Shown piece after piece: positions 1 through 64,000 of a DNA stretch of 64,000 nucleotides. Every line of letters begins with the position of its first letter. Position 1 is the stretch's first letter. The notes beneath the pieces are model-generated. The model did not search any database, was not told where the DNA came from, and saw only the letters and a list, made by a program, of their open reading frames with translations. Source of the DNA: Acidimicrobiaceae bacterium. Its GTDB lineage: Bacteria; Actinomycetota; Acidimicrobiia; Acidimicrobiales; RAAP-2. The stretch spans positions 124,001-188,000 of the forward strand of contig CANGPS010000001.1 in assembly GCA_947456245.1 (NCBI GenBank). Reading direction: 5' to 3'. A program made the position numbers and the translations under genes.

Positions 1-537
1 CATGGAGCGCTCCTCGAGGTGCTCGTCATGATGTCCGGCGCGACCCGGGTGCTCGAGGTGGGGACCCTCGGGGGCTACTCGGCCATCCGGATGGCACGTG
101 CTGCCGGCCCGACGGGAAGGGTGGTGACCCTCGAGTCCGATGCGACCCACGCGGACGTCGCTCGAGCGGCCTTCGCGCTCGCTGGCGTCGCCGACCGCAT
201 CGAGCTACGAGAGGGTCAGGCGACGTCGACGCTGGCCTCGATGGTCGAGCAGGGCGAGAGCCCCTTCGACCTGGTCTTCATCGACGCCGACAAGGAGTCG
301 AACCCCACCTATGTCCGCCGAGCACTCGAGCTGAGCCGACCCGGCACGGTCATCTTCGTGGACAACGTCGTTCGCGACGGGGCAGTCCTCGACGCCGCCT
401 CGGACAACGCCTCCGTCGTCGGCACCAGGGAGATGTTCGCCCAGCTCTCCGCCGAGGGTCGCCTCAGGGCGACCGCCATCCAGACCGTCGGCGCAAAGGG
501 CTACGACGGCTTCCTGCTCGGCGTGGTCGTGGCCTGA
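1..537 (+). CDS. SAM-dependent O-methyltransferase, CCoAOMT type (5' truncated)
   Basis: The reading frame is open from base 1, so the N-terminus lies outside the window; about 178 residues are visible. A glycine-rich SAM-binding motif (EVGTLGGYS) is encoded near bases 52-78, an acidic VFIDADK motif typical of the metal/SAM site near 271-291, and VDNVV after it near 358-372. This is the layout of class I, cation-dependent O-methyltransferases (caffeoyl-CoA O-methyltransferase/YrrM type), which methylate catechol-like hydroxyls in the cytoplasm. The substrate cannot be told. The fold and family are confident, the role is not. The next gene is on the same strand 76 bases on. Confidence 0.85.
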   Translation, partial: HGALLEVLVMMSGATRVLEVGTLGGYSAIRMARAAGPTGRVVTLESDATHADVARAAFALAGVADRIELREGQATSTLASMVEQGESPFDLVFIDADKESNPTYVRRALELSRPGTVIFVDNVVRDGAVLDAASDNASVVGTREMFAQLSAEGRLRATAIQTVGAKGYDGFLLGVVVA

Positions 538-613
538 CGGCGACACGTGGAGGTATTGTCACACCGACTGCTACGAGGTGACCGACAGACGATCGCCTCA
601 CGAACGGGGGCAT

Positions 614-1453
614 ATGGCCGGCAAGCTGAGCGAAGAGGTCACCTACGGCACGGTGGACGAGGCCTATGCCGCCCGACTCGAGGCGGTGCGACCGGAGGAC
701 GACGGCCCGGTCTGGATGGTCAACCTCATGAAGTACCGCGACGTGGCCGTCTACGCCGACGGCCGCGAGTCGTCCATCACCGGGGCCGAGGCCGATGCGC
801 TCTACGCACCGTTCGGGATCTTCAAGGAGCTCGGCGCGTCGCTGGTGCTCTATGCAGAGGTCGAGGCGAAGCTCCTCGGAGATGACCAGGACTGGGATGC
901 CGTGGCCGTCGTGAACTACCCCTCCCGTCGGGCGTTCATGGAGATGCAGGAGCGGCCTGACTACCTCGAGCGCCACGCCCACAAGGCGGCTGGGATGGAG
1001 CGCACGATCATCCTGTGCTGCACCCCGATGGACCTGCCCATCGCCACGCCGGAGTTCCCGCGCACGTCGTTCTCCTCGGCACCCAACCCCTCGACCCCCG
1101 AGGATCCGCCGATCCTCGTCTGCCACGTCGTGCAGCTCGCCGATGACGGCGCGGGCGCCGAGGACCTCAACACCTACGCCTCCTACGCGGCGAAGGTGGC
1201 GTTCGCCCAGGGCGTGCGCATCGACGGCTGGTTCGACGTCGAAGGGACCCCGGTCGGCGACGGTCGGCGTTGGGACCAGGTGCGGTTCAACGCCTTCCCC
1301 AGCCGAGCCGCCTTCAGGGCCGTGGTGTCCGACCCCGATCGGCAGCAGGTCCAGTCCACGCATCGCGATGGGTCCATGTCGGACACCTACACGATGATCC
1401 TGCGCCCCCTGATCGACACGCTGGGGGCGTCGGTGGGTGCTGACTGGTCCTAG
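614..1453 (+). CDS. Dimeric alpha/beta-barrel protein (DUF1330-like)
   Basis: A 279-residue protein starting at ATG 614, with a G-rich stretch just upstream as a weak ribosome site; an in-frame GTG at 578 would add 12 residues. The pattern of WMVNLMKYRD, followed by a Y/F-rich strand and a VVNYPSRRAF segment, resembles DUF1330 and related ferredoxin-like dimeric barrels, here apparently as two copies (residues ~25-130 and ~165-270). No catalytic residues can be assigned. The 3' end overlaps the convergent CoA ligase by four bases (CTAG), so both stop codons share the same bases. Function unknown; similar proteins often sit in catabolic clusters. Confidence 0.6.
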   Translation: MAGKLSEEVTYGTVDEAYAARLEAVRPEDDGPVWMVNLMKYRDVAVYADGRESSITGAEADALYAPFGIFKELGASLVLYAEVEAKLLGDDQDWDAVAVVNYPSRRAFMEMQERPDYLERHAHKAAGMERTIILCCTPMDLPIATPEFPRTSFSSAPNPSTPEDPPILVCHVVQLADDGAGAEDLNTYASYAAKVAFAQGVRIDGWFDVEGTPVGDGRRWDQVRFNAFPSRAAFRAVVSDPDRQQVQSTHRDGSMSDTYTMILRPLIDTLGASVGADWS

Positions 1454-2979
1454 CGGGCTCCTCCCCGGCGTGCACCGAGCCGGTGGGGCTCTGCGGCGAG
1501 GAGCCGCCGGAGCTCGGCCTTCGCTGCCTTCCCGGAGTGGGTGGTCGGGAGGGCGTCGAGCACGACGAGGTGGCGCGGGGTCTTGAACCCGGCCAACGAT
1601 CCCCGGAGCCGGTCCGCAAGGTCGTCCACGCTGATCATCCGGGAGTCGACCAGGGTGACGCAGGCGCAGACGTTCTCGCCCCAGGTCGGATCGGGGACGG
1701 CGACCACGGCGACCTCGGCGACCTCGGGGAAGGCGGCCGAGATGGCGCGCTCGACCTCGAGCGAGGCCACGTTCTCGCCGCCGGTGACGATCATGTCCTT
1801 GAGGCGGTCGACCACCTCGAGCAGCCCGTCGGGCCGGATGCGGCCGAGGTCGCCGGTGTGCATCCACCCTCCGCGCAGGGCGGCCTCGGTGGCCGCCGGA
1901 TCATCGAGGTAGCCGAGCATCACCTGGGCTCCGGCGATGCAGATCTCCCCGACGTCTCCATCGGGCACCTCGTGGTCGTCGGGATCGACGAGGCGGAGCT
2001 CGACGCCCGGTCCGGGAATGCCGGCACTCGACAGGACGGTCGGGTCCGTGTCGAAGCCCCGACGATGGGCCGATGGATCGAGGAAGACGGCGTTGCCTGA
2101 GAGCTCCGTCATGCCGAATCCTTGGGACAGCTCGACCGAGAGCAGGGCGTCGGCCCGGCGCAGGAGCTCGACAGGCATGGGCGACGCCCCATAGGCGATG
2201 GTGCGCAGCGTCTGCACGGCGGCCAGCGCCTCACCGTCGTCCTCGAGGAGGTCGAGCAGCTGGGCGAGCATGGTGGCGGCCAGGCTCACCGAGGTGACCC
2301 CGTGGTCAGCGATGGCGGAGACGAGCCCCGGCGCGCTGAACCCATCGAGGAGCACCACCGGGCGACCGGCATCGTGGCTGCGCAGCACGTTGTAGCCAGC
2401 CACGTGGCAGAGCGGGAACGGGAAGGCGATGACGTCGTCGTCGCGCAGCGGCCGTGCCTGGCTCGAGGATCCGATGGCCGCGAGGAGCGAGGCGTGGCTG
2501 AGCAGGGCGCCCTTGGGCGTCCCAGTGGTCCCGGAGGTGAAGAGCAACCAGGCGGCATCATCGGCCTTCGCGCTCCACCGGGGTCGCCCAGTTGGGAGAG
2601 GGGCGCCGAACTCGATGATCGGGAGGTCCGGGCACCTCGGAGCGATCCGCTGCGCCTGGGCCGGGCTGGCGAGCAGGATCCCGGCGGCCGATCGCTCGAG
2701 CTGACCGAGCAGCTCCTCTTCGGCCAGGCGGTGATTGAGGAAGGTGAGGACACGGCCCGCCGACGCCACGCCGTAGTAGGCGGCCACGGTGTCAGGGTGG
2801 TTCTCGCCGAGGACGGCCACCGTCTGGTTGCCGGTGAGGCCGTCGGTCGCGGCAGAGGCGACGGCGGCCGCTCGCTCGAGGAGGTCGACGTAGCTCCACG
2901 TCTGGCCATCATGGATCAGGGCCGGGGCGTTGCCCGAGCCTCGACGCAGCTGGCCCTCGAGGATCTCGACGAGGATCAC
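1450..2979 (-). CDS. AMP-forming acyl-CoA synthetase/ligase
   Basis: A 509-residue adenylate-forming enzyme (ANL superfamily). The P-loop-like motif TSGTTGTPKG is at residues 148-157, the GWMHTGDLG adenylate-binding motif near 375-385, followed by a DRLKDMIVTGGEN hinge, and a C-terminal SGKAAK segment carrying the probable catalytic lysine. It should activate a carboxylic acid with ATP and transfer it to CoA in the cytoplasm; chain length or aryl preference cannot be read. The GTG start overlaps the stop of the upstream alpha-galactosidase-like gene by four bases, so the two are translationally coupled. That pairing is odd, because glycan hydrolysis and acyl-CoA formation are not usually linked. 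Confidence 0.9.
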   Translation of the reverse strand: MILVEILEGQLRRGSGNAPALIHDGQTWSYVDLLERAAAVASAATDGLTGNQTVAVLGENHPDTVAAYYGVASAGRVLTFLNHRLAEEELLGQLERSAAGILLASPAQAQRIAPRCPDLPIIEFGAPLPTGRPRWSAKADDAAWLLFTSGTTGTPKGALLSHASLLAAIGSSSQARPLRDDDVIAFPFPLCHVAGYNVLRSHDAGRPVVLLDGFSAPGLVSAIADHGVTSVSLAATMLAQLLDLLEDDGEALAAVQTLRTIAYGASPMPVELLRRADALLSVELSQGFGMTELSGNAVFLDPSAHRRGFDTDPTVLSSAGIPGPGVELRLVDPDDHEVPDGDVGEICIAGAQVMLGYLDDPAATEAALRGGWMHTGDLGRIRPDGLLEVVDRLKDMIVTGGENVASLEVERAISAAFPEVAEVAVVAVPDPTWGENVCACVTLVDSRMISVDDLADRLRGSLAGFKTPRHLVVLDALPTTHSGKAAKAELRRLLAAEPHRLGARRGGAR

Positions 2980-4613
2980 GCGCCGCCCTGGAAGATCGAT
3001 GGGATGCTCGGCCCGGTGACCCGTGCCCTGCGGGCGCCGAGGTCGACGTCGAGGCGGTGGTGGCTGCCGACCACCTCGAGGACGTCAGTTGACAGAGGGT
3101 CGACGAGGTCGAGCGGCCCGTCCACGAGGCCTTGGCAGTCTCGGAGGGCCTCGACGAGGTCCCACTCGGCCGTGCCGTAGCGGCTGAGGTCGTCGGAGAC
3201 CACAGTGAACCCACCGGTTCCTGCGATGGTGGCCACCAGGGCGGCGCGCTCGGCAGGGGTGAGCTCGGTGTCCGAAGGCCGCAGGATGGCGCAGTCGGGG
3301 TCACCAGCGAACCAGCGACGGTGCAGCGGCGCGCGTCGGACCGACGCCTCGATGGCGTTGGCCGTTCCGACGCTCGACTCCTCCCAGCCCGGGAAGTGGG
3401 CACCGGGTCCCCAGTGGGGGGCGACGTCCTCTGAGACCCGCATGGCATCGACGAGGCCGACCGCCGGCGCTAGCGGGCTCCCACACCCGAGCAGCGTGGC
3501 CTCCTCACCGATCGCCGTGTGGATCGCGGCCAGGGCCGCTCGGAAGTGGTGCGTCCGGCCGGGGCCGCCGTCCCCATGTCGCAGTCCGGGCACCATGCCG
3601 GCGTGGAGGAAGTCGATCTTGAAGTAGTCGAAGCCCAGATCGGCCAGCGCGCCGAACTGTTCGACGAGGTGGTCGACCACCGCCGGCTGGCTGAGGTCGA
3701 GCGCGAACACCTTGCCGCCCCAACCCTCGTGGTGCAGGGCGGTGCGGGGGGCGCCGACCTCGTTGCGGACGAGCCAGGAGGGGTTCCGCTCGGCGAGCGG
3801 CCCTCCCTCGATGGCGAGGAACGGGGCGGTCCAGATCCCGGCCGAGAGCCCCCGCTGACGGATCCGGTCCGCCACCTCGCCGATCGGTGCGCCGAAGGAG
3901 GGCGCGGTGCCCGACCACTCACCGATCGACGGCTGCCAACCGTCGTCGACCTGGACGAGGCCGAGGCCGTGGTCGGCAGCGATCGCGAGATTGGCGATGA
4001 TGTCGTCGGACCTCACGCTGGTGAAGTACTGGTACCAGCTGCACCACCCGAGCGGCTGGGTCGAGGAGACGCGGGCACCGGCGGCGGCACCGGTCAGCGC
4101 CGCCCAGGTCGAGAGCAGCCCACCGGGTTCGCCCTCGACGCAGCGGAGCAGGGCCAGGGTGCGGGGAATGCCGGGCTCGAGCATGACGTCCTCGAGGTCG
4201 ACGGACACGCTGACGGTGCCGTCAGGGCCGACGATCATGCTCACCGGCGGGCCGTCGAGCCAGGTGGTCGCCAGCAGCCCTCGGGGATGGACCAGCACGG
4301 TGTCCGCGCAGAGCGCTCGACCACCGAGGGAGCCATCGCTCAGCATCTGGTTGCGGAACCACCTCGGGGCGTCACCTCGCTGGGCTCGGACATCAGCCGC
4401 CAGGGCTGGCCGGACCGTCGACCAGGACTGGTAGCCGTGCTCCACGAGCGAATCGACCACGAGGTCGCTGCGCATGACCACCCGGCCGGGGGCGAAGGGT
4501 CGACCCGAGGTGTTCGTGACCGAGACCGCATGGGTGGCGGGACCGCCATCAGGACCAGGGCTGACCTCGATAGCGAGATCGAGCGCGGGATCGAGTGCAG
4601 ACAGCGCAAGCAT
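2976..4613 (-). CDS. GH36/GH-D clan alpha-galactosidase-like glycoside hydrolase
   Basis: A 545-residue protein from the ATG at 4613; the frame stays open further upstream but that would run into the divergent promoter. Clan GH-D signatures are clear: WCSWYQY, VDDGWQ, the nucleophile aspartate in FKID (about residue 334) and the acid/base aspartate in RVSED (about 396). Enzymes of this type cleave terminal alpha-galactosides by a retaining mechanism. There is no signal peptide, so it is probably cytoplasmic. It is shorter than classical GH36 enzymes (about 700 residues), so specificity may differ. It is first in an operon with the CoA ligase and divergent from an esterase-sulfatase pair. Confidence 0.85.
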   Translation of the reverse strand: MLALSALDPALDLAIEVSPGPDGGPATHAVSVTNTSGRPFAPGRVVMRSDLVVDSLVEHGYQSWSTVRPALAADVRAQRGDAPRWFRNQMLSDGSLGGRALCADTVLVHPRGLLATTWLDGPPVSMIVGPDGTVSVSVDLEDVMLEPGIPRTLALLRCVEGEPGGLLSTWAALTGAAAGARVSSTQPLGWCSWYQYFTSVRSDDIIANLAIAADHGLGLVQVDDGWQPSIGEWSGTAPSFGAPIGEVADRIRQRGLSAGIWTAPFLAIEGGPLAERNPSWLVRNEVGAPRTALHHEGWGGKVFALDLSQPAVVDHLVEQFGALADLGFDYFKIDFLHAGMVPGLRHGDGGPGRTHHFRAALAAIHTAIGEEATLLGCGSPLAPAVGLVDAMRVSEDVAPHWGPGAHFPGWEESSVGTANAIEASVRRAPLHRRWFAGDPDCAILRPSDTELTPAERAALVATIAGTGGFTVVSDDLSRYGTAEWDLVEALRDCQGLVDGPLDLVDPLSTDVLEVVGSHHRLDVDLGARRARVTGPSIPSIFQGGA

Positions 4614-4695
4614 GGTGGGGGACAGTCTCGCGCCCGCCCGGTCACATCGGCAGCCCGAGGTCGGGTCCGACCTAGTGTTCGGGTCGAGAGGAGGA

Positions 4696-5622
4696 ATGGT
4701 GATCGACCCCGAGCTCGAGCAGGCCATCGCCTGGCAGCGTGCGAACCCTGCTCCGGCGCTGCGCTCGGTGCCGCTCGAGGCGGCCCGGACCAACTACGTC
4801 GAGGCTGCCGCACTGCTCGATCCGGATCCTCCCTCGGGCGTCGACCTCGTCGAGGTGGTGATCCCGGGTCCGACCGGTGGCATCCAGGCCCACCTCTACG
4901 TGCCGGACGGGGCAGAGTCTGCTGGTGTCGTGGTGTGGGCCCACGGGGGCGGGTGGGTGCTCGGCAGCCTGGCCAGCCACGACAACGCCATGCGACGGCT
5001 GGCCTCGGTCAGCGAGCAGCGGATCCTGTCCATCGACTACCGGCTGGCCCCGGAGCACCCGTTCCCGGCCGGCCAGGATGACGTCACGGCCGCGACCCGA
5101 TGGGCCGTAGCCAGCGCCGACGAGCTTGGTGCGCCCTGCGTCGGCGTCGGCGGCGACTCGGCTGGGGCGATGCTCGCGCTGGTGGCCTCCCTCGAGGTCG
5201 CCGAGGGACTCTCGTGCCTGGCACTGTGCTACCCGGCGCTCGGACCGGAGATCATGTCGGACTCTCGGGTGGCCTTCGATGGGGGCTGGGGTCTGACGAT
5301 CGACGACATGGAGTTCTTCTACGAGATGCTCCTGCCAGAGGGACAGGATCGGTCGGACCCTCGGGTCTCGCCGCTGCTCAGCGAGGACGTGATGATGGCG
5401 CCACCCACCGTGCTGTCGATCTCCGGCTTCGACGTGCTCCACGATGAGGGGTTCGCCCTCGCCGCACTCCTCGAGGGTGCCGGCGTGACGGTCGACCTGA
5501 TCGAGGAGGACTCGCTCACCCACGGCTACCTCCGGATGGCGGGGCTCTCGACCGGGGTGCGCGACGCCATCCACCGGTTCGGGGCCTCGATGCGCTCGAT
5601 GATGGAGGATGCTCGACCGTGA
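4696..5622 (+). CDS. Alpha/beta hydrolase, hormone-sensitive-lipase (esterase) family
   Basis: A 308-residue cytoplasmic esterase. The HGGG oxyanion motif is at residues 83-86, the nucleophile elbow GGDSAGA has its serine at about 155, a later GFDVLHDEG supplies the acid and SLTHGY the histidine, completing the triad of HSL-type (family IV) carboxylesterases. A strong GAGGAGG ribosome site ends one base before ATG 4696 and four before an in-frame GTG at 4699, so either may start it; I use the ATG. The last four bases (GTGA) are also the start of the sulfatase gene, implying a coupled pair that may strip acyl and sulfate groups from one substrate. Confidence 0.88.
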   Translation: MVIDPELEQAIAWQRANPAPALRSVPLEAARTNYVEAAALLDPDPPSGVDLVEVVIPGPTGGIQAHLYVPDGAESAGVVVWAHGGGWVLGSLASHDNAMRRLASVSEQRILSIDYRLAPEHPFPAGQDDVTAATRWAVASADELGAPCVGVGGDSAGAMLALVASLEVAEGLSCLALCYPALGPEIMSDSRVAFDGGWGLTIDDMEFFYEMLLPEGQDRSDPRVSPLLSEDVMMAPPTVLSISGFDVLHDEGFALAALLEGAGVTVDLIEEDSLTHGYLRMAGLSTGVRDAIHRFGASMRSMMEDARP

Positions 5623-7067
5623 ACGTCTTGCTCATCACCCTCGACCAGCTCCGCGCCGACATGGTCGAGCACCCGCTGGTGGCCACGCCCGCCCTTGATC
5701 GGCTCCGTGCTCGTGGCGTGCACTTCGCCCGTCACTTCTCCCAGGCCGCTCCGTGCTCGCCAGGTAGAGCGTCGCTCTACACCGGTATGTACCAGGCCAA
5801 CCACCGGGTCGTCGGCAATGGGACGCCGCTCGACCACCGGCACGACAACGTGGCCCTGCTCGCCCGCCGGGCGGGGATGACCCCGACGCTCTTCGGGTAC
5901 ACCGACCAGGGGATCGACCCGCGGGTGGCCGACGGCCCCGACGACGAGCGCCTCGAGTACTACGCCGGCATCCTGCCGGGGTTCGCCTCTGGCCTGTTCA
6001 TGCCAGAGAGCCAGGACCCCTGGCTCGAATGGCTCGCCGGGCTCGGCCATGGGAGGTTCCCGGACTACATCGCCGCGCTCGCCGCCGAGCCCGATCGACC
6101 GGTCGCCCACTCGCTGAGCACCTTCGTCACCGACGCCTTCCTGTCTTGGCACGCCACGCAGGAGCAGCCGTGGTTCGCCCACCTCAGCCACCTGCGCCCC
6201 CACCCGCCCTACGCGGCGGCAGGGGAGTACTCCACGATGTACGACCCAGCGGATGTCGGCGACGGCCTCGCCCCGGCGCCCGACGGCGAGCGCCACCACC
6301 TCCACGACCTCACCATGGGACTCGACGTCTGCGCGGCGCCCGACACGGAAGAAGGTCGTCGGCACATGCGGGCGCAGTACTTCGGGATGGTGTCCGAGGT
6401 CGACGCGCAGGTCGGCCGCGTGCTCGACCAGCTCGAGGAGCTCGGGCAGATCGACGAGACCCTGATCATCCTGACGTCCGACCACGGCGAGCAGCTCGGA
6501 GACCATGGCCTCAAGGAGAAGCTCGGCTACTTCCCGGAGAGCTACGCCATCGCGTGCATCATCAGCGACCCGAGGCACCCTGCCGCCCACGGCACTCGGG
6601 TCGAGCGCTTCACCGAGAACGTCGACCTCCTGCCGACGATCGCCGTGAGCCTCGACGTCGAGATCCCCTCACAGGTCGACGGGCGCCCGCTGCAGCCGTT
6701 CCTCGAGGGTGCGGTCCCGGAGCAGTGGCGCACCGCCGCCCACTGGGAGTGGGACTGGCGGGCGATGGTCCTCGGGTTCCTCGCGCCCGGCTGGCCTGTC
6801 GACCGGCGGCTCGAGCAGATGAACCTGGCGGTCCTCCACGACGACGAGGGGGCCTACGTCCACTTCGGTGACGGCAGCTGGCTCCTGTTCGACCTGGCAG
6901 CAGACCCGACCTGGCGCACCACGACGCAGGACCCTGCTCTCGTGCTGCGCTACGCGCAGGCGATGCTCGACTGGCGCCAGGAGCATCTCGACCGCACGCT
7001 GACCGACCTGCTGCTCGAGCCGGGGCGGCCCGGTCGCTGGCCTGACATCGCCAGCGCTCCTCGCTAG
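5619..7067 (+). CDS. Sulfatase (formylglycine-dependent, alkaline phosphatase superfamily)
   Basis: A 482-residue hydrolase. The N-terminal LLITLDQLRADM supplies metal-binding aspartates; CSPGRASLYTG (Cys46) is the sulfatase signature whose cysteine is converted to formylglycine, and TSDHGEQLGDHG supplies the second metal ligands. The canonical serine after proline is glycine here (CSPGR rather than CSPSR), an accepted variant. No signal peptide is visible, so it would act on imported or intracellular sulfate esters. The GTG start overlaps the esterase stop. Its stop overlaps the convergent TetR gene by four bases. A formylglycine-generating enzyme is not in the window. Confidence 0.9.
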   Translation: MNVLLITLDQLRADMVEHPLVATPALDRLRARGVHFARHFSQAAPCSPGRASLYTGMYQANHRVVGNGTPLDHRHDNVALLARRAGMTPTLFGYTDQGIDPRVADGPDDERLEYYAGILPGFASGLFMPESQDPWLEWLAGLGHGRFPDYIAALAAEPDRPVAHSLSTFVTDAFLSWHATQEQPWFAHLSHLRPHPPYAAAGEYSTMYDPADVGDGLAPAPDGERHHLHDLTMGLDVCAAPDTEEGRRHMRAQYFGMVSEVDAQVGRVLDQLEELGQIDETLIILTSDHGEQLGDHGLKEKLGYFPESYAIACIISDPRHPAAHGTRVERFTENVDLLPTIAVSLDVEIPSQVDGRPLQPFLEGAVPEQWRTAAHWEWDWRAMVLGFLAPGWPVDRRLEQMNLAVLHDDEGAYVHFGDGSWLLFDLAADPTWRTTTQDPALVLRYAQAMLDWRQEHLDRTLTDLLLEPGRPGRWPDIASAPR

Positions 7068-7672
7068 GGCCGAGCGCGCAGTCCTGAGACCAGCAGGTCG
7101 ACGAGATCGTTGTAGCCGGCCGCAGGATCTCCGGTGAAGCCGATGCCGAACATCTCGAGCGAGATCCACCCATGGCAGGCCGCCCAGATCCTCTGGGCGA
7201 TCTCCCGATGGTCTCCCGGCGAGAACAGGCCGACATCGACCATGCGATCCACGGCCCGGACGAGCTGGTCGAAGGCCCCCTCGGCGACGAGCTGGCTCTC
7301 GATGCTCGGCACGAAGGAGGGGACCGCCCGCAGGAGCATCAGTCGGTAGGTGGCAGGCGTGGTGAGCGCGAGACGTCGGTAGATGGCGAGACCGGTGCGG
7401 AGCGCCTGCTCCGGGTCGGCGATGCGATGGACCGCCTCGAGCTCTGAGTCGAGGACCGCGAAGCCCTGACGGAAGAGGGCGTCGATGACGCCGGCCTTGC
7501 TCTGGAAGTGGTTGTAGACCCCCATGGGAGCGACGCCGGCCTCGGTGGCGATGCGGCGGACCGACAGGGCATCTGGGCCCTCCTGCTCGAGGAGCATGGA
7601 CGCGGCACCGAGGATCGCGCTGGCCACGTCGGTCGAGGGGGTCCGGAGGCGAGCGCTCACAGGTGCGACCAT
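7064..7672 (-). CDS. TetR-family transcriptional regulator
   Basis: A 202-residue regulator. Residues about 15-65 form the TetR helix-turn-helix (SVRRIATEAGVAPMGVYNHF), followed by a ligand-binding domain with no obvious family beyond that. It is divergent from a 14-helix DHA2 efflux pump, with a near-perfect palindrome between the two starts (7683-7704), the classic arrangement of a self-repressing regulator that releases the pump gene when a substrate binds. The inducer is unknown. Upstream bases hold no strong ribosome site. Confidence 0.92.
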   Translation of the reverse strand: MVAPVSARLRTPSTDVASAILGAASMLLEQEGPDALSVRRIATEAGVAPMGVYNHFQSKAGVIDALFRQGFAVLDSELEAVHRIADPEQALRTGLAIYRRLALTTPATYRLMLLRAVPSFVPSIESQLVAEGAFDQLVRAVDRMVDVGLFSPGDHREIAQRIWAACHGWISLEMFGIGFTGDPAAGYNDLVDLLVSGLRARP

Positions 7673-7682
7673 CTAAAGAACA

Positions 7683-7704
7683 TCGTGCTATAACTATAGC
7701 ACGA
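7683..7704. promoter_or_regulatory. 22-bp palindromic operator between tetR and the MFS pump
   Basis: Two perfect 10-base arms (TCGTGCTATA and its reverse complement) flank a central AC. The A/T-rich core TATAACTATA also holds -10-like hexamers on both strands, so a bound dimer would block both promoters. It is the only such A/T-rich island in this part of the window. Assigning it to the adjacent TetR protein is inference from position. Confidence 0.8.
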
Positions 7705-7725
7705 CGCTCTACAAATGAGGGAACC

Positions 7726-9276
7726 ATGAACGCTGCCTCCGCCCATCACGACCGCCGCTGGCTGATCCTGCCCGTGCTCTGCCTGTCGGTCTTCCTCGTC
7801 GTGGTGGACAACACCATCGTCAACGTGGCCCTGCCGAGCCTCAGCCGTGACCTCGGCGCGTCCATCACCGGCCTGCAGTGGATCGTGGATGCCTACAGCC
7901 TCGCCTTCGCCGGGCTCTTGCTCGCCGGAGGCGGGGTCGGGGACCGACTCGGCCGCAAGGGGGTGATGCAGGTCGGTCTGGTGTTCTTCGGGGTCTTCTC
8001 CGTCTTCGCCGCCCTGAGCACCACGACGGGCCAGCTCATTTCAGCCCGTGCGCTGATGGGGGTGGCGGCGGCCTTCGTGTTCCCGGCCACCCTTGCCATC
8101 TTGACCTCGGTGTTCACCGATCCCTCGGAACGGCAGAAGGCGCTGGGCGTCTGGGGGGCCACCTCGGGCTTGGCGGTGGCCTTCGGTCCGATCACCGGTG
8201 GAGCGCTGCTCGAGCACTTCTGGTTCGGTTCGATCTTCCTGGTCAACGTCCCGCTCGTGCTCATCACCCTGGTCCTCGGGCAGATCCTGATCCCCAAGAT
8301 CCTCGCTCCCGAGCGACGACGCTTCGACACGCCGGGGGTCCTCGTGTCGACGGTCGGGGTCACGCTCCTGGTGCTGGCCATCATCCAGGGTCCGCAGTGG
8401 GGCTGGACCTCCGTGGGGACACTCGGGTGCTTCGCGGCCTCGCTGTTGGTCCTGGCCGCCTTTGTCATCCTTGAGCTCCGCACCGCTGAGCCGCTGCTCG
8501 ACGTGCGCGTCTTCGCCATCCCCAAGTTCTCGGCCGGAGCGATGGCGATCGCCGTCTCGTTCTTCTGCCTCTTCGGGTTCATCTTCCTCATCACCCAGTA
8601 CTTCCAGTTCGTGAAGGGTTACTCGACCCTCTCGGCGGGCGTGCACACGCTGCCCTTCGCCATCGTCTCGGCCGTCTTCACCCCGATCGGCGCCGTCCTG
8701 GCGCTCAAGGTCGGCATCAAGCTGGTGTCGGGGATCGGCCTGCTGGCCATGGCGCTCGGCCTCGTGATCGTCGGCCTGACCGGGACGCCCGATGCCTCGT
8801 ACTTCGGTTGGATCCTCATCTCGATGGTCTTCTTGGCCCTCGGCCTGTCCTTCAACACCGCACCCGCCACCGAGGCCGTGATGAGCGCCCTGACCCCCGA
8901 GCAGATGGGCGCCGGAGCGGCGGTCAACAACACCACGAGAGAGCTCGGCGGCACGCTTGGCGTGGCCGTGATCGGCTCCGTCTTCGCCTCGAGCTACGGG
9001 CCGCGCATCGCCAGCGCCTTCGCCGGCCTCCCCATTCCGAGAGGGGCGAGGAGCGCTGCGCAGGACTCGATCGCCGCCGCCCTCGAGGTGGTCGGTCACG
9101 CCCCGGCCGCCGCTCGGCCCGCAGTCGAGGCGTCCGTCTTCTCGGCGTTCTCCTCGGGTCTCGAGGTCGCGTGCTTCGTGGCGGCCGGCGTCGCCGTCGC
9201 GGGAGCACTGGTCTCGTTCCGCTTCCTGCCGGGGCGCGCCGAGCGCCCGGAGTCGGCCACGCTGACCCTCCACTGA
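7726..9276 (+). CDS. MFS efflux transporter, DHA2 (EmrB/QacA) family
   Basis: A 516-residue, 14-helix drug:proton antiporter type membrane protein. WLILPVLCLSVFLVVVDNTIVNVALP is the first helix with the DHA2 family's D-x-T-I-V-N motif; GDRLGRKG is MFS motif A after helix 2. The ATG at 7726 follows a GAGGGA ribosome site. It should export a hydrophobic or cationic compound in exchange for protons. The flanking TetR and palindrome indicate substrate-induced expression. Confidence 0.9.
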   Translation: MNAASAHHDRRWLILPVLCLSVFLVVVDNTIVNVALPSLSRDLGASITGLQWIVDAYSLAFAGLLLAGGGVGDRLGRKGVMQVGLVFFGVFSVFAALSTTTGQLISARALMGVAAAFVFPATLAILTSVFTDPSERQKALGVWGATSGLAVAFGPITGGALLEHFWFGSIFLVNVPLVLITLVLGQILIPKILAPERRRFDTPGVLVSTVGVTLLVLAIIQGPQWGWTSVGTLGCFAASLLVLAAFVILELRTAEPLLDVRVFAIPKFSAGAMAIAVSFFCLFGFIFLITQYFQFVKGYSTLSAGVHTLPFAIVSAVFTPIGAVLALKVGIKLVSGIGLLAMALGLVIVGLTGTPDASYFGWILISMVFLALGLSFNTAPATEAVMSALTPEQMGAGAAVNNTTRELGGTLGVAVIGSVFASSYGPRIASAFAGLPIPRGARSAAQDSIAAALEVVGHAPAAARPAVEASVFSAFSSGLEVACFVAAGVAVAGALVSFRFLPGRAERPESATLTLH

Positions 9277-9293
9277 GCCCGGGGCGTGGTGGA

Positions 9294-9320
9294 TCACGGC
9301 ACCCCATGCCGGTGCCGTGA
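9294..9320. terminator. Perfect 10-bp hairpin after the MFS gene
   Basis: Arms TCACGGCACC (9294-9303) and its exact complement (9311-9320) enclose a 7-base loop, starting 17 bases after the MFS stop. There is no T-run, so it fits the T-less hairpin terminators of actinobacteria, but it also lies 39 bases before the next gene and could be an operator for the amino-acid importer. Confidence 0.55.
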
Positions 9321-9358
9321 CAGACTGAGCGGATTCCGTCAGGACCTGAGGAGGACTC

Positions 9359-10300
9359 ATGACCACCATCCGCCACACCTCGGCCCGCAAGGCCGCAGCC
9401 GCTGCCGCAGCGAGCCTCGCCTTGCTCGCTGCCGCCTGCTCGTCGGGAGACTCCTCGAGCTCGTCGACCACCAAGGCCCCGTCGGCCCCGACGACGAAGA
9501 TCCCGGCGGCGAAGAAGAACGCTGAGGCGGCGGCCCTGGTGCCGGCCTCGGTGGCCTCGACCGGCCAGCTGACCTTCGCCATGGATGCCTCCTACCCGCC
9601 GGACGAGTTCCTGGCCCCCGGCTCCTCGACCATCATCGGGATGGACGCCGACCTGGCCACCGCGATCTCGCAGACGCTGGGCCTGACCTCGGTGCAGAAG
9701 AACGTCACCTTCGACGCCATCATCCCCGGCCTGCAGGCCAACAAGTACGACGTGGGGATCTCGTCGTTCACCGACACCGCCGCCCGCGAGCAGGTCGTCG
9801 ACTTCGTCAACTACTTCAGCGCCGGTGAGGCCTTCTACGTCAAGGCCGGCGCCAAGAAGTCCTTCACCTCCACGGCGTCGCTCTGCGGCCACACGGTGTC
9901 GGTCGAGGCGGGCACCGTCGAGGAGGAGGAGTCCAAGAAGGCCTCCACCGCCTGCACCAAGGCCGGCAAGGGAGCCGTCAAGGTCCTGTCGTTCTCTGAC
10001 CAGAACGGCGCCAACCTCGCCGTCTCGTCGGGTCGGGCTGAGGTCGGCTACGCCGACTCGCCGGTCGTCGGCTACATCGTGACCCAGTCCGGTGGCACCT
10101 TCGAGCAGTCGGGCAACGTGTTCAACGAGGCGCCCTACGGCATCGCCCTGCCCAAGGGCACCACGATGACCCAGGCGGTGCAGGCGGCGGTCAAGAGCCT
10201 GATCGCCGATGGCACCTACGACGCCATCATGAAGAAGTGGGGCACCACCGCCGGTGCGGTCACCGCCGATGGCGTGACCATCAACGGCGCAGCCAGCTAG
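9359..10300 (+). CDS. ABC transporter substrate-binding lipoprotein (polar amino acid type)
   Basis: A 313-residue secreted lipoprotein. Residues 1-26 are a signal peptide with a lipobox ending AAAC (Cys27), then a Ser/Thr/Lys-rich linker to about residue 60, then a family 3 solute-binding domain (LTFAMDASYPPDEF at the start, GMDADLATAISQTLG, and SSFTDTAAREQVVDFVNYF). It captures a polar amino acid or related small acid outside the membrane and hands it to the permease encoded 28 bases downstream. A GAGGAGG ribosome site precedes the ATG. Ligand not predictable. Confidence 0.93.
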   Translation: MTTIRHTSARKAAAAAAASLALLAAACSSGDSSSSSTTKAPSAPTTKIPAAKKNAEAAALVPASVASTGQLTFAMDASYPPDEFLAPGSSTIIGMDADLATAISQTLGLTSVQKNVTFDAIIPGLQANKYDVGISSFTDTAAREQVVDFVNYFSAGEAFYVKAGAKKSFTSTASLCGHTVSVEAGTVEEEESKKASTACTKAGKGAVKVLSFSDQNGANLAVSSGRAEVGYADSPVVGYIVTQSGGTFEQSGNVFNEAPYGIALPKGTTMTQAVQAAVKSLIADGTYDAIMKKWGTTAGAVTADGVTINGAAS

Positions 10301-10328
10301 CCAGCCGGCGCAGCGACCATACGACGCG

Positions 10329-11381
10329 ATGACTGACGGCGACGCCCCCACCAGCGGTGGGGCGTCGCCGCGGTCCGCGTCAGGGGGTCAGCCGATCAGG
10401 GCGGTGCCGGTCCGGCACCCATGGCGATGGGTCATGGCGGCGGTCCTCGCCGTCCTCGTCGCCATGCTCATCCACACGCTGGTCTTCTCGACCACCGAGC
10501 AGCCCCATGCGACGGGAAGCCGGTTCGGATGGGAAACGATCGGCCAGTACCTCTTCAGCTCCCACGTCCTCTCGGGGGTGCTGGTCACCATCGAGCTGAC
10601 GATCATCGCCATGCTGGCCGGCGTCATCCTCGGGATCCTGCTGGCCGTCATGCGGATGTCGAAGAGCCGGCTGCTGTCGTCGGTTGCGTGGGTCTACATC
10701 TGGTTCTTCCGAGGGACGCCGGTCTTCGTCCAGATCATCTTCTGGTACAACATCGCCGCGCTCTACCCGCACCTGACGCTCGGGATCCCGTTCGGACCGA
10801 GCTTCGCCACGGTCAACATCAACAGCCTGCTGACCCCGTTCATCGCCGGCTCGATCGCCCTCGCCACCAACGAGGGCGCCTACATGTCCGAGATCGTCCG
10901 AGCCGGAATCATCTCGGTCGACGAGGGACAGACCGAGGCGGCGAGCTCGCTCGGCATGTCGCGGGCCAAGACCTTGAGGCTGATCGTCCTGCCCCAGGCG
11001 ATGCGACTCATCATCCCGCCGACGGGCAACGAGACCATCTCGATGCTCAAGACCACCTCGCTCGTGAGCGTGATCGCCGTCCCAGACCTGCTCAAGTCGG
11101 CCCAGGACATCGCCAACGCCAACTACCGGATCATCCAGCTGCTGATCGTGGCCAGCATCTGGTACCTCGCCATGACCACCGTCCTGTCGGTCGGGCAGTT
11201 CTACCTCGAGCGCCACTACGCCCGGGGTTCGGTGCGGAACCTGCCGGCCACGCCGTTGCAGCGCCTGCGCCAGGACCTCACCCGGCTGCGGCCGCAGGGC
11301 AAGCCGGTGGCCGAGGTGCTGGTCTCCTCGCTCGACCCGCTCCCGGTGGCCGACGAGCCCAGGGGTGCGCCGCATGAGTGA
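10329..11381 (+). CDS. Amino acid ABC transporter permease (HisM/GlnP family)
   Basis: A 350-residue inner-membrane permease with about five or six helices between residues 35 and 295. The EAA loop that docks on the ATPase is visible as [21 protein letters not shown]. The cytoplasmic N-terminus (35 residues) and the C-terminal tail beyond about residue 300 are longer than usual. The start of the ATPase gene lies inside its 3' end (8-base overlap), so permease and ATPase are coupled. A single permease gene suggests a homodimeric channel. Confidence 0.92.
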
Positions 11382-12138
11382 GCCCATGGTCCGAGCAGAG
11401 CAGGTGTGGAAGTCCTACGGGTCGCTCGACGTCCTGCGCGGCATCGACCTCGAGGTCGAGCTCGGCGAGGTTCTCTGCCTGCTCGGGCCGTCGGGCTCCG
11501 GCAAGAGCACCTTCCTGCGGCTGATCAACCACCTTGAGAAGCTCGATGCCGGCCGGCTCTCGGTCGACGGCGAGCTGGTGGGCTATCGACAGCGAGGCCA
11601 CAAGCTCCACGAGCTCACCGATCGTGAGATCGGAGCCCAGCGGGCGGCCATCGGGATGGTCTTCCAGCGCTTCAACCTCTTCCCGCACCTGAGCGTCGTG
11701 GACAACGTGACCATCGGGCCGGTCAAGGTCAAGGGCACCGGCAAGGCCGAGGCGCGGGAGCGAGCCGTCGCGCTGCTCGAGCGGGTCGGGCTCAAGGACA
11801 AGGTGGCCGCATACCCCTCGCAGCTGTCCGGCGGCCAGCAGCAGCGGGTCGCCATCGCTCGTGCCCTGGCCATGGATCCCAAGCTGATGCTCTTCGACGA
11901 GCCGACCTCTGCGCTCGACCCAGAGCTCGTCGGCGAGGTCCTCGACGTCATGCGCGGCCTGGCCGCCGATGGCATGACCATGGTGGTCGTCACGCACGAG
12001 ATGGGCTTCGCCCGTGAGGTCGCCGACCAGGTGGTGTTCATGGACGGCGGCGAGATCCTGGAGCAGGGGGCGCCGGCGGACGTCCTGTCGAACCCCACCA
12101 ACGAGCGCTTCCAGGCCTTCTTGTCCAAGGTGCTCTGA
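11374..12138 (+). CDS. Amino acid ABC transporter ATP-binding protein (GlnQ/HisP type)
   Basis: A 254-residue ATPase from ATG 11374 (an in-frame GTG at 11365 would add three residues). Walker [10 protein letters not shown] is at residues 38-46, the signature [15 protein letters not shown] near 150, and Walker [13 protein letters not shown] just after. It drives uptake through the permease encoded upstream. The next gene, a CoA-transferase, starts five bases after its stop, so the importer and that enzyme may share a transcript. Confidence 0.95.
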
Positions 12139-12143
12139 GCATC

Positions 12144-13346
12144 GTGGGAGACCTGAGCCCTGAGGCAGACGCCTGGCCTGAGGACGCGGCGTCCATCGGG
12201 ACCGGCCTGCCGCTCGAGGGCGTCCGCGTCCTCGATCTCTCTCGCGTGCTGGCGGGTCCGCTGGCGGCCATGGTCCTCGGGGACCTCGGTGCGGACATCA
12301 TCAAGGTCGAGCAGCCGTCCGGCGATCCCGTCCGACAGATGAGCCCGCCGTCGATCGGCGACACCTCGACGTACTACGTCTCGGTGAACCGCAACCGGCG
12401 CAGCGTCGTGGCTGATCTCACCAGCCCCGAGGGACGGCGTCTGGTGGCCCGGCTGGCGGCCTCCGCAGACGCTGTGGTCGAGAACTTCCTGCCCTCGCAG
12501 GCAGAGGCCCTAGGCATCGCCGCGCTGCGCGACGCCCTTCCCGACCTCGTGTGGGTGACCGTGTCGCCGGCTGCGCTCGGTGGACCGTTGGGCGACCAGC
12601 CGGCCTTCGACCTCCTCGCCCAGGCGCGCAGCGGGCTGATGGGCGTGTCGGGGACGCCGGAGTCGGGACCGATGAAGACCGGTGCGCCGGTGGCCGACGT
12701 CGTCACCGGGCTCTACGCGGCGATCGGCCTGCTCTCGGGCCTGCTCGAGCAGAAGCTGCGGCCGGGCTCGAGGGGTCGCCGGATCGAGGCTCCGCTGCTC
12801 GAGTCGGCGATCACCGTCCTGATCAACCAGACCGCAGGGTTCCTCGGCGCCGGGGCGGAACCGCGGTTGCTCGGCAACGACCATCCAAGCATCGTCCCCT
12901 ACGCGCCATATCGGGCTGCAGATCGTGACGTCCTGCTGGCGGTCGGGACCGAACCGCAGTGGGCTCGACTCGTCGAGGCGATCGGCGCTCCTTCGCTCGC
13001 CACCGACGTCCGCTTCGCCCGCAATGCCGACCGCGTGGAGCATCGTGATGAGCTGCGGGTCGAGCTCGAGGCGGTACTCGGCGCTCGGACCTGCAGCGAG
13101 TGGATCGAGGTGCTCGGCGCCGCCGGGGTGCCGTGCGCACCGGTGAACGACGTGCCGGCGGCACTGCATCAGGACCAGGTGGCTTCCGGAGACCTGCTGG
13201 CCGAGGTCGTCCTCGAGGACGGGTCGATGACGGGCATGGTGCTGACGCCGCTCAGGATCGACGGTCGCAGGCCGGGGGTGCGTCGACGACCACCAGGTCT
13301 CGGCGAGCACACCGCCGAGATCGTGGCGGGGATGGAGCGAGGATGA
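12144..13346 (+). CDS. CaiB/BaiF (class III) CoA-transferase
   Basis: A 400-residue protein starting at GTG 12144. The family hallmark LEGVRVLDLSRVLAGPLAAMVLGDLGADIIKVEQP is spread over residues 26-62, including the aspartate region that forms the acyl-enzyme anhydride intermediate further on (residues ~170-180, PAFDLLAQA). Members move CoA between carboxylic acids such as formyl-, carnitinyl- or succinyl-CoA. The donor and acceptor cannot be told. It follows the amino-acid importer at five bases and overlaps a 158-residue unknown gene by four bases. Confidence 0.9.
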   Translation: MGDLSPEADAWPEDAASIGTGLPLEGVRVLDLSRVLAGPLAAMVLGDLGADIIKVEQPSGDPVRQMSPPSIGDTSTYYVSVNRNRRSVVADLTSPEGRRLVARLAASADAVVENFLPSQAEALGIAALRDALPDLVWVTVSPAALGGPLGDQPAFDLLAQARSGLMGVSGTPESGPMKTGAPVADVVTGLYAAIGLLSGLLEQKLRPGSRGRRIEAPLLESAITVLINQTAGFLGAGAEPRLLGNDHPSIVPYAPYRAADRDVLLAVGTEPQWARLVEAIGAPSLATDVRFARNADRVEHRDELRVELEAVLGARTCSEWIEVLGAAGVPCAPVNDVPAALHQDQVASGDLLAEVVLEDGSMTGMVLTPLRIDGRRPGVRRRPPGLGEHTAEIVAGMERG

Positions 13347-13819
13347 TGGCGAGGGCGACGAAGGAGATCATCGAGATCGACGAGGATGCCGCGGCGGTGC
13401 TCGAGCGGCACCTCGGCCGGGCGGGTGCGACGGGTGGCTGGGTCAACCTGACGCCGGGCGTCCCGTCCGACGTGGTGGCCACACCGCCGCGTTCGCTGTT
13501 CTCGTGGCTGGTCGGCTCCGCCGGGCCGGCAGCCCCCCTCGCCACCTGGATGCCGGCGGCGACGTCGTCGGGTCGACCGGGCCAGCTCGGCATCCTGCAC
13601 GCACGCGGTCGGCTGACCAGAGAGGGGATCGCCGGACTCGCCAGCATCCCTGCATCCTGGCGCTGCCTGGGCGACAACGCTCGGAAGGGTCTGATCTTCG
13701 AGGTGTCGAGCGCCAGCGATGCCGACGTGGCCGAGGCGATGCTGGCGGTGGTCGAGGAGCTCACCACGGTGCCGACCACCGGTCGATACCTGGCCGAGGT
13801 GTTCACCCGTCCGACCTGA
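13343..13819 (+). CDS. Protein of unknown function, coupled to CoA-transferase
   Basis: A 158-residue soluble protein that I do not recognise. Its ATG (with a second ATG directly after) overlaps the CoA-transferase stop by four bases, so it is probably made with it. It has an acidic N-terminal helix (EIIEIDEDAAAVLERHL), a proline/alanine-rich middle and a C-terminal alpha-helical segment. No cysteine pair, metal site or nucleotide motif stands out; one cysteine occurs in SWRCLGD. It ends directly against the convergent nitroreductase gene with no spacer. Confidence 0.7.
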   Translation: MMARATKEIIEIDEDAAAVLERHLGRAGATGGWVNLTPGVPSDVVATPPRSLFSWLVGSAGPAAPLATWMPAATSSGRPGQLGILHARGRLTREGIAGLASIPASWRCLGDNARKGLIFEVSSASDADVAEAMLAVVEELTTVPTTGRYLAEVFTRPT

Positions 13820-14509
13820 TCAGGCTGGGGCGAGCCCCTCGCCGTCCATCCGATCGATGGTGGTGAACTGCTCGACGGGAGCTCGGCGCAGCCGGCTGAT
13901 CTGCTCGGTGGGCTCTCCGAGTGCGACGACCGCCGCCACCGCCGTGTCCGGTGGGGCGTCGATCAGGGAGAGGACCTGCGCCTCTGCTCGCACCGCCATG
14001 GTGGTCATCACGCCACCGAGGCCCCGCTGTCGTGCCCCGAGCAGGATGCTCCAGACGAAGGGGTAGATCGATGCACCGCCGGCGAGGCCGACCCGGTCGA
14101 GATCCCGATCCACGGTGGCGAGGCAGGTGAGGTCGGCGAGGATGACCAGGAGTGCCGGTACCTCATCGAGGTGCTCGGCGAACCCAGGGTTGGCTGCTCC
14201 GAGGCTCGCGAAGTCGGCCGCTCGGGCGATGGCGGCGGCCTCGTCGTCCGGGGCGTTGGTCGAGGCGAAGGGCGTCATTCCCTCGGTGGTCATGGCGAGG
14301 TACTCGTACCAGCCGGGGAGGTAGGCGTCCCTCAGCGCCCGCCGGGTCACGGGGTCCTTGACCACCACCACCCTCCAGCCCTGCCTGTTCCCCCCGCTCG
14401 GGGCGAAGCGAGCATCGTCGAGGATCGCGTACAGGGTCGCGTCATCGACGGGCCGGTCGGTGAAGGTTCGGGTGGCCGGCGTAGAGGTCAGGGCATCGGA
14501 GAGCTCCAT
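13820..14509 (-). CDS. Nitroreductase-family FMN oxidoreductase
   Basis: A 229-residue flavoprotein. The N-terminal TRTFTDRPVDDATLYAIL and RFAPSGGNRQGWRVVVV segments carry the conserved arginine and SxxNxQ FMN contacts, and GLGGVMTT lies in the C-terminal FMN loop. Family members reduce nitro, quinone or flavin-like substrates with NAD(P)H. The ATG lacks a ribosome site but has TAGGGT six bases upstream, so the mRNA may be leaderless. It is divergent from the EthD-like operon. Confidence 0.88.
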   Translation of the reverse strand: MELSDALTSTPATRTFTDRPVDDATLYAILDDARFAPSGGNRQGWRVVVVKDPVTRRALRDAYLPGWYEYLAMTTEGMTPFASTNAPDDEAAAIARAADFASLGAANPGFAEHLDEVPALLVILADLTCLATVDRDLDRVGLAGGASIYPFVWSILLGARQRGLGGVMTTMAVRAEAQVLSLIDAPPDTAVAAVVALGEPTEQISRLRRAPVEQFTTIDRMDGEGLAPA

Positions 14510-14515
14510 GTCGGG

Positions 14516-14521
14516 ACCCTA
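14516..14521 (-). promoter_or_regulatory. -10 hexamer of a probable leaderless promoter (nitroreductase)
   Basis: TAGGGT on the minus strand, six bases before the ATG at 14509, with no ribosome site between. No convincing -35 is visible. Confidence 0.6.
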
Positions 14522-14582
14522 CCTGCACCCATGGGGCTCGCGTGTGGGATGCTGACGCCGGAGAAATCGGGGGGAGACGACG

Positions 14583-15314
14583 GTGGAGAAGCTCCAGTAC
14601 GTGGTGTGGCTGCCTGAGGGGACCTCCCCGCGCGCGGTCCGAGAGACCTTCGTCGACGAGATCGCGCCGAGGTTGCTCGAGACCGATCTGCTGGGCCTGA
14701 CCATGGACCTCGACGATGATCTCGCCGATGTGGCCGCGCCGGTCCCGGCGCCCGACGGCGAGCACACGCCGGCGGCCGTGATCTCGGTCTGGGTCGACTG
14801 CTACGACCGTCGGGGACCGATCGAGGACGTGCTGCGATCGGTGGCGGTCCGGCTCGATGGCTACCAGGTCCTCGAGTCGCTCTACGCCGACTACGGCCGG
14901 AGCCCGTGGGCCGAGCCTCGTGACTGGCCCGATGGCGAGCGCTCGCCCGGCATCTTGACGGTCGCCCGCTTCGAGCAGCTCGAGGGCACCGACTTCGAGG
15001 AGTGGCTGGCGTTCTGGCATGGCCACCAGTCGCCGATGTCCGAGGCGATCCAACCCCGCTGCCGCTACGTGCGCAACCTCGTCGTCCGCGGCCTCGAGCC
15101 CGGGCTCCCTGCCTGGCGGGGGATCGTCGAGGAGGCGTGGCCGAGCAAGGAGCACGTCGAGGACCCGATGCTCTTCTACTGTGCCGATGGGGACCCGGAC
15201 GTGATGAGCGCCAACGTCACCACGATGCTCGAGCACGTGACCAAGCTGATGGATCTCGGGACGATGAGGAGCCAGACGATGAGCGAGTGGATCATGAAGA
15301 CGGTGGGTGCCTGA
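14583..15314 (+). CDS. EthD-like dimeric alpha/beta-barrel protein
   Basis: A 243-residue protein starting at GTG 14583 after GGGGGAGA. It reads as two ferredoxin-like halves: LQYVVWLPEG at the start, and GILTVARFEQLEGTDFEEWLAFWHGHQSPMSEAIQPRCRYVRN in the second half, where the W-x-x-x-H pattern resembles EthD/antibiotic-monooxygenase barrels. Such proteins bind or isomerise small hydrophobic molecules. It is first in a three-gene operon: its stop shares one base with the start of the NTF2-like gene. Exact reaction unknown. Confidence 0.7.
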   Translation: MEKLQYVVWLPEGTSPRAVRETFVDEIAPRLLETDLLGLTMDLDDDLADVAAPVPAPDGEHTPAAVISVWVDCYDRRGPIEDVLRSVAVRLDGYQVLESLYADYGRSPWAEPRDWPDGERSPGILTVARFEQLEGTDFEEWLAFWHGHQSPMSEAIQPRCRYVRNLVVRGLEPGLPAWRGIVEEAWPSKEHVEDPMLFYCADGDPDVMSANVTTMLEHVTKLMDLGTMRSQTMSEWIMKTVGA

Positions 15315-15775
15315 TGTCGGCCTTCACCGAGTCCTCACTTCGTGCGATGCACGACAACTACCTCGAGGTGGCGAACCGCTGCTCGGCCGTCCAGGACTGG
15401 CGAGAGTGGGCCGACCTGTTCACCGAGGAGGCCGTCTACGTCGAGCACTGCTTCGGCCGGTTCCAAGGCCCTGACGAGATCTATGGCTGGATCCAGCCTC
15501 TGATGAACCAGTGGCCCAACTCCGAGATGACGGCATTCCCCCATGACTGGTGCGTCTTCGACGTCGAGCGTGGCTGGTCGATCTGCCAGGTGGAGAACGT
15601 CATGCGCGATCCCGGCGACGGCAGCCTCCACCAGGCGGCCAACATCACGATCCTGCACTACGCCGAGGACGGCCGGATCACCTACGAAGAGGACGCCTAC
15701 AACCCCATGAACTTCGCCCCGATGGTGAGCGGCTGGATCGAGACGGTCGAGCGCTTCGAGGGGCCGCGCTCATGA
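15314..15775 (+). CDS. SnoaL/NTF2-like protein
   Basis: A 153-residue cone-shaped-barrel protein. The opening helix (LRAMHDNYLEVANRCSAVQDWREWADLF) and TEEAVYVEH strand match the NTF2-like superfamily that includes SnoaL cyclases, ketosteroid isomerases and many lyases. An acidic/aromatic pocket (EEAVYVEH, HDWCVF) could be catalytic. It overlaps both neighbours (one base upstream, four bases downstream) and so is co-translated with the EthD-like and thioredoxin-like proteins. The substrate is likely a small hydrophobic ring compound, by analogy only. Confidence 0.78.
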   Translation: MSAFTESSLRAMHDNYLEVANRCSAVQDWREWADLFTEEAVYVEHCFGRFQGPDEIYGWIQPLMNQWPNSEMTAFPHDWCVFDVERGWSICQVENVMRDPGDGSLHQAANITILHYAEDGRITYEEDAYNPMNFAPMVSGWIETVERFEGPRS

Positions 15776-16818
15776 GCGCCGTCACCGTGATCCTCGATGA
15801 TGTGATCGAGGTCGAGGGATCCACCTCGACGGGCCGCTTCCTCATCCCCGCATCCGACCTCGAGGCCGCCACCGGATGGGTCCGCAAGCCCGAGGGCCTC
15901 TGCCGTGGCGACGTGTGCGTCCCGGTCCGCGATGCCGGCGCCCTCGAGGTCGACGGCTCGATCGATCTCGTCGGACTGGCGGCCGCCCTCGGCCGGCGCA
16001 GCGTGGTCGACCTCGACGCGCGGATCGCTGCCATCTCTCTCGACGCGGCCGTGCGACATGCGGCCCTCGACGGCCTCGTCGCCCCGGAGGTCACGCTGCC
16101 GGACCTCGATGGGAACCCGTTCGCGGTCAGCTCGCTCAGAGGGCACAAGGTCCTCCTCGTGGCCTTCTCCTCGTGGTGCGGGTGCCGCTACGACCTGCCC
16201 GGCTGGCAGGCCCTCGCCGAGGAGCTCGCCGATGACGGGCTACGCATCGTGACGGTGGCGCTCGACGACGACCCGGAGGTGGTCCGACCGTTCACGGAGG
16301 GGATCACCATCCCCGTCCTGATCGATCGCCAGCACGTCCTGAGCGAGGTGTTCGCGGTGTCGAACGTGCCGACGGCGGTGTGGATCGATGAGGAGGGGCG
16401 CATTGCTCGCCCCAACGGCCTCGTCTTCGGCACGGACACCTTCGCCGAGTTCACCGGCGTCGACTCCGGCCCGACGCTGGCCGCCATCCGACGCTGGGTG
16501 CGCGACGGCGAGGTGCCGATGGATCCCGCTCAGGCGGCCGGTGCCGTTGCGGACCTGACCGACGACGAGGTCGATGCCCGGCTGTACTTCCGGGTAGGGG
16601 CAGAGGCCCGGCGACAGGGGAACGACGCTGCGGCCGAGCGCAACCTGCGTCGAGCGGGAGAGCTCGCGCCCATGGACTTCTCGGTGCGTCGGGCGGCGAT
16701 GCCGCTACTCGGGGAGGATCCGTTCGGCCAGGACTTCCTCGACCTCTTCGCCGAGTGGCAGAGCGAAGGTGCTCCGTACCACGGGCTTCCCGCGACCTGG
16801 GACGCGCAGGACACCTGA
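15772..16818 (+). CDS. Thioredoxin-fold redoxin with CxC motif and helical C-terminus
   Basis: A 348-residue protein. Residues about 104-250 form a TlpA/AhpC-type thioredoxin fold (VTLPDLDGNPFAVSSLRG, then VAFSSWCGCRYDLPGW). The usual CxxC is compressed to Cys136-Gly-Cys138. A second cysteine pair, Cys44 and Cys49 (GLCRGDVCV), lies in the N-terminal part and could form a relay. Residues ~270-340 are helical and TPR-like. There is no signal peptide, so it is cytoplasmic. Its ATG overlaps the NTF2-like stop. A thiol redox or peroxidase role is inferred; the substrate is unknown. Confidence 0.75.
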   Translation: MSAVTVILDDVIEVEGSTSTGRFLIPASDLEAATGWVRKPEGLCRGDVCVPVRDAGALEVDGSIDLVGLAAALGRRSVVDLDARIAAISLDAAVRHAALDGLVAPEVTLPDLDGNPFAVSSLRGHKVLLVAFSSWCGCRYDLPGWQALAEELADDGLRIVTVALDDDPEVVRPFTEGITIPVLIDRQHVLSEVFAVSNVPTAVWIDEEGRIARPNGLVFGTDTFAEFTGVDSGPTLAAIRRWVRDGEVPMDPAQAAGAVADLTDDEVDARLYFRVGAEARRQGNDAAAERNLRRAGELAPMDFSVRRAAMPLLGEDPFGQDFLDLFAEWQSEGAPYHGLPATWDAQDT

Positions 16819-16858
16819 GCCCGGTGGCCCGTGGGCCTTCGGGGTGCGCTGAGGGTCG

Positions 16859-17746
16859 CTACGCGTCTCTGCGGCTGAGCAGCGTGGCGCCTGCCGCGAG
16901 GACGAGGGCGGCATAGGCGACGATCACGGCCGTGGCCGGCCATGCGTCGAGCAGCACGCCGGCGAAGTCGGTCTGCTTCGACCCGACGGTCTCCATCGCC
17001 ACCCCGAGGTTCGAGGGGAGATAGGGCTGGATCGGCTCGCGGATGCTCGAGGGGAGCAGCTGGATCAGGATCGGGATCACGAGCAGGAACACCACGTAGA
17101 GCGAGATGGTGGCGGTGGTGCTGCGGAGCAGGAAGCCGAGTCCGACGGCCAAGACCCCCATGAGGGTCAGGTAGAGGCCGGTGCGCAGGAGCGCCATCGG
17201 CACGCCCGATGCTGTGATGGACAGGACGGGGATCACCCCGGCCTTGATCTGCGTCATCAGCGTGGCCCCGGCAGGGAGCTGCTTCCCCCCGGAGGCGAGC
17301 AGGACCGCCTGGCTGACGAAGAACGAGGCGAAGGCCGTGAGCTCGGTGACGATGAGCAGCACGACGCCGGTCACGATCGCCTTCGCGGCCACCACGGTGG
17401 TCCGGCGGGGGAGTGCGGCGAAGGTCGTGCGGATCGACCCGTTGGCGTACTCAGAGGTGACGACGAGGGCACCGAGCACGCCGACGACGATCTGACTGAT
17501 GAACGAGCCCGCCTGAGAGATGCGGACGGGGTCGAACTGGGCGCGGTCGAGCGGCGACGAGTGCTTCCAGTTGCTGGCGATCAGCGCGGAGAACAGCGCG
17601 GCGAAGCCGAGGCCGGCCACGACGATGATGGTCAGCGAGATCCAGGTGGACCGCACCGAGCGGAGCTTCGCCCACTCGGAACGGATCGCCTCTGTGAGTC
17701 CGGCGCGACCGTGGTCGGTCCCAGGGTCGAGGGAGAGTGCGGTCAT
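16859..17746 (-). CDS. ABC-2 type transporter permease
   Basis: A 295-residue membrane protein with six predicted helices (first about residues 34-56, last near 265-288). Its short cytoplasmic N-terminus, long first loop and NGSIRTTF segment are typical of ABC-2/ABC-2_3 permeases of drug or lipid exporters. It is co-translated with the ATPase gene upstream (four-base overlap, 17743-17746). Substrate unknown. It ends convergently 40 bases from the thioredoxin-like gene. Confidence 0.88.
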   Translation of the reverse strand: MTALSLDPGTDHGRAGLTEAIRSEWAKLRSVRSTWISLTIIVVAGLGFAALFSALIASNWKHSSPLDRAQFDPVRISQAGSFISQIVVGVLGALVVTSEYANGSIRTTFAALPRRTTVVAAKAIVTGVVLLIVTELTAFASFFVSQAVLLASGGKQLPAGATLMTQIKAGVIPVLSITASGVPMALLRTGLYLTLMGVLAVGLGFLLRSTTATISLYVVFLLVIPILIQLLPSSIREPIQPYLPSNLGVAMETVGSKQTDFAGVLLDAWPATAVIVAYAALVLAAGATLLSRRDA

Positions 17747-18669
17747 GCGGGGTCCTCGGTGATCGGCGCGCTCGTGGCGTACTCCTGGGCATCCGAGGTC
17801 ATCTCCATGAAGACCTCCTCGAGGCTGGCCCGCACGGGCGTCAGCTCGTGCAGGGCGATGCCGGCGGCGAGAGCGACCTCGCCGATGCGAGGGGCGTCGA
17901 CCTTCGTGACGCTCAGCGCATCGTCGGCGGCAGGAGCGACCTCGGCCCCGGTGGCCCGCAGGGCGTCCGCCAGTGCGACCTGGTCGGCGGAGCGCACCTC
18001 GACGGTGGGCACGGTGTGCGAGGAGACGAAGTCCTCGACCGTGGTGTCGGCGATCAGGCGTCCACGGCCGATCACCACGAGGTCGGTGGCCGTCTGTGCC
18101 ATCTCGCTCATGAGGTGGCTGGAGAGGAAGATCGTGCGACCCTCCGCCGCGAGCCCCTTGAGCAGCTGGCGGACCCAGGCGATCCCCTCTGGGTCGAGGC
18201 CGTTGACCGGCTCGTCGAAGAGCAAGACCTTCGGGTCGCCGAGGAGGGCTCCTGCGATGCCGAGGCGCTGGCTCATGCCGAGCGAGAACTTGCCCACCTT
18301 GCGGCCAGCCACCGCGGTGAGCCCCACGATGTCGAGCACCTCGTCGACCCTGGCGAGCGGGATCTTGTTGGCCAGCGCGATCGCCCGGAGGTGGCTTCGG
18401 GCCGATCGTCCCGGGTGGACCGCCTTGGCGTCGAGCAGCGCCCCGACCTCGCGCAGCGGCCAGCGCAGATCGCGGTAGGGGGTGCCATCGATCGCCACCG
18501 TGCCGTCCGTCGGGTGATCGAGGCCGATGATCATCCGCATGGTGGTCGACTTCCCGGCGCCGTTGGGGCCGAGGAAGCCCGTCACGACGCCGTCCTGGAC
18601 GTCGAACGAGAGGTCGTCGACCGCCACGGTCGATCCGTACCGCTTCGTCAGTCCACGGGCGGTGATCAC
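17743..18669 (-). CDS. ABC-2 exporter ATP-binding protein (DrrA/CcmA type)
   Basis: A 308-residue ATPase starting at GTG 18669. Walker A GPNGAGKST is at residues 34-42; the signature is FSLGMSQRLGIAGALL, with SLGMS instead of LSGGQ as in most drug-exporter ATPases; Walker B LLFDEPVNGLDPEG follows. A C-terminal extension of about 90 residues resembles the DrrA regulatory tail. It powers the permease encoded downstream. TAGGGT six bases before the GTG and no ribosome site suggest a leaderless transcript. Confidence 0.93.
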   Translation of the reverse strand: MITARGLTKRYGSTVAVDDLSFDVQDGVVTGFLGPNGAGKSTTMRMIIGLDHPTDGTVAIDGTPYRDLRWPLREVGALLDAKAVHPGRSARSHLRAIALANKIPLARVDEVLDIVGLTAVAGRKVGKFSLGMSQRLGIAGALLGDPKVLLFDEPVNGLDPEGIAWVRQLLKGLAAEGRTIFLSSHLMSEMAQTATDLVVIGRGRLIADTTVEDFVSSHTVPTVEVRSADQVALADALRATGAEVAPAADDALSVTKVDAPRIGEVALAAGIALHELTPVRASLEEVFMEMTSDAQEYATSAPITEDPA

Positions 18670-18675
18670 AGCGTC

Positions 18676-18681
18676 ACCCTA
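18676..18681 (-). promoter_or_regulatory. -10 hexamer of a probable leaderless promoter (ABC-2 exporter)
   Basis: TAGGGT on the minus strand, six bases (GACGCT) before GTG 18669. It is the same hexamer and spacing as before the nitroreductase. No clear -35. Confidence 0.6.
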
Positions 18682-18782
18682 GCGGTGAGGGGCGAGCGCA
18701 ATCCCAAGTGGTCGACTAGATCGCATCGCGTCACGCGCTCGGGACCCTTGCGGATGCGTCGGGAGGCCCGCAGACTTGGCAG

Positions 18783-20258
18783 ATGGCGGACGACGACGAC
18801 GGTCTCCGGCCGCGCAGCTCGATCTTCTTCCTGAACGAGCTCAAGCGTCCGGATCGGATCAGGGAGTGGTCCGGTGCTCCGTGGCTGGCCGTGGTGGCCG
18901 TGGGTCTCGGAGCCATGATGAGCCAGCTCGACGCCAGCATCGTGTCGCTGGCCTTCCCGACGCTGCAGCGCCACTTCGGCGTGTCGATGGGAGCGATCAC
19001 CTGGATCGGCCTGAGCTACCTGCTGACGGTCGTCTCGACGCTGGTCATGTTCGGTCGCGTCAGCGACATGGCCGGCCGCAAGCTCATCTACGTCTACGGC
19101 TTCGTGGTCTTCATGGTCGGCTCGCTGCTCTGCGGGACGGCACCCACCCTCACCGTGCTGCTGGCGAGCCGTGTGCTCCAGGCGGTGGGCGGCGCCATGA
19201 TCCAGGCGAACTCGGTGGCGATCGTTGTGCTGTCGCTCCCACCGGAGAAGCGCACCAAGGGCCTGGGGTTCCAGGCGGCCGCCCAGGCCATGGGCCTGGC
19301 GCTCGGCCCGACCATCGGCGGGATCCTCGTCGGCCTCATGTCATGGCGGTGGCTCTTCCTCGTCAACCTGCCCGTCGGGCTCATCGCGCTTCCGGCGGCG
19401 ATGGCCTTCATCCCGCGCAGTCGCCACCTCGATGAGCCCAAGCGCCTCGACTGGCCGGGGTCGACGCTGCTGGCGCTGGGCGTCGTCGGGATCCTGGGGG
19501 CCTTCTCGTTCTCCGAGCCGCTGGGCTGGACCTCGCCGGCGGTGCTCGCCGGATTCGCCATCGGTGGCCTGGCGACGGTGGCGTTCTTCGCGCACGAGCG
19601 ACGCACCGCCGATCCTCTCGTGACGCCGGAGCTCCTCGGCGATCCGACCGTGAGGCGCGGGCTCGGCGCCGCGTCCCTCGGCTACTTCGCGCTCTTCGCC
19701 TTCCTGCTGATCGTGCCGTTCGAGGTCGAGCGCGGCCTCAACAAGGGTCCAGCCGCTGCTGGCCTCCTGCTGCTCGCCCTGCCGCTCTCCATCGGCCTCA
19801 CGGCACCGCTGGCCGGGCGCTTCGCTGCATGGCTCGGTGGCCGGACGGCCGCCCTCATCGCCGCGTCATTGGCTGCGGGCGGAGCGGTGGTCGTCGCCTG
19901 TGGGGCGACTGCTCCTGCGCTCATGGTGGCTGGCCTCGCGGTGGTGGGGGTCGGGATCGGTCTCTTCAACACCGTCAACAACGCCATGGTGATGGCCGCG
20001 GTCCCGGCCAGGCAGACTGCTGTCGGCTCGGGGCTCCTCAACACCACGAGAGGGATGGGGACGTCGTCTGGCCTCGCCATCGGAAGTGCCGTGTTCGTCG
20101 CCTTCGGCGGGAGCGGCTCGGGCTCCTCGTCGGTTGAGGGGGCCTTCTTCGCCACGTCGCTGGCCATCGGTGCGCTGCTGCTCCTCGCCGGAGCGTTGGC
20201 GTGGAGGGCTGGTGGCACGTCGGGCCGCCAGATCAGCGTGCTGTCAAGCCTCGAGTGA
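18783..20258 (+). CDS. MFS efflux transporter, DHA2 family
   Basis: A 491-residue, 14-helix transporter. After a 35-residue cytoplasmic N-terminus (KRPDRIREWSG) comes GAMMSQLDASIVSLAFPTL, the first helix with the family's D-x-S-I-V motif, and GRVSDMAGRKL, motif A. Expected to expel a drug-like compound by proton antiport. No ribosome site precedes the ATG; CAGACT lies six bases upstream, a weaker version of the leaderless pattern seen elsewhere. It is divergent from the ABC-2 exporter and its 3' end overlaps the Fur-type gene by 15 bases. Confidence 0.88.
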   Translation: MADDDDGLRPRSSIFFLNELKRPDRIREWSGAPWLAVVAVGLGAMMSQLDASIVSLAFPTLQRHFGVSMGAITWIGLSYLLTVVSTLVMFGRVSDMAGRKLIYVYGFVVFMVGSLLCGTAPTLTVLLASRVLQAVGGAMIQANSVAIVVLSLPPEKRTKGLGFQAAAQAMGLALGPTIGGILVGLMSWRWLFLVNLPVGLIALPAAMAFIPRSRHLDEPKRLDWPGSTLLALGVVGILGAFSFSEPLGWTSPAVLAGFAIGGLATVAFFAHERRTADPLVTPELLGDPTVRRGLGAASLGYFALFAFLLIVPFEVERGLNKGPAAAGLLLLALPLSIGLTAPLAGRFAAWLGGRTAALIAASLAAGGAVVVACGATAPALMVAGLAVVGVGIGLFNTVNNAMVMAAVPARQTAVGSGLLNTTRGMGTSSGLAIGSAVFVAFGGSGSGSSSVEGAFFATSLAIGALLLLAGALAWRAGGTSGRQISVLSSLE

Positions 20259-20690
20259 TCGACACGAGCGGCAGACGCCGAGGACGGCGAAGTGGTGGGG
20301 GTCGACTGCGAAGCCGAACTCGTCGTCGGCTCCGGCGACGAGCGCGCTGAAGAGCGCCAGATCAGCCTCGGTCATGGAGCCGCAGACCTGGCAGACGAGG
20401 TGGCCGTGGGCGGCTGACCGGAGGTGGTAGGTGGCCGGTCCCTTCCCTGCGTGGCTGTGCTCCACGAGCCCGATGCGCTCGAGCTCCTCGAGGATCCGGT
20501 AGATCGTCGACGCGGCCACGTCGGGGCTCTCGGCCTGGACAGCTGCGGTGAGCTCGTCTGTGGTCCGGTGGCCCTCCTCTCGGGAGAGGATCTCGAGCAG
20601 GAGGCGCTTGGTCGAGGTGACCCGACCCCCTGCGGAGCGGATGGCGGCGAGGGCCTCCTCGAGATCCCCTGACGCCGCTCCGTCCTGCAT
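20244..20690 (-). CDS. Fur-family metal-dependent regulator
   Basis: A 148-residue regulator with a winged helix (residues ~10-90, including STIYRILEELERIGLVEH) and a C-terminal metal/dimer domain with two CxxC zinc motifs (CQVCG and CRSC) and a HHF segment. Fur relatives sense iron, zinc, nickel or peroxide; the HGHLVCQVCG pattern fits any of them. It lies nine bases downstream of the glycosyltransferase gene on the same strand. Targets are not evident. Confidence 0.92.
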   Translation of the reverse strand: MQDGAASGDLEEALAAIRSAGGRVTSTKRLLLEILSREEGHRTTDELTAAVQAESPDVAASTIYRILEELERIGLVEHSHAGKGPATYHLRSAAHGHLVCQVCGSMTEADLALFSALVAGADDEFGFAVDPHHFAVLGVCRSCRSLEA

Positions 20691-20696
20691 GGTCAG

Positions 20697-20702
20697 AGGC
20701 TA
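20697..20702 (-). promoter_or_regulatory. Possible -10 hexamer before the Fur-type gene
   Basis: TAGCCT on the minus strand, six bases before ATG 20690. Its first three bases are the TAG stop of the glycosyltransferase gene, so the match could be a coincidence within an operon. Confidence 0.35.
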
Positions 20703-22103
20703 CGACGCGTCGGCACAGCCGCGGTCGAGCGCCTCGAGCAGTGCGGGGATGGTGGCGCAGCGCTCGAGGGCATCGAGATCGATGGTGAGGGGAGAGTCGG
20801 AGTCGAGCGCGTCGGCGACTGGGCGGTCGCACACGATGAGGTCGAGGGCGATGACCTCACCATGGGTGCGAGCCAGCTCGTCGACGACCCCGGCGAGGGG
20901 GAGGACAGCTCCGGCGAGGACGTCGACGCCGGGACCAGGAGCGACCCGGTGGCGCCAGACCCCGGCTTCGAGGTCGACGGTCGAGTGGGTGCCACCGTGC
21001 TCGAAGAGATGGACCCGGCAGCCGGCCTCGACCAGCCTCTGGGCCATCGTCTCGACGGCCGGCGTGGCGACGGCATCCGGCCCGATGAGCGCGACGTGGC
21101 GGACGCTGCTGCCCTGGCGTCCGAGGACGGCGCTGCGGCTGACGGCAACCGCGGACGGGAGCGGCGCATGGCGGCGTGGCGAGGGAGGGTGCGCCAGCCA
21201 CTGCTCGAGCAGCTCGGTGGCGATGGCCCGGTCGCCGACGAATCGCTCGAGGGTCCCGGACGGGACCAGTCCCGCTGACTCGGCCTCGGCGAGCTCGTCC
21301 TGCTGGCCATCAGCGAAGGCCTCGAAGTCGGAGCGCACCTGCGCGCTGCCGTCGGCCGGAGCCTGGTGCCGCGCAGCGAAGTAGGCGCGGTTCACCACGA
21401 TGCTCCTGCGATCCGTCGCGATGCGGCGCTCACCTCTGATGGCTGAGGGGAGGAACTTGTGGAAGACGTGTCCTCGGGGGAGCGGGCGTACGATCCAGCC
21501 GCCGTCGAGCAGCCGTCGGGCCAGATCCGTCTCGTCGTGGTAGTAGTCGTACTGCTCGTCGAACCCACCGACGGAGCGCAGCGCCTCTGCTCGGACGATG
21601 AGGTTGGTCCCGATCGGGTAGTAGAAGCTGCGGGCGGCGGGGGTCTCGGACAGGCCCGGTGTGGGTGGCACGAGCACCGGCCTCGAGTCTCCAGCGAGAC
21701 TGCACACGCTCCCCACCGCCTGATGCGTGCGCCCGGTGTAGTCAAGGGTCTCGCCGCCGACCGCGCCGACCTCAGGGTCGTCGAAGGCTGGGATCAGATC
21801 GGCCAGCCACCGCTCCGAGGGGTACGCGTCATCGTCGATGAAGGCCACGAACGAGCCACGAGCGACGTCTGCTCCGAGGTTCCGGGACAACGAGAGGTTG
21901 CGCTCGGGGGAGGTCACGACGGTGGCGATCTCCGGTCGCGCTGCGAGGTCGGCGACAGAGGTCTCAGCACCCGGACCAAGGACGACGACGATCTCGTAGG
22001 TGACATCCTCGAGGTGGGCGAGGCCCTCGATGCACAGGGTGAGTGCCGCGGGTCGGCCCACGCTGCAGATGACGACGCTGACCTCGGGGTGCGAGTCGGT
22101 CAC
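20700..22103 (-). CDS. Family 2 glycosyltransferase with extra C-terminal domain
   Basis: A 467-residue protein. Residues 1-~260 are a GT-A domain: SVVICSVGRP at the nucleotide-binding strand, RNLSLSRNLG, the metal-binding FIDDDA, and a YYHDETDLARRLLDGGW acceptor-side motif. Residues ~330-467 form a second Rossmann-like part (VRHVALIGPDAVATPAVE) resembling the N-terminal half of a GT-B enzyme. No membrane helix is visible, so it works in the cytoplasm on a sugar nucleotide. Its start overlaps the coiled-coil gene by four bases. Confidence 0.85.
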   Translation of the reverse strand: MTDSHPEVSVVICSVGRPAALTLCIEGLAHLEDVTYEIVVVLGPGAETSVADLAARPEIATVVTSPERNLSLSRNLGADVARGSFVAFIDDDAYPSERWLADLIPAFDDPEVGAVGGETLDYTGRTHQAVGSVCSLAGDSRPVLVPPTPGLSETPAARSFYYPIGTNLIVRAEALRSVGGFDEQYDYYHDETDLARRLLDGGWIVRPLPRGHVFHKFLPSAIRGERRIATDRRSIVVNRAYFAARHQAPADGSAQVRSDFEAFADGQQDELAEAESAGLVPSGTLERFVGDRAIATELLEQWLAHPPSPRRHAPLPSAVAVSRSAVLGRQGSSVRHVALIGPDAVATPAVETMAQRLVEAGCRVHLFEHGGTHSTVDLEAGVWRHRVAPGPGVDVLAGAVLPLAGVVDELARTHGEVIALDLIVCDRPVADALDSDSPLTIDLDALERCATIPALLEALDRGCADAS

Positions 22104-22510
22104 GTGCCGGATGGCGCCTGGTCCTCGAGCGCGCCGAGGCGCTCCTCGAGCGCTGCGAACCGTCGAGCGTCGGCCCGCTCGGCCGAACGGTCCTGACCTC
22201 GGAGCTCGACCACCTCTGCCAGCCGGACCTCGAGCGCCGAGGCCAGCTGGTCGACCCGGCCCACCTCGGACATGAAGGTGTCGACCCGCAGGTAGAGCTC
22301 TCGGATCAGGTCCTCGAGGCGGGTCACCTCGTCGCGGAGCGACAGCGCCGTGCGCTCATCGAGGCCGCGGATCTCGTCGTCGATCCGGGTGTTGATCACG
22401 GCGAGCTGCTCATCGAGCGCCGCCCTGCTCAGGACGAGCCGTGAGGCCTTCGCTCTGGCTGCGGCGAGGACCGAGGTGTCGCCTGTCGGGGCGCCGAGTT
22501 GTTCGTCCAT
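22100..22510 (-). CDS. Coiled-coil protein coupled to the glycosyltransferase
   Basis: A 136-residue, highly charged protein of unknown function. From about residue 25 to 125 it is a near-continuous helix with heptad spacing (LVLSRAALDEQLAVINTRI, LEDLIRELYLRV, FAALEERLGALE). I take ATG 22510 because a GAGGAGGTGA ribosome site precedes it. The overlap with the glycosyltransferase start suggests a scaffold or partner, perhaps setting polymer length, but that is speculation. Confidence 0.7.
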   Translation of the reverse strand: MDEQLGAPTGDTSVLAAARAKASRLVLSRAALDEQLAVINTRIDDEIRGLDERTALSLRDEVTRLEDLIRELYLRVDTFMSEVGRVDQLASALEVRLAEVVELRGQDRSAERADARRFAALEERLGALEDQAPSGT

Positions 22511-22606
22511 GGTCGTGTCACCTCCTCGGGCGATGGTAGCGGCCACAGGTCGCTGAACCGAGGGTCGCCTCTAGGCTCCCAGACAGACGAGCACGAGGAG
22601 TGAGAC

Positions 22607-23254
22607 ATGTGGTTCGGACGGACGCCCGAGATGGTGGAGGAGGCGAGGGCCCTGCCAGGGCGGGTGGCACCGATCGAGATCGATCCGCAGCACGCCACGC
22701 TCGCCACCTCGATGCTCCCGCCCTTCCCGGCAGGGGCGGAGGTCGCGTATGTGGCCATGGGGTGCTTCTGGGGGGCTGAGCGCACCTTCTTCACCCTTCC
22801 TGGCGTGCTGACGACGGCGGTCGGCTACCAGGGCGGCTTCACGCCGAATCCCACGTACGAGGAGGTCTGCTCTGGGCGGACAGGGCACACCGAGAGCGTG
22901 ATGGTGGTCTTCGACCCGACCGTGGTGACCTACGAGCAGATCCTCTCGGCCTTCTTCGAGCACCACGATCCGACCCAGGGCTACCGCCAGGGGAACGACG
23001 TCGGCACGCAGTATCGATCCGCCATCTATACGACCTCCGACGCGCAGCTCGAGATGGCACGGCGGGCGTCGGCCGCCTTCGGCGAGCAGCTGGCGAGCTC
23101 GGGGTTCGGTGCGGTGACCACGGAGATCGCCCCTGCCGGCCCCTTCTACTTCGCCGAGGACTACCACCAGCAGTACCTCGTCAAGAACCCGATGGGCTAC
23201 TGCGGCCTCGGAGGGACCGGCGTCTCGTGCCCGGTGGGGCTCTTCGAGTCCTAG
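22607..23254 (+). CDS. msrA: Peptide methionine sulfoxide reductase MsrA
   Basis: A 215-residue enzyme that reduces methionine-S-sulfoxide in proteins. The active-site GCFWG has Cys53; Tyr and Glu residues of the YQGG and TGHTE segments line the pocket, and C-terminal cysteines in GYCG and SCPVG are candidate resolving residues regenerated by thioredoxin. The first 45 residues form the usual MsrA N-terminal extension of actinobacteria. GGAG precedes the ATG; TAGGCT about 30 bases upstream could be its -10. It overlaps the convergent flavoprotein gene by four bases. Confidence 0.96.
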
Positions 23255-23790
23255 GGGTCGATGACGGCGGGGAGGCCGTCGATCGAGCGGGCGTTCTTCT
23301 CTCGGCGATAGGCCTCGAGGCCTTCGGGGCCCTTGGTGTCGGCCCAGTCGAGGAGGCGCTGCCGATCGCCCACGAAGTCCATGAGCGGCACCGCGTAGCC
23401 ACAGGAGTCCGAGATGCGGGAGGCCTCGACCTCGATGATGGCGCGCGCGCCGGGGAGCGACGGGAGGTGGGGTGCGAGCCTCGGGTCGTCGATGGGTCGC
23501 ACGAAGCCCCGTCCGTGGATCCGAACGATGCGCGGCGGGCCGTCGAAGGCACACCACATCATCGTGATCCGGCCGTTCTCGCGCAGGTGGGCGATGGTCT
23601 CGGCGCCGCTCCCCGTCAGGTCGACCCAGGCCAGCTGTCGTCGTCCGAGCACGCGGAGGCTGTCGTAGCCACGGGGGCTGAGGTTCACATGACCCTCGCC
23701 TGAGAGCGGAGCGGTTGCGACGAAGAAGATGTGCTGCGCGCCGATGAACTCCGCCAGCGCCTCATCGATCTCGTCGCGCACCCTGCCCAT
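23251..23790 (-). CDS. Pyridoxamine 5'-phosphate oxidase-family flavoprotein
   Basis: A 179-residue split-barrel protein. [26 protein letters not shown] and [21 protein letters not shown] match the PNPOx-like family that binds FMN or F420 and acts on small substrates. The GYAVPLMDF segment is common in the DUF-type members of unknown substrate. The ATG is six bases downstream of TAGCGT with no ribosome site. The 148 bases between it and the acetyltransferase stop show no gene or RNA that I can recognise. Confidence 0.82.
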
Positions 23791-23796
23791 GGTTCA

Positions 23797-23802
23797 ACGC
23801 TA
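23797..23802 (-). promoter_or_regulatory. -10 hexamer of a probable leaderless promoter (flavoprotein)
   Basis: TAGCGT on the minus strand, six bases (TGAACC) before ATG 23790. The upstream region is free of coding sequence, which makes this one of the cleaner examples in the window. Confidence 0.62.
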
Positions 23803-23938
23803 CCGGCAGACCCTGGGTCCGCCGTGCGTCGCCGAGGCCCACCATGTCGCTGCGTGCGGGGCGACAGGGGCTCCCTCCTCCGGCCGCTTGGTCGAGCTGC
23901 GGTGGGCCACCAGGTCCTCCGGAGCGCTGAGGTGCCCC

Positions 23939-24556
23939 TCAGGCGAAGCGCTGGCGCCAGGTCGGATCGAAGGCGTCGCGTCGCAGCTCGTAGACCGCCT
24001 CGACGTCGGTCCCGATCGGCGACCGCATCTCTGGTGGGGTCGGTCGGGTGGAGACCCATCGAAAGCCCGCGCGCTCAGCAGTGGCCCGTGAGCGGTGGTT
24101 CGAGAGGTCGGCGCAGATGGTGACCACCGCGACCTGTGGGTGGTTGAATGCCTCGTCGACCAGGGCCAGCGTCGCCTCGGCGGCGATGCCGAGACCCTCT
24201 CGTTGCTCGTCGAGCCAGTAGCCGATCTCGATCTCGTCTGGTCGCGCCGAGCGGCGGTGCAGGCCGCTCATCCCGACCAGCTCGCCATCGACCCAGATCC
24301 CCATGGCGCCCCCAAGGCCTCGGGCATGGTCGGACATCCACCCGTCGAGGAGGTCGTGGCGCTCGGCCAGCGACATGGGCTCGTGGGCGGCGAACGGCAT
24401 GATCATCAGGTGGTCGAGGTTGCTGAGCACCAGCTCGTGGAGGGCGAGCGCGTCATCGTGATCGAGGCGTCGGATCGCCACCCTGGGTCCCCGGATGACC
24501 TCCGCCAGGGGCTCCACCAGCGGCTCGATGTCAGACCGGGGGTGCCGGTCGCTCAC
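23939..24556 (-). CDS. GNAT-family N-acetyltransferase (RimJ/RimL type)
   Basis: A 205-residue acetyltransferase. VAIRRLDHDDALALHELV opens the fold; GMSGLHRRSARPDEIEIGYWLDEQREGLGIAAEA contains the acetyl-CoA loop (R/Q-x-x-G-x-G/A type, here QREGLG), and NHRSRATAERAGF is the typical RimJ/RimL C-terminal motif. It would acetylate an amine on a protein N-terminus or small molecule. It overlaps the stop of the flavin oxidoreductase gene by four bases and ends an nhaA-led operon. Confidence 0.88.
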   Translation of the reverse strand: MSDRHPRSDIEPLVEPLAEVIRGPRVAIRRLDHDDALALHELVLSNLDHLMIMPFAAHEPMSLAERHDLLDGWMSDHARGLGGAMGIWVDGELVGMSGLHRRSARPDEIEIGYWLDEQREGLGIAAEATLALVDEAFNHPQVAVVTICADLSNHRSRATAERAGFRWVSTRPTPPEMRSPIGTDVEAVYELRRDAFDPTWRQRFA

Positions 24557-25524
24557 GAACCGGAGAGCTGCCCGCCTCGGGTCAGCACGGCCTCGGCCTC
24601 GGACACGAACTGCCGGACGAGGTCACCGGCGGGGATGAGGCCGTCGATGGCACCCACGGCCTGGCCGGCGGGGTAGCCCTCCCGGTCGGGGTCGACGCCA
24701 GCCGTGGTCTCGTCGCCGCCGAGGTGGAACGAACCATCACCGAAGGACCTCATGAGCTGCTCGGGGAACGGGACGAGCTCCTCTGGGTGGGCCTCGTAGT
24801 GCGCCGTGAGCGAGTTGCGCAGCACGCGCATCGTCTTGCCGGAGAACGCCCGGGAGATGATGGTCCCCGCCTCGTCGGACTCGAGGATGCGGTCCTTGAA
24901 CCCGGGGAGGGCTCGCGCTTCGGGGGTGGCGATGAATCGGGTCCCGACCCAGACGCCGTCTGCTCCGAGCATCAGCGCTGCGGCGAGGCCCCGTCCGTCG
25001 AAGATGCCGCCGGCAGCAACCACCGGGACCTGGCCGTCGACGGCGTCGACGATCATGGGCACGAGCGGCATGGTGGCCACCTGGCCCGTGTGACCACCGG
25101 CCTCGGTGCCCTGGGCGATGACGAGGTCGCAGCCGGCGTCGACGGCACGGCGGGCATGGTCGACCCGGCCGCACATGTTGGCGACCAGGACCCCTGCCGC
25201 ATGGCAGCGCTCCACCGCCTCTGCGGGGACGCCCAGACCGGCCACGAAGAGCTTCGCTCCTCCCTCGATGAGCAGATCGACCGAGCGCAGCATGTCACCA
25301 GGCATGGCCGTGAGCAGGTCGACGGCGAAGGGCTTGTCGGTGGTGGCTCGGACGGCGGCCATCTCCTCGACCATGAGGTCCTGCGTCATCGTCGACGCGC
25401 CGAGGCAGCCGTAGCCGCCGGCGGCAGACACCGCGGCGGCGAGCGGGGCATAGGACACGCCCCCCATGCCGGCGAGCATCACCGGGTGCTCGACGCCGAG
25501 CAGTTGCGTGAGTCGGGTCTTCAT
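24553..25524 (-). CDS. Nitronate monooxygenase / enoyl-reductase-like flavoprotein
   Basis: A 323-residue TIM-barrel FMN enzyme. MLAGMGGVSYAPLAAAVSAAGG is the N-terminal phosphate-side strand, AQGTEAGGHTG holds the family's catalytic histidine region, and VVAAGGIFDGRGLAAALMLGADGVWVGTRF the FMN phosphate loop. Family members oxidise alkyl nitronates or act as FabK-like reductases. CCCAGGAGG before ATG 25524 fixes the start. It sits 35 bases downstream of nhaA and overlaps the acetyltransferase start. Confidence 0.9.
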   Translation of the reverse strand: MKTRLTQLLGVEHPVMLAGMGGVSYAPLAAAVSAAGGYGCLGASTMTQDLMVEEMAAVRATTDKPFAVDLLTAMPGDMLRSVDLLIEGGAKLFVAGLGVPAEAVERCHAAGVLVANMCGRVDHARRAVDAGCDLVIAQGTEAGGHTGQVATMPLVPMIVDAVDGQVPVVAAGGIFDGRGLAAALMLGADGVWVGTRFIATPEARALPGFKDRILESDEAGTIISRAFSGKTMRVLRNSLTAHYEAHPEELVPFPEQLMRSFGDGSFHLGGDETTAGVDPDREGYPAGQAVGAIDGLIPAGDLVRQFVSEAEAVLTRGGQLSGS

Positions 25525-25559
25525 CGGGAGTCCTCCTGGGGTGGCGTGCCCGAGAGACG

Positions 25560-26756
25560 CTAATCCCGCTCGATCGAGCGCGCCGATCCGGCCGCCATCG
25601 TGATGAGACCGACGATCGCGCAGAGCAGCGACGCAAGGAGCAGCCCCACCTTGGTGGTGGCGAGCAGCGCTGGGTCGGCGCCGAAGGACTGCTCGGCGAA
25701 GAGCAGCGGAACGGTGAAGCCGATGCCACAGGTCAGCGCGGCTCCGATCATCTGCCGCCAGCTCGTCTCGGCCGGGAGCGCACCGAGACCCAGGCGGACG
25801 GCGATGGCCACCGCACCAGCGATCCCGATCAGCTTCCCGATGCTCCTCGCTGCGAGGAGCGAGACGAGGAGCCCTCCGCTCATCGCCGACGAGACCGTGG
25901 AGAGGTCGATGCCGCCGGCGACGATCCCGAACAGCGGGAGCACGAGGAAGGTGGCGATTGGCACGACGGCGCGCTCGAGCGACACCCCGGGGAGCGCGGG
26001 ATCGGTCCCGTTCGGGACCATCACGCCCACGATCACCCCGGCCAAGGTGGGCTCGATGCCGAGGGTGGCCATCGCCCACCAGAGCCCACCGCACAGGACG
26101 ATCCATACAGACCAGTGCGCTCGGCGGCGACGGGCGGCGACGGCGGCCACGAGGACCACGGCGACCACGGCGACGGCCAGGACGAGCGCGGCAGCCCCTC
26201 CGCTCGGCCCCACGTGGCCGTTGAACGCCAGCACCACCACCGAAAGGACGTCATCGGCCACCGCGAGGGCAAGGAGAAAGATCCGCAGGGAAAGCGAGAC
26301 CCGGCCAGGGATGAGGCTCAGGGCAGCGAGGGTGAAGGCGATGTCGGTGGCCATGGGGATCCCCCATCCGCCGGCCGCGCCATGTGGGCCGAGCACGGCG
26401 ACGCCCACCAGGTAGACGCCAGCCGCACCGACCATTCCCCCCACAGCGGCGATCACGGGGAGCGTGGCGGTGGCTCGATCTCGCAGCGCTCCGACGGAGC
26501 GCTCCCTGCCGATCTCGAGGCCGATGCCGGCGAAGAACACCACCATGAGCAGGTTGACCACGAACGTGGCCCGGTCGCTGACCACGGCTGCAGGGACGGA
26601 GGGGAGGTGGAGGCTGGAGGAGATGGTCGAGGTGTAGCCCTCGGGGGCGAGGGTGGCCCAGGTGATGGCGACGAGCAGGGCGGCGGTGAGGGTGACCCCG
26701 CCAGCCGCCTCGCTGGCGAGCACCGCTGAGATGCTGAGCTCCGGGCGTTGCCTCAC
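25560..26756 (-). CDS. nhaA: Na+/H+ antiporter NhaA
   Basis: A 398-residue, 11-12-helix antiporter that exchanges internal sodium for protons. Family hallmarks include FFAGIGLEIGRE, GWGIPMATDIAFTLA, and the ion-binding aspartate pair in ALAVADD. I use GTG 26756, which has AGGTGA seven bases upstream; an in-frame GTG at 26783 would add nine residues but lacks a ribosome site. It heads an operon with the flavin oxidoreductase and acetyltransferase and is divergent from the MFS-MarR fusion. Confidence 0.94.
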   Translation of the reverse strand: MRQRPELSISAVLASEAAGGVTLTAALLVAITWATLAPEGYTSTISSSLHLPSVPAAVVSDRATFVVNLLMVVFFAGIGLEIGRERSVGALRDRATATLPVIAAVGGMVGAAGVYLVGVAVLGPHGAAGGWGIPMATDIAFTLAALSLIPGRVSLSLRIFLLALAVADDVLSVVVLAFNGHVGPSGGAAALVLAVAVVAVVLVAAVAARRRRAHWSVWIVLCGGLWWAMATLGIEPTLAGVIVGVMVPNGTDPALPGVSLERAVVPIATFLVLPLFGIVAGGIDLSTVSSAMSGGLLVSLLAARSIGKLIGIAGAVAIAVRLGLGALPAETSWRQMIGAALTCGIGFTVPLLFAEQSFGADPALLATTKVGLLLASLLCAIVGLITMAAGSARSIERD

Positions 26757-26895
26757 GCGCCGGTCACCTGCATCGTTGGTCACCCCAGAAGGGTGGCCCA
26801 AATCTGCGGCACGCGCCACAGCGGAATGACGATCGACCCTCCTAGACTGGCGACGTGCCCTCCCGTCGCAGTCACTCGACCCCAGTGGTCGTGCG

Positions 26896-28905
26896 ATGAC
26901 CATCGAGGCCCCAACGATCACGCCGCTGACGAAGCGGCGGCTCATGTTCGTCTTCATCGCCCTCATGCTGGGCATGGCCCTGGCGTCGCTGGACTCGATG
27001 ATCGTCTCCACCGCGCTGCCGACGATCGTCGGGGACCTCGGCGGCTCGGCGCACCTGCAGTGGGTCGTCACCGCCTACCTGCTCACGACGACGGTGTCCA
27101 CGCCGCTGTGGGGAAAGCTCGGCGACCTCTACGGGCGCAAGCGACTCTTCCAGGCATCGATCGTGCTCTTCCTCATCGGCTCGATGCTCAGCGGCCTCGC
27201 CCCCGGCATGAACGCGCTGATCGCCTTCCGTGCCCTGCAGGGCCTCGGGGCCGGCGGCCTCATCGTGGGGGCGCAGGCCATCATCGGCGACATCGTGAGC
27301 CCGAGGGACCGTGGACGCTACGTCGGCCTCTTCGGTGCCGTGTTCGGGGCGTCGACCGTCCTCGGGCCGCTCATCGGCGGCCTCCTGACCGAATACCTCT
27401 CCTGGCGCTGGGTCTTCTACGTCAACGTCCCCATCGGCATCATCGCCCTCGTGGTGACGGCTCTGGCCCTCCCGGCGAAGCTCAAGATCACCCAGCACGT
27501 CATCGACTACGCCGGAGCAGCATTCCTGACCGCGTCAGCCGGGTGTCTCGTGCTCTTCACCTCCCTCGGTGGCACCACGTTGAGCTGGAGCTCGCCCGCC
27601 CTGATCTCCATCGGCGTCGGTGGTCTTGCCGCGGCTGGGGTCTTCATCCTGATCGAGCGACGGGCGGTCGAGCCGATCATCCCGCTGCGCCTGTTCTCGA
27701 ACAAGGTGTTCTCGGCCTCCTCTGCCATCGGCTTCGTCATCGGGTTCGCCATGTACGGGGGGCTCACCTTCCTGCCGTACTTCCTGCAGTTCGTCAAGGG
27801 GGTGAGCCCGACAGCGTCGGGCCTGCGGATGCTCCCCCTGATGGGTGGCCTCTTCGCCGCCTCGATCTTCTCCGGCCAGATGATCAGTCGCGGCGGGAGC
27901 TACAAGAAGTACCCGGTGATCGGCACGGTCCTCACCACGATCGGGCTCTTCCTGATGTCCCTGGTGGGTGGGTCGACGCCGGGTTGGCTCATGGCTGTCT
28001 TCATGCTGATCTTCGGCATCGGCCTCGGCTGTGTGATGCAGGTCCTGGTCCTGGCCGTCCAGAACTCGGTGGGCTACCAGGACCTTGGCACGGCGACGGC
28101 CTCGGCGAACTTCTTCCGGTCGATCGGTGGCTCCTTCGGCGTCGCCATCTTCGGGGCGATCTACGCCAACGTCCTGCCGCACCGCATCCACGCCAACCTG
28201 GGCGACCGAGTCCCGACGAAGGGGGTCGGCTCGCTCACGCCAGAGCTGCTCCGGACGCTTCCTGTTCCCATCCAGCACGGGCTGACGCTCTCGATCTCCG
28301 AGGCGATCCAGACGGTGTTCCTCTATGCCGTGCCCTTCGGCCTGCTGGCCTTCGGCCTGTCATGGCTCCTGCCGGAGGTGGAGCTGCGAGCGACGGTGAG
28401 GGTGGGGCGAGACCCGGTCGAGACCGTCCCGACGCCAGAGGCGCGCTCGAGCCTCGAGGAGGTGGAGCTGGCCCTTGAGCGGGTGATCTCCACGGAGAAC
28501 CGGGCGCTCGTCTACGAGAGCCTGGCGGCGCGGGCCGAGATCGACCTCGGCCCCCAGGCCTGCTGGCTGCTTTTCCGGCTGACCGAGTTCGGCTCGCTGA
28601 CCGAGGAAGAGCTCGACCAGCGCTACAAGGTGCGACCCGAGACCCTCTCCACCGGGCTCGGAGAGCTCGAGGATGCGGCTCTGATCGTCCGACGACCGAC
28701 GTCGCCGCTCGAGGTGACCGATGCCGGCCGCGTGGTGATGGACCAGCTGACCGAGGCCCGCCGAGCCGGACTCGAGGACCTACTGGAGGGTTGGAACCCG
28801 GCCGAGCACCCAGAGCTCGAGGCCCTGGTCCGTCGGCTGGCGGGCATCCTGATGGCGGACGACGACAAGCTCCTGCTCGCCGCAGAGTCGGCCACCCGCA
28901 CCTAG
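26896..28905 (+). CDS. DHA2 MFS transporter fused to a C-terminal MarR-like winged-helix domain
   Basis: A 669-residue protein. Residues ~15-490 are a 14-helix drug exporter (LASLDSMIVSTALPTI; GKLGDLYGRKRL, motif A). An even helix number puts the C-terminus in the cytoplasm, where residues ~520-660 look like a MarR domain: an N-terminal helix, LGPQACWLLFRLTEFGSLTEEEL, VRPETLSTGLGELEDAALI and a wing ending VTDAGRVVMDQLTEARR, then dimerisation-type helices. Normal DHA2 pumps end near residue 500. TAGACT at 26843-26848 may be the -10. The stop overlaps the convergent phosphatase gene by four bases. Confidence 0.85.
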   Translation: MTIEAPTITPLTKRRLMFVFIALMLGMALASLDSMIVSTALPTIVGDLGGSAHLQWVVTAYLLTTTVSTPLWGKLGDLYGRKRLFQASIVLFLIGSMLSGLAPGMNALIAFRALQGLGAGGLIVGAQAIIGDIVSPRDRGRYVGLFGAVFGASTVLGPLIGGLLTEYLSWRWVFYVNVPIGIIALVVTALALPAKLKITQHVIDYAGAAFLTASAGCLVLFTSLGGTTLSWSSPALISIGVGGLAAAGVFILIERRAVEPIIPLRLFSNKVFSASSAIGFVIGFAMYGGLTFLPYFLQFVKGVSPTASGLRMLPLMGGLFAASIFSGQMISRGGSYKKYPVIGTVLTTIGLFLMSLVGGSTPGWLMAVFMLIFGIGLGCVMQVLVLAVQNSVGYQDLGTATASANFFRSIGGSFGVAIFGAIYANVLPHRIHANLGDRVPTKGVGSLTPELLRTLPVPIQHGLTLSISEAIQTVFLYAVPFGLLAFGLSWLLPEVELRATVRVGRDPVETVPTPEARSSLEEVELALERVISTENRALVYESLAARAEIDLGPQACWLLFRLTEFGSLTEEELDQRYKVRPETLSTGLGELEDAALIVRRPTSPLEVTDAGRVVMDQLTEARRAGLEDLLEGWNPAEHPELEALVRRLAGILMADDDKLLLAAESATRT

Positions 28906-29402
28906 GCGGCGCCTCTGGCGAGTGCCTCGAGCAGCCCCGCCACCGAGCGCTCGATGATCTCCGCACAGGCGGCGAAGTCCTGATCGTCGCCGTAGTAGGG
29001 GTCGGCGACGTCGACCTGGCCACCGGCGAGCGGGTCGAACGGTCGGAGCATGATGAGGCGAGATCCCTCGGACGCCCTGCCCCCGAGGATCTGTCGGTGC
29101 TTGCGGTCGAGTGCCACGAGCACGTCCGCTCGGGCGAGCAGCTCGTCGCCCGCATGCTGGGCGGCATGCTCGTGGGCGGTGAACCCGGCGGCGAGCAGCG
29201 CAGCGAAGGCCCGTGGGTCCATGTCGTCGCCCACGTGCCACGAGGCCGTCCCGGCGCTCTCGAAGCGGAAGAGCTCGCTCATCGGTCGCCCATCGAGGGA
29301 GGTGAACCTCGGGGCCATCTGCGTGGCCATGGCCTCGGCGAGAGGAGACCTGCAGATGTTCCCCGTGCAGACGAAGACGACCGTCTGTCGATCAGCCCCC
29401 AT
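28902..29402 (-). CDS. Low-molecular-weight protein tyrosine phosphatase
   Basis: A 166-residue phosphatase. The P-loop CTGNICRS gives Cys12-x5-Arg18 close to the N-terminus, and ADPYYGDD holds the catalytic acid. It removes phosphate from tyrosine (or arginine) in proteins; bacterial relatives often work on polysaccharide kinases or are secreted. ATG 29402 lies inside the 3' end of the CoA ligase gene (11-base overlap), so the two are coupled. The family is sure, the target is not. Confidence 0.93.
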   Translation of the reverse strand: MGADRQTVVFVCTGNICRSPLAEAMATQMAPRFTSLDGRPMSELFRFESAGTASWHVGDDMDPRAFAALLAAGFTAHEHAAQHAGDELLARADVLVALDRKHRQILGGRASEGSRLIMLRPFDPLAGGQVDVADPYYGDDQDFAACAEIIERSVAGLLEALARGAA

Positions 29403-30948
29403 AGAGCTGACGGAGGTCCTTCTTGACCACCTTGCCGGTGCCGGCCCGCGGGAAGTCGTCACGAAGCTCGAGGCGCTCCGGGATCTTCTGGGTCATGAGC
29501 CCCGCCTCTCGACAGAACGCCACCATCTCCTCGAACGACAGCGGATCTCCGGCGGCTGGGAGCACGACGGCGCAGACCATCTCGCCACGCTCAGGGTCCG
29601 GCAGCCCGATCACGGCGACCTCTGCGACCTTCGCGTGGGTCGAGAGCAGGTCCTCGATCTCCTTGGCGCTGATGTTCTCGCCCTTCCGGACGATCACATC
29701 CTTGAGCCGTCCGGTGATCGAGACGTGTCCGTCCTCTCGCATGATGCCGAGGTCGCCAGTCCGGAACCAGCCCTCGTCGTCGAATGCCTCTCGGTCGAGG
29801 TCCGGGTTCGTGTAGCCCTTGAAGACCATGGGGCCCTTGACCCGGATCTCGCCCTCCTTGCCCGCCTCGGCGACGGAGCCGTCGAGTGCGACGATGCGGA
29901 CGGTCGCGCCCTCGACGGGGCGTCCGTCGGTGTTGGCGAGCTGCTCGTCGCTGTCGTGGGGAGAGCCGTTGGCGATCATCGGGACCTCGGTCATGCCGTA
30001 GCCATGGACCACGCCCCTCCCGCCGATCTCGTCGCGGACCTCAGCGTGGAGGTTGGGTGGCTTGGCTGCTCCACCTCCGGACATGAGCCGCAGGGTGGGG
30101 AAGATCGAGTCCCCCGGCTGCTTGCGCTGCTCGGTGAGGTAGGCGACGTAGAACGCGGTGGAACCACCCACCATCGTCACCCCGTGGCGGTTGAACACCT
30201 CGATCGCGTCGGTGGGAACGAAGGCCTCGAGCAGCACGGCCGGGAAGCCGAGGCTCAGCATGGTGACGAGATAGTCCGGTCCGGCGATGTGGGCGAACGG
30301 GAAGGCGATCGATCCGACGTCAGACGGTGACATGTCGAGCGCCTTGGCGAGCCCCCACCCGCCCGCGATCAGGGTCTGGTCCGTGTGCTGGACGCCCTTG
30401 GGCTCTGCGGTGGATCCTGACGTGTAGTAGATCCACCGAACCGGAGCCTCGGCGCCGGGAGGGACGATGGGAGCCGGCGGCAGGATCGCGGGGTCGCCGT
30501 CCGGGAGCCCCTGGGAGAGGTCGATGACGGTGGCCGTCGAGCCCGACTGCTCCTTGGCTCGGTTGGCGATCTCGACGAAGTCGATGCCGCGCCAGGTGCC
30601 CGGAACGAGGAGCAGGACCGAGCCGGTCTGGGCCAGGGCGAAGCCGACCTCTCGCTCCTTGTAGAGGTGGATGATGGGGTTCTGCACGGCACCGAGGCGA
30701 GCGAGCGCGCTCGAGGCGATGATGGCCTCGAACGTCGACGGCAGCTGCCAGCTCACCCGTGTCCCCTCGTCGACGCCGAGCTCGAGCAGCCCGGCGGCGC
30801 AGCGCTCCACGGCCGTCGCGAACTCGCCGAAGGTCAGCGATCGCCCTGCGGAGTCGAAGAGCATCGGGTGGTCTCCGGAGATGGCTGCCCGTCGCTCGAT
30901 GAGCTCCCACATCGTGGTCGCTCCCGTGATGGTGCTTGTCTCGGTCAT
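29392..30948 (-). CDS. AMP-forming acyl/aryl-CoA synthetase
   Basis: A 518-residue adenylate-forming ligase. TSGSTAEPKG (residues 176-185) is the phosphate-binding motif; EGWFRTGDLGIM and GRLKDVIVRKGENISAKEIE follow, and the C-terminal AGTGKVVKKDLRQLY includes the catalytic lysine. It activates a carboxylate to its CoA ester. GGGGGA precedes ATG 30948. A 55-residue upstream extension of the frame is dismissed because it would overlap the LapA-like promoter region and looks random. Not closely similar to the ligase at 1450. Confidence 0.92.
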   Translation of the reverse strand: MTETSTITGATTMWELIERRAAISGDHPMLFDSAGRSLTFGEFATAVERCAAGLLELGVDEGTRVSWQLPSTFEAIIASSALARLGAVQNPIIHLYKEREVGFALAQTGSVLLLVPGTWRGIDFVEIANRAKEQSGSTATVIDLSQGLPDGDPAILPPAPIVPPGAEAPVRWIYYTSGSTAEPKGVQHTDQTLIAGGWGLAKALDMSPSDVGSIAFPFAHIAGPDYLVTMLSLGFPAVLLEAFVPTDAIEVFNRHGVTMVGGSTAFYVAYLTEQRKQPGDSIFPTLRLMSGGGAAKPPNLHAEVRDEIGGRGVVHGYGMTEVPMIANGSPHDSDEQLANTDGRPVEGATVRIVALDGSVAEAGKEGEIRVKGPMVFKGYTNPDLDREAFDDEGWFRTGDLGIMREDGHVSITGRLKDVIVRKGENISAKEIEDLLSTHAKVAEVAVIGLPDPERGEMVCAVVLPAAGDPLSFEEMVAFCREAGLMTQKIPERLELRDDFPRAGTGKVVKKDLRQLYGG

Positions 30949-31065
30949 GTGTCCCCCTTGCGTCGGTCTATTCCTTAGCAGGTCGGGATCGGACGGGGCA
31001 GAGGATCCATGTCCGGCATGCGATGCGCTGGCACGATGGGGGAGAGGCCACCATGGAGGAAGAAG

Positions 31066-31293
31066 ATGTCCACGCCCCAGGATTCCCGCAAGCGAGACAA
31101 CACGCACGTCGCCCGACTGGTGGTGTTCGTGGCGGCCGTGATTCTCCTCGTGTGGTTCGTGATCGGAAATGCCCACTCGGTGAAGGTCGAGTTCTGGGTC
31201 ACCTCGGCACAGACCTCGCTGATCGCCGTGATCCTCGTGTCAGCTGCGCTCGGAGCGCTCATCAGCCTCCTGATGGTGCGGCGCAAGCGCTGA
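31066..31293 (+). CDS. Small membrane protein, LapA/DUF1049 domain
   Basis: A 75-residue protein with two transmembrane helices (about 17-36 and 46-68) and a short basic C-terminus (MVRRKR). The linker IGNAHSVKVEFWVT is the signature of the LapA (DUF1049) domain, first described in lipopolysaccharide assembly but widespread in bacteria lacking LPS, where its job is unclear. GGAGGA upstream of ATG 31066 sets the start. It ends seven bases from the convergent membrane-protein gene. Confidence 0.85.
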   Translation: MSTPQDSRKRDNTHVARLVVFVAAVILLVWFVIGNAHSVKVEFWVTSAQTSLIAVILVSAALGALISLLMVRRKR

Positions 31294-31300
31294 GTCCGGC

Positions 31301-32629
31301 TCAGACCTCTGCGGGGATCTCCGGCGGCGCCCCTTGGTCGGATTCCTCGCCGGACTCGAGTGCCTGCTGCTTCCGAGATGCTGACCAGCGACCCACCCCG
31401 ACGATCCCGAGCTCGTAGAGGCCGAGCAGGACGAGGGTCCACAGGATGGCGGCCGACGTCGTCACGGTGAGGAGGAAGATCGCAGCGATCACGACGCCTC
31501 CCCATCGGAACGGGGGCTGCTTGTCGCTCACGAAGCCTGCGGCCCGCTCGAGCTGCGCTGTGGCCTTGGCCGCCGCCTCGCTCTGGCGCAGCTGATCGGC
31601 AGTCTGACCGAGCTGGCTCGAGCCCTTCCGGACGGATCGACGCACAGCAACGGCCCACGCGGAGTCGCCCACCAGCCAGAAGACGACGGCGAGCAGGGCG
31701 AAGACCCCCAAGGTGGCGTAGAGGGTCCGGTGGAGGAAGTGGATCATGGCGTCGAAGATGCGGGTGGCGACCAGCAGCGGCACCGGTCCGGCATTGGTGA
31801 CGAAGAACTGCCGGCCGATGGTCAGTCCGGCGGCGAGCGCCAGGCATGCCAGGACCCCGGCGACCATGACCCGCATCGCCACCCGCCGCCGCTGGACGCC
31901 GACCAGGATGGCGAGCAGGCCGATCAGCGGGGTGCCGATCAGCAGGATCCAGCGGAAGTCGATGGCCAGCTTGAAGTAGGTCTGGGCGGACTTGAGCTGC
32001 TGCTGCGAGATGAGCTGCAGCGACAGCACGCGATTGTCCTTGAGGGCGTCCTTGATCGGGTTGAACACCGTCACGCCCTTGGCGTCGAGCTTGTCGATGC
32101 CCTCGGTGATGACGGGGGTGAGCCCCACCACGAGGCGACGGGTCTTGGAGACCTCCGGGGGGTTGCCTCCGGTCAGGAGCGCAACGGCGGTGGAGTGGGT
32201 GAAGCGGTTCTCCCGGTCCCACAGGTTGATGAACGCCTGGGACCCGGTCACCCGGCGCATCTGGGTCTCCGTGAACGAGTGGAGCTGCTGGGTGACGGGC
32301 CCGGCGATGAACGCCGCCCGCTTGGGCAGCGCCCCGGCGATCGTGTCCTCGACCTTGAGCTGCTTGAACAGCGCGTTTGTCGCCGCGTCGGCCACGTAGT
32401 TGGTGATCACCTTGTCGCGCGCCAGCGGTGCCATGGTGGCGACGTAGCGATCGGTGTTGGTCACCGTCCTCACCGCCCATCCGGAGATGAGCGTTAGCGG
32501 GACGAGCAGGCCGAAGAGGACCACGAGCACCCATGAGAGGACCCTTCGGGCTCGCCGGGGCTTCGCCGGGACGACGACGGGCGCGACCGGTGCGCCGGGA
32601 TCGACGCGGAGGCCTGGGGTGTTGCTCAT
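31301..32629 (-). CDS. Multi-pass membrane protein of unknown function
   Basis: A 442-residue protein. A proline-rich cytoplasmic N-terminus is followed by helix 1 (residues 31-52), a ~150-residue extracytoplasmic part rich in polar residues (NTDRYVATMAPLARDKVI onward), then about five more helices (WILLIGTPLIGLLAILVGV; VMVAGVLACLALAAGLTIG; TLGVFALLAVVFWLVG; and two close together near 375-410) and an acidic tail. Architecture matches a common but uncharacterised actinobacterial family. It is divergent from the DUF3040 gene. Confidence 0.75.
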   Translation of the reverse strand: MSNTPGLRVDPGAPVAPVVVPAKPRRARRVLSWVLVVLFGLLVPLTLISGWAVRTVTNTDRYVATMAPLARDKVITNYVADAATNALFKQLKVEDTIAGALPKRAAFIAGPVTQQLHSFTETQMRRVTGSQAFINLWDRENRFTHSTAVALLTGGNPPEVSKTRRLVVGLTPVITEGIDKLDAKGVTVFNPIKDALKDNRVLSLQLISQQQLKSAQTYFKLAIDFRWILLIGTPLIGLLAILVGVQRRRVAMRVMVAGVLACLALAAGLTIGRQFFVTNAGPVPLLVATRIFDAMIHFLHRTLYATLGVFALLAVVFWLVGDSAWAVAVRRSVRKGSSQLGQTADQLRQSEAAAKATAQLERAAGFVSDKQPPFRWGGVVIAAIFLLTVTTSAAILWTLVLLGLYELGIVGVGRWSASRKQQALESGEESDQGAPPEIPAEV

Positions 32630-32795
32630 CGTGGGGGATCCCTTCTTCGGCGGTCTGCTCGACACGCTATCGCCGTGCGCCCGCGAGAGGCTGCTGCTCG
32701 ATTCGTGCTGGTCGCGCCACGCGCCGGCGATCATCGTCGTATGATCAGTCCCGAGCGCCATGAGGCGCGTCGACGGAGCCAAAGGGAGGGAAACG

Positions 32796-33194
32796 GTGCC
32801 GCTCTCAGAGCACGAGCAGCGGATCCTCGCTGAGCTTGAGGAGTCGCTCAGCCAGCAGGACCCCACCTTCGCCGACCGCGTGGCGAACGAGACGGTGTAC
32901 CGACACGCCGGACGCCAGTGCAAGTGGGCGGCGTTCACCTTCGTCCTCGGCCTGATCGAGCTGATCGCCCTCTACTCGGTCTCGGTGATCCTCGGTCTGC
33001 TGGGGGTCGCCATCATGTTCGCCTCGGCTGTGGTCTTCGAGCGGAACCTGCGCAAGATGGGCCGAGCCAGCTGGCACGACATCACGAGATCGCTCCACGA
33101 AGAGGAGCGCTCAGGGGCGGAGGGTGGCATCGAGACCGCCGTCCACGACGCCCGGGACTGGTTTCGCTCGCGCTTCCACCGCCGCGAGGACTGA
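32796..33194 (+). CDS. DUF3040 membrane protein
   Basis: A 132-residue protein from GTG 32796 after a GGGAGGG ribosome site. It opens with VPLSEHEQRILAELEESL, the family hallmark, and has two adjacent helices (about residues 47-85) and a charged C-terminal helix. DUF3040 is confined largely to actinobacteria and of unknown function; it often lies near the dcw cluster, as here. It is followed 17 bases later by the ROK kinase gene. Confidence 0.88.
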   Translation: MPLSEHEQRILAELEESLSQQDPTFADRVANETVYRHAGRQCKWAAFTFVLGLIELIALYSVSVILGLLGVAIMFASAVVFERNLRKMGRASWHDITRSLHEEERSGAEGGIETAVHDARDWFRSRFHRRED

Positions 33195-33211
33195 TCCAGC
33201 CCGCATCGCCA

Positions 33212-34093
33212 GTGACCGGCAGCTGCCTCGCCATCGACATCGGTGGGACCAAGATCGACGTCGGAGTCGTCTCGGCCGACGGCTCCATCCTCGACCGCCA
33301 GGTCATCGCCACCGGAGCGCATGAGGATGGAGATGCCCTCCTCGGCGAGATCCTCGCCGTCGCCGAGCACCTCAGGGCACGGTCGAGCGAGGCACCGATC
33401 GTCTGCGGGGTGGGGTGCGGCGGACCGATGGAACGAGGAGGCTCCTCCGTCTCCCCGCTGAACATCCCGGTCTGGCGATCGTTCCCCCTCGCCGATCGAC
33501 TCGAGCAGGCGCTCGGAATCCGGGTGGCGGTGGACAACGATGCCAAGGCCCTGGCGCTGGCCGAGGGGTGGCTCGGCGCCGGTCGTGACCACTCGTGCTT
33601 CCTGGCCATGGTCGTATCGACCGGAGTTGGCGGTGGGATCGTGCTCGACGGCCGACTCCTTGATGGAGCGCGCGGCAATGCGGGGCACATCGGTCACCTG
33701 GTCGTGGAGCCAGGAGGTCGACGCTGTGCGTGCGGTGTCCGAGGCTGCTTGGAGGCCGAGGCATCAGGGACGGCGATCCGAGCCATCACCGGCAAGCCCG
33801 CCGCTGACGCCGGGCCGGCGGACATCGAGCGGTGTGGCGACATGGTGGGTCGAGCGGTGGCCTCGGTGGTGACCCTGCTCGACCTGGGGCTCTGCGTGGT
33901 GGCGGGCTCGGTGGCCCTCGGATTCGGGGAGCCGTTCTTCATGGCGGCGAACCGCAGCATGAGCCGCTCGCTCGGACTCGACTTCACCGCTGGCGCCATC
34001 ATCGTCCCCGCTGGACTCGGAGGGGACGGACCGCTCCTCGGCGCGGCCAAGGTGGGCCTCGACGCCGCAGGCACTACGGTCGGGCCCCGATGA
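33212..34093 (+). CDS. ROK-family sugar kinase (glucokinase-like)
   Basis: A 293-residue kinase starting at GTG 33212. The phosphate loop AIDIGGTKIDVGVV, DNDAKALALAE with the catalytic aspartate, STGVGGGIVLDG, and the zinc-binding CACGVRGCLEAEASG are all present. ROK enzymes phosphorylate glucose or N-acetylated amino sugars with ATP; some also act on ManNAc. Without a winged helix this is an enzyme, not a repressor. A GlcNAc role feeding wall synthesis would fit the location but is inference. It overlaps the next gene by four bases (ATGA). Confidence 0.93.
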   Translation: MTGSCLAIDIGGTKIDVGVVSADGSILDRQVIATGAHEDGDALLGEILAVAEHLRARSSEAPIVCGVGCGGPMERGGSSVSPLNIPVWRSFPLADRLEQALGIRVAVDNDAKALALAEGWLGAGRDHSCFLAMVVSTGVGGGIVLDGRLLDGARGNAGHIGHLVVEPGGRRCACGVRGCLEAEASGTAIRAITGKPAADAGPADIERCGDMVGRAVASVVTLLDLGLCVVAGSVALGFGEPFFMAANRSMSRSLGLDFTAGAIIVPAGLGGDGPLLGAAKVGLDAAGTTVGPR

Positions 34094-34356
34094 GAAGGCT
34101 GGCTCCAGGAACCGTCGGCGCGGTCGTGCGCCACCCGTGGCGGATACCGACTGCGCTGCGCTCGTCGATGGCGATGGCTCCGCCAGGCTGGTGGCGACGA
34201 CGACCCTTCCTCCCGGTCCCTGATGCTCGCTACTGGCGGTTCCGCCTCGAGACCTCCGCAGGAGGCGATGGCGACATCCTGCCGACGCCTGGCGAGGTGA
34301 CCGAGGTCTTGTCGTGGACCGCCGAGATGCGGCGCCACGCTCGTCGAACGACCTAG
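34090..34356 (+). CDS. Small arginine/tryptophan-rich protein of unknown function
   Basis: An 88-residue basic protein that I cannot assign. It includes PPGWWRRRPFLPVPDARYWRFRL and a C-terminal acidic-then-basic stretch (EVTEVLSWTAEMRRHARR). No membrane helix is visible. The start overlaps the kinase stop by four bases, so expression is coupled. Similar short genes between a glucokinase and mraZ occur in other actinobacteria as I recall; their role is unknown. Confidence 0.7.
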   Translation: MRRLAPGTVGAVVRHPWRIPTALRSSMAMAPPGWWRRRPFLPVPDARYWRFRLETSAGGDGDILPTPGEVTEVLSWTAEMRRHARRTT

Positions 34357-34380
34357 AGCACAGCTCCTTCAGACGCTTGC

Positions 34381-34409
34381 CGCACCCCTCTCCTGTGGAG
34401 AGGGGTGCG
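34381..34409. terminator. Perfect 13-bp hairpin terminator upstream of mraZ
   Basis: Arms CGCACCCCTCTCC and its exact complement flank a TGT loop, beginning 24 bases after the stop of the small gene. No T-run follows, as is common for high-G+C terminators. It should separate the ROK kinase transcript from the dcw operon. Confidence 0.75.
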
Positions 34410-34495
34410 TCGCGCTCGGCCCGAGAACGGCGGACCCCAGTCCTTCGAGCTCCATCGCCGCGCCCGGAAAAGGGTGGCGCCGAGCATGAAAAGGG

Positions 34496-34524
34496 TTGCA
34501 ATGTGGAGGTAGGGGGCGTACGGT
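34496..34524 (+). promoter_or_regulatory. mraZ/dcw promoter (-35 TTGCAA, -10 TACGGT)
   Basis: TTGCAA (34496-34501) and TACGGT (34519-34524) are 17 bases apart, a good sigma-70-type pair and the only one in the 227-base gap before mraZ. A start near 34531 gives a leader of about 50 bases. It overlaps the repeat array of the probable MraZ operator. Confidence 0.6.
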
Positions 34525-34550
34525 GGAGCAAAAGGGAGTGAAAGGGAGGA
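34501..34550 (+). repeat. Five 10-bp-phased [T/G]GGAG repeats: probable MraZ operator
   Basis: Reading in tens from 34501, bases 4-8 are TGGAG, GGGCG, TGGAG, GGGAG, GGGAG; four of the five match [T/G]GGAG. The last two units are nearly identical decamers (AAAGGGAGTG, AAAGGGAGGA). MraZ proteins of other bacteria bind TGGG-type direct repeats in 10-bp register upstream of their own gene, so autoregulation of the dcw operon is a good inference. Confidence 0.7.
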
Positions 34551-34583
34551 CCTTTCGGCTCCTGAGTGGAAGGAAGAGGGACC

Positions 34584-35000
34584 GTGGCGGGATTCGTCGG
34601 GCGCTTTGAGCACAGCGTCGACAGCAAGGGCAGGGTGATCCTGCCGGTGCGCTTCCGTGACGAGTTCGCCCGAGGTGGCTTCCTGACCCCGAACCGCGAG
34701 GGGTGCGTGGCCCTGCGGACCCCAGGTGAGAACGAGCGCCAGATGGCGGAGATGCTCGAGGCAGCGAAGTCCAGCGCCGACGGTCGGAACCAGGCGCGGG
34801 TCTGGGCGGCCAACACGGCGGAGATCGAGATCGACAAGCAGGGCCGCATGGCCATCCCGGCTCACCTGCGCGAGTTCGCCAACCTCGAGGGCGATGTCCT
34901 GATCCACGGGGCGATCGATCGCATCGAGCTGTGGAACCCCACCCAGTGGGACGAGCGGGTCAAGCCCATGGAGGCGTGGTTCCTCGAGGGCGACGAGTGA
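34584..35000 (+). CDS. mraZ: Transcriptional regulator MraZ
   Basis: A 138-residue DNA-binding protein made of two SpoVT/AbrB-like halves: FVGRFEHSVDSKGRVILPVRFRDEF and AEIEIDKQGRMAIPAHLREF, each with the D-x-K-G-R type loop. It forms ring-shaped multimers and controls the first promoter of the division cluster. GTG 34584 follows GAGGG. The phased repeats at 34501-34550 are its likely target. A 173-base gap to rsmH follows, longer than other spacers in the cluster. Confidence 0.96.
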   Translation: MAGFVGRFEHSVDSKGRVILPVRFRDEFARGGFLTPNREGCVALRTPGENERQMAEMLEAAKSSADGRNQARVWAANTAEIEIDKQGRMAIPAHLREFANLEGDVLIHGAIDRIELWNPTQWDERVKPMEAWFLEGDE

Positions 35001-35173
35001 TCTCTGCGCAGACGACCAAAGGAGACGCCAGACGGCGACACACGAACCACTGCCTGGCCAGGACCATGCGCAGCCTCTCGACCGACACGATGGGAGATAC
35101 AACCTCCGCCCTCTCCCGTGGCGGTTGCGAGAGCCTCCACTCCTCGACGACCTCGTCGGTCGGGAGGCTGCGA

Positions 35174-36145
35174 ATGGCCCAGGACTTCACACATGCTCCG
35201 GTGCTCCTCGATGAGGTGGTCGCCCTCCTCGCCGAGGTGCCGGCCGGCGTCATCGTCGATGCGACCCTCGGCGGCGCGGGCCATGCGTCGCGCCTGCTCG
35301 CCGAGCGCCCCGACCTCGGACTCGTCGGCTTCGACCGAGACGAGGTGGCCCGCTCCGCGGCGATGAAGGTGCTGGCCCCCTTCGGCGATCGAGCCGTCAT
35401 CGTCCCGCGGCGGTTCTCAGAGATCGGCGAGGTGGTCGAGGCTGGATCGTCGGGCCTGGGCCCGTGGCCGCAGAGCGGGGGAGCGCCGATGGCCGGCGAG
35501 GTGGTGGGGATCCTTGCTGACCTTGGCGTGAGCTCCCCTCAGCTCGATGAGGGGGAGCGGGGCTTCTCCTTCTCGCAGGATGGTCCCCTCGACATGCGGA
35601 TGGACGCCACGACTGGCGTGACCGCGACCGCGCTCCTCGATGGGATGGACGAGCGGAGCCTCGTGACCCTTCTTCGTGAGAACGGTGAAGATCGACATGC
35701 ACGTCGCATCGCACGAGCGATCCTGGCCGCGCGCCCGATCACCACCACGGCGCAGCTCGTCGACGTGGTCGATCGAGCGGTCCCGCGCTCGGATCGTCGT
35801 CGTGGTCACGTTGCGTCCCGGGTCTTCCAGGGCCTTCGCATCGCCGTCAACGACGAGCTGGGCGAGCTCGACCTCCTGCTCGATGCGGCGCTCGACGTGC
35901 TCGCTCCTGGCGGGCGGCTCGTGGTGATCGCCTACCACTCGGGTGAGGACGCCCGGGTCAAGCACACGATGCGCCGCTGGGCTGAGGGGGATTGCTCGTG
36001 CCCGCACGGCATGCCGTGCGTCTGCGGGTCTGTCACCTCTGGATCCTTGGTCGGACGGCGAGCGGTGACCGCGTCAGAGTCCGAGATCGCCCGCAACCCA
36101 CGTTCGCGCAGCGCCCGGCTCCGGGCATTTGAGGTGGATCGATGA
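35174..36145 (+). CDS. rsmH: 16S rRNA (cytosine-1402 N4) methyltransferase RsmH
   Basis: A 323-residue SAM-dependent enzyme (MraW) methylating C1402 in the decoding centre. FTHAPVLLDEVVALL, VDATLGGAGHASRLL (SAM motif I), GILADLGVSSPQLD and FSFSQDGPLDMRMD are family signatures; VIAYHSGEDARVKH carries the late motif, though the usual SLED is SGED here. ATG 35174 follows GGGAGG by seven bases; upstream in-frame codons back to 34931 lie within or just after mraZ and look non-coding. The stop overlaps ftsL by four bases. Confidence 0.95.
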   Translation: MAQDFTHAPVLLDEVVALLAEVPAGVIVDATLGGAGHASRLLAERPDLGLVGFDRDEVARSAAMKVLAPFGDRAVIVPRRFSEIGEVVEAGSSGLGPWPQSGGAPMAGEVVGILADLGVSSPQLDEGERGFSFSQDGPLDMRMDATTGVTATALLDGMDERSLVTLLRENGEDRHARRIARAILAARPITTTAQLVDVVDRAVPRSDRRRGHVASRVFQGLRIAVNDELGELDLLLDAALDVLAPGGRLVVIAYHSGEDARVKHTMRRWAEGDCSCPHGMPCVCGSVTSGSLVGRRAVTASESEIARNPRSRSARLRAFEVDR

Positions 36146-36579
36146 GCCAGGTTGCCGCCCGCACCCGAGCGACTGCTCCGAACCGCCGTGTTGCGCCCGC
36201 CCGCCCGCCTCGTCTGAAGGACGTCTCGAAGCGTTCGAAGCGTCGTCGGGTCCCAGAGGTGCTGGCCGTCGGCGTCCTCGTCCTCGCCCTGATCGCCATC
36301 GTGGTCGGCCAGACGGTGCTCGCCCAGGATCAGCTCAAGCTGGGCCACCTGAACAATGCCCTGGTCGCCGAGACCTCGAAGCACGGGCAGACCGTCCTCA
36401 GGGTGGCAGCACTTGAGACGCCGTCCCGAATCTCCTCTGAAGCCTCATCGCTCCAGCTGGTCCAGCCCAAGAAGGTGCTCCAGCTCCCGATGGTCTCGTT
36501 GAGCACGCCGCTTCCGCCGATCCAGATCGTCGGGGCGACCCCCCAGGCCCCTGCGTCGAGCGAGGGGTCGACGCAGTGA
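36142..36579 (+). CDS. ftsL: FtsL-like cell division protein
   Basis: A 145-residue bitopic membrane protein identified mainly by position between rsmH and ftsI. A basic cytoplasmic N-terminus (residues 1-36, rich in R/K/P) precedes one helix (about 38-60), a short leucine/alanine coiled coil (QLKLGHLNNALVAETSKH) and a proline-rich outer tail. FtsL links FtsQ/DivIB and FtsW/FtsI in the divisome. Sequence is poorly conserved in the family, so the name rests on topology and synteny. Confidence 0.75.
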   Translation: MSQVAARTRATAPNRRVAPARPPRLKDVSKRSKRRRVPEVLAVGVLVLALIAIVVGQTVLAQDQLKLGHLNNALVAETSKHGQTVLRVAALETPSRISSEASSLQLVQPKKVLQLPMVSLSTPLPPIQIVGATPQAPASSEGSTQ

Positions 36580-38687
36580 CGCCGCCGACCCAAGCTCCGC
36601 CGGGTCGTCCCGCCACCCGCCGCCCTGCCTCGGGGCGGCCCTCTCCGCGTCCAGGCACCCGTCCGGCACGGCCCTCGGCTCGTCAGCCAGCCCGTCCGAG
36701 TCGCGGGGCAGGCGCAGGTGGTGGTGCCTCGAGGGCACGGCCGACATCGAGCGCCTCGACGAGGACGGCTGCGCCCACCCGTCGGCCGACCAGCCGGCCA
36801 TCCACCACCTCGGCTCGCCCGAGGCCCGCATCCGCCGCTCGTCGTCCCATCGCCGCCACCCGGCCGCAGCGTCAGCGCAAACCATCGCGGATCTCGAAGG
36901 ACGAGGCGCTGGTCTCGAGCAGGAAGCGGATCCGGCTCTTCAAGGTGATCATCCTGGTGCTGCTCGCCGTGATCACGATTCGGCTCGTCGACATCCAGGT
37001 CCGACGTCACGGCCAGTATCAGCACACGGCAAAGCTCCAGCTCCGCAGGACCGTGACTCTCCCCGCCGTGCGCGGTGGGGTCTACGACCGCAATGGTGCG
37101 GTGCTGGCGATGTCGGTCCCCACGAAGATGGTGATCGCCGACAACTTCCAGATCCCGCACCCGGCGGATGAGGCAAAGGCACTGTCGCCCATCCTCGGCA
37201 TCCCTGCCGATGTCCTCGAGGCGCAGCTCTCGAAGCGCAGCGGCTACCAGGTGCTGTCCAAGAACCTCTCGCTGACCAAGGCGGCGATCATCACGCGCGA
37301 TCAGTTCCCGGGCATCACGATGGTCGACTCCTCGGTCCGGCACGTCCCCAATGGATCGCTGGCTCAGTCGGTGATCGGGATGACCAACGCAGCGGGCGAG
37401 GGCGCATCCGGTCTCGAGTACCAGAACCAGAAGATCCTCGCGGGTACGGCTGGCTCCACGACGCTCCTCCAGACCCCCTTCGGCGTGTCGATCCCCCAGG
37501 GTGGGGCCCTCAAGAAGCGAGCCAGCGTCCCGGGCACGGGCCTCGAGCTGACCCTCGACCAGCCCCTCCAGTACGTGACGGAGCAGGCACTCGGGCAGCA
37601 GATCGCCGCCACCGGAGCCCTGTCGGGCACCGCCATCGTGATGGACGTCAAGACGGGCCAGGTCCTCTCGATGGCGAACCTGGTGACGACGACCCCCCAG
37701 AGCGGGCCCATCGAGACTCCGCTGGCCTCGCAGAACCCCAGCCCGATCCCTGGCGTCGCCCAGGCTCAGAACAACCTCGCCGTGACGCAGACCTACGAGC
37801 CGGGCAGCGTCTTCAAGCTCGTGGCGTTCTCGGCGGCCCTCGACTCGGGGCAGATCAGCCCGACCACGACCTTCGGCGTCCCCGATCAGATCGAGCTGGG
37901 CGGCAAGACCTTCCACGATGCCGAGCCCCATGCCCCGATGTCGATGACGGCCACCGACATCCTCTCGCAGTCGTCCAACATCGGGACCTTCATGATCGCC
38001 CGCGGCCTTGGCGAGACCCGGCTGCTGGCTCAGGTCCAGAAGCTCGGATTCGGGCAGACGACGGGCCTGAGCTTTCCGGGAGAATCGCCCGGCCTCCTCA
38101 TGAACACCGCTCGCTGGCAGCCCACCGACCTCGCCGCACTGCCCATCGGTCAGGTCGACGCCACCACGCCGCTCCAGGTGCTCGACGCCTACAACGCGGT
38201 GGCGAACGGGGGCATGTTCGTCTACCCGTCCCTCGTCCGGGGCACGGTGTCGTCCGGTGGGGACGTCTCCGCAACGAAGACCGGGCAGATGCGACGGGTG
38301 ATGTCGCCGTCCACCGCCAGCGAGCTCACGGCCATGCTCCATGAGGTCGTTGCGAACGGCACGGGCGTGGAGGCCGCGGTGCCTGGCTACAAGGTGGCTG
38401 GCAAGACCGGAACATCTCAGATCCCGACGCCCGGACAGGCCAGCTACGTCGACGGGGCCTACAACGCGACCTTCGTGGGGTTCGCCCCAGCCGACCACCC
38501 GGTGCTCAGCGCCCTCGTGGTGCTCCAGCGCCCTGTGGGCAGCTACTTCGGCGGCGCCGTGGCTGCGCCGGTCTTCTCAAAGATCATGAGCTACGCACTT
38601 CACCGCTACGGGGTCCCGACCTCTGCCGGCGGCAGCGACACTGCGACCGGCAACGGTGGTGGACCGCTCGTGAGGGAATCGACCTGA
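36576..38687 (+). CDS. ftsI: Septal peptidoglycan transpeptidase FtsI (PBP3)
   Basis: A 703-residue class B penicillin-binding protein. The first ~115 residues are a cytoplasmic tail made almost wholly of R, P, S, T and A; one helix follows (about 121-140), then the dimerisation domain starting PAVRGGVYDRNGAVLA, then the transpeptidase with SVFK (Ser411-Lys414), SSN (466-468) and KTGT (610-613). It cross-links septal peptidoglycan outside the membrane with FtsW. There are no PASTA domains. GTG 36576 overlaps ftsL. The tail is long for the family (often 20-80 residues). Confidence 0.95.
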   Translation: MTPPTQAPPGRPATRRPASGRPSPRPGTRPARPSARQPARPSRGAGAGGGASRARPTSSASTRTAAPTRRPTSRPSTTSARPRPASAARRPIAATRPQRQRKPSRISKDEALVSSRKRIRLFKVIILVLLAVITIRLVDIQVRRHGQYQHTAKLQLRRTVTLPAVRGGVYDRNGAVLAMSVPTKMVIADNFQIPHPADEAKALSPILGIPADVLEAQLSKRSGYQVLSKNLSLTKAAIITRDQFPGITMVDSSVRHVPNGSLAQSVIGMTNAAGEGASGLEYQNQKILAGTAGSTTLLQTPFGVSIPQGGALKKRASVPGTGLELTLDQPLQYVTEQALGQQIAATGALSGTAIVMDVKTGQVLSMANLVTTTPQSGPIETPLASQNPSPIPGVAQAQNNLAVTQTYEPGSVFKLVAFSAALDSGQISPTTTFGVPDQIELGGKTFHDAEPHAPMSMTATDILSQSSNIGTFMIARGLGETRLLAQVQKLGFGQTTGLSFPGESPGLLMNTARWQPTDLAALPIGQVDATTPLQVLDAYNAVANGGMFVYPSLVRGTVSSGGDVSATKTGQMRRVMSPSTASELTAMLHEVVANGTGVEAAVPGYKVAGKTGTSQIPTPGQASYVDGAYNATFVGFAPADHPVLSALVVLQRPVGSYFGGAVAAPVFSKIMSYALHRYGVPTSAGGSDTATGNGGGPLVREST

Positions 38688-38748
38688 GGCGAGCTGGGGT
38701 GAGGGTGACGAGGAAGCGCGGCGCACCGCAGCGCGCCAACGGTGAGGC

Positions 38749-40203
38749 ATGACGCGGCTTGGTGACCTGGTCGCGCGCGTTCCCGGAGCCGAACTGCTCG
38801 TTGGCAGCCCCGATCTGGAGGTCCTCGCCGTCGAGATCGACAGCCGGAGCGTGGCTGCAGGCGCTGTCTTCTGCTGCATCCCCGGAACCGCAGATGACGG
38901 GCACCGCTTCGCCATGGCGGCTCAGCGCTCTGGAGCCATCGGAGTGGTCACCGAGCACGACCTGCCCGACGGGCTCCTTCCCGGCGTGGCTGAGATCAGG
39001 GTGCCAGCTGGGACTGCTCGCTCTGCTGTGGCGATCATGAGCGCGGCTGTGCTCGGCAATCCCGCTGAACGGTTGACCATGGTCGGCGTCACGGGCACGA
39101 ACGGCAAGACCACCGTCGTGCACCTCGTCAGCGAGATCCTCGGCCGCCTGGGGGCCTCGGTGAGTTCCATCGGCACGCTGACCGGGGCCCGCACGACGCC
39201 GGCAGCTCCGGTGCTCCACCGACTCCTCGCCGAGGCGGAGGCGACGGCCGTCCAGGCAGGGCGGCCCGGAGCGGTGGCGATGGAGGTGTCGAGCCACGCT
39301 CTCGACCAGCACCGCACAGAGGGCGTGTCGTTCGATGTGGCCGTCTTCACCAACCTGAGCCACGATCACCTCGACTACCACGGGACGATGGAGGCCTACT
39401 TCGCCGCCAAGGCGCTGCTCTTCACCGACCAGGTGGCGCAGGTGGCGGTGATCTGGGCTGAGACCGAGGAGGGCAGACGCCTGCTCGCGATGCGGACGGG
39501 GCCCAGCGCTCCGGTCACCCTCGATGCCGCTGCGGACCTCATCCTCGGCCCCAGGGGCTCTCGGTTCACCTGGCGCGATCAGCCGGTCGAGATTCGCATC
39601 CTGGGTCGAAACGGCGTGATCGACGCGCTGCTCGCCGCCGAGGCGGCGCTCGCCCTCGGTCATGCACCGGCGGACATCGCCCGAGGCCTGAGCCTCGCCT
39701 CGGGCGTGCCGGGGCGCATGGAGCTCGTGGACGGACCGGCTGGTACGCCAACCGTGGTGGTCGACTACGCCCACACGCCGGATGCCCTGGCGTCCGCTCT
39801 GGTCGAGATGCGCCGGCTCGCGGACGGGGGGCAGGTGACGGTGGTCTTCGGCTGCGGGGGAGATCGGGACAAGACCAAGCGGCCTGCCATGGGGTCGGTG
39901 GCGGTCGCTGGTGCGGATGTGGTGGTGGTCACCACGGACAACCCCCGGCACGAGGATGCCCAGGAGATCGTCGATTCGATCCTCGCTGGCATGCACGGTG
40001 CGGACGCCCTCGTCGAGCTCGACCGAGCCGCCGCCATCGCCGCCGCCATCGCTCGCTCGGGCCCCAGGGATCTCGTGCTGATCGCCGGCAAGGGCCATGA
40101 GGTCACGCAGACCTTCGGTGACTCCGTGCGAGACTTCGATGACCGGGCGGTGGCCAGCGCGATCCTCCGGACGTTGGGCAAGGAAGGGACGTCGACGTGC
40201 TGA
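38749..40203 (+). CDS. murE: UDP-MurNAc-tripeptide synthetase MurE (meso-DAP-adding)
   Basis: A 484-residue Mur ligase. It adds the third peptide residue to UDP-MurNAc-L-Ala-D-Glu in the cytoplasm. GTNGKTT (116-122) binds ATP, YFAAKALLF holds the carbamylated lysine, and DNPR (397-400) indicates meso-diaminopimelate as substrate; GKGHE follows. A 61-base gap separates it from ftsI, the first break in the overlapping series. It overlaps mraY directly by seven bases, so murF, which normally follows, is not here. Confidence 0.96.
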   Translation: MTRLGDLVARVPGAELLVGSPDLEVLAVEIDSRSVAAGAVFCCIPGTADDGHRFAMAAQRSGAIGVVTEHDLPDGLLPGVAEIRVPAGTARSAVAIMSAAVLGNPAERLTMVGVTGTNGKTTVVHLVSEILGRLGASVSSIGTLTGARTTPAAPVLHRLLAEAEATAVQAGRPGAVAMEVSSHALDQHRTEGVSFDVAVFTNLSHDHLDYHGTMEAYFAAKALLFTDQVAQVAVIWAETEEGRRLLAMRTGPSAPVTLDAAADLILGPRGSRFTWRDQPVEIRILGRNGVIDALLAAEAALALGHAPADIARGLSLASGVPGRMELVDGPAGTPTVVVDYAHTPDALASALVEMRRLADGGQVTVVFGCGGDRDKTKRPAMGSVAVAGADVVVVTTDNPRHEDAQEIVDSILAGMHGADALVELDRAAAIAAAIARSGPRDLVLIAGKGHEVTQTFGDSVRDFDDRAVASAILRTLGKEGTSTC

Positions 40204-41231
40204 GCCTCATGGTTGCGGGTGGGGTGGCGCTCTGGCTCGCCGGGCTGCTCACCCCCGTCCTCGTTCGTCGCCTCCGCGCCGCGCAGATCGGCCAGCACAT
40301 CCGGGAGGATGGCCCGAGCCATCACGCCGTCAAGGCCGGCACCCCCACGATGGGCGGTGTGGTGATCGTGGGTGCGGTGATCGTCGGGTTCGTCTTCGGG
40401 CACCTCGGGACGCATGTCGGGTTCACGAGGGCGGGGATCCTCACCTGCGGGGTCATCGTGGCCTTCGGCCTGATCGGGTTCCTCGACGACATCATCAAGG
40501 TCCGCAATCGCAGGAGCCTCGGCCTCAACAAGCGGGCCAAGAGTGGCCTCCAGCTGGCCTTCGGCATCGCCTTCGCCGTGCTGTCGGTGACCTGGGTCCA
40601 CACGCAGACCACCTTGTCGGCCACGCGGTTCTCCCTGCCTGGGTGGCAGATGGGATCGATCGGCTGGGCGGTGTTCGCCGTGCTGGTCGTCGTGGGCTCG
40701 TCCAACGCCGTCAACCTCACCGACGGCCTCGACGGCCTCGCCGCCGGCTCTTCGACGTTCTGCTTCGCCGTCCTCGCCATCATGGGGTACTGGGAGTTCC
40801 GTCACTTCGACATCTACCACGGGGGCTCCGCCCTCGACCTCGGACTGACCTCGGTCGCCCTGGCAGGCGCCTGCTTGGGATTCCTCTGGTGGAACGCCGC
40901 CCCGGCGAAGATCTACATGGGCGACACCGGCTCGCTGGCCATCGGGGCTGGCCTTGCGGCGCTCTGCCTGCTGATGAACCTCGACCTGCTGCTCATCGTC
41001 ATCGGTGGGCTCTTCGTGATCGAGACGCTCTCCGTGATCATCCAGGTGTTCAGCTATCGCCTCTTCCGCCGTCGGGTCTTCAAGATGGCACCGATCCACC
41101 ATCACTTCGAGCTGCTCGGCTGGCCCGAGACGACCGTCATCGTTCGCTTCTGGATCCTGGCCGGCCTGCTCGCCGCCCTGGGCCTCGGGCTGTTCTACGC
41201 CGACTTCCTCAAGGTCTCCGAGGTCGTCTGA
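40197..41231 (+). CDS. mraY: Phospho-MurNAc-pentapeptide transferase MraY
   Basis: A 344-residue, ten-helix integral membrane enzyme that attaches phospho-MurNAc-pentapeptide to undecaprenyl phosphate, giving lipid I. GFLDDIIK with the catalytic aspartates, NLTDGLDGLA and PIHHHFELLGW are all conserved. GTG 40197 has GGAAGGGA upstream and lies inside the murE 3' end. The stop overlaps the start of a 27-codon frame at the place where murD usually lies. Confidence 0.97.
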   Translation: MLSLMVAGGVALWLAGLLTPVLVRRLRAAQIGQHIREDGPSHHAVKAGTPTMGGVVIVGAVIVGFVFGHLGTHVGFTRAGILTCGVIVAFGLIGFLDDIIKVRNRRSLGLNKRAKSGLQLAFGIAFAVLSVTWVHTQTTLSATRFSLPGWQMGSIGWAVFAVLVVVGSSNAVNLTDGLDGLAAGSSTFCFAVLAIMGYWEFRHFDIYHGGSALDLGLTSVALAGACLGFLWWNAAPAKIYMGDTGSLAIGAGLAALCLLMNLDLLLIVIGGLFVIETLSVIIQVFSYRLFRRRVFKMAPIHHHFELLGWPETTVIVRFWILAGLLAALGLGLFYADFLKVSEVV

Positions 41232-41314
41232 TGCCTGGAGTCCACCGTTCCGAGATGCTCCTGCGCAAGGCTTGCACGGTGAGGAGCCAGATGAAGGGGG
41301 TGAGCCATGGCTGA
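41231..41314 (+). CDS. Possible 27-residue coupling peptide between mraY and ftsW
   Basis: An ATG overlapping the mraY stop (TGATG) opens a 27-codon frame, MPGVHRSEMLLRKACTVRSQ onward, whose stop lies within the first codons of ftsW (ATGGCTGA). Translation through it would carry ribosomes to the ftsW start. It shows no similarity to MurD that I can see. It may only be a coupling device, or no gene at all. Confidence 0.3.
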   Translation: MPGVHRSEMLLRKACTVRSQMKGVSHG

Positions 41315-42554
41315 GCGCCGCACTGCGCTCTCGGCGAGGATTCCACGGCTGTCGACGAGTCGCTGGATCACGCTGCTCGTGGTGATGCTCTGCGTCATCG
41401 GCCTGATGATGGTGGCCTCGGCGTCCTCGATCATCTCCATCAGCTACTACGGCAGCCCGTGGTCGATCGCCAAGAAGGAGCTCATCTGGGTGGCCTTCGG
41501 CGGCGGCGCCATGTTTGTGATGGCACGTTGGGACTACCACAAGGTGGCGCGCCTGTCTCCGGTGCTGGTTGTCGGAACGATGGCGCTGCTGCTCTTCGTG
41601 CTGCTCCCCGGCATCGGAACGACGTCCGGCGGATCGACGAGGTGGATCGGGTTCGGACCTGTCATGATCCAGCCCTCCGAGCTGATGAAGCTGGCCCTGG
41701 CGCTGTTCGGGGCGCACTTCATCGCCGGGCGCATGGAGAAGAGCACGTCGATGCGCTACACGATCCTGCCGGTGGCGATCCTGGCCGGGGTCGCCTGTGG
41801 GTTGGTGATGTGGCAGCCGGACCTCGGAACCGCCCTGGTCCTGGTGGTGATCACGATCACCCTGGCGTTCTCGGCTGGGCTGCCGATGAAGCTCATGGGC
41901 CGCTGGCTACTCCTCATCGTCGGTGTCGTGACGCTGGCCGCCGTCGTGGAGCCCTATCGACGCGACCGCCTCCTCAGCTTCATCAACCCGGGCGCCAAGT
42001 CCTCAGAGGGCGGCTACCAGGTCGTCCAGTCGCTCATCGGCCTGGGCTCGGGCGGACCGGGCGGACTGGGTCTCGGCCACAGCCGCGAGAAGTGGGGATT
42101 GCTGCCGAACGCCCACACCGACTTCATCTTCTCGGTCATCGGCGAGGAGCTCGGCATCATCGGTGCGTTCGTGATCATCGTCCTTGTGGCCGCCCTCGCC
42201 ATCAAGGGCTGGAAGGCAGCGGAGCAGGCACCTGACCGGCTGGGCCTTCTGCTTGGTGCGGCCATCGTGGCGTGGATCTCCGCCGAGGCGGTCATCAACA
42301 TCGGCGCGGTCCTCGGGCTCCTCCCGGTGACCGGCATCCCGCTCCCGTTCGTGTCCTACGGCGGCACCTCGATGGTCATCACCATGGCTGCCGCAGGCAT
42401 CCTGATCAACATCGCCAGGCAGGAAGGTGCGCCCAAGGCGATCCGAACGACCCGTGCTCGCAAGACGGCGGCCTCCACGGCAGGCCGGCCCGCAGAGCGC
42501 ACGTCAGCGTCGAACGCCACCCGCCGGCCCGCAGGACCGGCGCGATCGAGGTGA
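41307..42554 (+). CDS. ftsW: Septal peptidoglycan polymerase FtsW (SEDS family)
   Basis: A 415-residue, ten-helix SEDS glycosyltransferase that polymerises lipid II at the septum together with FtsI. The catalytic-loop region WQPDLGTALV, GLGLGHSREKWGLLPNAHTDFIFSVIGEELG and IPLPFVSYGGTSMV are diagnostic. The cytoplasmic tail (about 375-415) is basic and rich in R, T, A and P. AAGGGGGTGA precedes ATG 41307. The stop overlaps the murG start (GTGA). Confidence 0.96.
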   Translation: MAERRTALSARIPRLSTSRWITLLVVMLCVIGLMMVASASSIISISYYGSPWSIAKKELIWVAFGGGAMFVMARWDYHKVARLSPVLVVGTMALLLFVLLPGIGTTSGGSTRWIGFGPVMIQPSELMKLALALFGAHFIAGRMEKSTSMRYTILPVAILAGVACGLVMWQPDLGTALVLVVITITLAFSAGLPMKLMGRWLLLIVGVVTLAAVVEPYRRDRLLSFINPGAKSSEGGYQVVQSLIGLGSGGPGGLGLGHSREKWGLLPNAHTDFIFSVIGEELGIIGAFVIIVLVAALAIKGWKAAEQAPDRLGLLLGAAIVAWISAEAVINIGAVLGLLPVTGIPLPFVSYGGTSMVITMAAAGILINIARQEGAPKAIRTTRARKTAASTAGRPAERTSASNATRRPAGPARSR

Positions 42555-43669
42555 GTGGCCCGATCGTCATCGCCGGCGGCGGCACGGGCGGTCACGTCTT
42601 CGTCGCCGAGGCGGTGGCCACAGCGCTCCAGGGGCGCGGGGTCGAAGCGAGAGACCTCCGCTTCGTCGGGTCAGAGCGTGGCCAGGAGCGGGACCTGCTC
42701 GCCGGGACGGGCATCGAGCTGCTCCTCCTGCCCGGCCGAGGCATCCAGCGGTCGATGAGGCCATCGGCCGTGGTGGCCAACGTGGGCGCCGCCTTGGGGA
42801 TCGCCCGAGCGTTCCTGCGCTCCTTCGTCCTGCTGCGCCGTCTCCGACCTCGTGCGGTGGTCTCGGTCGGTGGGTATGCGGCAGCCCCGGTGGGAGTCGC
42901 GGCGGCGCTCCTGCGCAGGCCGATCATCCTCGTGAACGTCGATGCGGTGCCGGGCCTGACCCATCGGCTGCTCGACCGCTTCTCCGCTGCGGCCTGCGTG
43001 GCCTTCCCGGGGACCCCACTCGACAACGCCTCGGTGACCGGTGCCCCCGTGAGGCCGGAGTTCGCCGAGATCGAGCAGGGTGATCGCGCTCGCACGTCGG
43101 CCGCCGAGTCGATGGGCCTCCCGACCGACCAGCCGGTGGTCGCGGTGGTGACGGGCTCCCTGGGGGCTCGGTCGGTGAACGAAGCGGTCCTCGGACTCGC
43201 CGACCGCTGGCGGGGGAGTGAGGTCACGATCTACCACGTGACCGGACGACGGGACTTCGACGACCTCCAAAACCGTTGGACCCCAGCGCCGGACGATCTC
43301 CTGACCTATCGGCAGGTTGCCTTCGAGGGCGACGTGCCGCACCTCTACCAAGCGGCCGATGTGGCGATCACCCGAGCTGGCGCGCTCACGGTGGCGGAGC
43401 TGGCCATGGCGGGACTTCCGGCCGTGCTGGTCCCACTCCCCGGGGCCCCCGGGGATCACCAGACGCTCAACGCGCGCGCCCTGGTCGAGGCTGATGGGGG
43501 GATCCTCCTCGCTGACCCGCAGGTCACGGCGGCCCGCCTCGACGATGAGATCGGTGCCCTCCTCGCAGACCCGGCCCGAAGAGCGGCGATGTCCCGCAAT
43601 GCCCGTGCGCTGGCCCACGGAGATGCCGCCGGAGAGGTCGCTGAGGTGGTGCTCGCCCATGTCGGCTGA
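42551..43669 (+). CDS. murG: UDP-GlcNAc:lipid I GlcNAc transferase MurG
   Basis: A 372-residue GT-B enzyme making lipid II at the inner membrane face. The N-terminal IAGGGTGGHVF loop, SVGGYAAAPVGVAA, and the C-terminal RAGALTVAELAMAGLPAVLVPLPGAPGDHQTLNA UDP-GlcNAc site are present. The usual GGS-x-GA loop reads TGSLGARSVN. GTG 42551 overlaps the ftsW stop by four bases, and the murC start lies 11 bases inside its end. Confidence 0.95.
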   Translation: MSGPIVIAGGGTGGHVFVAEAVATALQGRGVEARDLRFVGSERGQERDLLAGTGIELLLLPGRGIQRSMRPSAVVANVGAALGIARAFLRSFVLLRRLRPRAVVSVGGYAAAPVGVAAALLRRPIILVNVDAVPGLTHRLLDRFSAAACVAFPGTPLDNASVTGAPVRPEFAEIEQGDRARTSAAESMGLPTDQPVVAVVTGSLGARSVNEAVLGLADRWRGSEVTIYHVTGRRDFDDLQNRWTPAPDDLLTYRQVAFEGDVPHLYQAADVAITRAGALTVAELAMAGLPAVLVPLPGAPGDHQTLNARALVEADGGILLADPQVTAARLDDEIGALLADPARRAAMSRNARALAHGDAAGEVAEVVLAHVG

Positions 43670-45041
43670 CGTCGGGATCCCGGACCTCTCCCAACCGACG
43701 TCCATCCACATCGTCGGCGTCGCTGGGGCTGGGATGAGCGCACTCGCCCTCGTCCTCTCCGGGATGGGTCACGACGTCAGCGGCTCAGACCTGCGGCGTT
43801 CCTCGGTGACAGACCGGCTGGAGCGGGCAGGGGTGCGCGTGGAGATCGGGCACTCTGCCGAGGCGCTGGGGGGTGCGGCCATCGTCACCGGGTCACCGGC
43901 GGTCCCCGCGAGCAATCCGGAGCTGGTCGAGGCTGAGGCACGTGGGCTCGTGATCGTCCGCCGGCCAGCGATGATGGCGGCGCTGACGCGTCTGCGGCCC
44001 ACGGTCGCGGTGGCAGGGACGCACGGGAAGACCACCACGTCTTCGATGCTCTCGCTGATCTTGCTGTCCGCCGACCTCAGTCCGTCGTACCTGCTCGGGG
44101 CCGACGTCGCCGGCGTCGGGGCCGGAGCGGTATGGGGTGACGGCGACCTCTTGGTGATGGAGGCCGACGAGAGCTACGGGGCGTTCGAGCACCTGACGCC
44201 GGTGATGACCGCGATCACCAACGTCGAGGCGGACCACCTCGACCACTACGGGACGCTCGACCGCCTAGAGGGTGCGTTCATCGACCTCCTCGGACGCACC
44301 GGCGGCACCTCGGTGGTGATGACGGATGATCCCGGCGCGTCGAGGGTGGGAGCGGCGGTGGGCGCGGTCCGCGTCGGGACCGGCGCCGACGTCGACGCAC
44401 CGATCAGGGCGGTCGAGCTCGGGCGCTCGTCGTCGAGGTTCACGCTCGGCCTCCCGACCGGGGGCGAGATCGACCTGCTGGTGGGATCACCGGGCCTCCA
44501 CAACGTCCGCAACGCCGCGGTGGCGGCGGTCTCGGCCGCCGTCCTCGGGGCTTCGGCCGATGCCATCGCTCGAGGTCTCGGGCGCTTCGCCGGCGTGCCA
44601 CGGCGGTTCGAGTTCCGGGGCGAGGCGAGGGGCATCACCTTCGTCGATGACTACGCCCACCTCCCTGCCGAGGTCGAGGCCACCTTGGCGGCGGCGAGCG
44701 CCGGAGGGTTCGGCCGCATCGTGGCGGTCTTCCAGCCGCATCGCTACACGAGGACCCAGAACGTGGCCGCATCGTTCGTCGGTGTCTTCGACCTCGCCGA
44801 CCTCGTGGTGGTCACTGACGTCTACTCGGCAGGCGAGGAGGCCATCCCCGGCGTGTCCGGCCGGCTCGTGGCCGACGCCGCCGAACAGGGCCGATCTGCG
44901 GGCACCGTCCGCTACGTCGAGGATCGTCGCCTCGTGGCCGACGAGGTCCTCGAGCTGCTCTCGGAGGGTGATCTCTGCCTGACGCTCGGCGCCGGGGACC
45001 TCACCGAGCTCCCTGATGTGCTCCTCGGGCGACTCGCATGA
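43659..45041 (+). CDS. murC: UDP-MurNAc-L-alanine ligase MurC
   Basis: A 460-residue Mur ligase that adds L-alanine to UDP-MurNAc. IVGVAGAGMSALALVL opens the UDP domain, GTHGKTTT (121-127) binds ATP, NVEADHLDHYG and PHRYTRTQ follow, and VTDVYSAGEEAIPGVSG is MurC-specific. Two signature positions differ from the common form: EADESYGAF (Tyr173 where Asp is usual) and DDYAHLP (Leu where His is usual). It overlaps murG by 11 and murB by 4 bases. No murD precedes it. Confidence 0.94.
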   Translation: MSADVGIPDLSQPTSIHIVGVAGAGMSALALVLSGMGHDVSGSDLRRSSVTDRLERAGVRVEIGHSAEALGGAAIVTGSPAVPASNPELVEAEARGLVIVRRPAMMAALTRLRPTVAVAGTHGKTTTSSMLSLILLSADLSPSYLLGADVAGVGAGAVWGDGDLLVMEADESYGAFEHLTPVMTAITNVEADHLDHYGTLDRLEGAFIDLLGRTGGTSVVMTDDPGASRVGAAVGAVRVGTGADVDAPIRAVELGRSSSRFTLGLPTGGEIDLLVGSPGLHNVRNAAVAAVSAAVLGASADAIARGLGRFAGVPRRFEFRGEARGITFVDDYAHLPAEVEATLAAASAGGFGRIVAVFQPHRYTRTQNVAASFVGVFDLADLVVVTDVYSAGEEAIPGVSGRLVADAAEQGRSAGTVRYVEDRRLVADEVLELLSEGDLCLTLGAGDLTELPDVLLGRLA

Positions 45042-45907
45042 CCCGGATCGCGGACGCCCCCTTCGGCGCCAGGACGACCTATCGGGTGGGCGGGCGAGCC
45101 GCAGCGCTGGTCGAGGTGGAGACCATCGAGGAGCTCACTGAGGCGATCGAGGCTGCTGCCGGGGTCCCCGTCTACATCCTCGGCCGGGGATCAAACACCT
45201 TGGTGGCGGATGCAGGGTTCACCGGGGTGGTCGTCCATCTCGGAGAGGCCTTCTCCGAGGTCACCATCGACGTCGAGGAATCGGTCGTGGTCGCCGGTGC
45301 TGGCGCCGACCTGCCGGTGGTGGCACGCCGGACCGTCGAGGCAGGTCTGGCGGGGTTCGAGTGGGCGGTGGGCGTTCCGGGGAGTGTTGGTGGGGCCGTT
45401 CGGATGAACGCTGGTGGTCACGGGTCGGACATGGCGGCGTCGGTGATCGCTGCCGAGGTCCTCGACCTGCGCAGCGGAGAGCGGTCCACCTGGTCTGCGG
45501 ACGACCTCGACTTCTCCTACCGCTCGTCGGCGATCGAGCCTCATCACCTCGTCGTGTCGGCGACCCTGTCGCTGCAGCATGGCGACATCGAGCGTGGCCG
45601 TGAGACCTTGCGGGAGATCGTGCGATGGCGGCGGGCGAACCAGCCCGGCGGAGCCAACTGCGGAAGCGTCTTCACCAACCCGGAGGGAGACTCCGCCGGC
45701 CGCCTCATCGAGTCGGCCGGTCTCAAAGGTCGTCGCCTCGGCACCGCCCACGTGTCGACCAAGCACGCCAACTTCATCCAGGCCGACGCTGGAGGCTCCG
45801 GAGACGACGTCGCTGCCCTGATGACGGAGGTCGCCGAGGCGGTGGCGGCGTCCACCGGCGTGCATCTGGTCTCCGAGGTGCGCCGGGTTGGGTTCGAGGA
45901 GCGCTGA
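45038..45907 (+). CDS. murB: UDP-N-acetylenolpyruvoylglucosamine reductase MurB
   Basis: A 289-residue FAD enzyme reducing UDP-GlcNAc-enolpyruvate with NADPH. TTYRVGGRAAALVEV, ILGRGSNTLVADAGF (FAD loop), GVPGSVGGAVRMNAGGHG and NCGSVFTNP with the catalytic serine identify it. The compact size and absence of a long Tyr loop suggest the type II form. Its stop shares a base with the ftsQ start. Confidence 0.96.
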   Translation: MTRIADAPFGARTTYRVGGRAAALVEVETIEELTEAIEAAAGVPVYILGRGSNTLVADAGFTGVVVHLGEAFSEVTIDVEESVVVAGAGADLPVVARRTVEAGLAGFEWAVGVPGSVGGAVRMNAGGHGSDMAASVIAAEVLDLRSGERSTWSADDLDFSYRSSAIEPHHLVVSATLSLQHGDIERGRETLREIVRWRRANQPGGANCGSVFTNPEGDSAGRLIESAGLKGRRLGTAHVSTKHANFIQADAGGSGDDVAALMTEVAEAVAASTGVHLVSEVRRVGFEER

Positions 45908-46806
45908 TGGCTCGCCGCACGACGACCGAGGTCGGGAGAAGCGGAGCAAAGCACCGCGCCACCTCGAGCCGGGCGGGAGCGAAACGCACTGCGTCGGCCA
46001 GCCCGAAGGCTCCCAAGCGAGCCGGAGGAGCGACCGAGGTCGACCCTCGGCTCGATCAGCGCCGTCGCGAGGTCGCAAGGTCTCGACGGCGGAAGTGGTG
46101 GATCGGCTTCGGCTCGCTTGCCGGTGCGGTCGTCCTCGTCTTGGTCGGCTGGGCGCTGCTCCACAGCTCCCTGTTCTCGGTGCGCACGCTCAACGTGACC
46201 GGTGCGTCGAGTCTGGTGCGCGACCAGGTCGTGGCTGCGTCCGGGGTAGCGAAGGGGGACCCGCTGATCTCGATCGACACCGCCACGGCGGCCACCTCCG
46301 TCGAGGCCATCCCGCTGGTGAAGACGGCGGAGGTCCAGCTGCGGTGGCCCTCGACGGTCACCATCGCCGTCACGATGCGGACCCCGGTGGCCTACGTCGC
46401 CTCGGCTGGTCGGTTCGCCCGCGTCGACCGCACCGGAAGGGTGCTCTCCCGCTCGGTGAACCCACCGACGCGATTCTCACCGGTCCCCCTCGAGATGCAG
46501 GTCGAGGGGGTGACGCCGGGGAAGCCCGGATCGTGGCTTCCCGATCGAGCGGCTGGGGCGATCAAGGTCGCGGCCAAGGTGCCGCCGGCGTTCCGCGACC
46601 AGGTGGCCAAGGTGATCGGGAACGCTGACGGCACCGTGACGCTGCAGATGACGGCCCCGGTCACGGTCAACCTCGGCACCGCCGACAAGCTCCATGCCAA
46701 GTTCTCCGACGTCGCCGCCATCATCGCCGGGACGAGCCTGCACGCCGGAGACGTCATCGACGTGTCGGTCCCGCAGGCCTCGACCATCACGCGAGCGGCG
46801 AGCTGA
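45907..46806 (+). CDS. ftsQ: Cell division protein FtsQ (DivIB)
   Basis: A 299-residue bitopic protein. The ~60-residue cytoplasmic tail is rich in R, K, S and A; the helix is about residues 63-84 (WWIGFGSLAGAVVLVLVGWALL); SSLFSVRTLNVTGASSLVRDQVV begins the POTRA domain, followed by the FtsQ/DivIB beta domain (SAGRFARVDRTGRVL). It bridges early and late divisome proteins outside the membrane. A hairpin and the ftsZ leader follow in the 137-base gap. Confidence 0.9.
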   Translation: MARRTTTEVGRSGAKHRATSSRAGAKRTASASPKAPKRAGGATEVDPRLDQRRREVARSRRRKWWIGFGSLAGAVVLVLVGWALLHSSLFSVRTLNVTGASSLVRDQVVAASGVAKGDPLISIDTATAATSVEAIPLVKTAEVQLRWPSTVTIAVTMRTPVAYVASAGRFARVDRTGRVLSRSVNPPTRFSPVPLEMQVEGVTPGKPGSWLPDRAAGAIKVAAKVPPAFRDQVAKVIGNADGTVTLQMTAPVTVNLGTADKLHAKFSDVAAIIAGTSLHAGDVIDVSVPQASTITRAAS

Positions 46807-46834
46807 GGTGGCACCTGAGGTGGATGGTGAGGTG

Positions 46835-46864
46835 ACCCTCCCGCAGAGATCGAGGCGGGAGGGT
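46835..46864. terminator. Perfect 10-bp hairpin between ftsQ and ftsZ
   Basis: Arms ACCCTCCCGC (46835-46844) and its exact complement (46855-46864) flank a 10-base loop. The last base begins a TACGAT -10-like hexamer (46864-46869), so the hairpin may end the dcw transcript or control a separate ftsZ promoter. No T-run. Confidence 0.55.
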
Positions 46865-46943
46865 ACGATTGGGCTTATCCACCACCTAAGTCCCGATTTC
46901 GGGCAGGATTTCGAGCAGAACGCATGAGAGGACGGGAGCGGCC

Positions 46944-48041
46944 ATGACGATTTCCCCGCAAAGCAACTATCTGGCAGTGATCAAGGTCATCGGAGTGGGT
47001 GGCGGTGGTGTCAACGCTGTCAACCGCATGATCGACGGTGGCCTGCGCGGCGTGGAGTTCATCGCCGCCAACACCGACGCCCAGGCGTTGCTCATGAGCG
47101 ATGCCGACCTCAAGCTCGACCTCGGCCGGGAGCTGACCCGGGGCCTCGGCGCGGGATCCGACCCTGAGGTGGGCCGGATGGCCGCCGAGGAGCACCGAGC
47201 GGAGATCGAGGAGGCCCTCAAGGGTGCCGACATGGTCTTCATCACCGCCGGAAAGGGCGGAGGCACCGGCACCGGCGCTGCTCCTGTCGTCGCCGAGATC
47301 GCCAAGGGCCTCGGAGCGCTGACCATCGGTGTCGTCACCCGACCCTTCGCCTTCGAGGGCCGTCGCCGATCGACGCAGGCCGACAAGGGCATCCAGATCC
47401 TCAAGGAGAAGGTCGACACCCTCATCGTCATCCCGAACGACCGCCTGCTCACGGTCTCGAACGACAAGACCTCGATGGTCGACGCGTTCAAGATGGCCGA
47501 CGAGGTCCTGCTCCAGGGTGTGCGCGGCATCACCGACCTGATCACCATCCCCGGCCAGATCAACACCGACTTCGCCGACGTGAAGATGGTCATGACCAAC
47601 GCCGGCACCGCGATCATGGGCATCGGGCACTCGACCGGCGAGGGCCGTGCGGTCAACGCCGCCAGGGCCGCCATCACGAGCCCGCTGCTCGAGGCCTCCA
47701 TCGAGGGCGCACGTGGCATCCTGCTGAACATCGCCGGCGGCTCGGACCTCGGCCTGTTCGAGGTCAACGAGGCGGCGGAGATCATCCACTCCGTGGCCCA
47801 CCCAGATGCCAACATCATCTTCGGCACCGTCGTCGACGACTCGATGGGCGACGAGGTCCGGGTGACCGTGATCGCCGCCGGCTTCGAGCCGTGGGAGAAC
47901 CGCAAGGCTCCGAGCGGCACTGGCCTCGGCCTCGACCTCGACGACGACGGCATCGACCTCTTCGGTGACCTCGGCGCCACCTCGCCGAGCTCCTCGGGCG
48001 ACGGTGACGACGACTTCGACGTCCCCTCGTTCCTCCGCTGA
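46944..48041 (+). CDS. ftsZ: Cell division GTPase FtsZ
   Basis: A 365-residue tubulin homologue forming the Z-ring. [13 protein letters not shown] opens the nucleotide domain, the signature GGGTGTG is at residues 105-111 and the T7 loop reads [11 protein letters not shown]. Residue 104, usually methionine in AGMGGGTGTG, is lysine here. After a short acidic linker (~320-352) the conserved C-terminal peptide [11 protein letters not shown] is intact and should bind SepF. ftsA is absent, as usual in actinobacteria. GGGAG before ATG 46944. Confidence 0.97.
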
Positions 48042-48066
48042 GCCCACATCCGGCGCCGGGCCGGAG

Positions 48067-48717
48067 ATGATGATCCCCACCCCCGATTCGATCGCGGAGG
48101 CAGCCGATGGCATCCGCCAGCGGATCGCCTCGGCCGGCGTCGACCCTGATCGGGTGGCGATCCTCGCCGTGACCAAGACCTTCCCTGCCGAGGTCGCTTC
48201 GGCCGCCATCGACGCCGGCTTCTCGATGCTCGGCGAGAACTACGCCGCAGAGCTGGTCGACAAGGCGCAGCACCTCGGCGACCGGGCGGTCTCGTGGCAC
48301 TACCTCGGAGCGATCCAGACCAACAAGGTGGCTCGCCTTGCCCCGGTGACGTCGTGCTTCCAGGGGCTCTCGAGGGTCAAGGAGGCAGCGGCCATCGCTC
48401 GGCACCGACCTGGTGCCGGCGTGATGGTCCAGGTCGATCTGACGGGCCGCCCGGAGCGAGGCGGAGTCCCGCCCGGCGAGGTCGAGGCGCTTGTGTTGGC
48501 GGCGCAGCAGCTCGGTCTCGATGTCCGAGGGCTCATGACGGTGGCACCGGATGACCCCGGTGCAGCGCGGCTGGCGTTCCGTGAGGTGGTCCGTCTGGCC
48601 GATGGGCTCGGCCTCGACGAGCGCTCCATGGGCATGACCGGAGACCTCGAGATCGCCGTCGAGGAGGGCGCCACGATGGTGCGCATCGGCCGGGCGCTCT
48701 TCGGGGCTCGAAGCTGA
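48067..48717 (+). CDS. YggS/PLPBP-family pyridoxal-phosphate-binding protein
   Basis: A 216-residue TIM-barrel protein binding PLP through Lys37 (ILAVTKTFP), with GENYAAELVDKA and HYLGAIQTNK matching the family and SMGMTGDLEIAVEEGATMVRIGRALFG the phosphate site (usually SMGMSxD). It has no known enzyme activity and keeps vitamin B6 and amino-acid pools balanced. Its place between ftsZ and sepF is conserved in Gram-positive bacteria. Two adjacent ATGs (48067, 48070) follow GGAG; the true one is uncertain by one residue. The ylmD/pgeF gene often found next to it is missing. Confidence 0.93.
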   Translation: MMIPTPDSIAEAADGIRQRIASAGVDPDRVAILAVTKTFPAEVASAAIDAGFSMLGENYAAELVDKAQHLGDRAVSWHYLGAIQTNKVARLAPVTSCFQGLSRVKEAAAIARHRPGAGVMVQVDLTGRPERGGVPPGEVEALVLAAQQLGLDVRGLMTVAPDDPGAARLAFREVVRLADGLGLDERSMGMTGDLEIAVEEGATMVRIGRALFGARS

Positions 48718-48845
48718 TCGCCGGGGCGTCGTCGGACCTCGCCTGGATCCGCCATCTCACCCTGAGGTCGAAGGTGGTTTAGAGTGGGGCCCAAGATCCC
48801 CCGATGGTCGGGAGATGGGACCCCCAGCATGACAAGGCGGCGGTG

Positions 48846-49445
48846 ATGCCCGGACAGATGCGCAAGATCATGGCCTACCTCGGCCTGGTCGACGATGAGT
48901 ACGACGACTATGACGACCTGAACGACCGACGGCCCGTGCCGTCGCGGCCGGCTCGCTCGCAGCCTCGCGACCGCTACGACGAGGACGATCGCTACGACCG
49001 CCCCGAGCCGCGGCCGAGCCGCGGCGACCGCTACGACCGAGACCCGCAGCCGCCGGCGCAGTACGGCACGGTCAGCAGGATCCACCCGATGACCCGTGAC
49101 GGTCGTCCGGTCGACGACCGTGCCCCGCGGCAGCCGGCCGCCCGGGTGGCGGTCACGCCGATGCCCCCTGTGGCGAAGCTCCCCGTGGTGGAGCCTCGGA
49201 CCTTTGCGGACGCCAAGCAGGTGGGAGACCACATCAAGCAGTCGAGCCCGGTGATCCTGAACCTCCAGGGCGCCGACGACCAGCTCCAGCGACGCATGCT
49301 CGACTTCTCGAGCGGCATGGCGTACGTGGCGGGATGCGGGATGCGTCGAGTGGCCGCTGGAGTCTTCGTCCTCACCCCTGCAAACGTCAGCCTCTCCGAC
49401 GAGGAGCTCGCACGCCTCCAGGAGCGGGACTTCTCCGACCGCTGA
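48846..49445 (+). CDS. sepF: Cell division protein SepF
   Basis: A 199-residue cytoplasmic protein. MRKIMAYLGLVDDEYDDYDD is the N-terminal membrane-binding helix and acidic patch; residues ~35-75 are a low-complexity R/D/Y stretch (DRYDEDDRYD); the SepF core (TFADAKQVGDHIKQSSPVIL, LDFSSGMAYVAGCGMRRV) fills the C-terminus. SepF anchors FtsZ to the membrane and stands in for FtsA. I start at ATG 48846; a longer form from ATG 48804 would put 14 residues before the amphipathic helix. TAGAGT at 48780-48785 may be its -10. Confidence 0.93.
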   Translation: MPGQMRKIMAYLGLVDDEYDDYDDLNDRRPVPSRPARSQPRDRYDEDDRYDRPEPRPSRGDRYDRDPQPPAQYGTVSRIHPMTRDGRPVDDRAPRQPAARVAVTPMPPVAKLPVVEPRTFADAKQVGDHIKQSSPVILNLQGADDQLQRRMLDFSSGMAYVAGCGMRRVAAGVFVLTPANVSLSDEELARLQERDFSDR

Positions 49446-49449
49446 GCCG

Positions 49450-49713
49450 GTGAGCCCCTTCTCCCTGATCGCCTGGCTGCTCGAGCTCTTCCTGCTCGTG
49501 CTGATCGCACGGGCGCTGCTGAGCTGGTTCCAGACCCCTAGGGGATCGGTCCTCGACAGGATCAACCAGGTCCTGGCCGTCATCACCGAGCCCGTCCTGG
49601 CTCCGCTTCGGAAGATCATCCCGCCGGTCCGGGTCGGTGGCACCTACCTCGATCTGTCGATCCTGGTGCTCTTCCTGGTCATCCAGATCGTCCTCATCCC
49701 GCTGTTCAGCTGA
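49450..49713 (+). CDS. YggT-family membrane protein
   Basis: An 87-residue protein with two helices (about 5-22 and 66-86) joined by a loop with the family signature LLSWFQTPRGSVLDRINQVLAVITEPVLAPLRKIIPP. YggT proteins are linked to division, osmotic response or turgor; exact role unknown. GTG 49450 lies four bases after the sepF stop with a GAGCCG upstream. The sepF-yggT-divIVA order is conserved in actinobacteria and firmicutes. Confidence 0.92.
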   Translation: MSPFSLIAWLLELFLLVLIARALLSWFQTPRGSVLDRINQVLAVITEPVLAPLRKIIPPVRVGGTYLDLSILVLFLVIQIVLIPLFS

Positions 49714-49745
49714 ACGGGTCGCCGGCGGACCTCCTGCCCTGTTGG

Positions 49746-49751
49746 TAAGGT
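49746..49751 (+). promoter_or_regulatory. Extended -10 of a probable leaderless divIVA promoter
   Basis: TAAGGT preceded by TGG (a TGN extended -10), eight bases before ATG 49760. The bases between (GCCGGTCC) contain no ribosome site. Confidence 0.55.
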
Positions 49752-49759
49752 GCCGGTCC

Positions 49760-50431
49760 ATGGATAACGCCACCGGTCCGAAGTCCGCAATCGAGAGCCT
49801 CCGCACCGTCGAGTTCCGGCTCGGTCTGCGCGGGTACGACGTCGACGAGGTCGACGACTACCTCGAGAAGGTTGCAGTCGAAGCCGATGCCATGGGCGAG
49901 CAGCTGCGTCAGGCCACCGAGCGGCTGCGCCAGGCGGCTGACCGCATCGCACAGCTCGAGGCCAACCGGCCGGAGCCGGCAGCCGAGGTGGCGGCGCCCG
50001 CCGAGGCGACACCGATCCCGGCCGTCGCCGCCGCTACGACCGATTCGCTCCAGCGGACCCTCGAGATGGCTCAGCGCTTCGTGGACCAGACCAAGCAGGA
50101 GTCCGAGGCCGAGGCTGCGAGGATCGTCGGCGAGGCCAATGCCGAGGCATCTCGCCTCAAGGCAGACGCCGACCGCCGCTACCGCGAGGACCTCTCGAAG
50201 CTCGAGGGCCTCAAGTCCAAGCTCTCCGGCGATGTCGAGTCCATGGCCCGGCAGCTCGAGACCGAGCGGACCCGTCTTCGCACGTCGCTGTCCGAGATGA
50301 TCCAGTGGATCGAGGACAACGTGCAGCCTGGTGCTGCCATCCTCGCGCTGCGCCAGTCGCCGGGAGGTTCGACCTCCGGTGGAGAGGCAGATGCCGAGAT
50401 CGTCGGCATGGGCGGATCGGTCGAGGACTGA
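49760..50431 (+). CDS. divIVA: Polar growth/septum protein DivIVA (Wag31-like)
   Basis: A 223-residue coiled-coil protein. The curved-membrane-binding N-terminus is at about residues 15-45 (VEFRLGLRGYDVDEVDDYL), followed by coiled coil to ~75, an Ala/Pro/Glu linker (~76-100), and a second long coiled coil (LQRTLEMAQRFVDQTKQES to ~185). It marks poles and septa and recruits wall enzymes. It has no ribosome site; the extended -10 just upstream implies a leaderless mRNA. Confidence 0.95.
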   Translation: MDNATGPKSAIESLRTVEFRLGLRGYDVDEVDDYLEKVAVEADAMGEQLRQATERLRQAADRIAQLEANRPEPAAEVAAPAEATPIPAVAAATTDSLQRTLEMAQRFVDQTKQESEAEAARIVGEANAEASRLKADADRRYREDLSKLEGLKSKLSGDVESMARQLETERTRLRTSLSEMIQWIEDNVQPGAAILALRQSPGGSTSGGEADAEIVGMGGSVED

Positions 50432-50441
50432 TCCTGCGGAT

Positions 50442-50463
50442 CGCAGCCGCCGTTGCGGCTGCG
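50442..50463. terminator. Perfect 9-bp hairpin after divIVA
   Basis: Arms CGCAGCCGC and its complement around a CGTT loop, starting 11 bases after the divIVA stop. No T-run; TAGGGT ten bases later could be the -10 of the next gene. Confidence 0.6.
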
Positions 50464-50521
50464 GTCGACTGCTAGGGTTCCTCGGCACTTCGACTCACGA
50501 TTGCATCCACTAGGAGATCTG

Positions 50522-51271
50522 ATGGCCCCGTCACCCACTGCGAAGAAGGCGCCAGCCAAGAAGGCTGCGCCCGCCAAGAAGGCTCCTGCCAAGGCCCCCG
50601 CCAAGAAGGCTGCTGCCGCCAAGGCGCCAGCCAAGAAGTCTGCTCCGGCCAAGAAGGCTGCTGCCGCCAAGGCGCCAACCAAGAAGGCTGCCCCCGCCAA
50701 GAAGGCTGCACCCGCCAAGGCACCGGCAAAGAAGGCTGCGCCCGCCAAGAAGGCTCCTGCCAAGGCCCTCGCCAAGAAGGCTGCACCCGCCAAGGCACCG
50801 GCGAAGAAGGCTGCTGTTGCCCCGGTGAAGCGGGCCACGCCTGTCAAGAAGGCCGAGGTGGTCATCCCGAAGGTGAGCCCATACGCCAAGGACACCAAGT
50901 TCATGGCGGAGATCGTGGAGATCATCAAGGAGCAGAAGAAGCAGAAGCACGCCCAAGAGGTCGATCTCGAGGCCGAGGCAGTGGAGATCGTGTCGGAGAC
51001 CGGTCCTCGCGAGGTGCAGTTCGACGACGAGTCCGGCGAGGGTGCCGGGACCCAGCAGCAGCGAGAGCAAGTGCTGGCGATGGCCGGGACGCTCCATGTT
51101 GAGCTCGAGGAGCTCGATGCGGCGCTCGCGCGCATCAAGGCCAAGCGGTACGGGTTGTGCGAGCGATGCCACAAGCCGATCCCGAAGGAGCGGCTGCGCA
51201 ACCTTCCTGAGACCAGGTTCGACGTGGGGTGCAAGACCCCAAGCATCGGAAACCCGTTTGGTGCACGCTGA
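50522..51271 (+). CDS. DksA/TraR-type zinc-finger protein with histone H1-like Lys/Ala tail
   Basis: A 249-residue protein. Residues ~9-115 are tandem K/A/P repeats (AKKAPAKKA, APAKAPAKK) like the tails of histone H1 or HupB, expected to bind DNA. Residues ~150-225 form a coiled coil, and the C-terminus is a DksA-type zinc ribbon (LCERCHKPIPKERL) ending GCKTP, so only three of the four canonical cysteines are present. DksA proteins insert into the RNA polymerase secondary channel. A similar tail-plus-DksA gene beside lspA exists in Streptomyces, as I recall. GGAG precedes ATG 50522. Confidence 0.85.
   Translation: MAPSPTAKKAPAKKAAPAKKAPAKAPAKKAAAAKAPAKKSAPAKKAAAAKAPTKKAAPAKKAAPAKAPAKKAAPAKKAPAKALAKKAAPAKAPAKKAAVAPVKRATPVKKAEVVIPKVSPYAKDTKFMAEIVEIIKEQKKQKHAQEVDLEAEAVEIVSETGPREVQFDDESGEGAGTQQQREQVLAMAGTLHVELEELDAALARIKAKRYGLCERCHKPIPKERLRNLPETRFDVGCKTPSIGNPFGAR
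50540..50845 (+). repeat. Degenerate tandem repeat encoding AKKAPAKKA units
   Basis: Blocks of GCCAAGAAGGCTG alternating with CC-rich linkers recur about a dozen times, with near-identical longer copies. Such tracts expand and shrink by slippage, so tail length probably varies between strains. Confidence 0.8.
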
Positions 51272-51770
51272 GCAGGAGGGCGCGTCCGCGCGCCGCTTCT
51301 CGCCTGTTGCGCTGGTCGTCGCTGCGGCGGTGATCGCCCTCGATCAGATCACCAAGGTGATCGTCCTCGACCATCTCGGACGAGGGCCACACCATGTGAT
51401 CGGTCCGTTCGGCCTCATGCTGACCTCAAACACGGGATCAGCCTTCTCTCTGTTCCAAGGGTCGACGACGGCACTGGCCATCGTGGACGTGGTGGTCGTC
51501 TCCCTGCTGGCCGTCGTCGCCGTCCGAGCGCGCACCTGGCCACTCCGGGTGGGACTCGGTCTCATGCTCGGGGGTGCCATCGGGAACCTCGTGGACCGGG
51601 TCGTCCATCATTCGAAGGACGGGGGAGTGGTCGACTTCATCACCTTCCCGCACTTCGCCACCTTCAACGCTGCGGATGCGGCCATCACGATCGGTGTCAT
51701 GGTGGTGCTCGTCGCCTTGATCTTCGATCTGGTGGCTGACCGTCGAACCAAGGGGACATCGAGTGCCTGA
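51261..51770 (+). CDS. lspA: Lipoprotein signal peptidase LspA
   Basis: A 169-residue, four-helix aspartic protease that cuts signal peptides from prolipoproteins in the membrane. ALDQITKVIV, NTGSAFSLFQ, GGAIGNLVDRV with the first catalytic aspartate and FNAADAAI with the second are all present. GTG 51261 lies inside the end of the DksA-like gene (11-base overlap). It overlaps rluD by 8 bases. The substrate-binding lipoprotein at 9359 would be one client. Confidence 0.95.
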   Translation: MHAEQEGASARRFSPVALVVAAAVIALDQITKVIVLDHLGRGPHHVIGPFGLMLTSNTGSAFSLFQGSTTALAIVDVVVVSLLAVVAVRARTWPLRVGLGLMLGGAIGNLVDRVVHHSKDGGVVDFITFPHFATFNAADAAITIGVMVVLVALIFDLVADRRTKGTSSA

Positions 51771-52755
51771 CGAGATCATCGAATCCGAGTCGGGTCCCGC
51801 CGATGTGCTGGACCTCGAGGTGCCGGCGCTCATGGATGCGATGCGTGTAGATCGCGCCATCGCCATGCTGACCGAACGCTCTCGCTCGTCGGCCGTCGCC
51901 ATGATCGCCGCCGGTGCGGTTGCCGTCGACGGGGTGGTGGTCACCAAGGCCTCCTTCCCTCTCCTCGAAGGTGCGCGGCTCGAAGTGGCACTTCCCTCGC
52001 TCGAGGTCGAGTCGGTGGAGCCGGACCCATCGGTGGAGGTCGACCTCGTCCACGTCGATGACGACCTCGTCGTGGTCTCGAAGCGCTTCGATCAGGTGGT
52101 CCATCCAGGGGCTGGAAACAAGGAAGGGACGCTCGTCGCCGGCCTGCTGGCGATGTTCCCGGAGATCGCCGAGCTGCCCAATGTCGGGGCGGGTGAGCCG
52201 GCACGACCGGGCATCGTGCATCGGTTGGACAAGGGGACCTCAGGTCTACTGGTGGTGGCTCGAACGCCGGACGCCTACTACTCGCTGACCGACCAGATGG
52301 CAGCGCACACCGCACGTCGCCTCTACGTCGGCATCATCGAGGGACACGTCGAGGAGGAGCAGGGGATCGTGGACGCTCCCATCTCGCGCTCTGCGAGCTC
52401 CCCCACCAAGATGGCGGTGCGGCCTGACGGTCGAGACGCAAGGACCCGCTACCGGGTCTTGGAGCGACTTGATGGTCCAGCCCGAACCATCATCGGCCTG
52501 GAGCTCGACACTGGTCGGACTCACCAGATCCGGGTGCACATGTCGGCGATCGGAAGCCCGGTGGTGAACGACCCCAAGTACGGCCAGCGCAACGAGAAGC
52601 GTCTGGACCATGATCGCCTCGCCCTCCACGCTGGCCGGCTGACGATCGAGCACCCGCGAACTGGTGAGCCACTGACCGCCAGGGCGCCCTGGCCGGCCGA
52701 CCTCGCGGCCCTCGGGGGCGCCGAGGCCGCAGCGGGCTGGATCCAGGGCGACTAG
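51763..52755 (+). CDS. Pseudouridine synthase, RluA/RluD family
   Basis: A 330-residue RNA enzyme. Residues ~28-75 form an S4 RNA-binding domain; the catalytic domain has HRLDKGTSG with Asp156 as nucleophile, RRLYVGIIEG and GRTHQIRVHMSAIGSPVVND. It converts specific uridines to pseudouridine, probably in 23S rRNA. The lspA-rluD pair is conserved in actinobacteria. GTG start within the lspA 3' end; its stop overlaps the convergent sigma-factor gene by four bases. Confidence 0.93.
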   Translation: MPDEIIESESGPADVLDLEVPALMDAMRVDRAIAMLTERSRSSAVAMIAAGAVAVDGVVVTKASFPLLEGARLEVALPSLEVESVEPDPSVEVDLVHVDDDLVVVSKRFDQVVHPGAGNKEGTLVAGLLAMFPEIAELPNVGAGEPARPGIVHRLDKGTSGLLVVARTPDAYYSLTDQMAAHTARRLYVGIIEGHVEEEQGIVDAPISRSASSPTKMAVRPDGRDARTRYRVLERLDGPARTIIGLELDTGRTHQIRVHMSAIGSPVVNDPKYGQRNEKRLDHDRLALHAGRLTIEHPRTGEPLTARAPWPADLAALGGAEAAAGWIQGD

Positions 52756-53603
52756 GAGGCCTCGGCAGCCAGGGCGATGATTGCCTCGTCGCCCTGCAGG
52801 GCGGCAAGGCCCTCGGCCTCGGCCCGGCGCACCCGGCGCACGCCGATGCCGAGCGCGTCCGCCGTGGCCTGGAGCGAGGCCGGCGTCGAGCCATCGAGGC
52901 CGAACCGCCGGGTCAGCACCAACCGGGACAGCTCGGGGAGTCCGCCGACTGCGGCGCGGAGTCGCTCGTCGGCGATCTCCTGCTCGACCTCGGCCACCCA
53001 GTCACGTCCGTCCGGAGCGACGAGGTCGCCGAGGACGGTGGCGGAGTCGGAGCTCGCCGGCTGATCGAGGCTTGCGGTCACGCCGGCCAGACCCTCGAGG
53101 TTGCGACGCTCGGCCAGGGTCATCCCGGTGGCCTCGTTCAGCTCCTCCTCGGTGGGGGGTCGGCCGAGGAGGCCCAGCAGCTCTGCCGTAGCCGCCTCGA
53201 CCCGCTGGAGCTGCTCGCCGACCTCGAGGGGGATCCGGATCGTGCGGCCGTGCTGCTGCACCGCTCGCTGGAGTGCCTGACGGATCCACCAGGTGGCGTA
53301 GGTGGAGAACTTGAAGCCCTTCTCCCAGTCGAACTTCTCGACGGCCCTGAGCAGACCGAAGCTGCCCTCTTGGACGAGGTCGACTAGCTCCACGCCTCGA
53401 TCCTGGTAGCGCCTGGCCCAGTGGAGGACGAGGCGGAGGTTCGCGGCCACCATCTGCTGACGGGCCTCGTCATCGCCCTGCGTGACTCGCTTGGCCAGCT
53501 CGACCTGCTCGGCGTAGTCCGGCATGGGGTAGCGGTCGAGATCCCGGAGGAGAAGCCCGAGACTGTCAGCCGTCGTGCTGGTGGAACGCCCAGAGTTGCT
53601 CAT
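52752..53603 (-). CDS. RNA polymerase sigma factor, sigma-70 group 2 type
   Basis: A 283-residue sigma factor. LGLLLRDLDRYPMPDYAEQVELAKRV is region 1.2; NLRLVLHWARRYQDRGVELVDLVQEGSFGLLRAVEKFDWEKGFKFSTYATWWIRQA is region 2; IRIPLEVGEQLQRVE starts region 3; the C-terminal VLTRRFGLDG and LGIGVRRVRRAEAEGLAAL are region 4. It lacks region 1.1 and the large non-conserved insert, so it is an alternative, non-essential type like SigB/HrdA-D. GGGAGC precedes ATG 53603. An imperfect palindrome lies in its upstream region. Confidence 0.93.
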   Translation of the reverse strand: MSNSGRSTSTTADSLGLLLRDLDRYPMPDYAEQVELAKRVTQGDDEARQQMVAANLRLVLHWARRYQDRGVELVDLVQEGSFGLLRAVEKFDWEKGFKFSTYATWWIRQALQRAVQQHGRTIRIPLEVGEQLQRVEAATAELLGLLGRPPTEEELNEATGMTLAERRNLEGLAGVTASLDQPASSDSATVLGDLVAPDGRDWVAEVEQEIADERLRAAVGGLPELSRLVLTRRFGLDGSTPASLQATADALGIGVRRVRRAEAEGLAALQGDEAIIALAAEAS

Positions 53604-53712
53604 GTCTGCTCCCGTCGTCGGCACCGAGGACGCCAAGGTCGCTCACGGAGGCCCCCCTCCTTCGCTGCCGACCGAGCACCTCCACGGCGCATCTGTCACT
53701 GTTCAGCATACA

Positions 53713-53729
53713 TAACACCTACGGCGTTA
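53713..53729. promoter_or_regulatory. Imperfect palindrome upstream of the sigma-factor gene
   Basis: TAACACC-TAC-GGCGTTA: seven-base arms with one mismatch, in an unusually A/T-rich stretch of the 167-base gap. AGCATA at 53705-53710 reads TATGCT on the minus strand and could be the -10. The binding protein is unknown; the neighbouring Rrf2 protein is a candidate. Confidence 0.45.
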
Positions 53730-53770
53730 GGAGTATTCCCGACTCCCGAGAAATTCCTCTGCGGGTGTGC

Positions 53771-54199
53771 TCAGGCGGCGGTGCCGGTGGACCGGGTCAC
53801 CATGTCGGCGAGGGTCAGGTTCTGGAGCTTGTTGCGAATCTGCTCGCCCACCTCGGCCCACACGGCGAGCAGCACGCACTGTCCCTCGTGGTCGCAGGCT
53901 CCGTTCTCGTGCGGCTCGCCGAAGTCGCCGGCGACGATAGGCCCATCGACGGCGGCCACGATCTGCGCGAGGGAGATCTCCTCGGGCTCTCGGGCGAGGA
54001 CGTATCCACCGCCCACTCCGCGCTTGGAGCGCACGAGCCCGGCACCCTTGAGCGCCAGCAGGATCTGCTCGAGGTACGGCTGGGGCAGCGCGGTCCGCTC
54101 GGCGATGTCTCGCACGGACGTCGGCGTCTGGGTCGCACCGTGGAGCGCGAGCGACAGCAGTGCTCGGCTGGCGTAGTCACCTCGTGTCGAGACCTTCAC
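53771..54199 (-). CDS. Rrf2-family transcriptional regulator
   Basis: A 142-residue regulator. MKVSTRGDYASRALLSLAL begins the winged helix (residues 1-~80, with SVRDIAERTALPQPYLEQILLAL as recognition part and SKRGVGGGYVLAR as the wing). The iron-sulphur loop is GACDHEGQCVL, with two cysteines and a histidine rather than the three cysteines of IscR. It may sense redox, iron or nitric oxide. No isc/suf genes are nearby. TAGCAT lies seven bases before the GTG start; a GGAG also occurs there, so leaderless and SD-led starts are both possible. Confidence 0.9.
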   Translation of the reverse strand: MKVSTRGDYASRALLSLALHGATQTPTSVRDIAERTALPQPYLEQILLALKGAGLVRSKRGVGGGYVLAREPEEISLAQIVAAVDGPIVAGDFGEPHENGACDHEGQCVLLAVWAEVGEQIRNKLQNLTLADMVTRSTGTAA

Positions 54200-54206
54200 G
54201 TCTCCG

Positions 54207-54212
54207 ATGCTA
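54207..54212 (-). promoter_or_regulatory. -10 hexamer upstream of the Rrf2 gene
   Basis: TAGCAT on the minus strand, seven bases before GTG 54199. It is back to back with the plus-strand TAGGAT at 54252. Confidence 0.5.
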
Positions 54213-54251
54213 CCCGGGCGGTCTGCCTCGGACCGAAGCCGGTGGGACCCG

Positions 54252-54257
54252 TAGGAT
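54252..54257 (+). promoter_or_regulatory. -10 hexamer of a probable leaderless promoter (phosphodiesterase)
   Basis: TAGGAT, seven bases (CGACGAC) before GTG 54265; no ribosome site in between. Confidence 0.55.
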
Positions 54258-54264
54258 CGACGAC

Positions 54265-55374
54265 GTGACCATCGCCCAGGTGCTCCCGGACTACTCCGGA
54301 CGCTGCATCACCGGGGTGATCGGCTCGCTCGGCGTCGGCCTTGCGACGACGAGCCCTCGGATCGACGACCTGTCGACGGCGGTGCGTGGCGCCACCGGGG
54401 TCGTCCTCGTGATCCTCGACGGCCTCGGTGACGATCAGCTCGAGGCGAGGGGCCGGTTGGCGCCGGTCCTGAGCGGCTCACGGCTGGCTCCGCTCACCTC
54501 GGTGGCCCCCTCGACCACGGCTGCCGCGCTGACCAGCCTGTCGACCGGCGTCCCGCCGGGTCGCCACGGGCTCGTCGGCTACCGCTTCGCGCTCGGCGAT
54601 GAGGTGCTTCAGGTCCTCCGATGGAAGGTGAGCGACCGGGATGCCGCACGGAGCCATCCACCGGAGCAGATCCAGCGCTGCTCGCCGAACTTGAGGATCA
54701 GAGGCACGGCGGTGCCCTATGTCGGGAAGCAGGCCTTCGCCACGAGTGCCTTCACTCGTGCGCATCTGCGTGGTTCGTCGTATGTGGGGGTGGCCGGGGT
54801 CGAGGAGATGCCGTCTGCCGTGGTGGACTCGCTCGCCGGATCGTCCCTGGTCCTCTGCTACCACGATGCGATCGACAAGGTGGCGCACGCCAAGGGCCTG
54901 GAGGGGGACTTCGACGATGCCGTCGCCGCCGCCGACGACCTCGTCGCCGCCATCCGTTCGGCCGTCCCCGCTGATGTCGCGGTCGTGGTCACGAGCGACC
55001 ATGGCCAGGTCGACATCGGCTCGGCCAAGGTCGACCTTTCGTCCTCGGCCGACGCGTTGGTCGCCCGTCGCAGCGGCGAGGGCCGCTTCCGATGGCTCCA
55101 TGCCCATCCCGGCGAGGCAGCCGAGCTGCACGAACGGGCACGGGCGGAGATGGAGGCCTCCTGCTGGGTGATGAGCAGGCGCGAGGTGGTGTCGAGCGAG
55201 CTCCTCGGAGAGGTGGACGACGAGGTGGTCGATCGGCTCGGTGACGTCGCTCTGATCCCACATGCGGACGTGTTCGTGCCCGACCCGGAGGTACCGAAGG
55301 AGCATCAGATGCGGAGCCGCCACGGTTCGCTCACCTCGGCGGAGATGCACGTCCCGCTCTGCGTGGTCACCTGA
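54265..55374 (+). CDS. Type I phosphodiesterase/nucleotide pyrophosphatase-like protein
   Basis: A 369-residue member of the alkaline phosphatase superfamily. VLVILDGLGDDQ gives the first metal aspartate, SVAPSTTAAALTSL the threonine nucleophile, CYHDAIDKVAH and TSDHGQVD the other metal ligands, and SRHGSLT the last histidine. Such enzymes cut nucleotide or phospholipid phosphodiesters. No signal peptide is visible, so a cytoplasmic or non-classically exported protein is likely. It is divergent from the Rrf2 gene across 65 bases. Confidence 0.87.
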   Translation: MTIAQVLPDYSGRCITGVIGSLGVGLATTSPRIDDLSTAVRGATGVVLVILDGLGDDQLEARGRLAPVLSGSRLAPLTSVAPSTTAAALTSLSTGVPPGRHGLVGYRFALGDEVLQVLRWKVSDRDAARSHPPEQIQRCSPNLRIRGTAVPYVGKQAFATSAFTRAHLRGSSYVGVAGVEEMPSAVVDSLAGSSLVLCYHDAIDKVAHAKGLEGDFDDAVAAADDLVAAIRSAVPADVAVVVTSDHGQVDIGSAKVDLSSSADALVARRSGEGRFRWLHAHPGEAAELHERARAEMEASCWVMSRREVVSSELLGEVDDEVVDRLGDVALIPHADVFVPDPEVPKEHQMRSRHGSLTSAEMHVPLCVVT

Positions 55375-55417
55375 GTCGCCGCCACCGTCGTCTCAGTGAG
55401 ATGGCATCATCGGGGCC

Positions 55418-55912
55418 ATGACCGACGTTGAGAACCAGAAGGCCGAGATGCTCGCACCCGACGAGGTGCTGTCGCCCGACGGCGAAGCCTCCGAGCAGAC
55501 GGCTGAGTCGATGGAGCTGATCGAGCAGCCGGCCAAGGTGATGCGGATCGGCTCGATGGTCAAGCAGCTCCTCGAGGAGGTGCGTGCCGCTCCCCTCGAC
55601 GAGGCGGGGCGGGCTCGGCTCAAGGAGATCTACGAGACCTCGGTGATCGAGCTCGCCACCGGGCTGTCCGAGGACCTGCGTGAGGAGCTGCTCCGCATGG
55701 TGCCGCCGCTCGGCGACGAGATCCCGACCACCTCTGAGCTCCGGGTGGCTCAGGCCCAGCTCGTGGGCTGGCTCGAAGGGCTCTTCCACGGGATCCAGGC
55801 GGCGCTGATGGCCCAGCAGATGGCCGCACGCGCCCAGCTCGATCAGATGCAGGGACGGTCGATGCCCGAGGTCGAAAGGACCTCGACGGATCGCCCCGGC
55901 ACCTATCTCTAG
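55418..55912 (+). CDS. bpa: Bacterial proteasome activator Bpa/PafE
   Basis: A 164-residue helical protein (DUF2587) that forms a dodecameric ring opening the 20S proteasome without ATP. PAKVMRIGSMVKQLLEEVRAAPLDEAGRARLKEIYE and LVGWLEGLFHGIQAALMAQQMAAR are family signatures. The C-terminus, which docks into the proteasome, reads GTYL; the known mycobacterial form is GQYL. Its presence predicts prcA/prcB elsewhere in the genome. The 43-base leader has a CATCAT seven bases upstream but no clear ribosome site. Confidence 0.93.
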   Translation: MTDVENQKAEMLAPDEVLSPDGEASEQTAESMELIEQPAKVMRIGSMVKQLLEEVRAAPLDEAGRARLKEIYETSVIELATGLSEDLREELLRMVPPLGDEIPTTSELRVAQAQLVGWLEGLFHGIQAALMAQQMAARAQLDQMQGRSMPEVERTSTDRPGTYL

Positions 55913-55929
55913 GGGCTCAGGATCGCCCC

Positions 55930-55958
55930 TTGGCGGCGTCGAAGGTCCGCGCTAGGTT
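55930..55958 (+). promoter_or_regulatory. dnaE promoter (-35 TTGGCG, -10 TAGGTT)
   Basis: TTGGCG (55930-55935) and TAGGTT (55953-55958) are 17 bases apart. A start near 55965 gives a leader of about 55 bases. A weak AGGGGC/GCCCCT stem overlapping the bpa stop (55911-55930) may end the previous transcript. Confidence 0.55.
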
Positions 55959-55983
55959 CGAAGTCACAAGGTTGTAGTTCGCT

Positions 55984-55999
55984 CCACGGTGCTCCGTGG
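55984..55999 (+). other. Small hairpin in the dnaE leader
   Basis: CCACGG-TGCT-CCGTGG, a perfect six-base stem that ends eight bases before the GGAAGAGGG ribosome site. It could tune translation but is short enough to be chance. Confidence 0.35.
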
Positions 56000-56020
56000 G
56001 GCTTGGAAGAGGGTCAGAAG

Positions 56021-59000
56021 TTGTCCAGTTCATTCACGCATCTCCACACGCACACCGAGTACTCGATGCTTGACGGAGCAGCGCGAATCAAGGATCTCGT
56101 GGCTGCCGCTGCGGCCGACGGACAGCCCGCCCTGGGCATCACCGACCACGGCAACATGTACGGGGTCCTCGACTTCTACAAGGCCTGTCGCTCGGCCGGT
56201 ATCAACCCGATCATCGGCACCGAGGCCTACATGGCGGGGGAGTCACGATTCGAGCGTCCGGTGCGCCGGGGGAAGGTCGACGATGGTGGGGGCAACACCG
56301 ACGGCGGGAACAAGCTCTACTACCACCTGACCCTGCTCGCCGAGTCCACCCAGGGCTACAAGAACCTCCTCAAGCTCTCGTCCGCGGCGTACCTCGAGGG
56401 CTACTACTACAAGCCCCGCGTGGACTGGGAGCTGCTGGCCCAGCACTCCGAGGGCCTGATCGCGACGACCGGGTGCCTCGGTGGCGTCGTGCTCCAGGCG
56501 CTGCTCGCCGGCAACGAGAAGGAGGCCCTCGCTCGGGCGGCGCGGCTCCAGGAGATCTTCGGCAAGGGCAACCTCTTCGTCGAGCTGCAGGATCACGGCC
56601 TGCCTGAGCAGATCCAGACCAACCCGCAGCTGATCAAGATCGCCGACGCCATCGGCGCTCCGCTGCTCGCCACCAACGACAGCCACTACACCCATCGGGG
56701 CGACGCCGAGGCCCACGATGCCCTGCTGTGCGTGCAGACCGGTGCGCTGCTCGCAGACGAGAAGCGGTTCAAGTTCCACGGCACGGAGCACTACCTCAAG
56801 TCGGCGGCCGAGATGCGCCACCTGTTCAAGGACCACGAGTCCGCCTGCGACTCGACCCTCCTGATCGCCGAGCGGGCGGACGTCCAGCTCGAGCTCGGCC
56901 AGCCGAGCCTGCCGGAGTTCCCGGTGCCAGAGGAGATCACCGGCAGCACCTACGAGGACCGGGCGGCGCAGTACCTGCGCCAGCTCTCCTACGAGGGCGC
57001 CAGGGAGCGCTATGGGGCGTCGCTCCCCGACGAGGTGGTCGAGCGCCTCGACTACGAGCTGCGCGTCATCACCGACATGGGCTTCCCGGCCTACTTCCTC
57101 GTCGTGTGGGACCTGATCCGCTACGCCAAGGAGGCGAACATCCGCGTCGGGCCCGGTCGTGGGTCGGCGGCCGGGTGCTGCGTGGCCTACTGCCTCGGGA
57201 TCGTGGACCTCGACCCGATCAAGTACGACCTGCTCTTCGAGCGCTTCTTGAACCCCGGCCGAAAGCAGATGCCGGACATCGACATGGACTTCGATGAGCG
57301 CTACCGAGGCGACATGATCAAGTACGCCGCCGATCGGTACGGCTCGGACCATGTGGCGCAGATCATCACCTTCTCCACCATCAAGGCGCGGGCAGCCGTG
57401 CGCGACGCCGCCCGGGTGCTCGGCTACGACTATGCGGCGGGGGACCGCGTGGCCAAGGCCATGCCCCCGCTGATGATGGGCCGCGACACCCCGCTCGAGG
57501 CCTGCCTCGAGAAGATCGATGGGCACATCGACGGGTACAACCTCGCCGGCGAGCTGCGTGAGATGTACGAGACCGACCCCATCGCGAAGCGGGTCATCAC
57601 CGTGGCGAAGGGCCTCGAGGGCCTGCGGCGTGGCGATGGCATCCACGCTGCGGCGGTGGTGATCTCCAAGGACCCCCTGACCGAGTACCTCCCCATCCAG
57701 CGCAAGCCCGACACGTCTGGCGACATCGAGAACTCACCGGTGGTGACCCAGTTCGAGATGCACGACGTCGAGGAGCTGGGCCTGCTCAAGATGGACTTCC
57801 TCGGCCTGCGCAACCTCTCGGTGATCGAGCGCTGCCTCGACATGGTGAAGCAGACCACCGGGACGAGGCCAGACATCGACCATGTCGACCTCGAGGACCA
57901 GGCGGTCTTCACCATGCTCCAGCGTGGAGACTCCATCGGCGTGTTCCAGCTCGAGGGCGGGCCCATGCGGACGCTCATGCGGTCGCTCGCCCCGACCAGC
58001 TTCGACGACGTGGCGGCCCTCGTGGCCCTCTACCGGCCAGGGCCCATGGCGGCCAACATGCACAACGACTACGCGGATCGCAAGAACGGCCGCAAGCCCA
58101 TCACCTACGCGCACGACGACCTCGAGCCCATCCTCCACTCCACGCAGGGCCTGATGATCTACCAGGAGTCGGTCATGCGGGTGGCCCAGAAGTTCGCCGG
58201 CTACACCCTCGAGGAAGCCGACAACCTGCGCAAGGCCTGCGGCAAGAAGGACCGCGACCTCATCGCCAAGGAGCGCGTGAAGTTCGTGGCGGGGTGCGAG
58301 GCACAGGGCTACGGCGAGCAGCTCGGCACCTCGCTGTTCGACGTGATCGAGCCCTTCGCCGACTACGCCTTCAACAAGAGCCACTCGTATGGGTACGGCC
58401 TCGTCGCCTACCAGACGGCCTGGCTCAAGGCCCACCACCCGGTGGAGTACCTCGCCGCGCTGCTGACCAGCGTCAAGGACGACAAGGACAAGACCGCCGT
58501 CTACCTGTCCGAGTGCCGGAGCCAGGGCATCGAGGTGGCGGTGCCGGACGTCAACAGGTCGCTCTCGGACTTCGCACCTCGCGTCGACGACGGGGAGACC
58601 TCGGGGATCCTCTTCGGCCTCTCGGCGGTGCGCAACGTGGGCACCAACCTCGTCGAGCGCATCGTGGCCGAGCGGGAGGCGAACGGACCGTTCGCCGACT
58701 TCTTCGACTTCTGCCGGCGCGTCGACACGATGGTGCTCAACAAGCGCACCATCGAGTCGCTGATCAAGGCCGGTGGCTTCGACTCGCTCGGGCACAGCCG
58801 GCAGGGGCTCACGCTCGTTGCCGAGACGATCATCGATCAGACCCTCGATCGCCGGAAGCAGATCGATGCGGGCATCTCCACCCTCTTCGCCGCTGCGGCC
58901 GAGGAGCAGGGGAGCGAGGATGCCGACTGGCACGGCACCGAGATCGACATCCCGGAGGTCGAGTTCGAGAAGATGACCAGGCTCGCCTTCGAGAAGGAGA

Positions 59001-59599
59001 TGCTCGGCCTGTACGTGTCGGACCACCCCCTGATGGGGGTCGAGGGGGTCCTCAAGCGCTACACCGACACCAGCATCTCTGACCTGCGCAACCTCGGCGA
59101 CACCCCCTCGGCTGGTGGTGAGTCCGCCTACGCGACGGTGGCTGGCGTGGTGACCGACTACAAGACCCGCTACACGAAGAACGGCAAGCTCCTCGGAACG
59201 ATGGTCCTCGAGGACCTGCAGTCCTCCATCGAGGTCATGATGTTCCAGAAGACGCTCGAGAAGTACGGGCCGTTGCTCGAGGCCGACGCCATCGTGGTGG
59301 TGCGGGGGCGCCTCGATCGACGCGACGACTCGACCAGGTTCTCGGCCGTCGAGATCTCCCGGCCCGAGATCAACATGTCGGGCATCCGGGAGGTCCGGGT
59401 GGGCATCCCGGTCGACGCCGGTGACGAGGTGATCGACACGCTCAAGGCGGCGCTTACCGAGAATCCCGGTCCGAGCCCGGTCCTGATCCACATCGGCGAC
59501 ACGGTGCTGAGGCTGACGCCCGAGTTCAACGTGGACCCGGAGCGCGCCGCGGCGGAGATCCTCCGGATCTTCGGATCGGACGCCCTCCTGGCCTCCTGA
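56021..59599 (+). CDS. dnaE: DNA polymerase III alpha subunit DnaE
   Basis: A 1192-residue replicative polymerase of the DnaE1 type. SFTHLHTHTEYSMLDGAARI begins the PHP domain; VGPGRGSAAGCCVAYCLGI and PDIDMDFDERYRGDMI hold the catalytic aspartates (about 419, 421 and 423); YAFNKSHSYGYGLVAYQTAWLKAHHPVEY is the thumb/finger region; a helix-hairpin-helix (~830-900) and an OB fold (~1000-1090) follow. I start at TTG 56021, placing the ribosome site GGAAGAGGG seven bases upstream and giving MSSSFTHLH as in relatives; a TTG at 56003 is less likely. Confidence 0.95.
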   Translation: MSSSFTHLHTHTEYSMLDGAARIKDLVAAAAADGQPALGITDHGNMYGVLDFYKACRSAGINPIIGTEAYMAGESRFERPVRRGKVDDGGGNTDGGNKLYYHLTLLAESTQGYKNLLKLSSAAYLEGYYYKPRVDWELLAQHSEGLIATTGCLGGVVLQALLAGNEKEALARAARLQEIFGKGNLFVELQDHGLPEQIQTNPQLIKIADAIGAPLLATNDSHYTHRGDAEAHDALLCVQTGALLADEKRFKFHGTEHYLKSAAEMRHLFKDHESACDSTLLIAERADVQLELGQPSLPEFPVPEEITGSTYEDRAAQYLRQLSYEGARERYGASLPDEVVERLDYELRVITDMGFPAYFLVVWDLIRYAKEANIRVGPGRGSAAGCCVAYCLGIVDLDPIKYDLLFERFLNPGRKQMPDIDMDFDERYRGDMIKYAADRYGSDHVAQIITFSTIKARAAVRDAARVLGYDYAAGDRVAKAMPPLMMGRDTPLEACLEKIDGHIDGYNLAGELREMYETDPIAKRVITVAKGLEGLRRGDGIHAAAVVISKDPLTEYLPIQRKPDTSGDIENSPVVTQFEMHDVEELGLLKMDFLGLRNLSVIERCLDMVKQTTGTRPDIDHVDLEDQAVFTMLQRGDSIGVFQLEGGPMRTLMRSLAPTSFDDVAALVALYRPGPMAANMHNDYADRKNGRKPITYAHDDLEPILHSTQGLMIYQESVMRVAQKFAGYTLEEADNLRKACGKKDRDLIAKERVKFVAGCEAQGYGEQLGTSLFDVIEPFADYAFNKSHSYGYGLVAYQTAWLKAHHPVEYLAALLTSVKDDKDKTAVYLSECRSQGIEVAVPDVNRSLSDFAPRVDDGETSGILFGLSAVRNVGTNLVERIVAEREANGPFADFFDFCRRVDTMVLNKRTIESLIKAGGFDSLGHSRQGLTLVAETIIDQTLDRRKQIDAGISTLFAAAAEEQGSEDADWHGTEIDIPEVEFEKMTRLAFEKEMLGLYVSDHPLMGVEGVLKRYTDTSISDLRNLGDTPSAGGESAYATVAGVVTDYKTRYTKNGKLLGTMVLEDLQSSIEVMMFQKTLEKYGPLLEADAIVVVRGRLDRRDDSTRFSAVEISRPEINMSGIREVRVGIPVDAGDEVIDTLKAALTENPGPSPVLIHIGDTVLRLTPEFNVDPERAAAEILRIFGSDALLAS

Positions 59600-59633
59600 G
59601 GACCTCGATTTCTGGGACCCCCGTCGGGAGCCC

Positions 59634-59639
59634 TAGAAT
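59634..59639 (+). promoter_or_regulatory. -10 hexamer of a probable leaderless promoter
   Basis: TAGAAT, six bases (GCATCC) before ATG 59646; no ribosome site. It is the best match to a consensus TATAAT-like box in the group. Confidence 0.62.
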
Positions 59640-59645
59640 GCATCC

Positions 59646-60320
59646 ATGGCTATGGAGGTTGTTACCAAGGACACCAGTGCCATCTCGGACGCCGAACTGG
59701 CGGAGATGGCGGATCTCTGTGCAGATCGCGAACCGCGGTTCGATCTCGTCTACCTCTCTGAGGTGCGAGAGCAGTGGGTGCTGATCTCGACCGCCCGCGA
59801 GGGCAACAAGCTCCGTGGCTACTCTTTCTCGACCCTCGAGCGCATCGGCGGGACGCCCTGTCTGCTCGTCGGCCTCGCCCTGATCGACCGCAACTCGAAG
59901 TCTGAGCAGGCGCTCAAGTCCCTGCTCGCTGACCAGTTCCGCCGAGCCCTCCTCGCCTTCCCGGACGAGGAGGTGCTCCTCGGCACGCGGCTGATGTCGG
60001 ACCACGGCTACCGAGCGCTCCAGGGCCTCGAGGACGTCGTCCCCCGCCACGAGCACAAGCCGACCGGCGAGGAGCGGGCCTGGGCCCGTCGCCTGGCCAA
60101 GCGCTTCGGGAACGACAAGGACCTCGACGACCGCACCTTCATCATCGCCCCGAAGGCAGGGAACCCGGTGGGCGGCCTCGATGTGGTCGCCCCCAAGGCC
60201 AAGCTGCCCGAGGGAGTCGGCGCGTTCTTCGCCGAGGTCGATGCCGAGAAGGGCCACCGTCTGGTGGTCTTCGGCTGGGCCATGCCCGAGGACCTCGCCG
60301 CAGGTCGCCTGACCCGCTGA
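59646..60320 (+). CDS. Protein of unknown function (possible acyltransferase-like fold)
   Basis: A 224-residue soluble protein not recognised. Residues ~25-130 alternate strands and helices (RFDLVYLSEVREQWVLIST, LRGYSFSTLERIGGTPCLLVGLALIDR, RALLAFPDEEVLLGTRLMSDHGYRAL) in an order that could be a GNAT-like fold, but no acetyl-CoA loop is clear. A basic middle (EERAWARRLAKRFG) separates a C-terminal strand-rich part. Starts at ATG 59646 with a probable leaderless promoter. Confidence 0.65.
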   Translation: MAMEVVTKDTSAISDAELAEMADLCADREPRFDLVYLSEVREQWVLISTAREGNKLRGYSFSTLERIGGTPCLLVGLALIDRNSKSEQALKSLLADQFRRALLAFPDEEVLLGTRLMSDHGYRALQGLEDVVPRHEHKPTGEERAWARRLAKRFGNDKDLDDRTFIIAPKAGNPVGGLDVVAPKAKLPEGVGAFFAEVDAEKGHRLVVFGWAMPEDLAAGRLTR

Positions 60321-60335
60321 CCTCCCCGTCGGCCG

Positions 60336-61076
60336 TCAGCCTCGCGGCAGGATGGCCACGCAGACCTTCTTCGAGTGGCTGTCCTCTGGCAGGCCGAGCG
60401 CCGTCAGCAGGTAGTGGGGCTTGAAGCCGAGGGCGGTGGCGAGGTCCTTCCCGGCCAGGATCTCTCGCCTCGCGGCATCGAGGGCCCGCGTCGCTGAGGC
60501 GTCCTGGCAGACCAGCCAGACGTCGTCTCGCTCCCACCCGAAGCGGACCCAGGTCGAGTTGTCCTCTCGCCGCCGCAGCAGCTGCGGGCCGCGACTGGCC
60601 ACGATGAGCGCCACGGACGGTCGGTCGCCGGTGAACTCCCAGTAGGGGGCGGAGGGGCCGCGGAAGCCGAGGAGCGGCCCGTCCATGGGTGCCTGGATCT
60701 TCTGGAGGAGCTTGCGCACGGTGCGGCCCCGCAGCGTGCCGACGTGACGGGGGAGGCCGTCGGCGGTGACGGCCTCGGGCTGGGCGAGGTCGTTGCCCTC
60801 TGGATCGTGGGCCAGCGTGGCCTCGATGACGTCGAACGGGGCGAGGTCGGGTGGGTAGCCCTCCGGCCACGGCACGCGCAGTCGCAGCACAGCCCCTGAG
60901 GAGAGGTCGACGCAGATGGTGTCCTCTGGCGTGGTGCCGAGGACCAGCAAGATGAGCGTCTCGCCCCCGAAGACGTCGAGGCGGGCTCGCGTCGGAAGGT
61001 CGCGCAGCAGCGCCTTGGTGGCGGCGACGGACGGGTTGCGTCCGGGGAGTCGCGGTGATCGGGTGCGCTGGGCCAT
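60336..61076 (-). CDS. Protein of unknown function (246 aa)
   Basis: A soluble protein that I cannot assign. The N-terminus is basic (RSPRLPGRNPSVAATKALLRDLPTRARLDVFGG), then a strand-rich stretch with LILLVLGTTPEDTICVDLSSGAVLRLRVPWPEG, and a C-terminal part with WVRFGWERDDVWLVCQDASATRALDAARREILAG. No catalytic motif or membrane segment. It lies 14 bases downstream of the YyaL-like gene and has no promoter of its own in view, so the two form an operon. Confidence 0.65.
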   Translation of the reverse strand: MAQRTRSPRLPGRNPSVAATKALLRDLPTRARLDVFGGETLILLVLGTTPEDTICVDLSSGAVLRLRVPWPEGYPPDLAPFDVIEATLAHDPEGNDLAQPEAVTADGLPRHVGTLRGRTVRKLLQKIQAPMDGPLLGFRGPSAPYWEFTGDRPSVALIVASRGPQLLRRREDNSTWVRFGWERDDVWLVCQDASATRALDAARREILAGKDLATALGFKPHYLLTALGLPEDSHSKKVCVAILPRG

Positions 61077-61090
61077 CGTGGAGCGGTCGA

Positions 61091-63142
61091 TCAGCGCCGC
61101 ACGGCGTCGTCGATCTCGGCCACCACGCTACCGGCATCGCCGACCGGGAGTCGGCAGGTGCCTGAGGTGCAGACATAGGCGAGGCCCACCGACCGGCCCT
61201 CGAGCAGGGGCGTCTCCGGCGCGGTTCCGTGGACGCGCAGGGCGAAGGGCGAGAAGGTGGACCATGCCGCGGCCGAGAGGGCGTCGGGTGGCCCGGGGGT
61301 GACCACCTCGATCCCTGCGGCCACCTCGCCGATCGCCAGCACGAGGTCCGGGACCGCCATCGGGTGCTCGGAGAGCAGGTTCGCCGTGAGGGCGAGGGTC
61401 CGCCCGGCGACGGCCTCGAGGTCGGCATCGCCGGTAAGCCGGCTGAGTCGGGCCAGGGCCACGATGGTGACGGCGGTGGAGGAGGGGAGCGCTCCGTCGA
61501 GCACCTCCTTGGCTCGGGCGAGGGTGGGGGGCGCGTCGCTGCCCGTCGTGAAGAAGCCCGCACCCTGCTCAGGGGCTCGGGCGGTCGCGACAGGCCCGTC
61601 GTGGAAGAGGGCGATCATGTCGTCGGCGATCTCCTTGCCCCTCACGAGCCATCGGCCGTCTCCGTCGAGCTCGAAGAGCCTGGTCATGGCCAAGATGAGC
61701 CAGGCATGGTCGGCGAGCATCGCCAGGCCGGTCGTCGTCCCGGCACGCGACGAGCGCAGGAGCCGACCGTCGGCATCGCGCTGGGAGCCGTCGAGCAGCT
61801 CGACGATGCGCCGCGAGGCCTGAGCCCAGCGCTCGTCACCGAGCACCCCGGCCGCCTCGGCCAAGGCCGTCGCCATCATGGCGTTCCACTCGGTGAGGAC
61901 CTTGTCGTCGACGCTCGGCTGCGGACGGTCGAGGCGGGCGGCGAGCAGCGCCAGCCGGGTGGCCTCCTCTGCCGCATTCCGGGCCAGTGGCCCTCGTCGG
62001 CGGGCGATCACGCTGGCCCCGTGCTCGAACGTCCCGTCAGCCGTGACGCCGTAGAGAGCGCAGGCCGCGTCGACATCGAGAGCGCCGGGGACGCCCTCGA
62101 GGGCGGCGGCGACCTCGCTGGGTCGGAAGACCCCATGGGAGCCCTCCACCCCCGCCGCATCGGCATCCACCGAGGCGGCCAGGCCGCCGTTCGGCAGGGA
62201 GAGGTGCTCGAGGACCCAGTCGAGCGTCTCGGCGACCACCTGGCGGCACGACTCGTCCCCGGTCAGCTGGTAGGCGGCGAGGTAGGCGGGCACGAGGAGG
62301 GCCTGGTCGGTGAGCATCTTCTCGAAGTGCGGGACGAGCCATCGTCCGTCGACCGAGTACCGGGCGAACCCGCCGACGAGGTGGTCGTAGAGCCCACCGC
62401 AGGCCATGGCGCGCAGCGTGTCCATCGCCATGGCGAGCGAGGTGCGGTCGTCGCTGCGCCGGGCGTGGATCAGGCAGGCGAGCGCAAAGCTCGGTCTCGG
62501 GAACTTCGGTGCCGGGGAGAACCCACCGTCCACGGTGTCGTAGCGCTCGCCCAGCGCGGCGACGAGGCGCTCGAGGTGGTCGCCGAGGTCGAGGTCCCCC
62601 GGGGGGAGGTCGGCGGCCAGTCGATCGGCGAGGCGGGCCTCGGACTGCACCGCCTTGGCCAGCTCGTCGGCCTGATCCTCGACCGAGGTGCGCTGGGTGC
62701 GCCACGCGTCCTCGAGCGCCGCGAGCACCCTCGGAAAGCCAGGGAGGCCACCTCGGTCGGCTGGCGGGAAGTACGTGCCGGCGTAGAAGGGGCGGCCATC
62801 GGGGGTGGCGAAGACGGTCATTGGCCAGCCGCCGTGGCCGGTGGCGGCCTGGGTGGCGGCCATGTAGAGGCTGTCGAGGTCGGGGCGCTCCTCGCGGTCG
62901 ATCTTGATGGGCACGAAGGAGCGGTTGGTGAGCTCGGCGACGGCTGGGTCCTCGAAGCTCTCGTGGGCCATCACGTGGCACCAGTGGCACGAGGCGTATC
63001 CGATGGAGATCAGCAGCGGGCGATCGAGCTCGACGGCCAGTGCCAGTGCCTCGTCGTCCCAGGGCTGCCAGGCCACGGGGTTCTCCGCATGCTGCAGCAG
63101 GTAGGGGCTGGTCGAACCCTCGAGGCGATTGGTGAGCTCCAC
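61091..63142 (-). CDS. Thioredoxin-domain protein YyaL/DUF255 (spermatogenesis-associated 20 type)
   Basis: A 683-residue protein. Residues ~1-160 are a DUF255 thioredoxin fold ([32 protein letters not shown] with a Cxx[14 protein letters not shown]), the rest an (alpha/alpha)6 barrel of the N-acylglucosamine epimerase/cellulase type ([37 protein letters not shown]). Function unknown; a thiol-redox role is commonly assumed. GTG 63142 is supported by TACCCT six bases upstream; a longer reading frame to 63289 has no coding character. Confidence 0.93.
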
Positions 63143-63148
63143 CCGGTC

Positions 63149-63154
63149 AGGGTA
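63149..63154 (-). promoter_or_regulatory. -10 hexamer of a probable leaderless promoter (YyaL)
   Basis: TACCCT on the minus strand, six bases (GACCGG) before GTG 63142; no ribosome site between. Confidence 0.5.
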
Positions 63155-63322
63155 CCGGCCGGTACTCCTGGCTCGAGCCCGGAGCCGCCAGGGGTGTGCT
63201 GCTGGTGCGCGATGCCGGTTCGTCCGCGGCCCGATCGTTCTGAGACTGTCTGAGAGACTCGGCATCATGACCATGTGATCGCATGCCACCGAAGCCGCTC
63301 GCCGCTGAATCGAGGAGCGCCG

Positions 63323-64000
63323 CTAGAGGTCGGCGCGGTGCGTGACCCGGCCGTCCATCATCGTCAGGAGGACCGGGACTGCGTGGATCTCGGTCACGGG
63401 CACCCGGAAGAGGTCCTCGGCCAGCACGGTGAGATCGGCGGCCTTGCCCGCTCGCAGCGACCCGATGCGATCGTCGAGTCGCAGCTGTCGGGCACCGTTG
63501 ATCGTGTAGCCGCGCAGGGCGTCGGCGAGGCCGATCCGCTGGTGCTCGGCGAGGGGGCGGTCCTCAGGGTGCCCGGGGCGCCTCCTGGTCAGCAGGGACT
63601 CGATCTGGATCAGCGGCGGGATCTCGGGGATGTCCACGCCGGGGATGTCGCTGCCGTAGGTGACCGTCGCCCCCGACCGGACGAGGTCGCCGTAGGGGAA
63701 GAGCCGCTCGGCGACCCGCTCGGCTCCGAGGAGGCCGGTGTAGACGTCGAGGTACTGGCCGTTGTAGTCCGTGCCCCACAACGGGGTGCAGTTGGCGATG
63801 ATGCCGAGGTCGGCGTAGCGAGGGATGTCGGCGGGGTCCACCATCGAGTTGTGGGCCAGGACGTGCCGGCGGTCCTCACGGCGGCGGCCTCCGAGGACCG
63901 CGGCGTAGGCGTCGAGGACGGTGCGGACCGAGCCGTCTGCGTCGACGTGGATGTGCATGTCGAAGCCGGCGGCATCGATGGCGTCGATCTGGGCCGCGAT
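63323..64000 (-). CDS. Amidohydrolase family 3 (YtcJ-like), 5' truncated
   Basis: The frame runs off the window end; about 225 C-terminal residues are visible. MHIHVDADGSVRTVLDAY, HVLAHNSMVDPADIPRYADLGIIANCTPLW, TVTYGSDIPGVDIP and the final DDRIGSLRAGKAADLTVL are typical of YtcJ-type metal-dependent amidohydrolases, with histidines and an aspartate of the metal site. They hydrolyse amide-like bonds in unknown substrates. A 180-base gap to YyaL holds no gene I can see. Confidence 0.85.
   Translation of the reverse strand: MAAQIDAIDAAGFDMHIHVDADGSVRTVLDAYAAVLGGRRREDRRHVLAHNSMVDPADIPRYADLGIIANCTPLWGTDYNGQYLDVYTGLLGAERVAERLFPYGDLVRSGATVTYGSDIPGVDIPEIPPLIQIESLLTRRRPGHPEDRPLAEHQRIGLADALRGYTINGARQLRLDDRIGSLRAGKAADLTVLAEDLFRVPVTEIHAVPVLLTMMDGRVTHRADL

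Follow-up and report, generated by a model that had tools for sequence, protein, structure and literature searches.

The window analysed here (i.e., the entire stretch of DNA, 64,000 nucleotides long) carries, at positions 14583-16818, three tightly coupled plus strand genes that were called as open reading frames (ORFs) encoding an EthD-like protein, a SnoaL-like protein, and a CxC redoxin. We are fairly confident that this set is best explained as a small-molecule EthD-SnoaL module, often located near a nitroreductase and an SDR, that shares its neighbourhood with a general redoxin; as part of the same overall explanation, and with the same confidence, we consider that the redoxin is linked to the EthD-SnoaL pair by inheritance within one bacterial family and not by necessity. 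The redoxin itself probably acts as a general helper in redox reactions, as opposed to being a set component of a novel pathway. The parts of the set are known, and their arrangement is lineage-specific and absent from descriptions in the literature searched, which included no paper naming both EthD and SnoaL. The first-pass annotation had known of no described system with this combination, which agrees, for the arrangement, with the literature searched; it had not recognized that the redoxin is the Cys form of a selenoprotein family already on record.

The first gene (14583-15314) starts with GTG, with GGGGGAGA upstream, and encodes P0001, an EthD-like tandem ferredoxin-fold protein of 243 aa that was recognized from its ORF, from EthD matches within its family, and from model and fold matches. 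The second gene (15314-15775) encodes P0002, a SnoaL-like (NTF2-fold) protein of 153 aa, and the third (15772-16818) encodes P0003, a redoxin of 348 aa. The P0001 and P0002 genes overlap by 1 base (TGATG at 15312-15316) and the P0002 and P0003 genes by 4 bases (ATGA at 15772-15775); because the junctions overlap, translational coupling of the three genes is likely, and the genes are probably co-transcribed as well as translationally coupled. Promoter and terminator consensus scans of positions 14300-17000 found neither. A chance assembly of three ORFs was also considered and was ruled out by the overlapping junctions and by conservation. The initial description of this region as overlapping EthD-like, NTF2-like, and redoxin genes is thus confirmed by ORF calls, Pfam, family matches, and fold. 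On the minus strand, a divergent nitroreductase, P0004 (13820-14509; PF00881, 3.5e-18), was identified by synteny as a recurring neighbour of EthD-SnoaL. A 161-aa frame on the plus strand (13334-13819), located between a CoA-transferase III gene and the nitroreductase gene, is conserved in related loci and has no Pfam match.

P0001 itself matched no Pfam family at E ≤ 1, so PF07110 (EthD) is not matched by its own sequence; 22 of 34 aligned members of its family did match PF07110 (best 5.4e-6), a count of matches some of which may lie below the gathering score. The predicted structure of P0001 (pLDDT 95.4) consists of two ferredoxin-like repeats in tandem within one chain and has, with these repeats, the dimeric alpha-beta barrel fold of EthD. 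The top full-length solved folds for this model were sulfur oxygenase reductase (2cb2) and an anthrone oxidase-like protein (5f9p), both with Z 13.3; the monooxygenase PenE (9kdp) matched the full-length model with Z 12.0, and the C-terminal half of the model matched CTB10 (9iku), which we take to be an EthD-type protein, with Z 8.9 and an rmsd of 2.3 over 109 residues. The literature searched contained no paper naming both CTB10 and EthD, and a single-sequence PDB search with P0001 returned nothing useful. The anthrone oxidase-like and PenE folds of the model fit a cofactor-free oxidation but do not demonstrate one. In-frame TGA codons in the EthD homologues of two genomes (G029 and G082) were considered as possible Sec codons, and each proved to be the terminal stop.

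P0002 matched the Pfam family SnoaL_2 (PF12680) with 32.1 bits (cut-off 27; 1.9e-07); a single-sequence PDB search with P0002 found no solved relative. Its alignment with 25 relatives showed 24 invariant columns, and the polar residues H45, D83, E125, E126, and D127 are kept in all or nearly all of the 25 SnoaL rows. The EthD and SnoaL folds also have binding roles, and the EthD neighbours vary widely outside this bacterial family; both observations would be consistent with EthD-like and SnoaL-like proteins that are ligand binders (carriers or sensors) instead of enzymes, in an operon representing a stress or detoxification set. We consider this very unlikely, as the conserved SnoaL polar residues and the 17 invariant positions over the 34 rows of the EthD family alignment fit an active site, albeit without proving one.

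Among 100 relative genomes searched, 30 carried a strong EthD match (two genomes with weak matches, G060 and G084, were left out), and in 15 of these 30, distributed over four genera (g1, g2, g6, and g10), SnoaL is located directly 3' of EthD; EthD-SnoaL is hence a real recurring pair. A redoxin gene directly follows the pair in nine of the 15 genomes (g1 and g10; one cut by a contig end), with EthD, SnoaL, and redoxin genes that overlap or nearly overlap. In g2, the redoxin is found on the same strand, after glyoxalase-like and PNPOx-like genes downstream of the pair, and in g11, EthD and the redoxin are about 2.2 kb apart in a genome in which no SnoaL match was found. A dedicated three-protein pathway, in which the redoxin would give thiols to, or regenerate, the EthD-SnoaL reaction, could account for these co-directional, overlapping genes, which are consecutive in nine genomes from two genera and close to each other in a third genus. 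This pathway appears unlikely, however, as the other five of the 15 genomes with an adjacent pair have no listed redoxin family member, one of these five, the congener G004, having the nitroreductase, EthD, SnoaL, and ABC genes in place while the redoxin is absent from the same locus, and as other genera have EthD and redoxin far apart or on separate contigs. Some coupling is nevertheless possible, since two genera have the redoxin immediately 3' of the pair and two others have it no more than about 2.2 kb from EthD.

Redoxin loci provided further evidence against a dedicated pathway. Among the best 80 of 326 such loci, 71 yielded no EthD homologue, although one located further away could be missed where, as in several loci, the sequence stops less than 8 kb from the redoxin; EthD and SnoaL were found upstream of the redoxin in eight loci and EthD alone in one, all nine encoding Cys forms. 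Locus and genome counts are not independent, as the samples of 80 loci and of 100 relatives share members and are related. The question of whether the three genes stay together in other genomes, on which the first-pass annotation had staked its reading, therefore has a divided answer: the EthD-SnoaL adjacency recurs, but the redoxin is often apart from it, and a redoxin that acts as a fixed partner of the pair is not upheld. Similarly, of the cofactor-free oxidation or ring chemistry needing thiols that had been proposed for the set, the oxidation remains compatible with the EthD folds (5f9p and PenE), whereas the redoxin as a fixed thiol partner is not supported.

No constant neighbour of the redoxin family was found across loci; the gene immediately upstream differs between clades. 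In 10 loci (L155, L156, L157, L166, L170, L174, L176, L180, L185, and L190), an acyl-CoA dehydrogenase-like gene (approximately 598 aa; named by eye) ends 12 to 22 bases before a Sec redoxin on the same strand. In two genera, an encapsulated-ferritin gene and then an encapsulin gene are located 3' of the redoxin on the same strand (L095:5415-7771 and L096 at about 6084-8390); in L095, these matched EncFtn-like (5.5e-39) and Linocin_M18 (2.7e-77), and homologues are present in L096. An encapsulated ferritin and encapsulin setting is tied to iron and peroxide handling, and the proximity of a CGC redoxin to an iron store of the encapsulin type may hint at function.

P0003 matched the Pfam families AhpC-TSA (50.2 bits, cut-off 26; 3e-13) and Redoxin (46.1 bits, cut-off 26.6), and the closest folds to its thioredoxin domain are ResA-like thiol-disulfide reductases (ResA 2h1b, E 2.0e-10). 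These matches bear on a second form of coupling, in which the EthD-like protein would act without a cofactor as an oxidase or oxygenase, leaving the redoxin to clear the resulting peroxide or oxidised thiols. While the AhpC-TSA and Redoxin matches, the anthrone oxidase-like and PenE folds of the EthD-like protein, and the encapsulated-ferritin and encapsulin genes 3' of the redoxin in two genera are consistent with such a role, we consider it decidedly unlikely, given that the nearest folds of the redoxin are thiol-disulfide reductases, that five of 15 genomes keep EthD-SnoaL without it, and that neither the EthD-like protein nor the redoxin has a known oxidase or peroxidase activity.

The best NCBIfam match of P0003 was NF041054, "ResA-like WAxxUGC motif-containing protein" (E 3.2e-65), with a score of 220.7 bits that falls under the curated cut-off of 300 bits; the homology is nearly full-length and includes the N-terminal part (P0003 residues 25-315 on profile positions 8-322 of 354), and all 29 aligned P0003 relatives also matched this family. 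The active site CGC (residues 136-138; 16177-16185) aligns with UGC in Sec-encoding relatives, and C44 and C49, which form an N-terminal C-x4-C (codons at 15901-15918), are invariant in the 29 aligned relatives, as are C136, G137, and C138 when Sec is entered as C. The first active-site codon of P0003 is TGC (16177-16179) and not the Sec codon TGA. By its sequence, P0003 is a Cys-containing twin of the known selenoprotein family WAxxUGC. A role of P0003 as a selenoprotein in the window's own genome was rejected on the basis of this TGC codon and of a genome with no SelB above the cut-off and no strong tRNA-Sec. No hydrophobic N-terminal signal was evident, by eye, in the P0003 translation.

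In the GOS survey, a "Prx-like (UGC-containing)" selenoprotein is described with 46 Sec and 855 Cys forms and as commoner in non-marine samples (PMC2398784), and a family that contains UGC, named Prx-like or TlpA, also figures in two reviews (PMC9312934, PMC13188914); as judged from fold and motif, this family is probably NF041054. No paper was found when the literature was searched for "WAxxUGC". The nearest named relatives are uncultured Actinomycetota, several of them labelled Acidimicrobiaceae, with isolate names that refer to lakes, bogs, and permafrost soils, so that an origin of the window from this group is very likely. This mostly Acidimicrobial redoxin family also occurs on contigs (L138, L145, L154, L164, and L182) that bear the labels Bifidobacterium breve, Acidobacteria, Euryarchaeota, and Deltaproteobacteria; mislabelling or misbinning may be the reason.

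The Sec and Cys states of the redoxin vary in step with the Sec machinery. A long match to the redoxin family was found in 32 of the 100 relative genomes, 14 with TGA and 18 with Cys, and one additional genome (G032) carries a redoxin fragment without the active site. Screening for Sec machinery covered 37 genomes, i.e., these 32, G032, and four genomes without a redoxin (G003, G004, G010, and G040). SelB above the cut-off was found in 14 of the 37 and tRNA-Sec with at least 64 bits also in 14; a TGA redoxin, SelB, and a strong tRNA-Sec occurred in exactly the same 14 genomes, with no exception. None of the 18 genomes with a CGC redoxin had SelB above the cut-off, a single absence of Sec machinery being weak evidence because most genomes are incomplete. 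One genome with a Cys redoxin (G082) had no SelB above the cut-off and a tRNA match that barely exceeded its own cut-off (47.5 bits versus 47).

Of the best 80 of 326 redoxin relatives, which come from named contigs, 47 have TGA as the first codon of the active site, and the remaining 33 have a Cys codon there. A six-pair stem with a five-base loop can fold 3' of the UGA in Sec genes; all six pairs are possible in 41 of 47 Sec genes, as compared to 18 of 33 Cys genes. The loop Gly is encoded by GGG in 30 of 46 Sec genes, against a background of 15% in these genes, and in 3 of 30 Cys genes, against a background of 25%; the loop counts leave out rows with another residue at this position (1 Sec and 3 Cys), and both stem and loop counts are inflated by relatedness of the genes. 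This hairpin, with loop codons that are under strong bias in Sec genes and less constrained in Cys genes, resembles a bacterial SECIS and a relic of it. The window's redoxin gene carries, at the corresponding position (16194-16210, plus strand), the hairpin CCTGCC-CGGCT-GGCAGG, in which the stem is kept and the loop is CGGCT, and which is possibly a relic of a SECIS-like element. Folding-energy z-scores 3' of the active site did not separate Sec and Cys genes (mean z -0.38 and -0.45, respectively), and the SECIS assignment rests on codon bias because only the synonymous-codon and loop counts separate the two groups.

A tree of 84 redoxins requires five changes between Sec and Cys states (five to six in bootstrap trees; shuffled mean about 27); this tree is unrooted and gives no direction of change. 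A change from Sec to Cys seems likelier, since distant members of the family mostly encode Sec. In a quick tree, one starred group comprised the 15 Cys rows surrounding the window, whereas in a more careful tree, for which two long rows (L029 and L022) were omitted beforehand, the smallest starred sets given for the window reach no further than four rows, so that the deeper grouping of the window's Cys rows is unsure.

The wider EthD neighbourhood points to small-molecule metabolism. The nitroreductase adjoins EthD in g1 and g10 stretches and is located approximately 6 to 10 kb away in the fetched g6 and g11 stretches, consistent with the earlier suggestion that the divergent FMN nitroreductase P0004 may share the pathway, and an SDR either adjoins EthD or is found no more than about 4 kb from it in g2, g6, and g11 stretches. 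Across the phylum, 17 of 396 genomes showed an EthD match, 11 of these in a distant family (f69); a scan of selected neighbours in five fetched stretches from this family identified, in three stretches, an enoyl-CoA hydratase gene about 80 to 540 bases from EthD and on its strand and, in two, a LysR gene beside EthD.

From the observed gene calls, families, Sec and Cys states, Sec machinery, and neighbourhoods, we infer a chemistry, substrate, electron path, and location for the preferred reading, i.e., an EthD-SnoaL module with a general redoxin nearby. The EthD-like protein, a tandem alpha-beta barrel, and the SnoaL-like protein would successively process a single hydrophobic ring or enol substrate, and folds and neighbours suggest that neither protein would contribute a metal or flavin. 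In related genera, the neighbourhood also includes the divergent nitroreductase and an SDR, together with a glyoxalase-like and a PNPOx-type protein. The redoxin would be a stand-alone, general thiol-disulfide or peroxide reductase, presumably cytosolic, in which the first active-site Cys, in place of Sec, would attack a disulfide or oxidised substrate and the second would resolve the first; the N-terminal C-x4-C (C44/C49) may pass electrons to the active site. A bolder version, in which the UGC/CGC redoxin with its C-x4-C is an intramolecular relay enzyme with a Cys form that was recruited in one family as the EthD-SnoaL reductant, yielding a thiol-coupled oxygenase without metal or flavin, is in our view highly improbable.

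With this locus, a natural comparison series of Sec and Cys forms within one protein family, in which the Sec machinery is present or absent in step, gains a member. Together with this series, the G004 locus, which keeps EthD-SnoaL without the redoxin, makes the pathway idea directly testable. The case also warns against inferring a pathway from a single co-directional gene set. If EthD-SnoaL does carry out a cofactor-free oxidation, uncultured Actinomycetota of lakes and bogs would possess a small-molecule route that has not been described.

With regard to known systems, P0001 shares its fold with EthD (PF07110) and CTB10, with 5f9p, and with PenE (9kdp), at an identity to solved structures of 12% or less, and differs from EthD domain proteins by its two repeats per chain and by an own sequence that falls below PF07110 detection; P0002 passes the family cut-off for SnoaL-like proteins (PF12680). 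P0003 has the thioredoxin fold in common with the thiol-disulfide oxidoreductases ResA, TlpA, and DsbE, but its active site is CxC (C136-G137-C138) where theirs is CxxC, and it has extra N- and C-terminal parts and no evident N-terminal hydrophobic signal. Its likeness to NF041054 is closer, with the same CxC spacing and the same N-terminal Cys pair, which Sec and Cys members share; P0003 differs from this family by Cys in place of Sec, by FSSW in place of WAxx, and by its sub-cut-off score.
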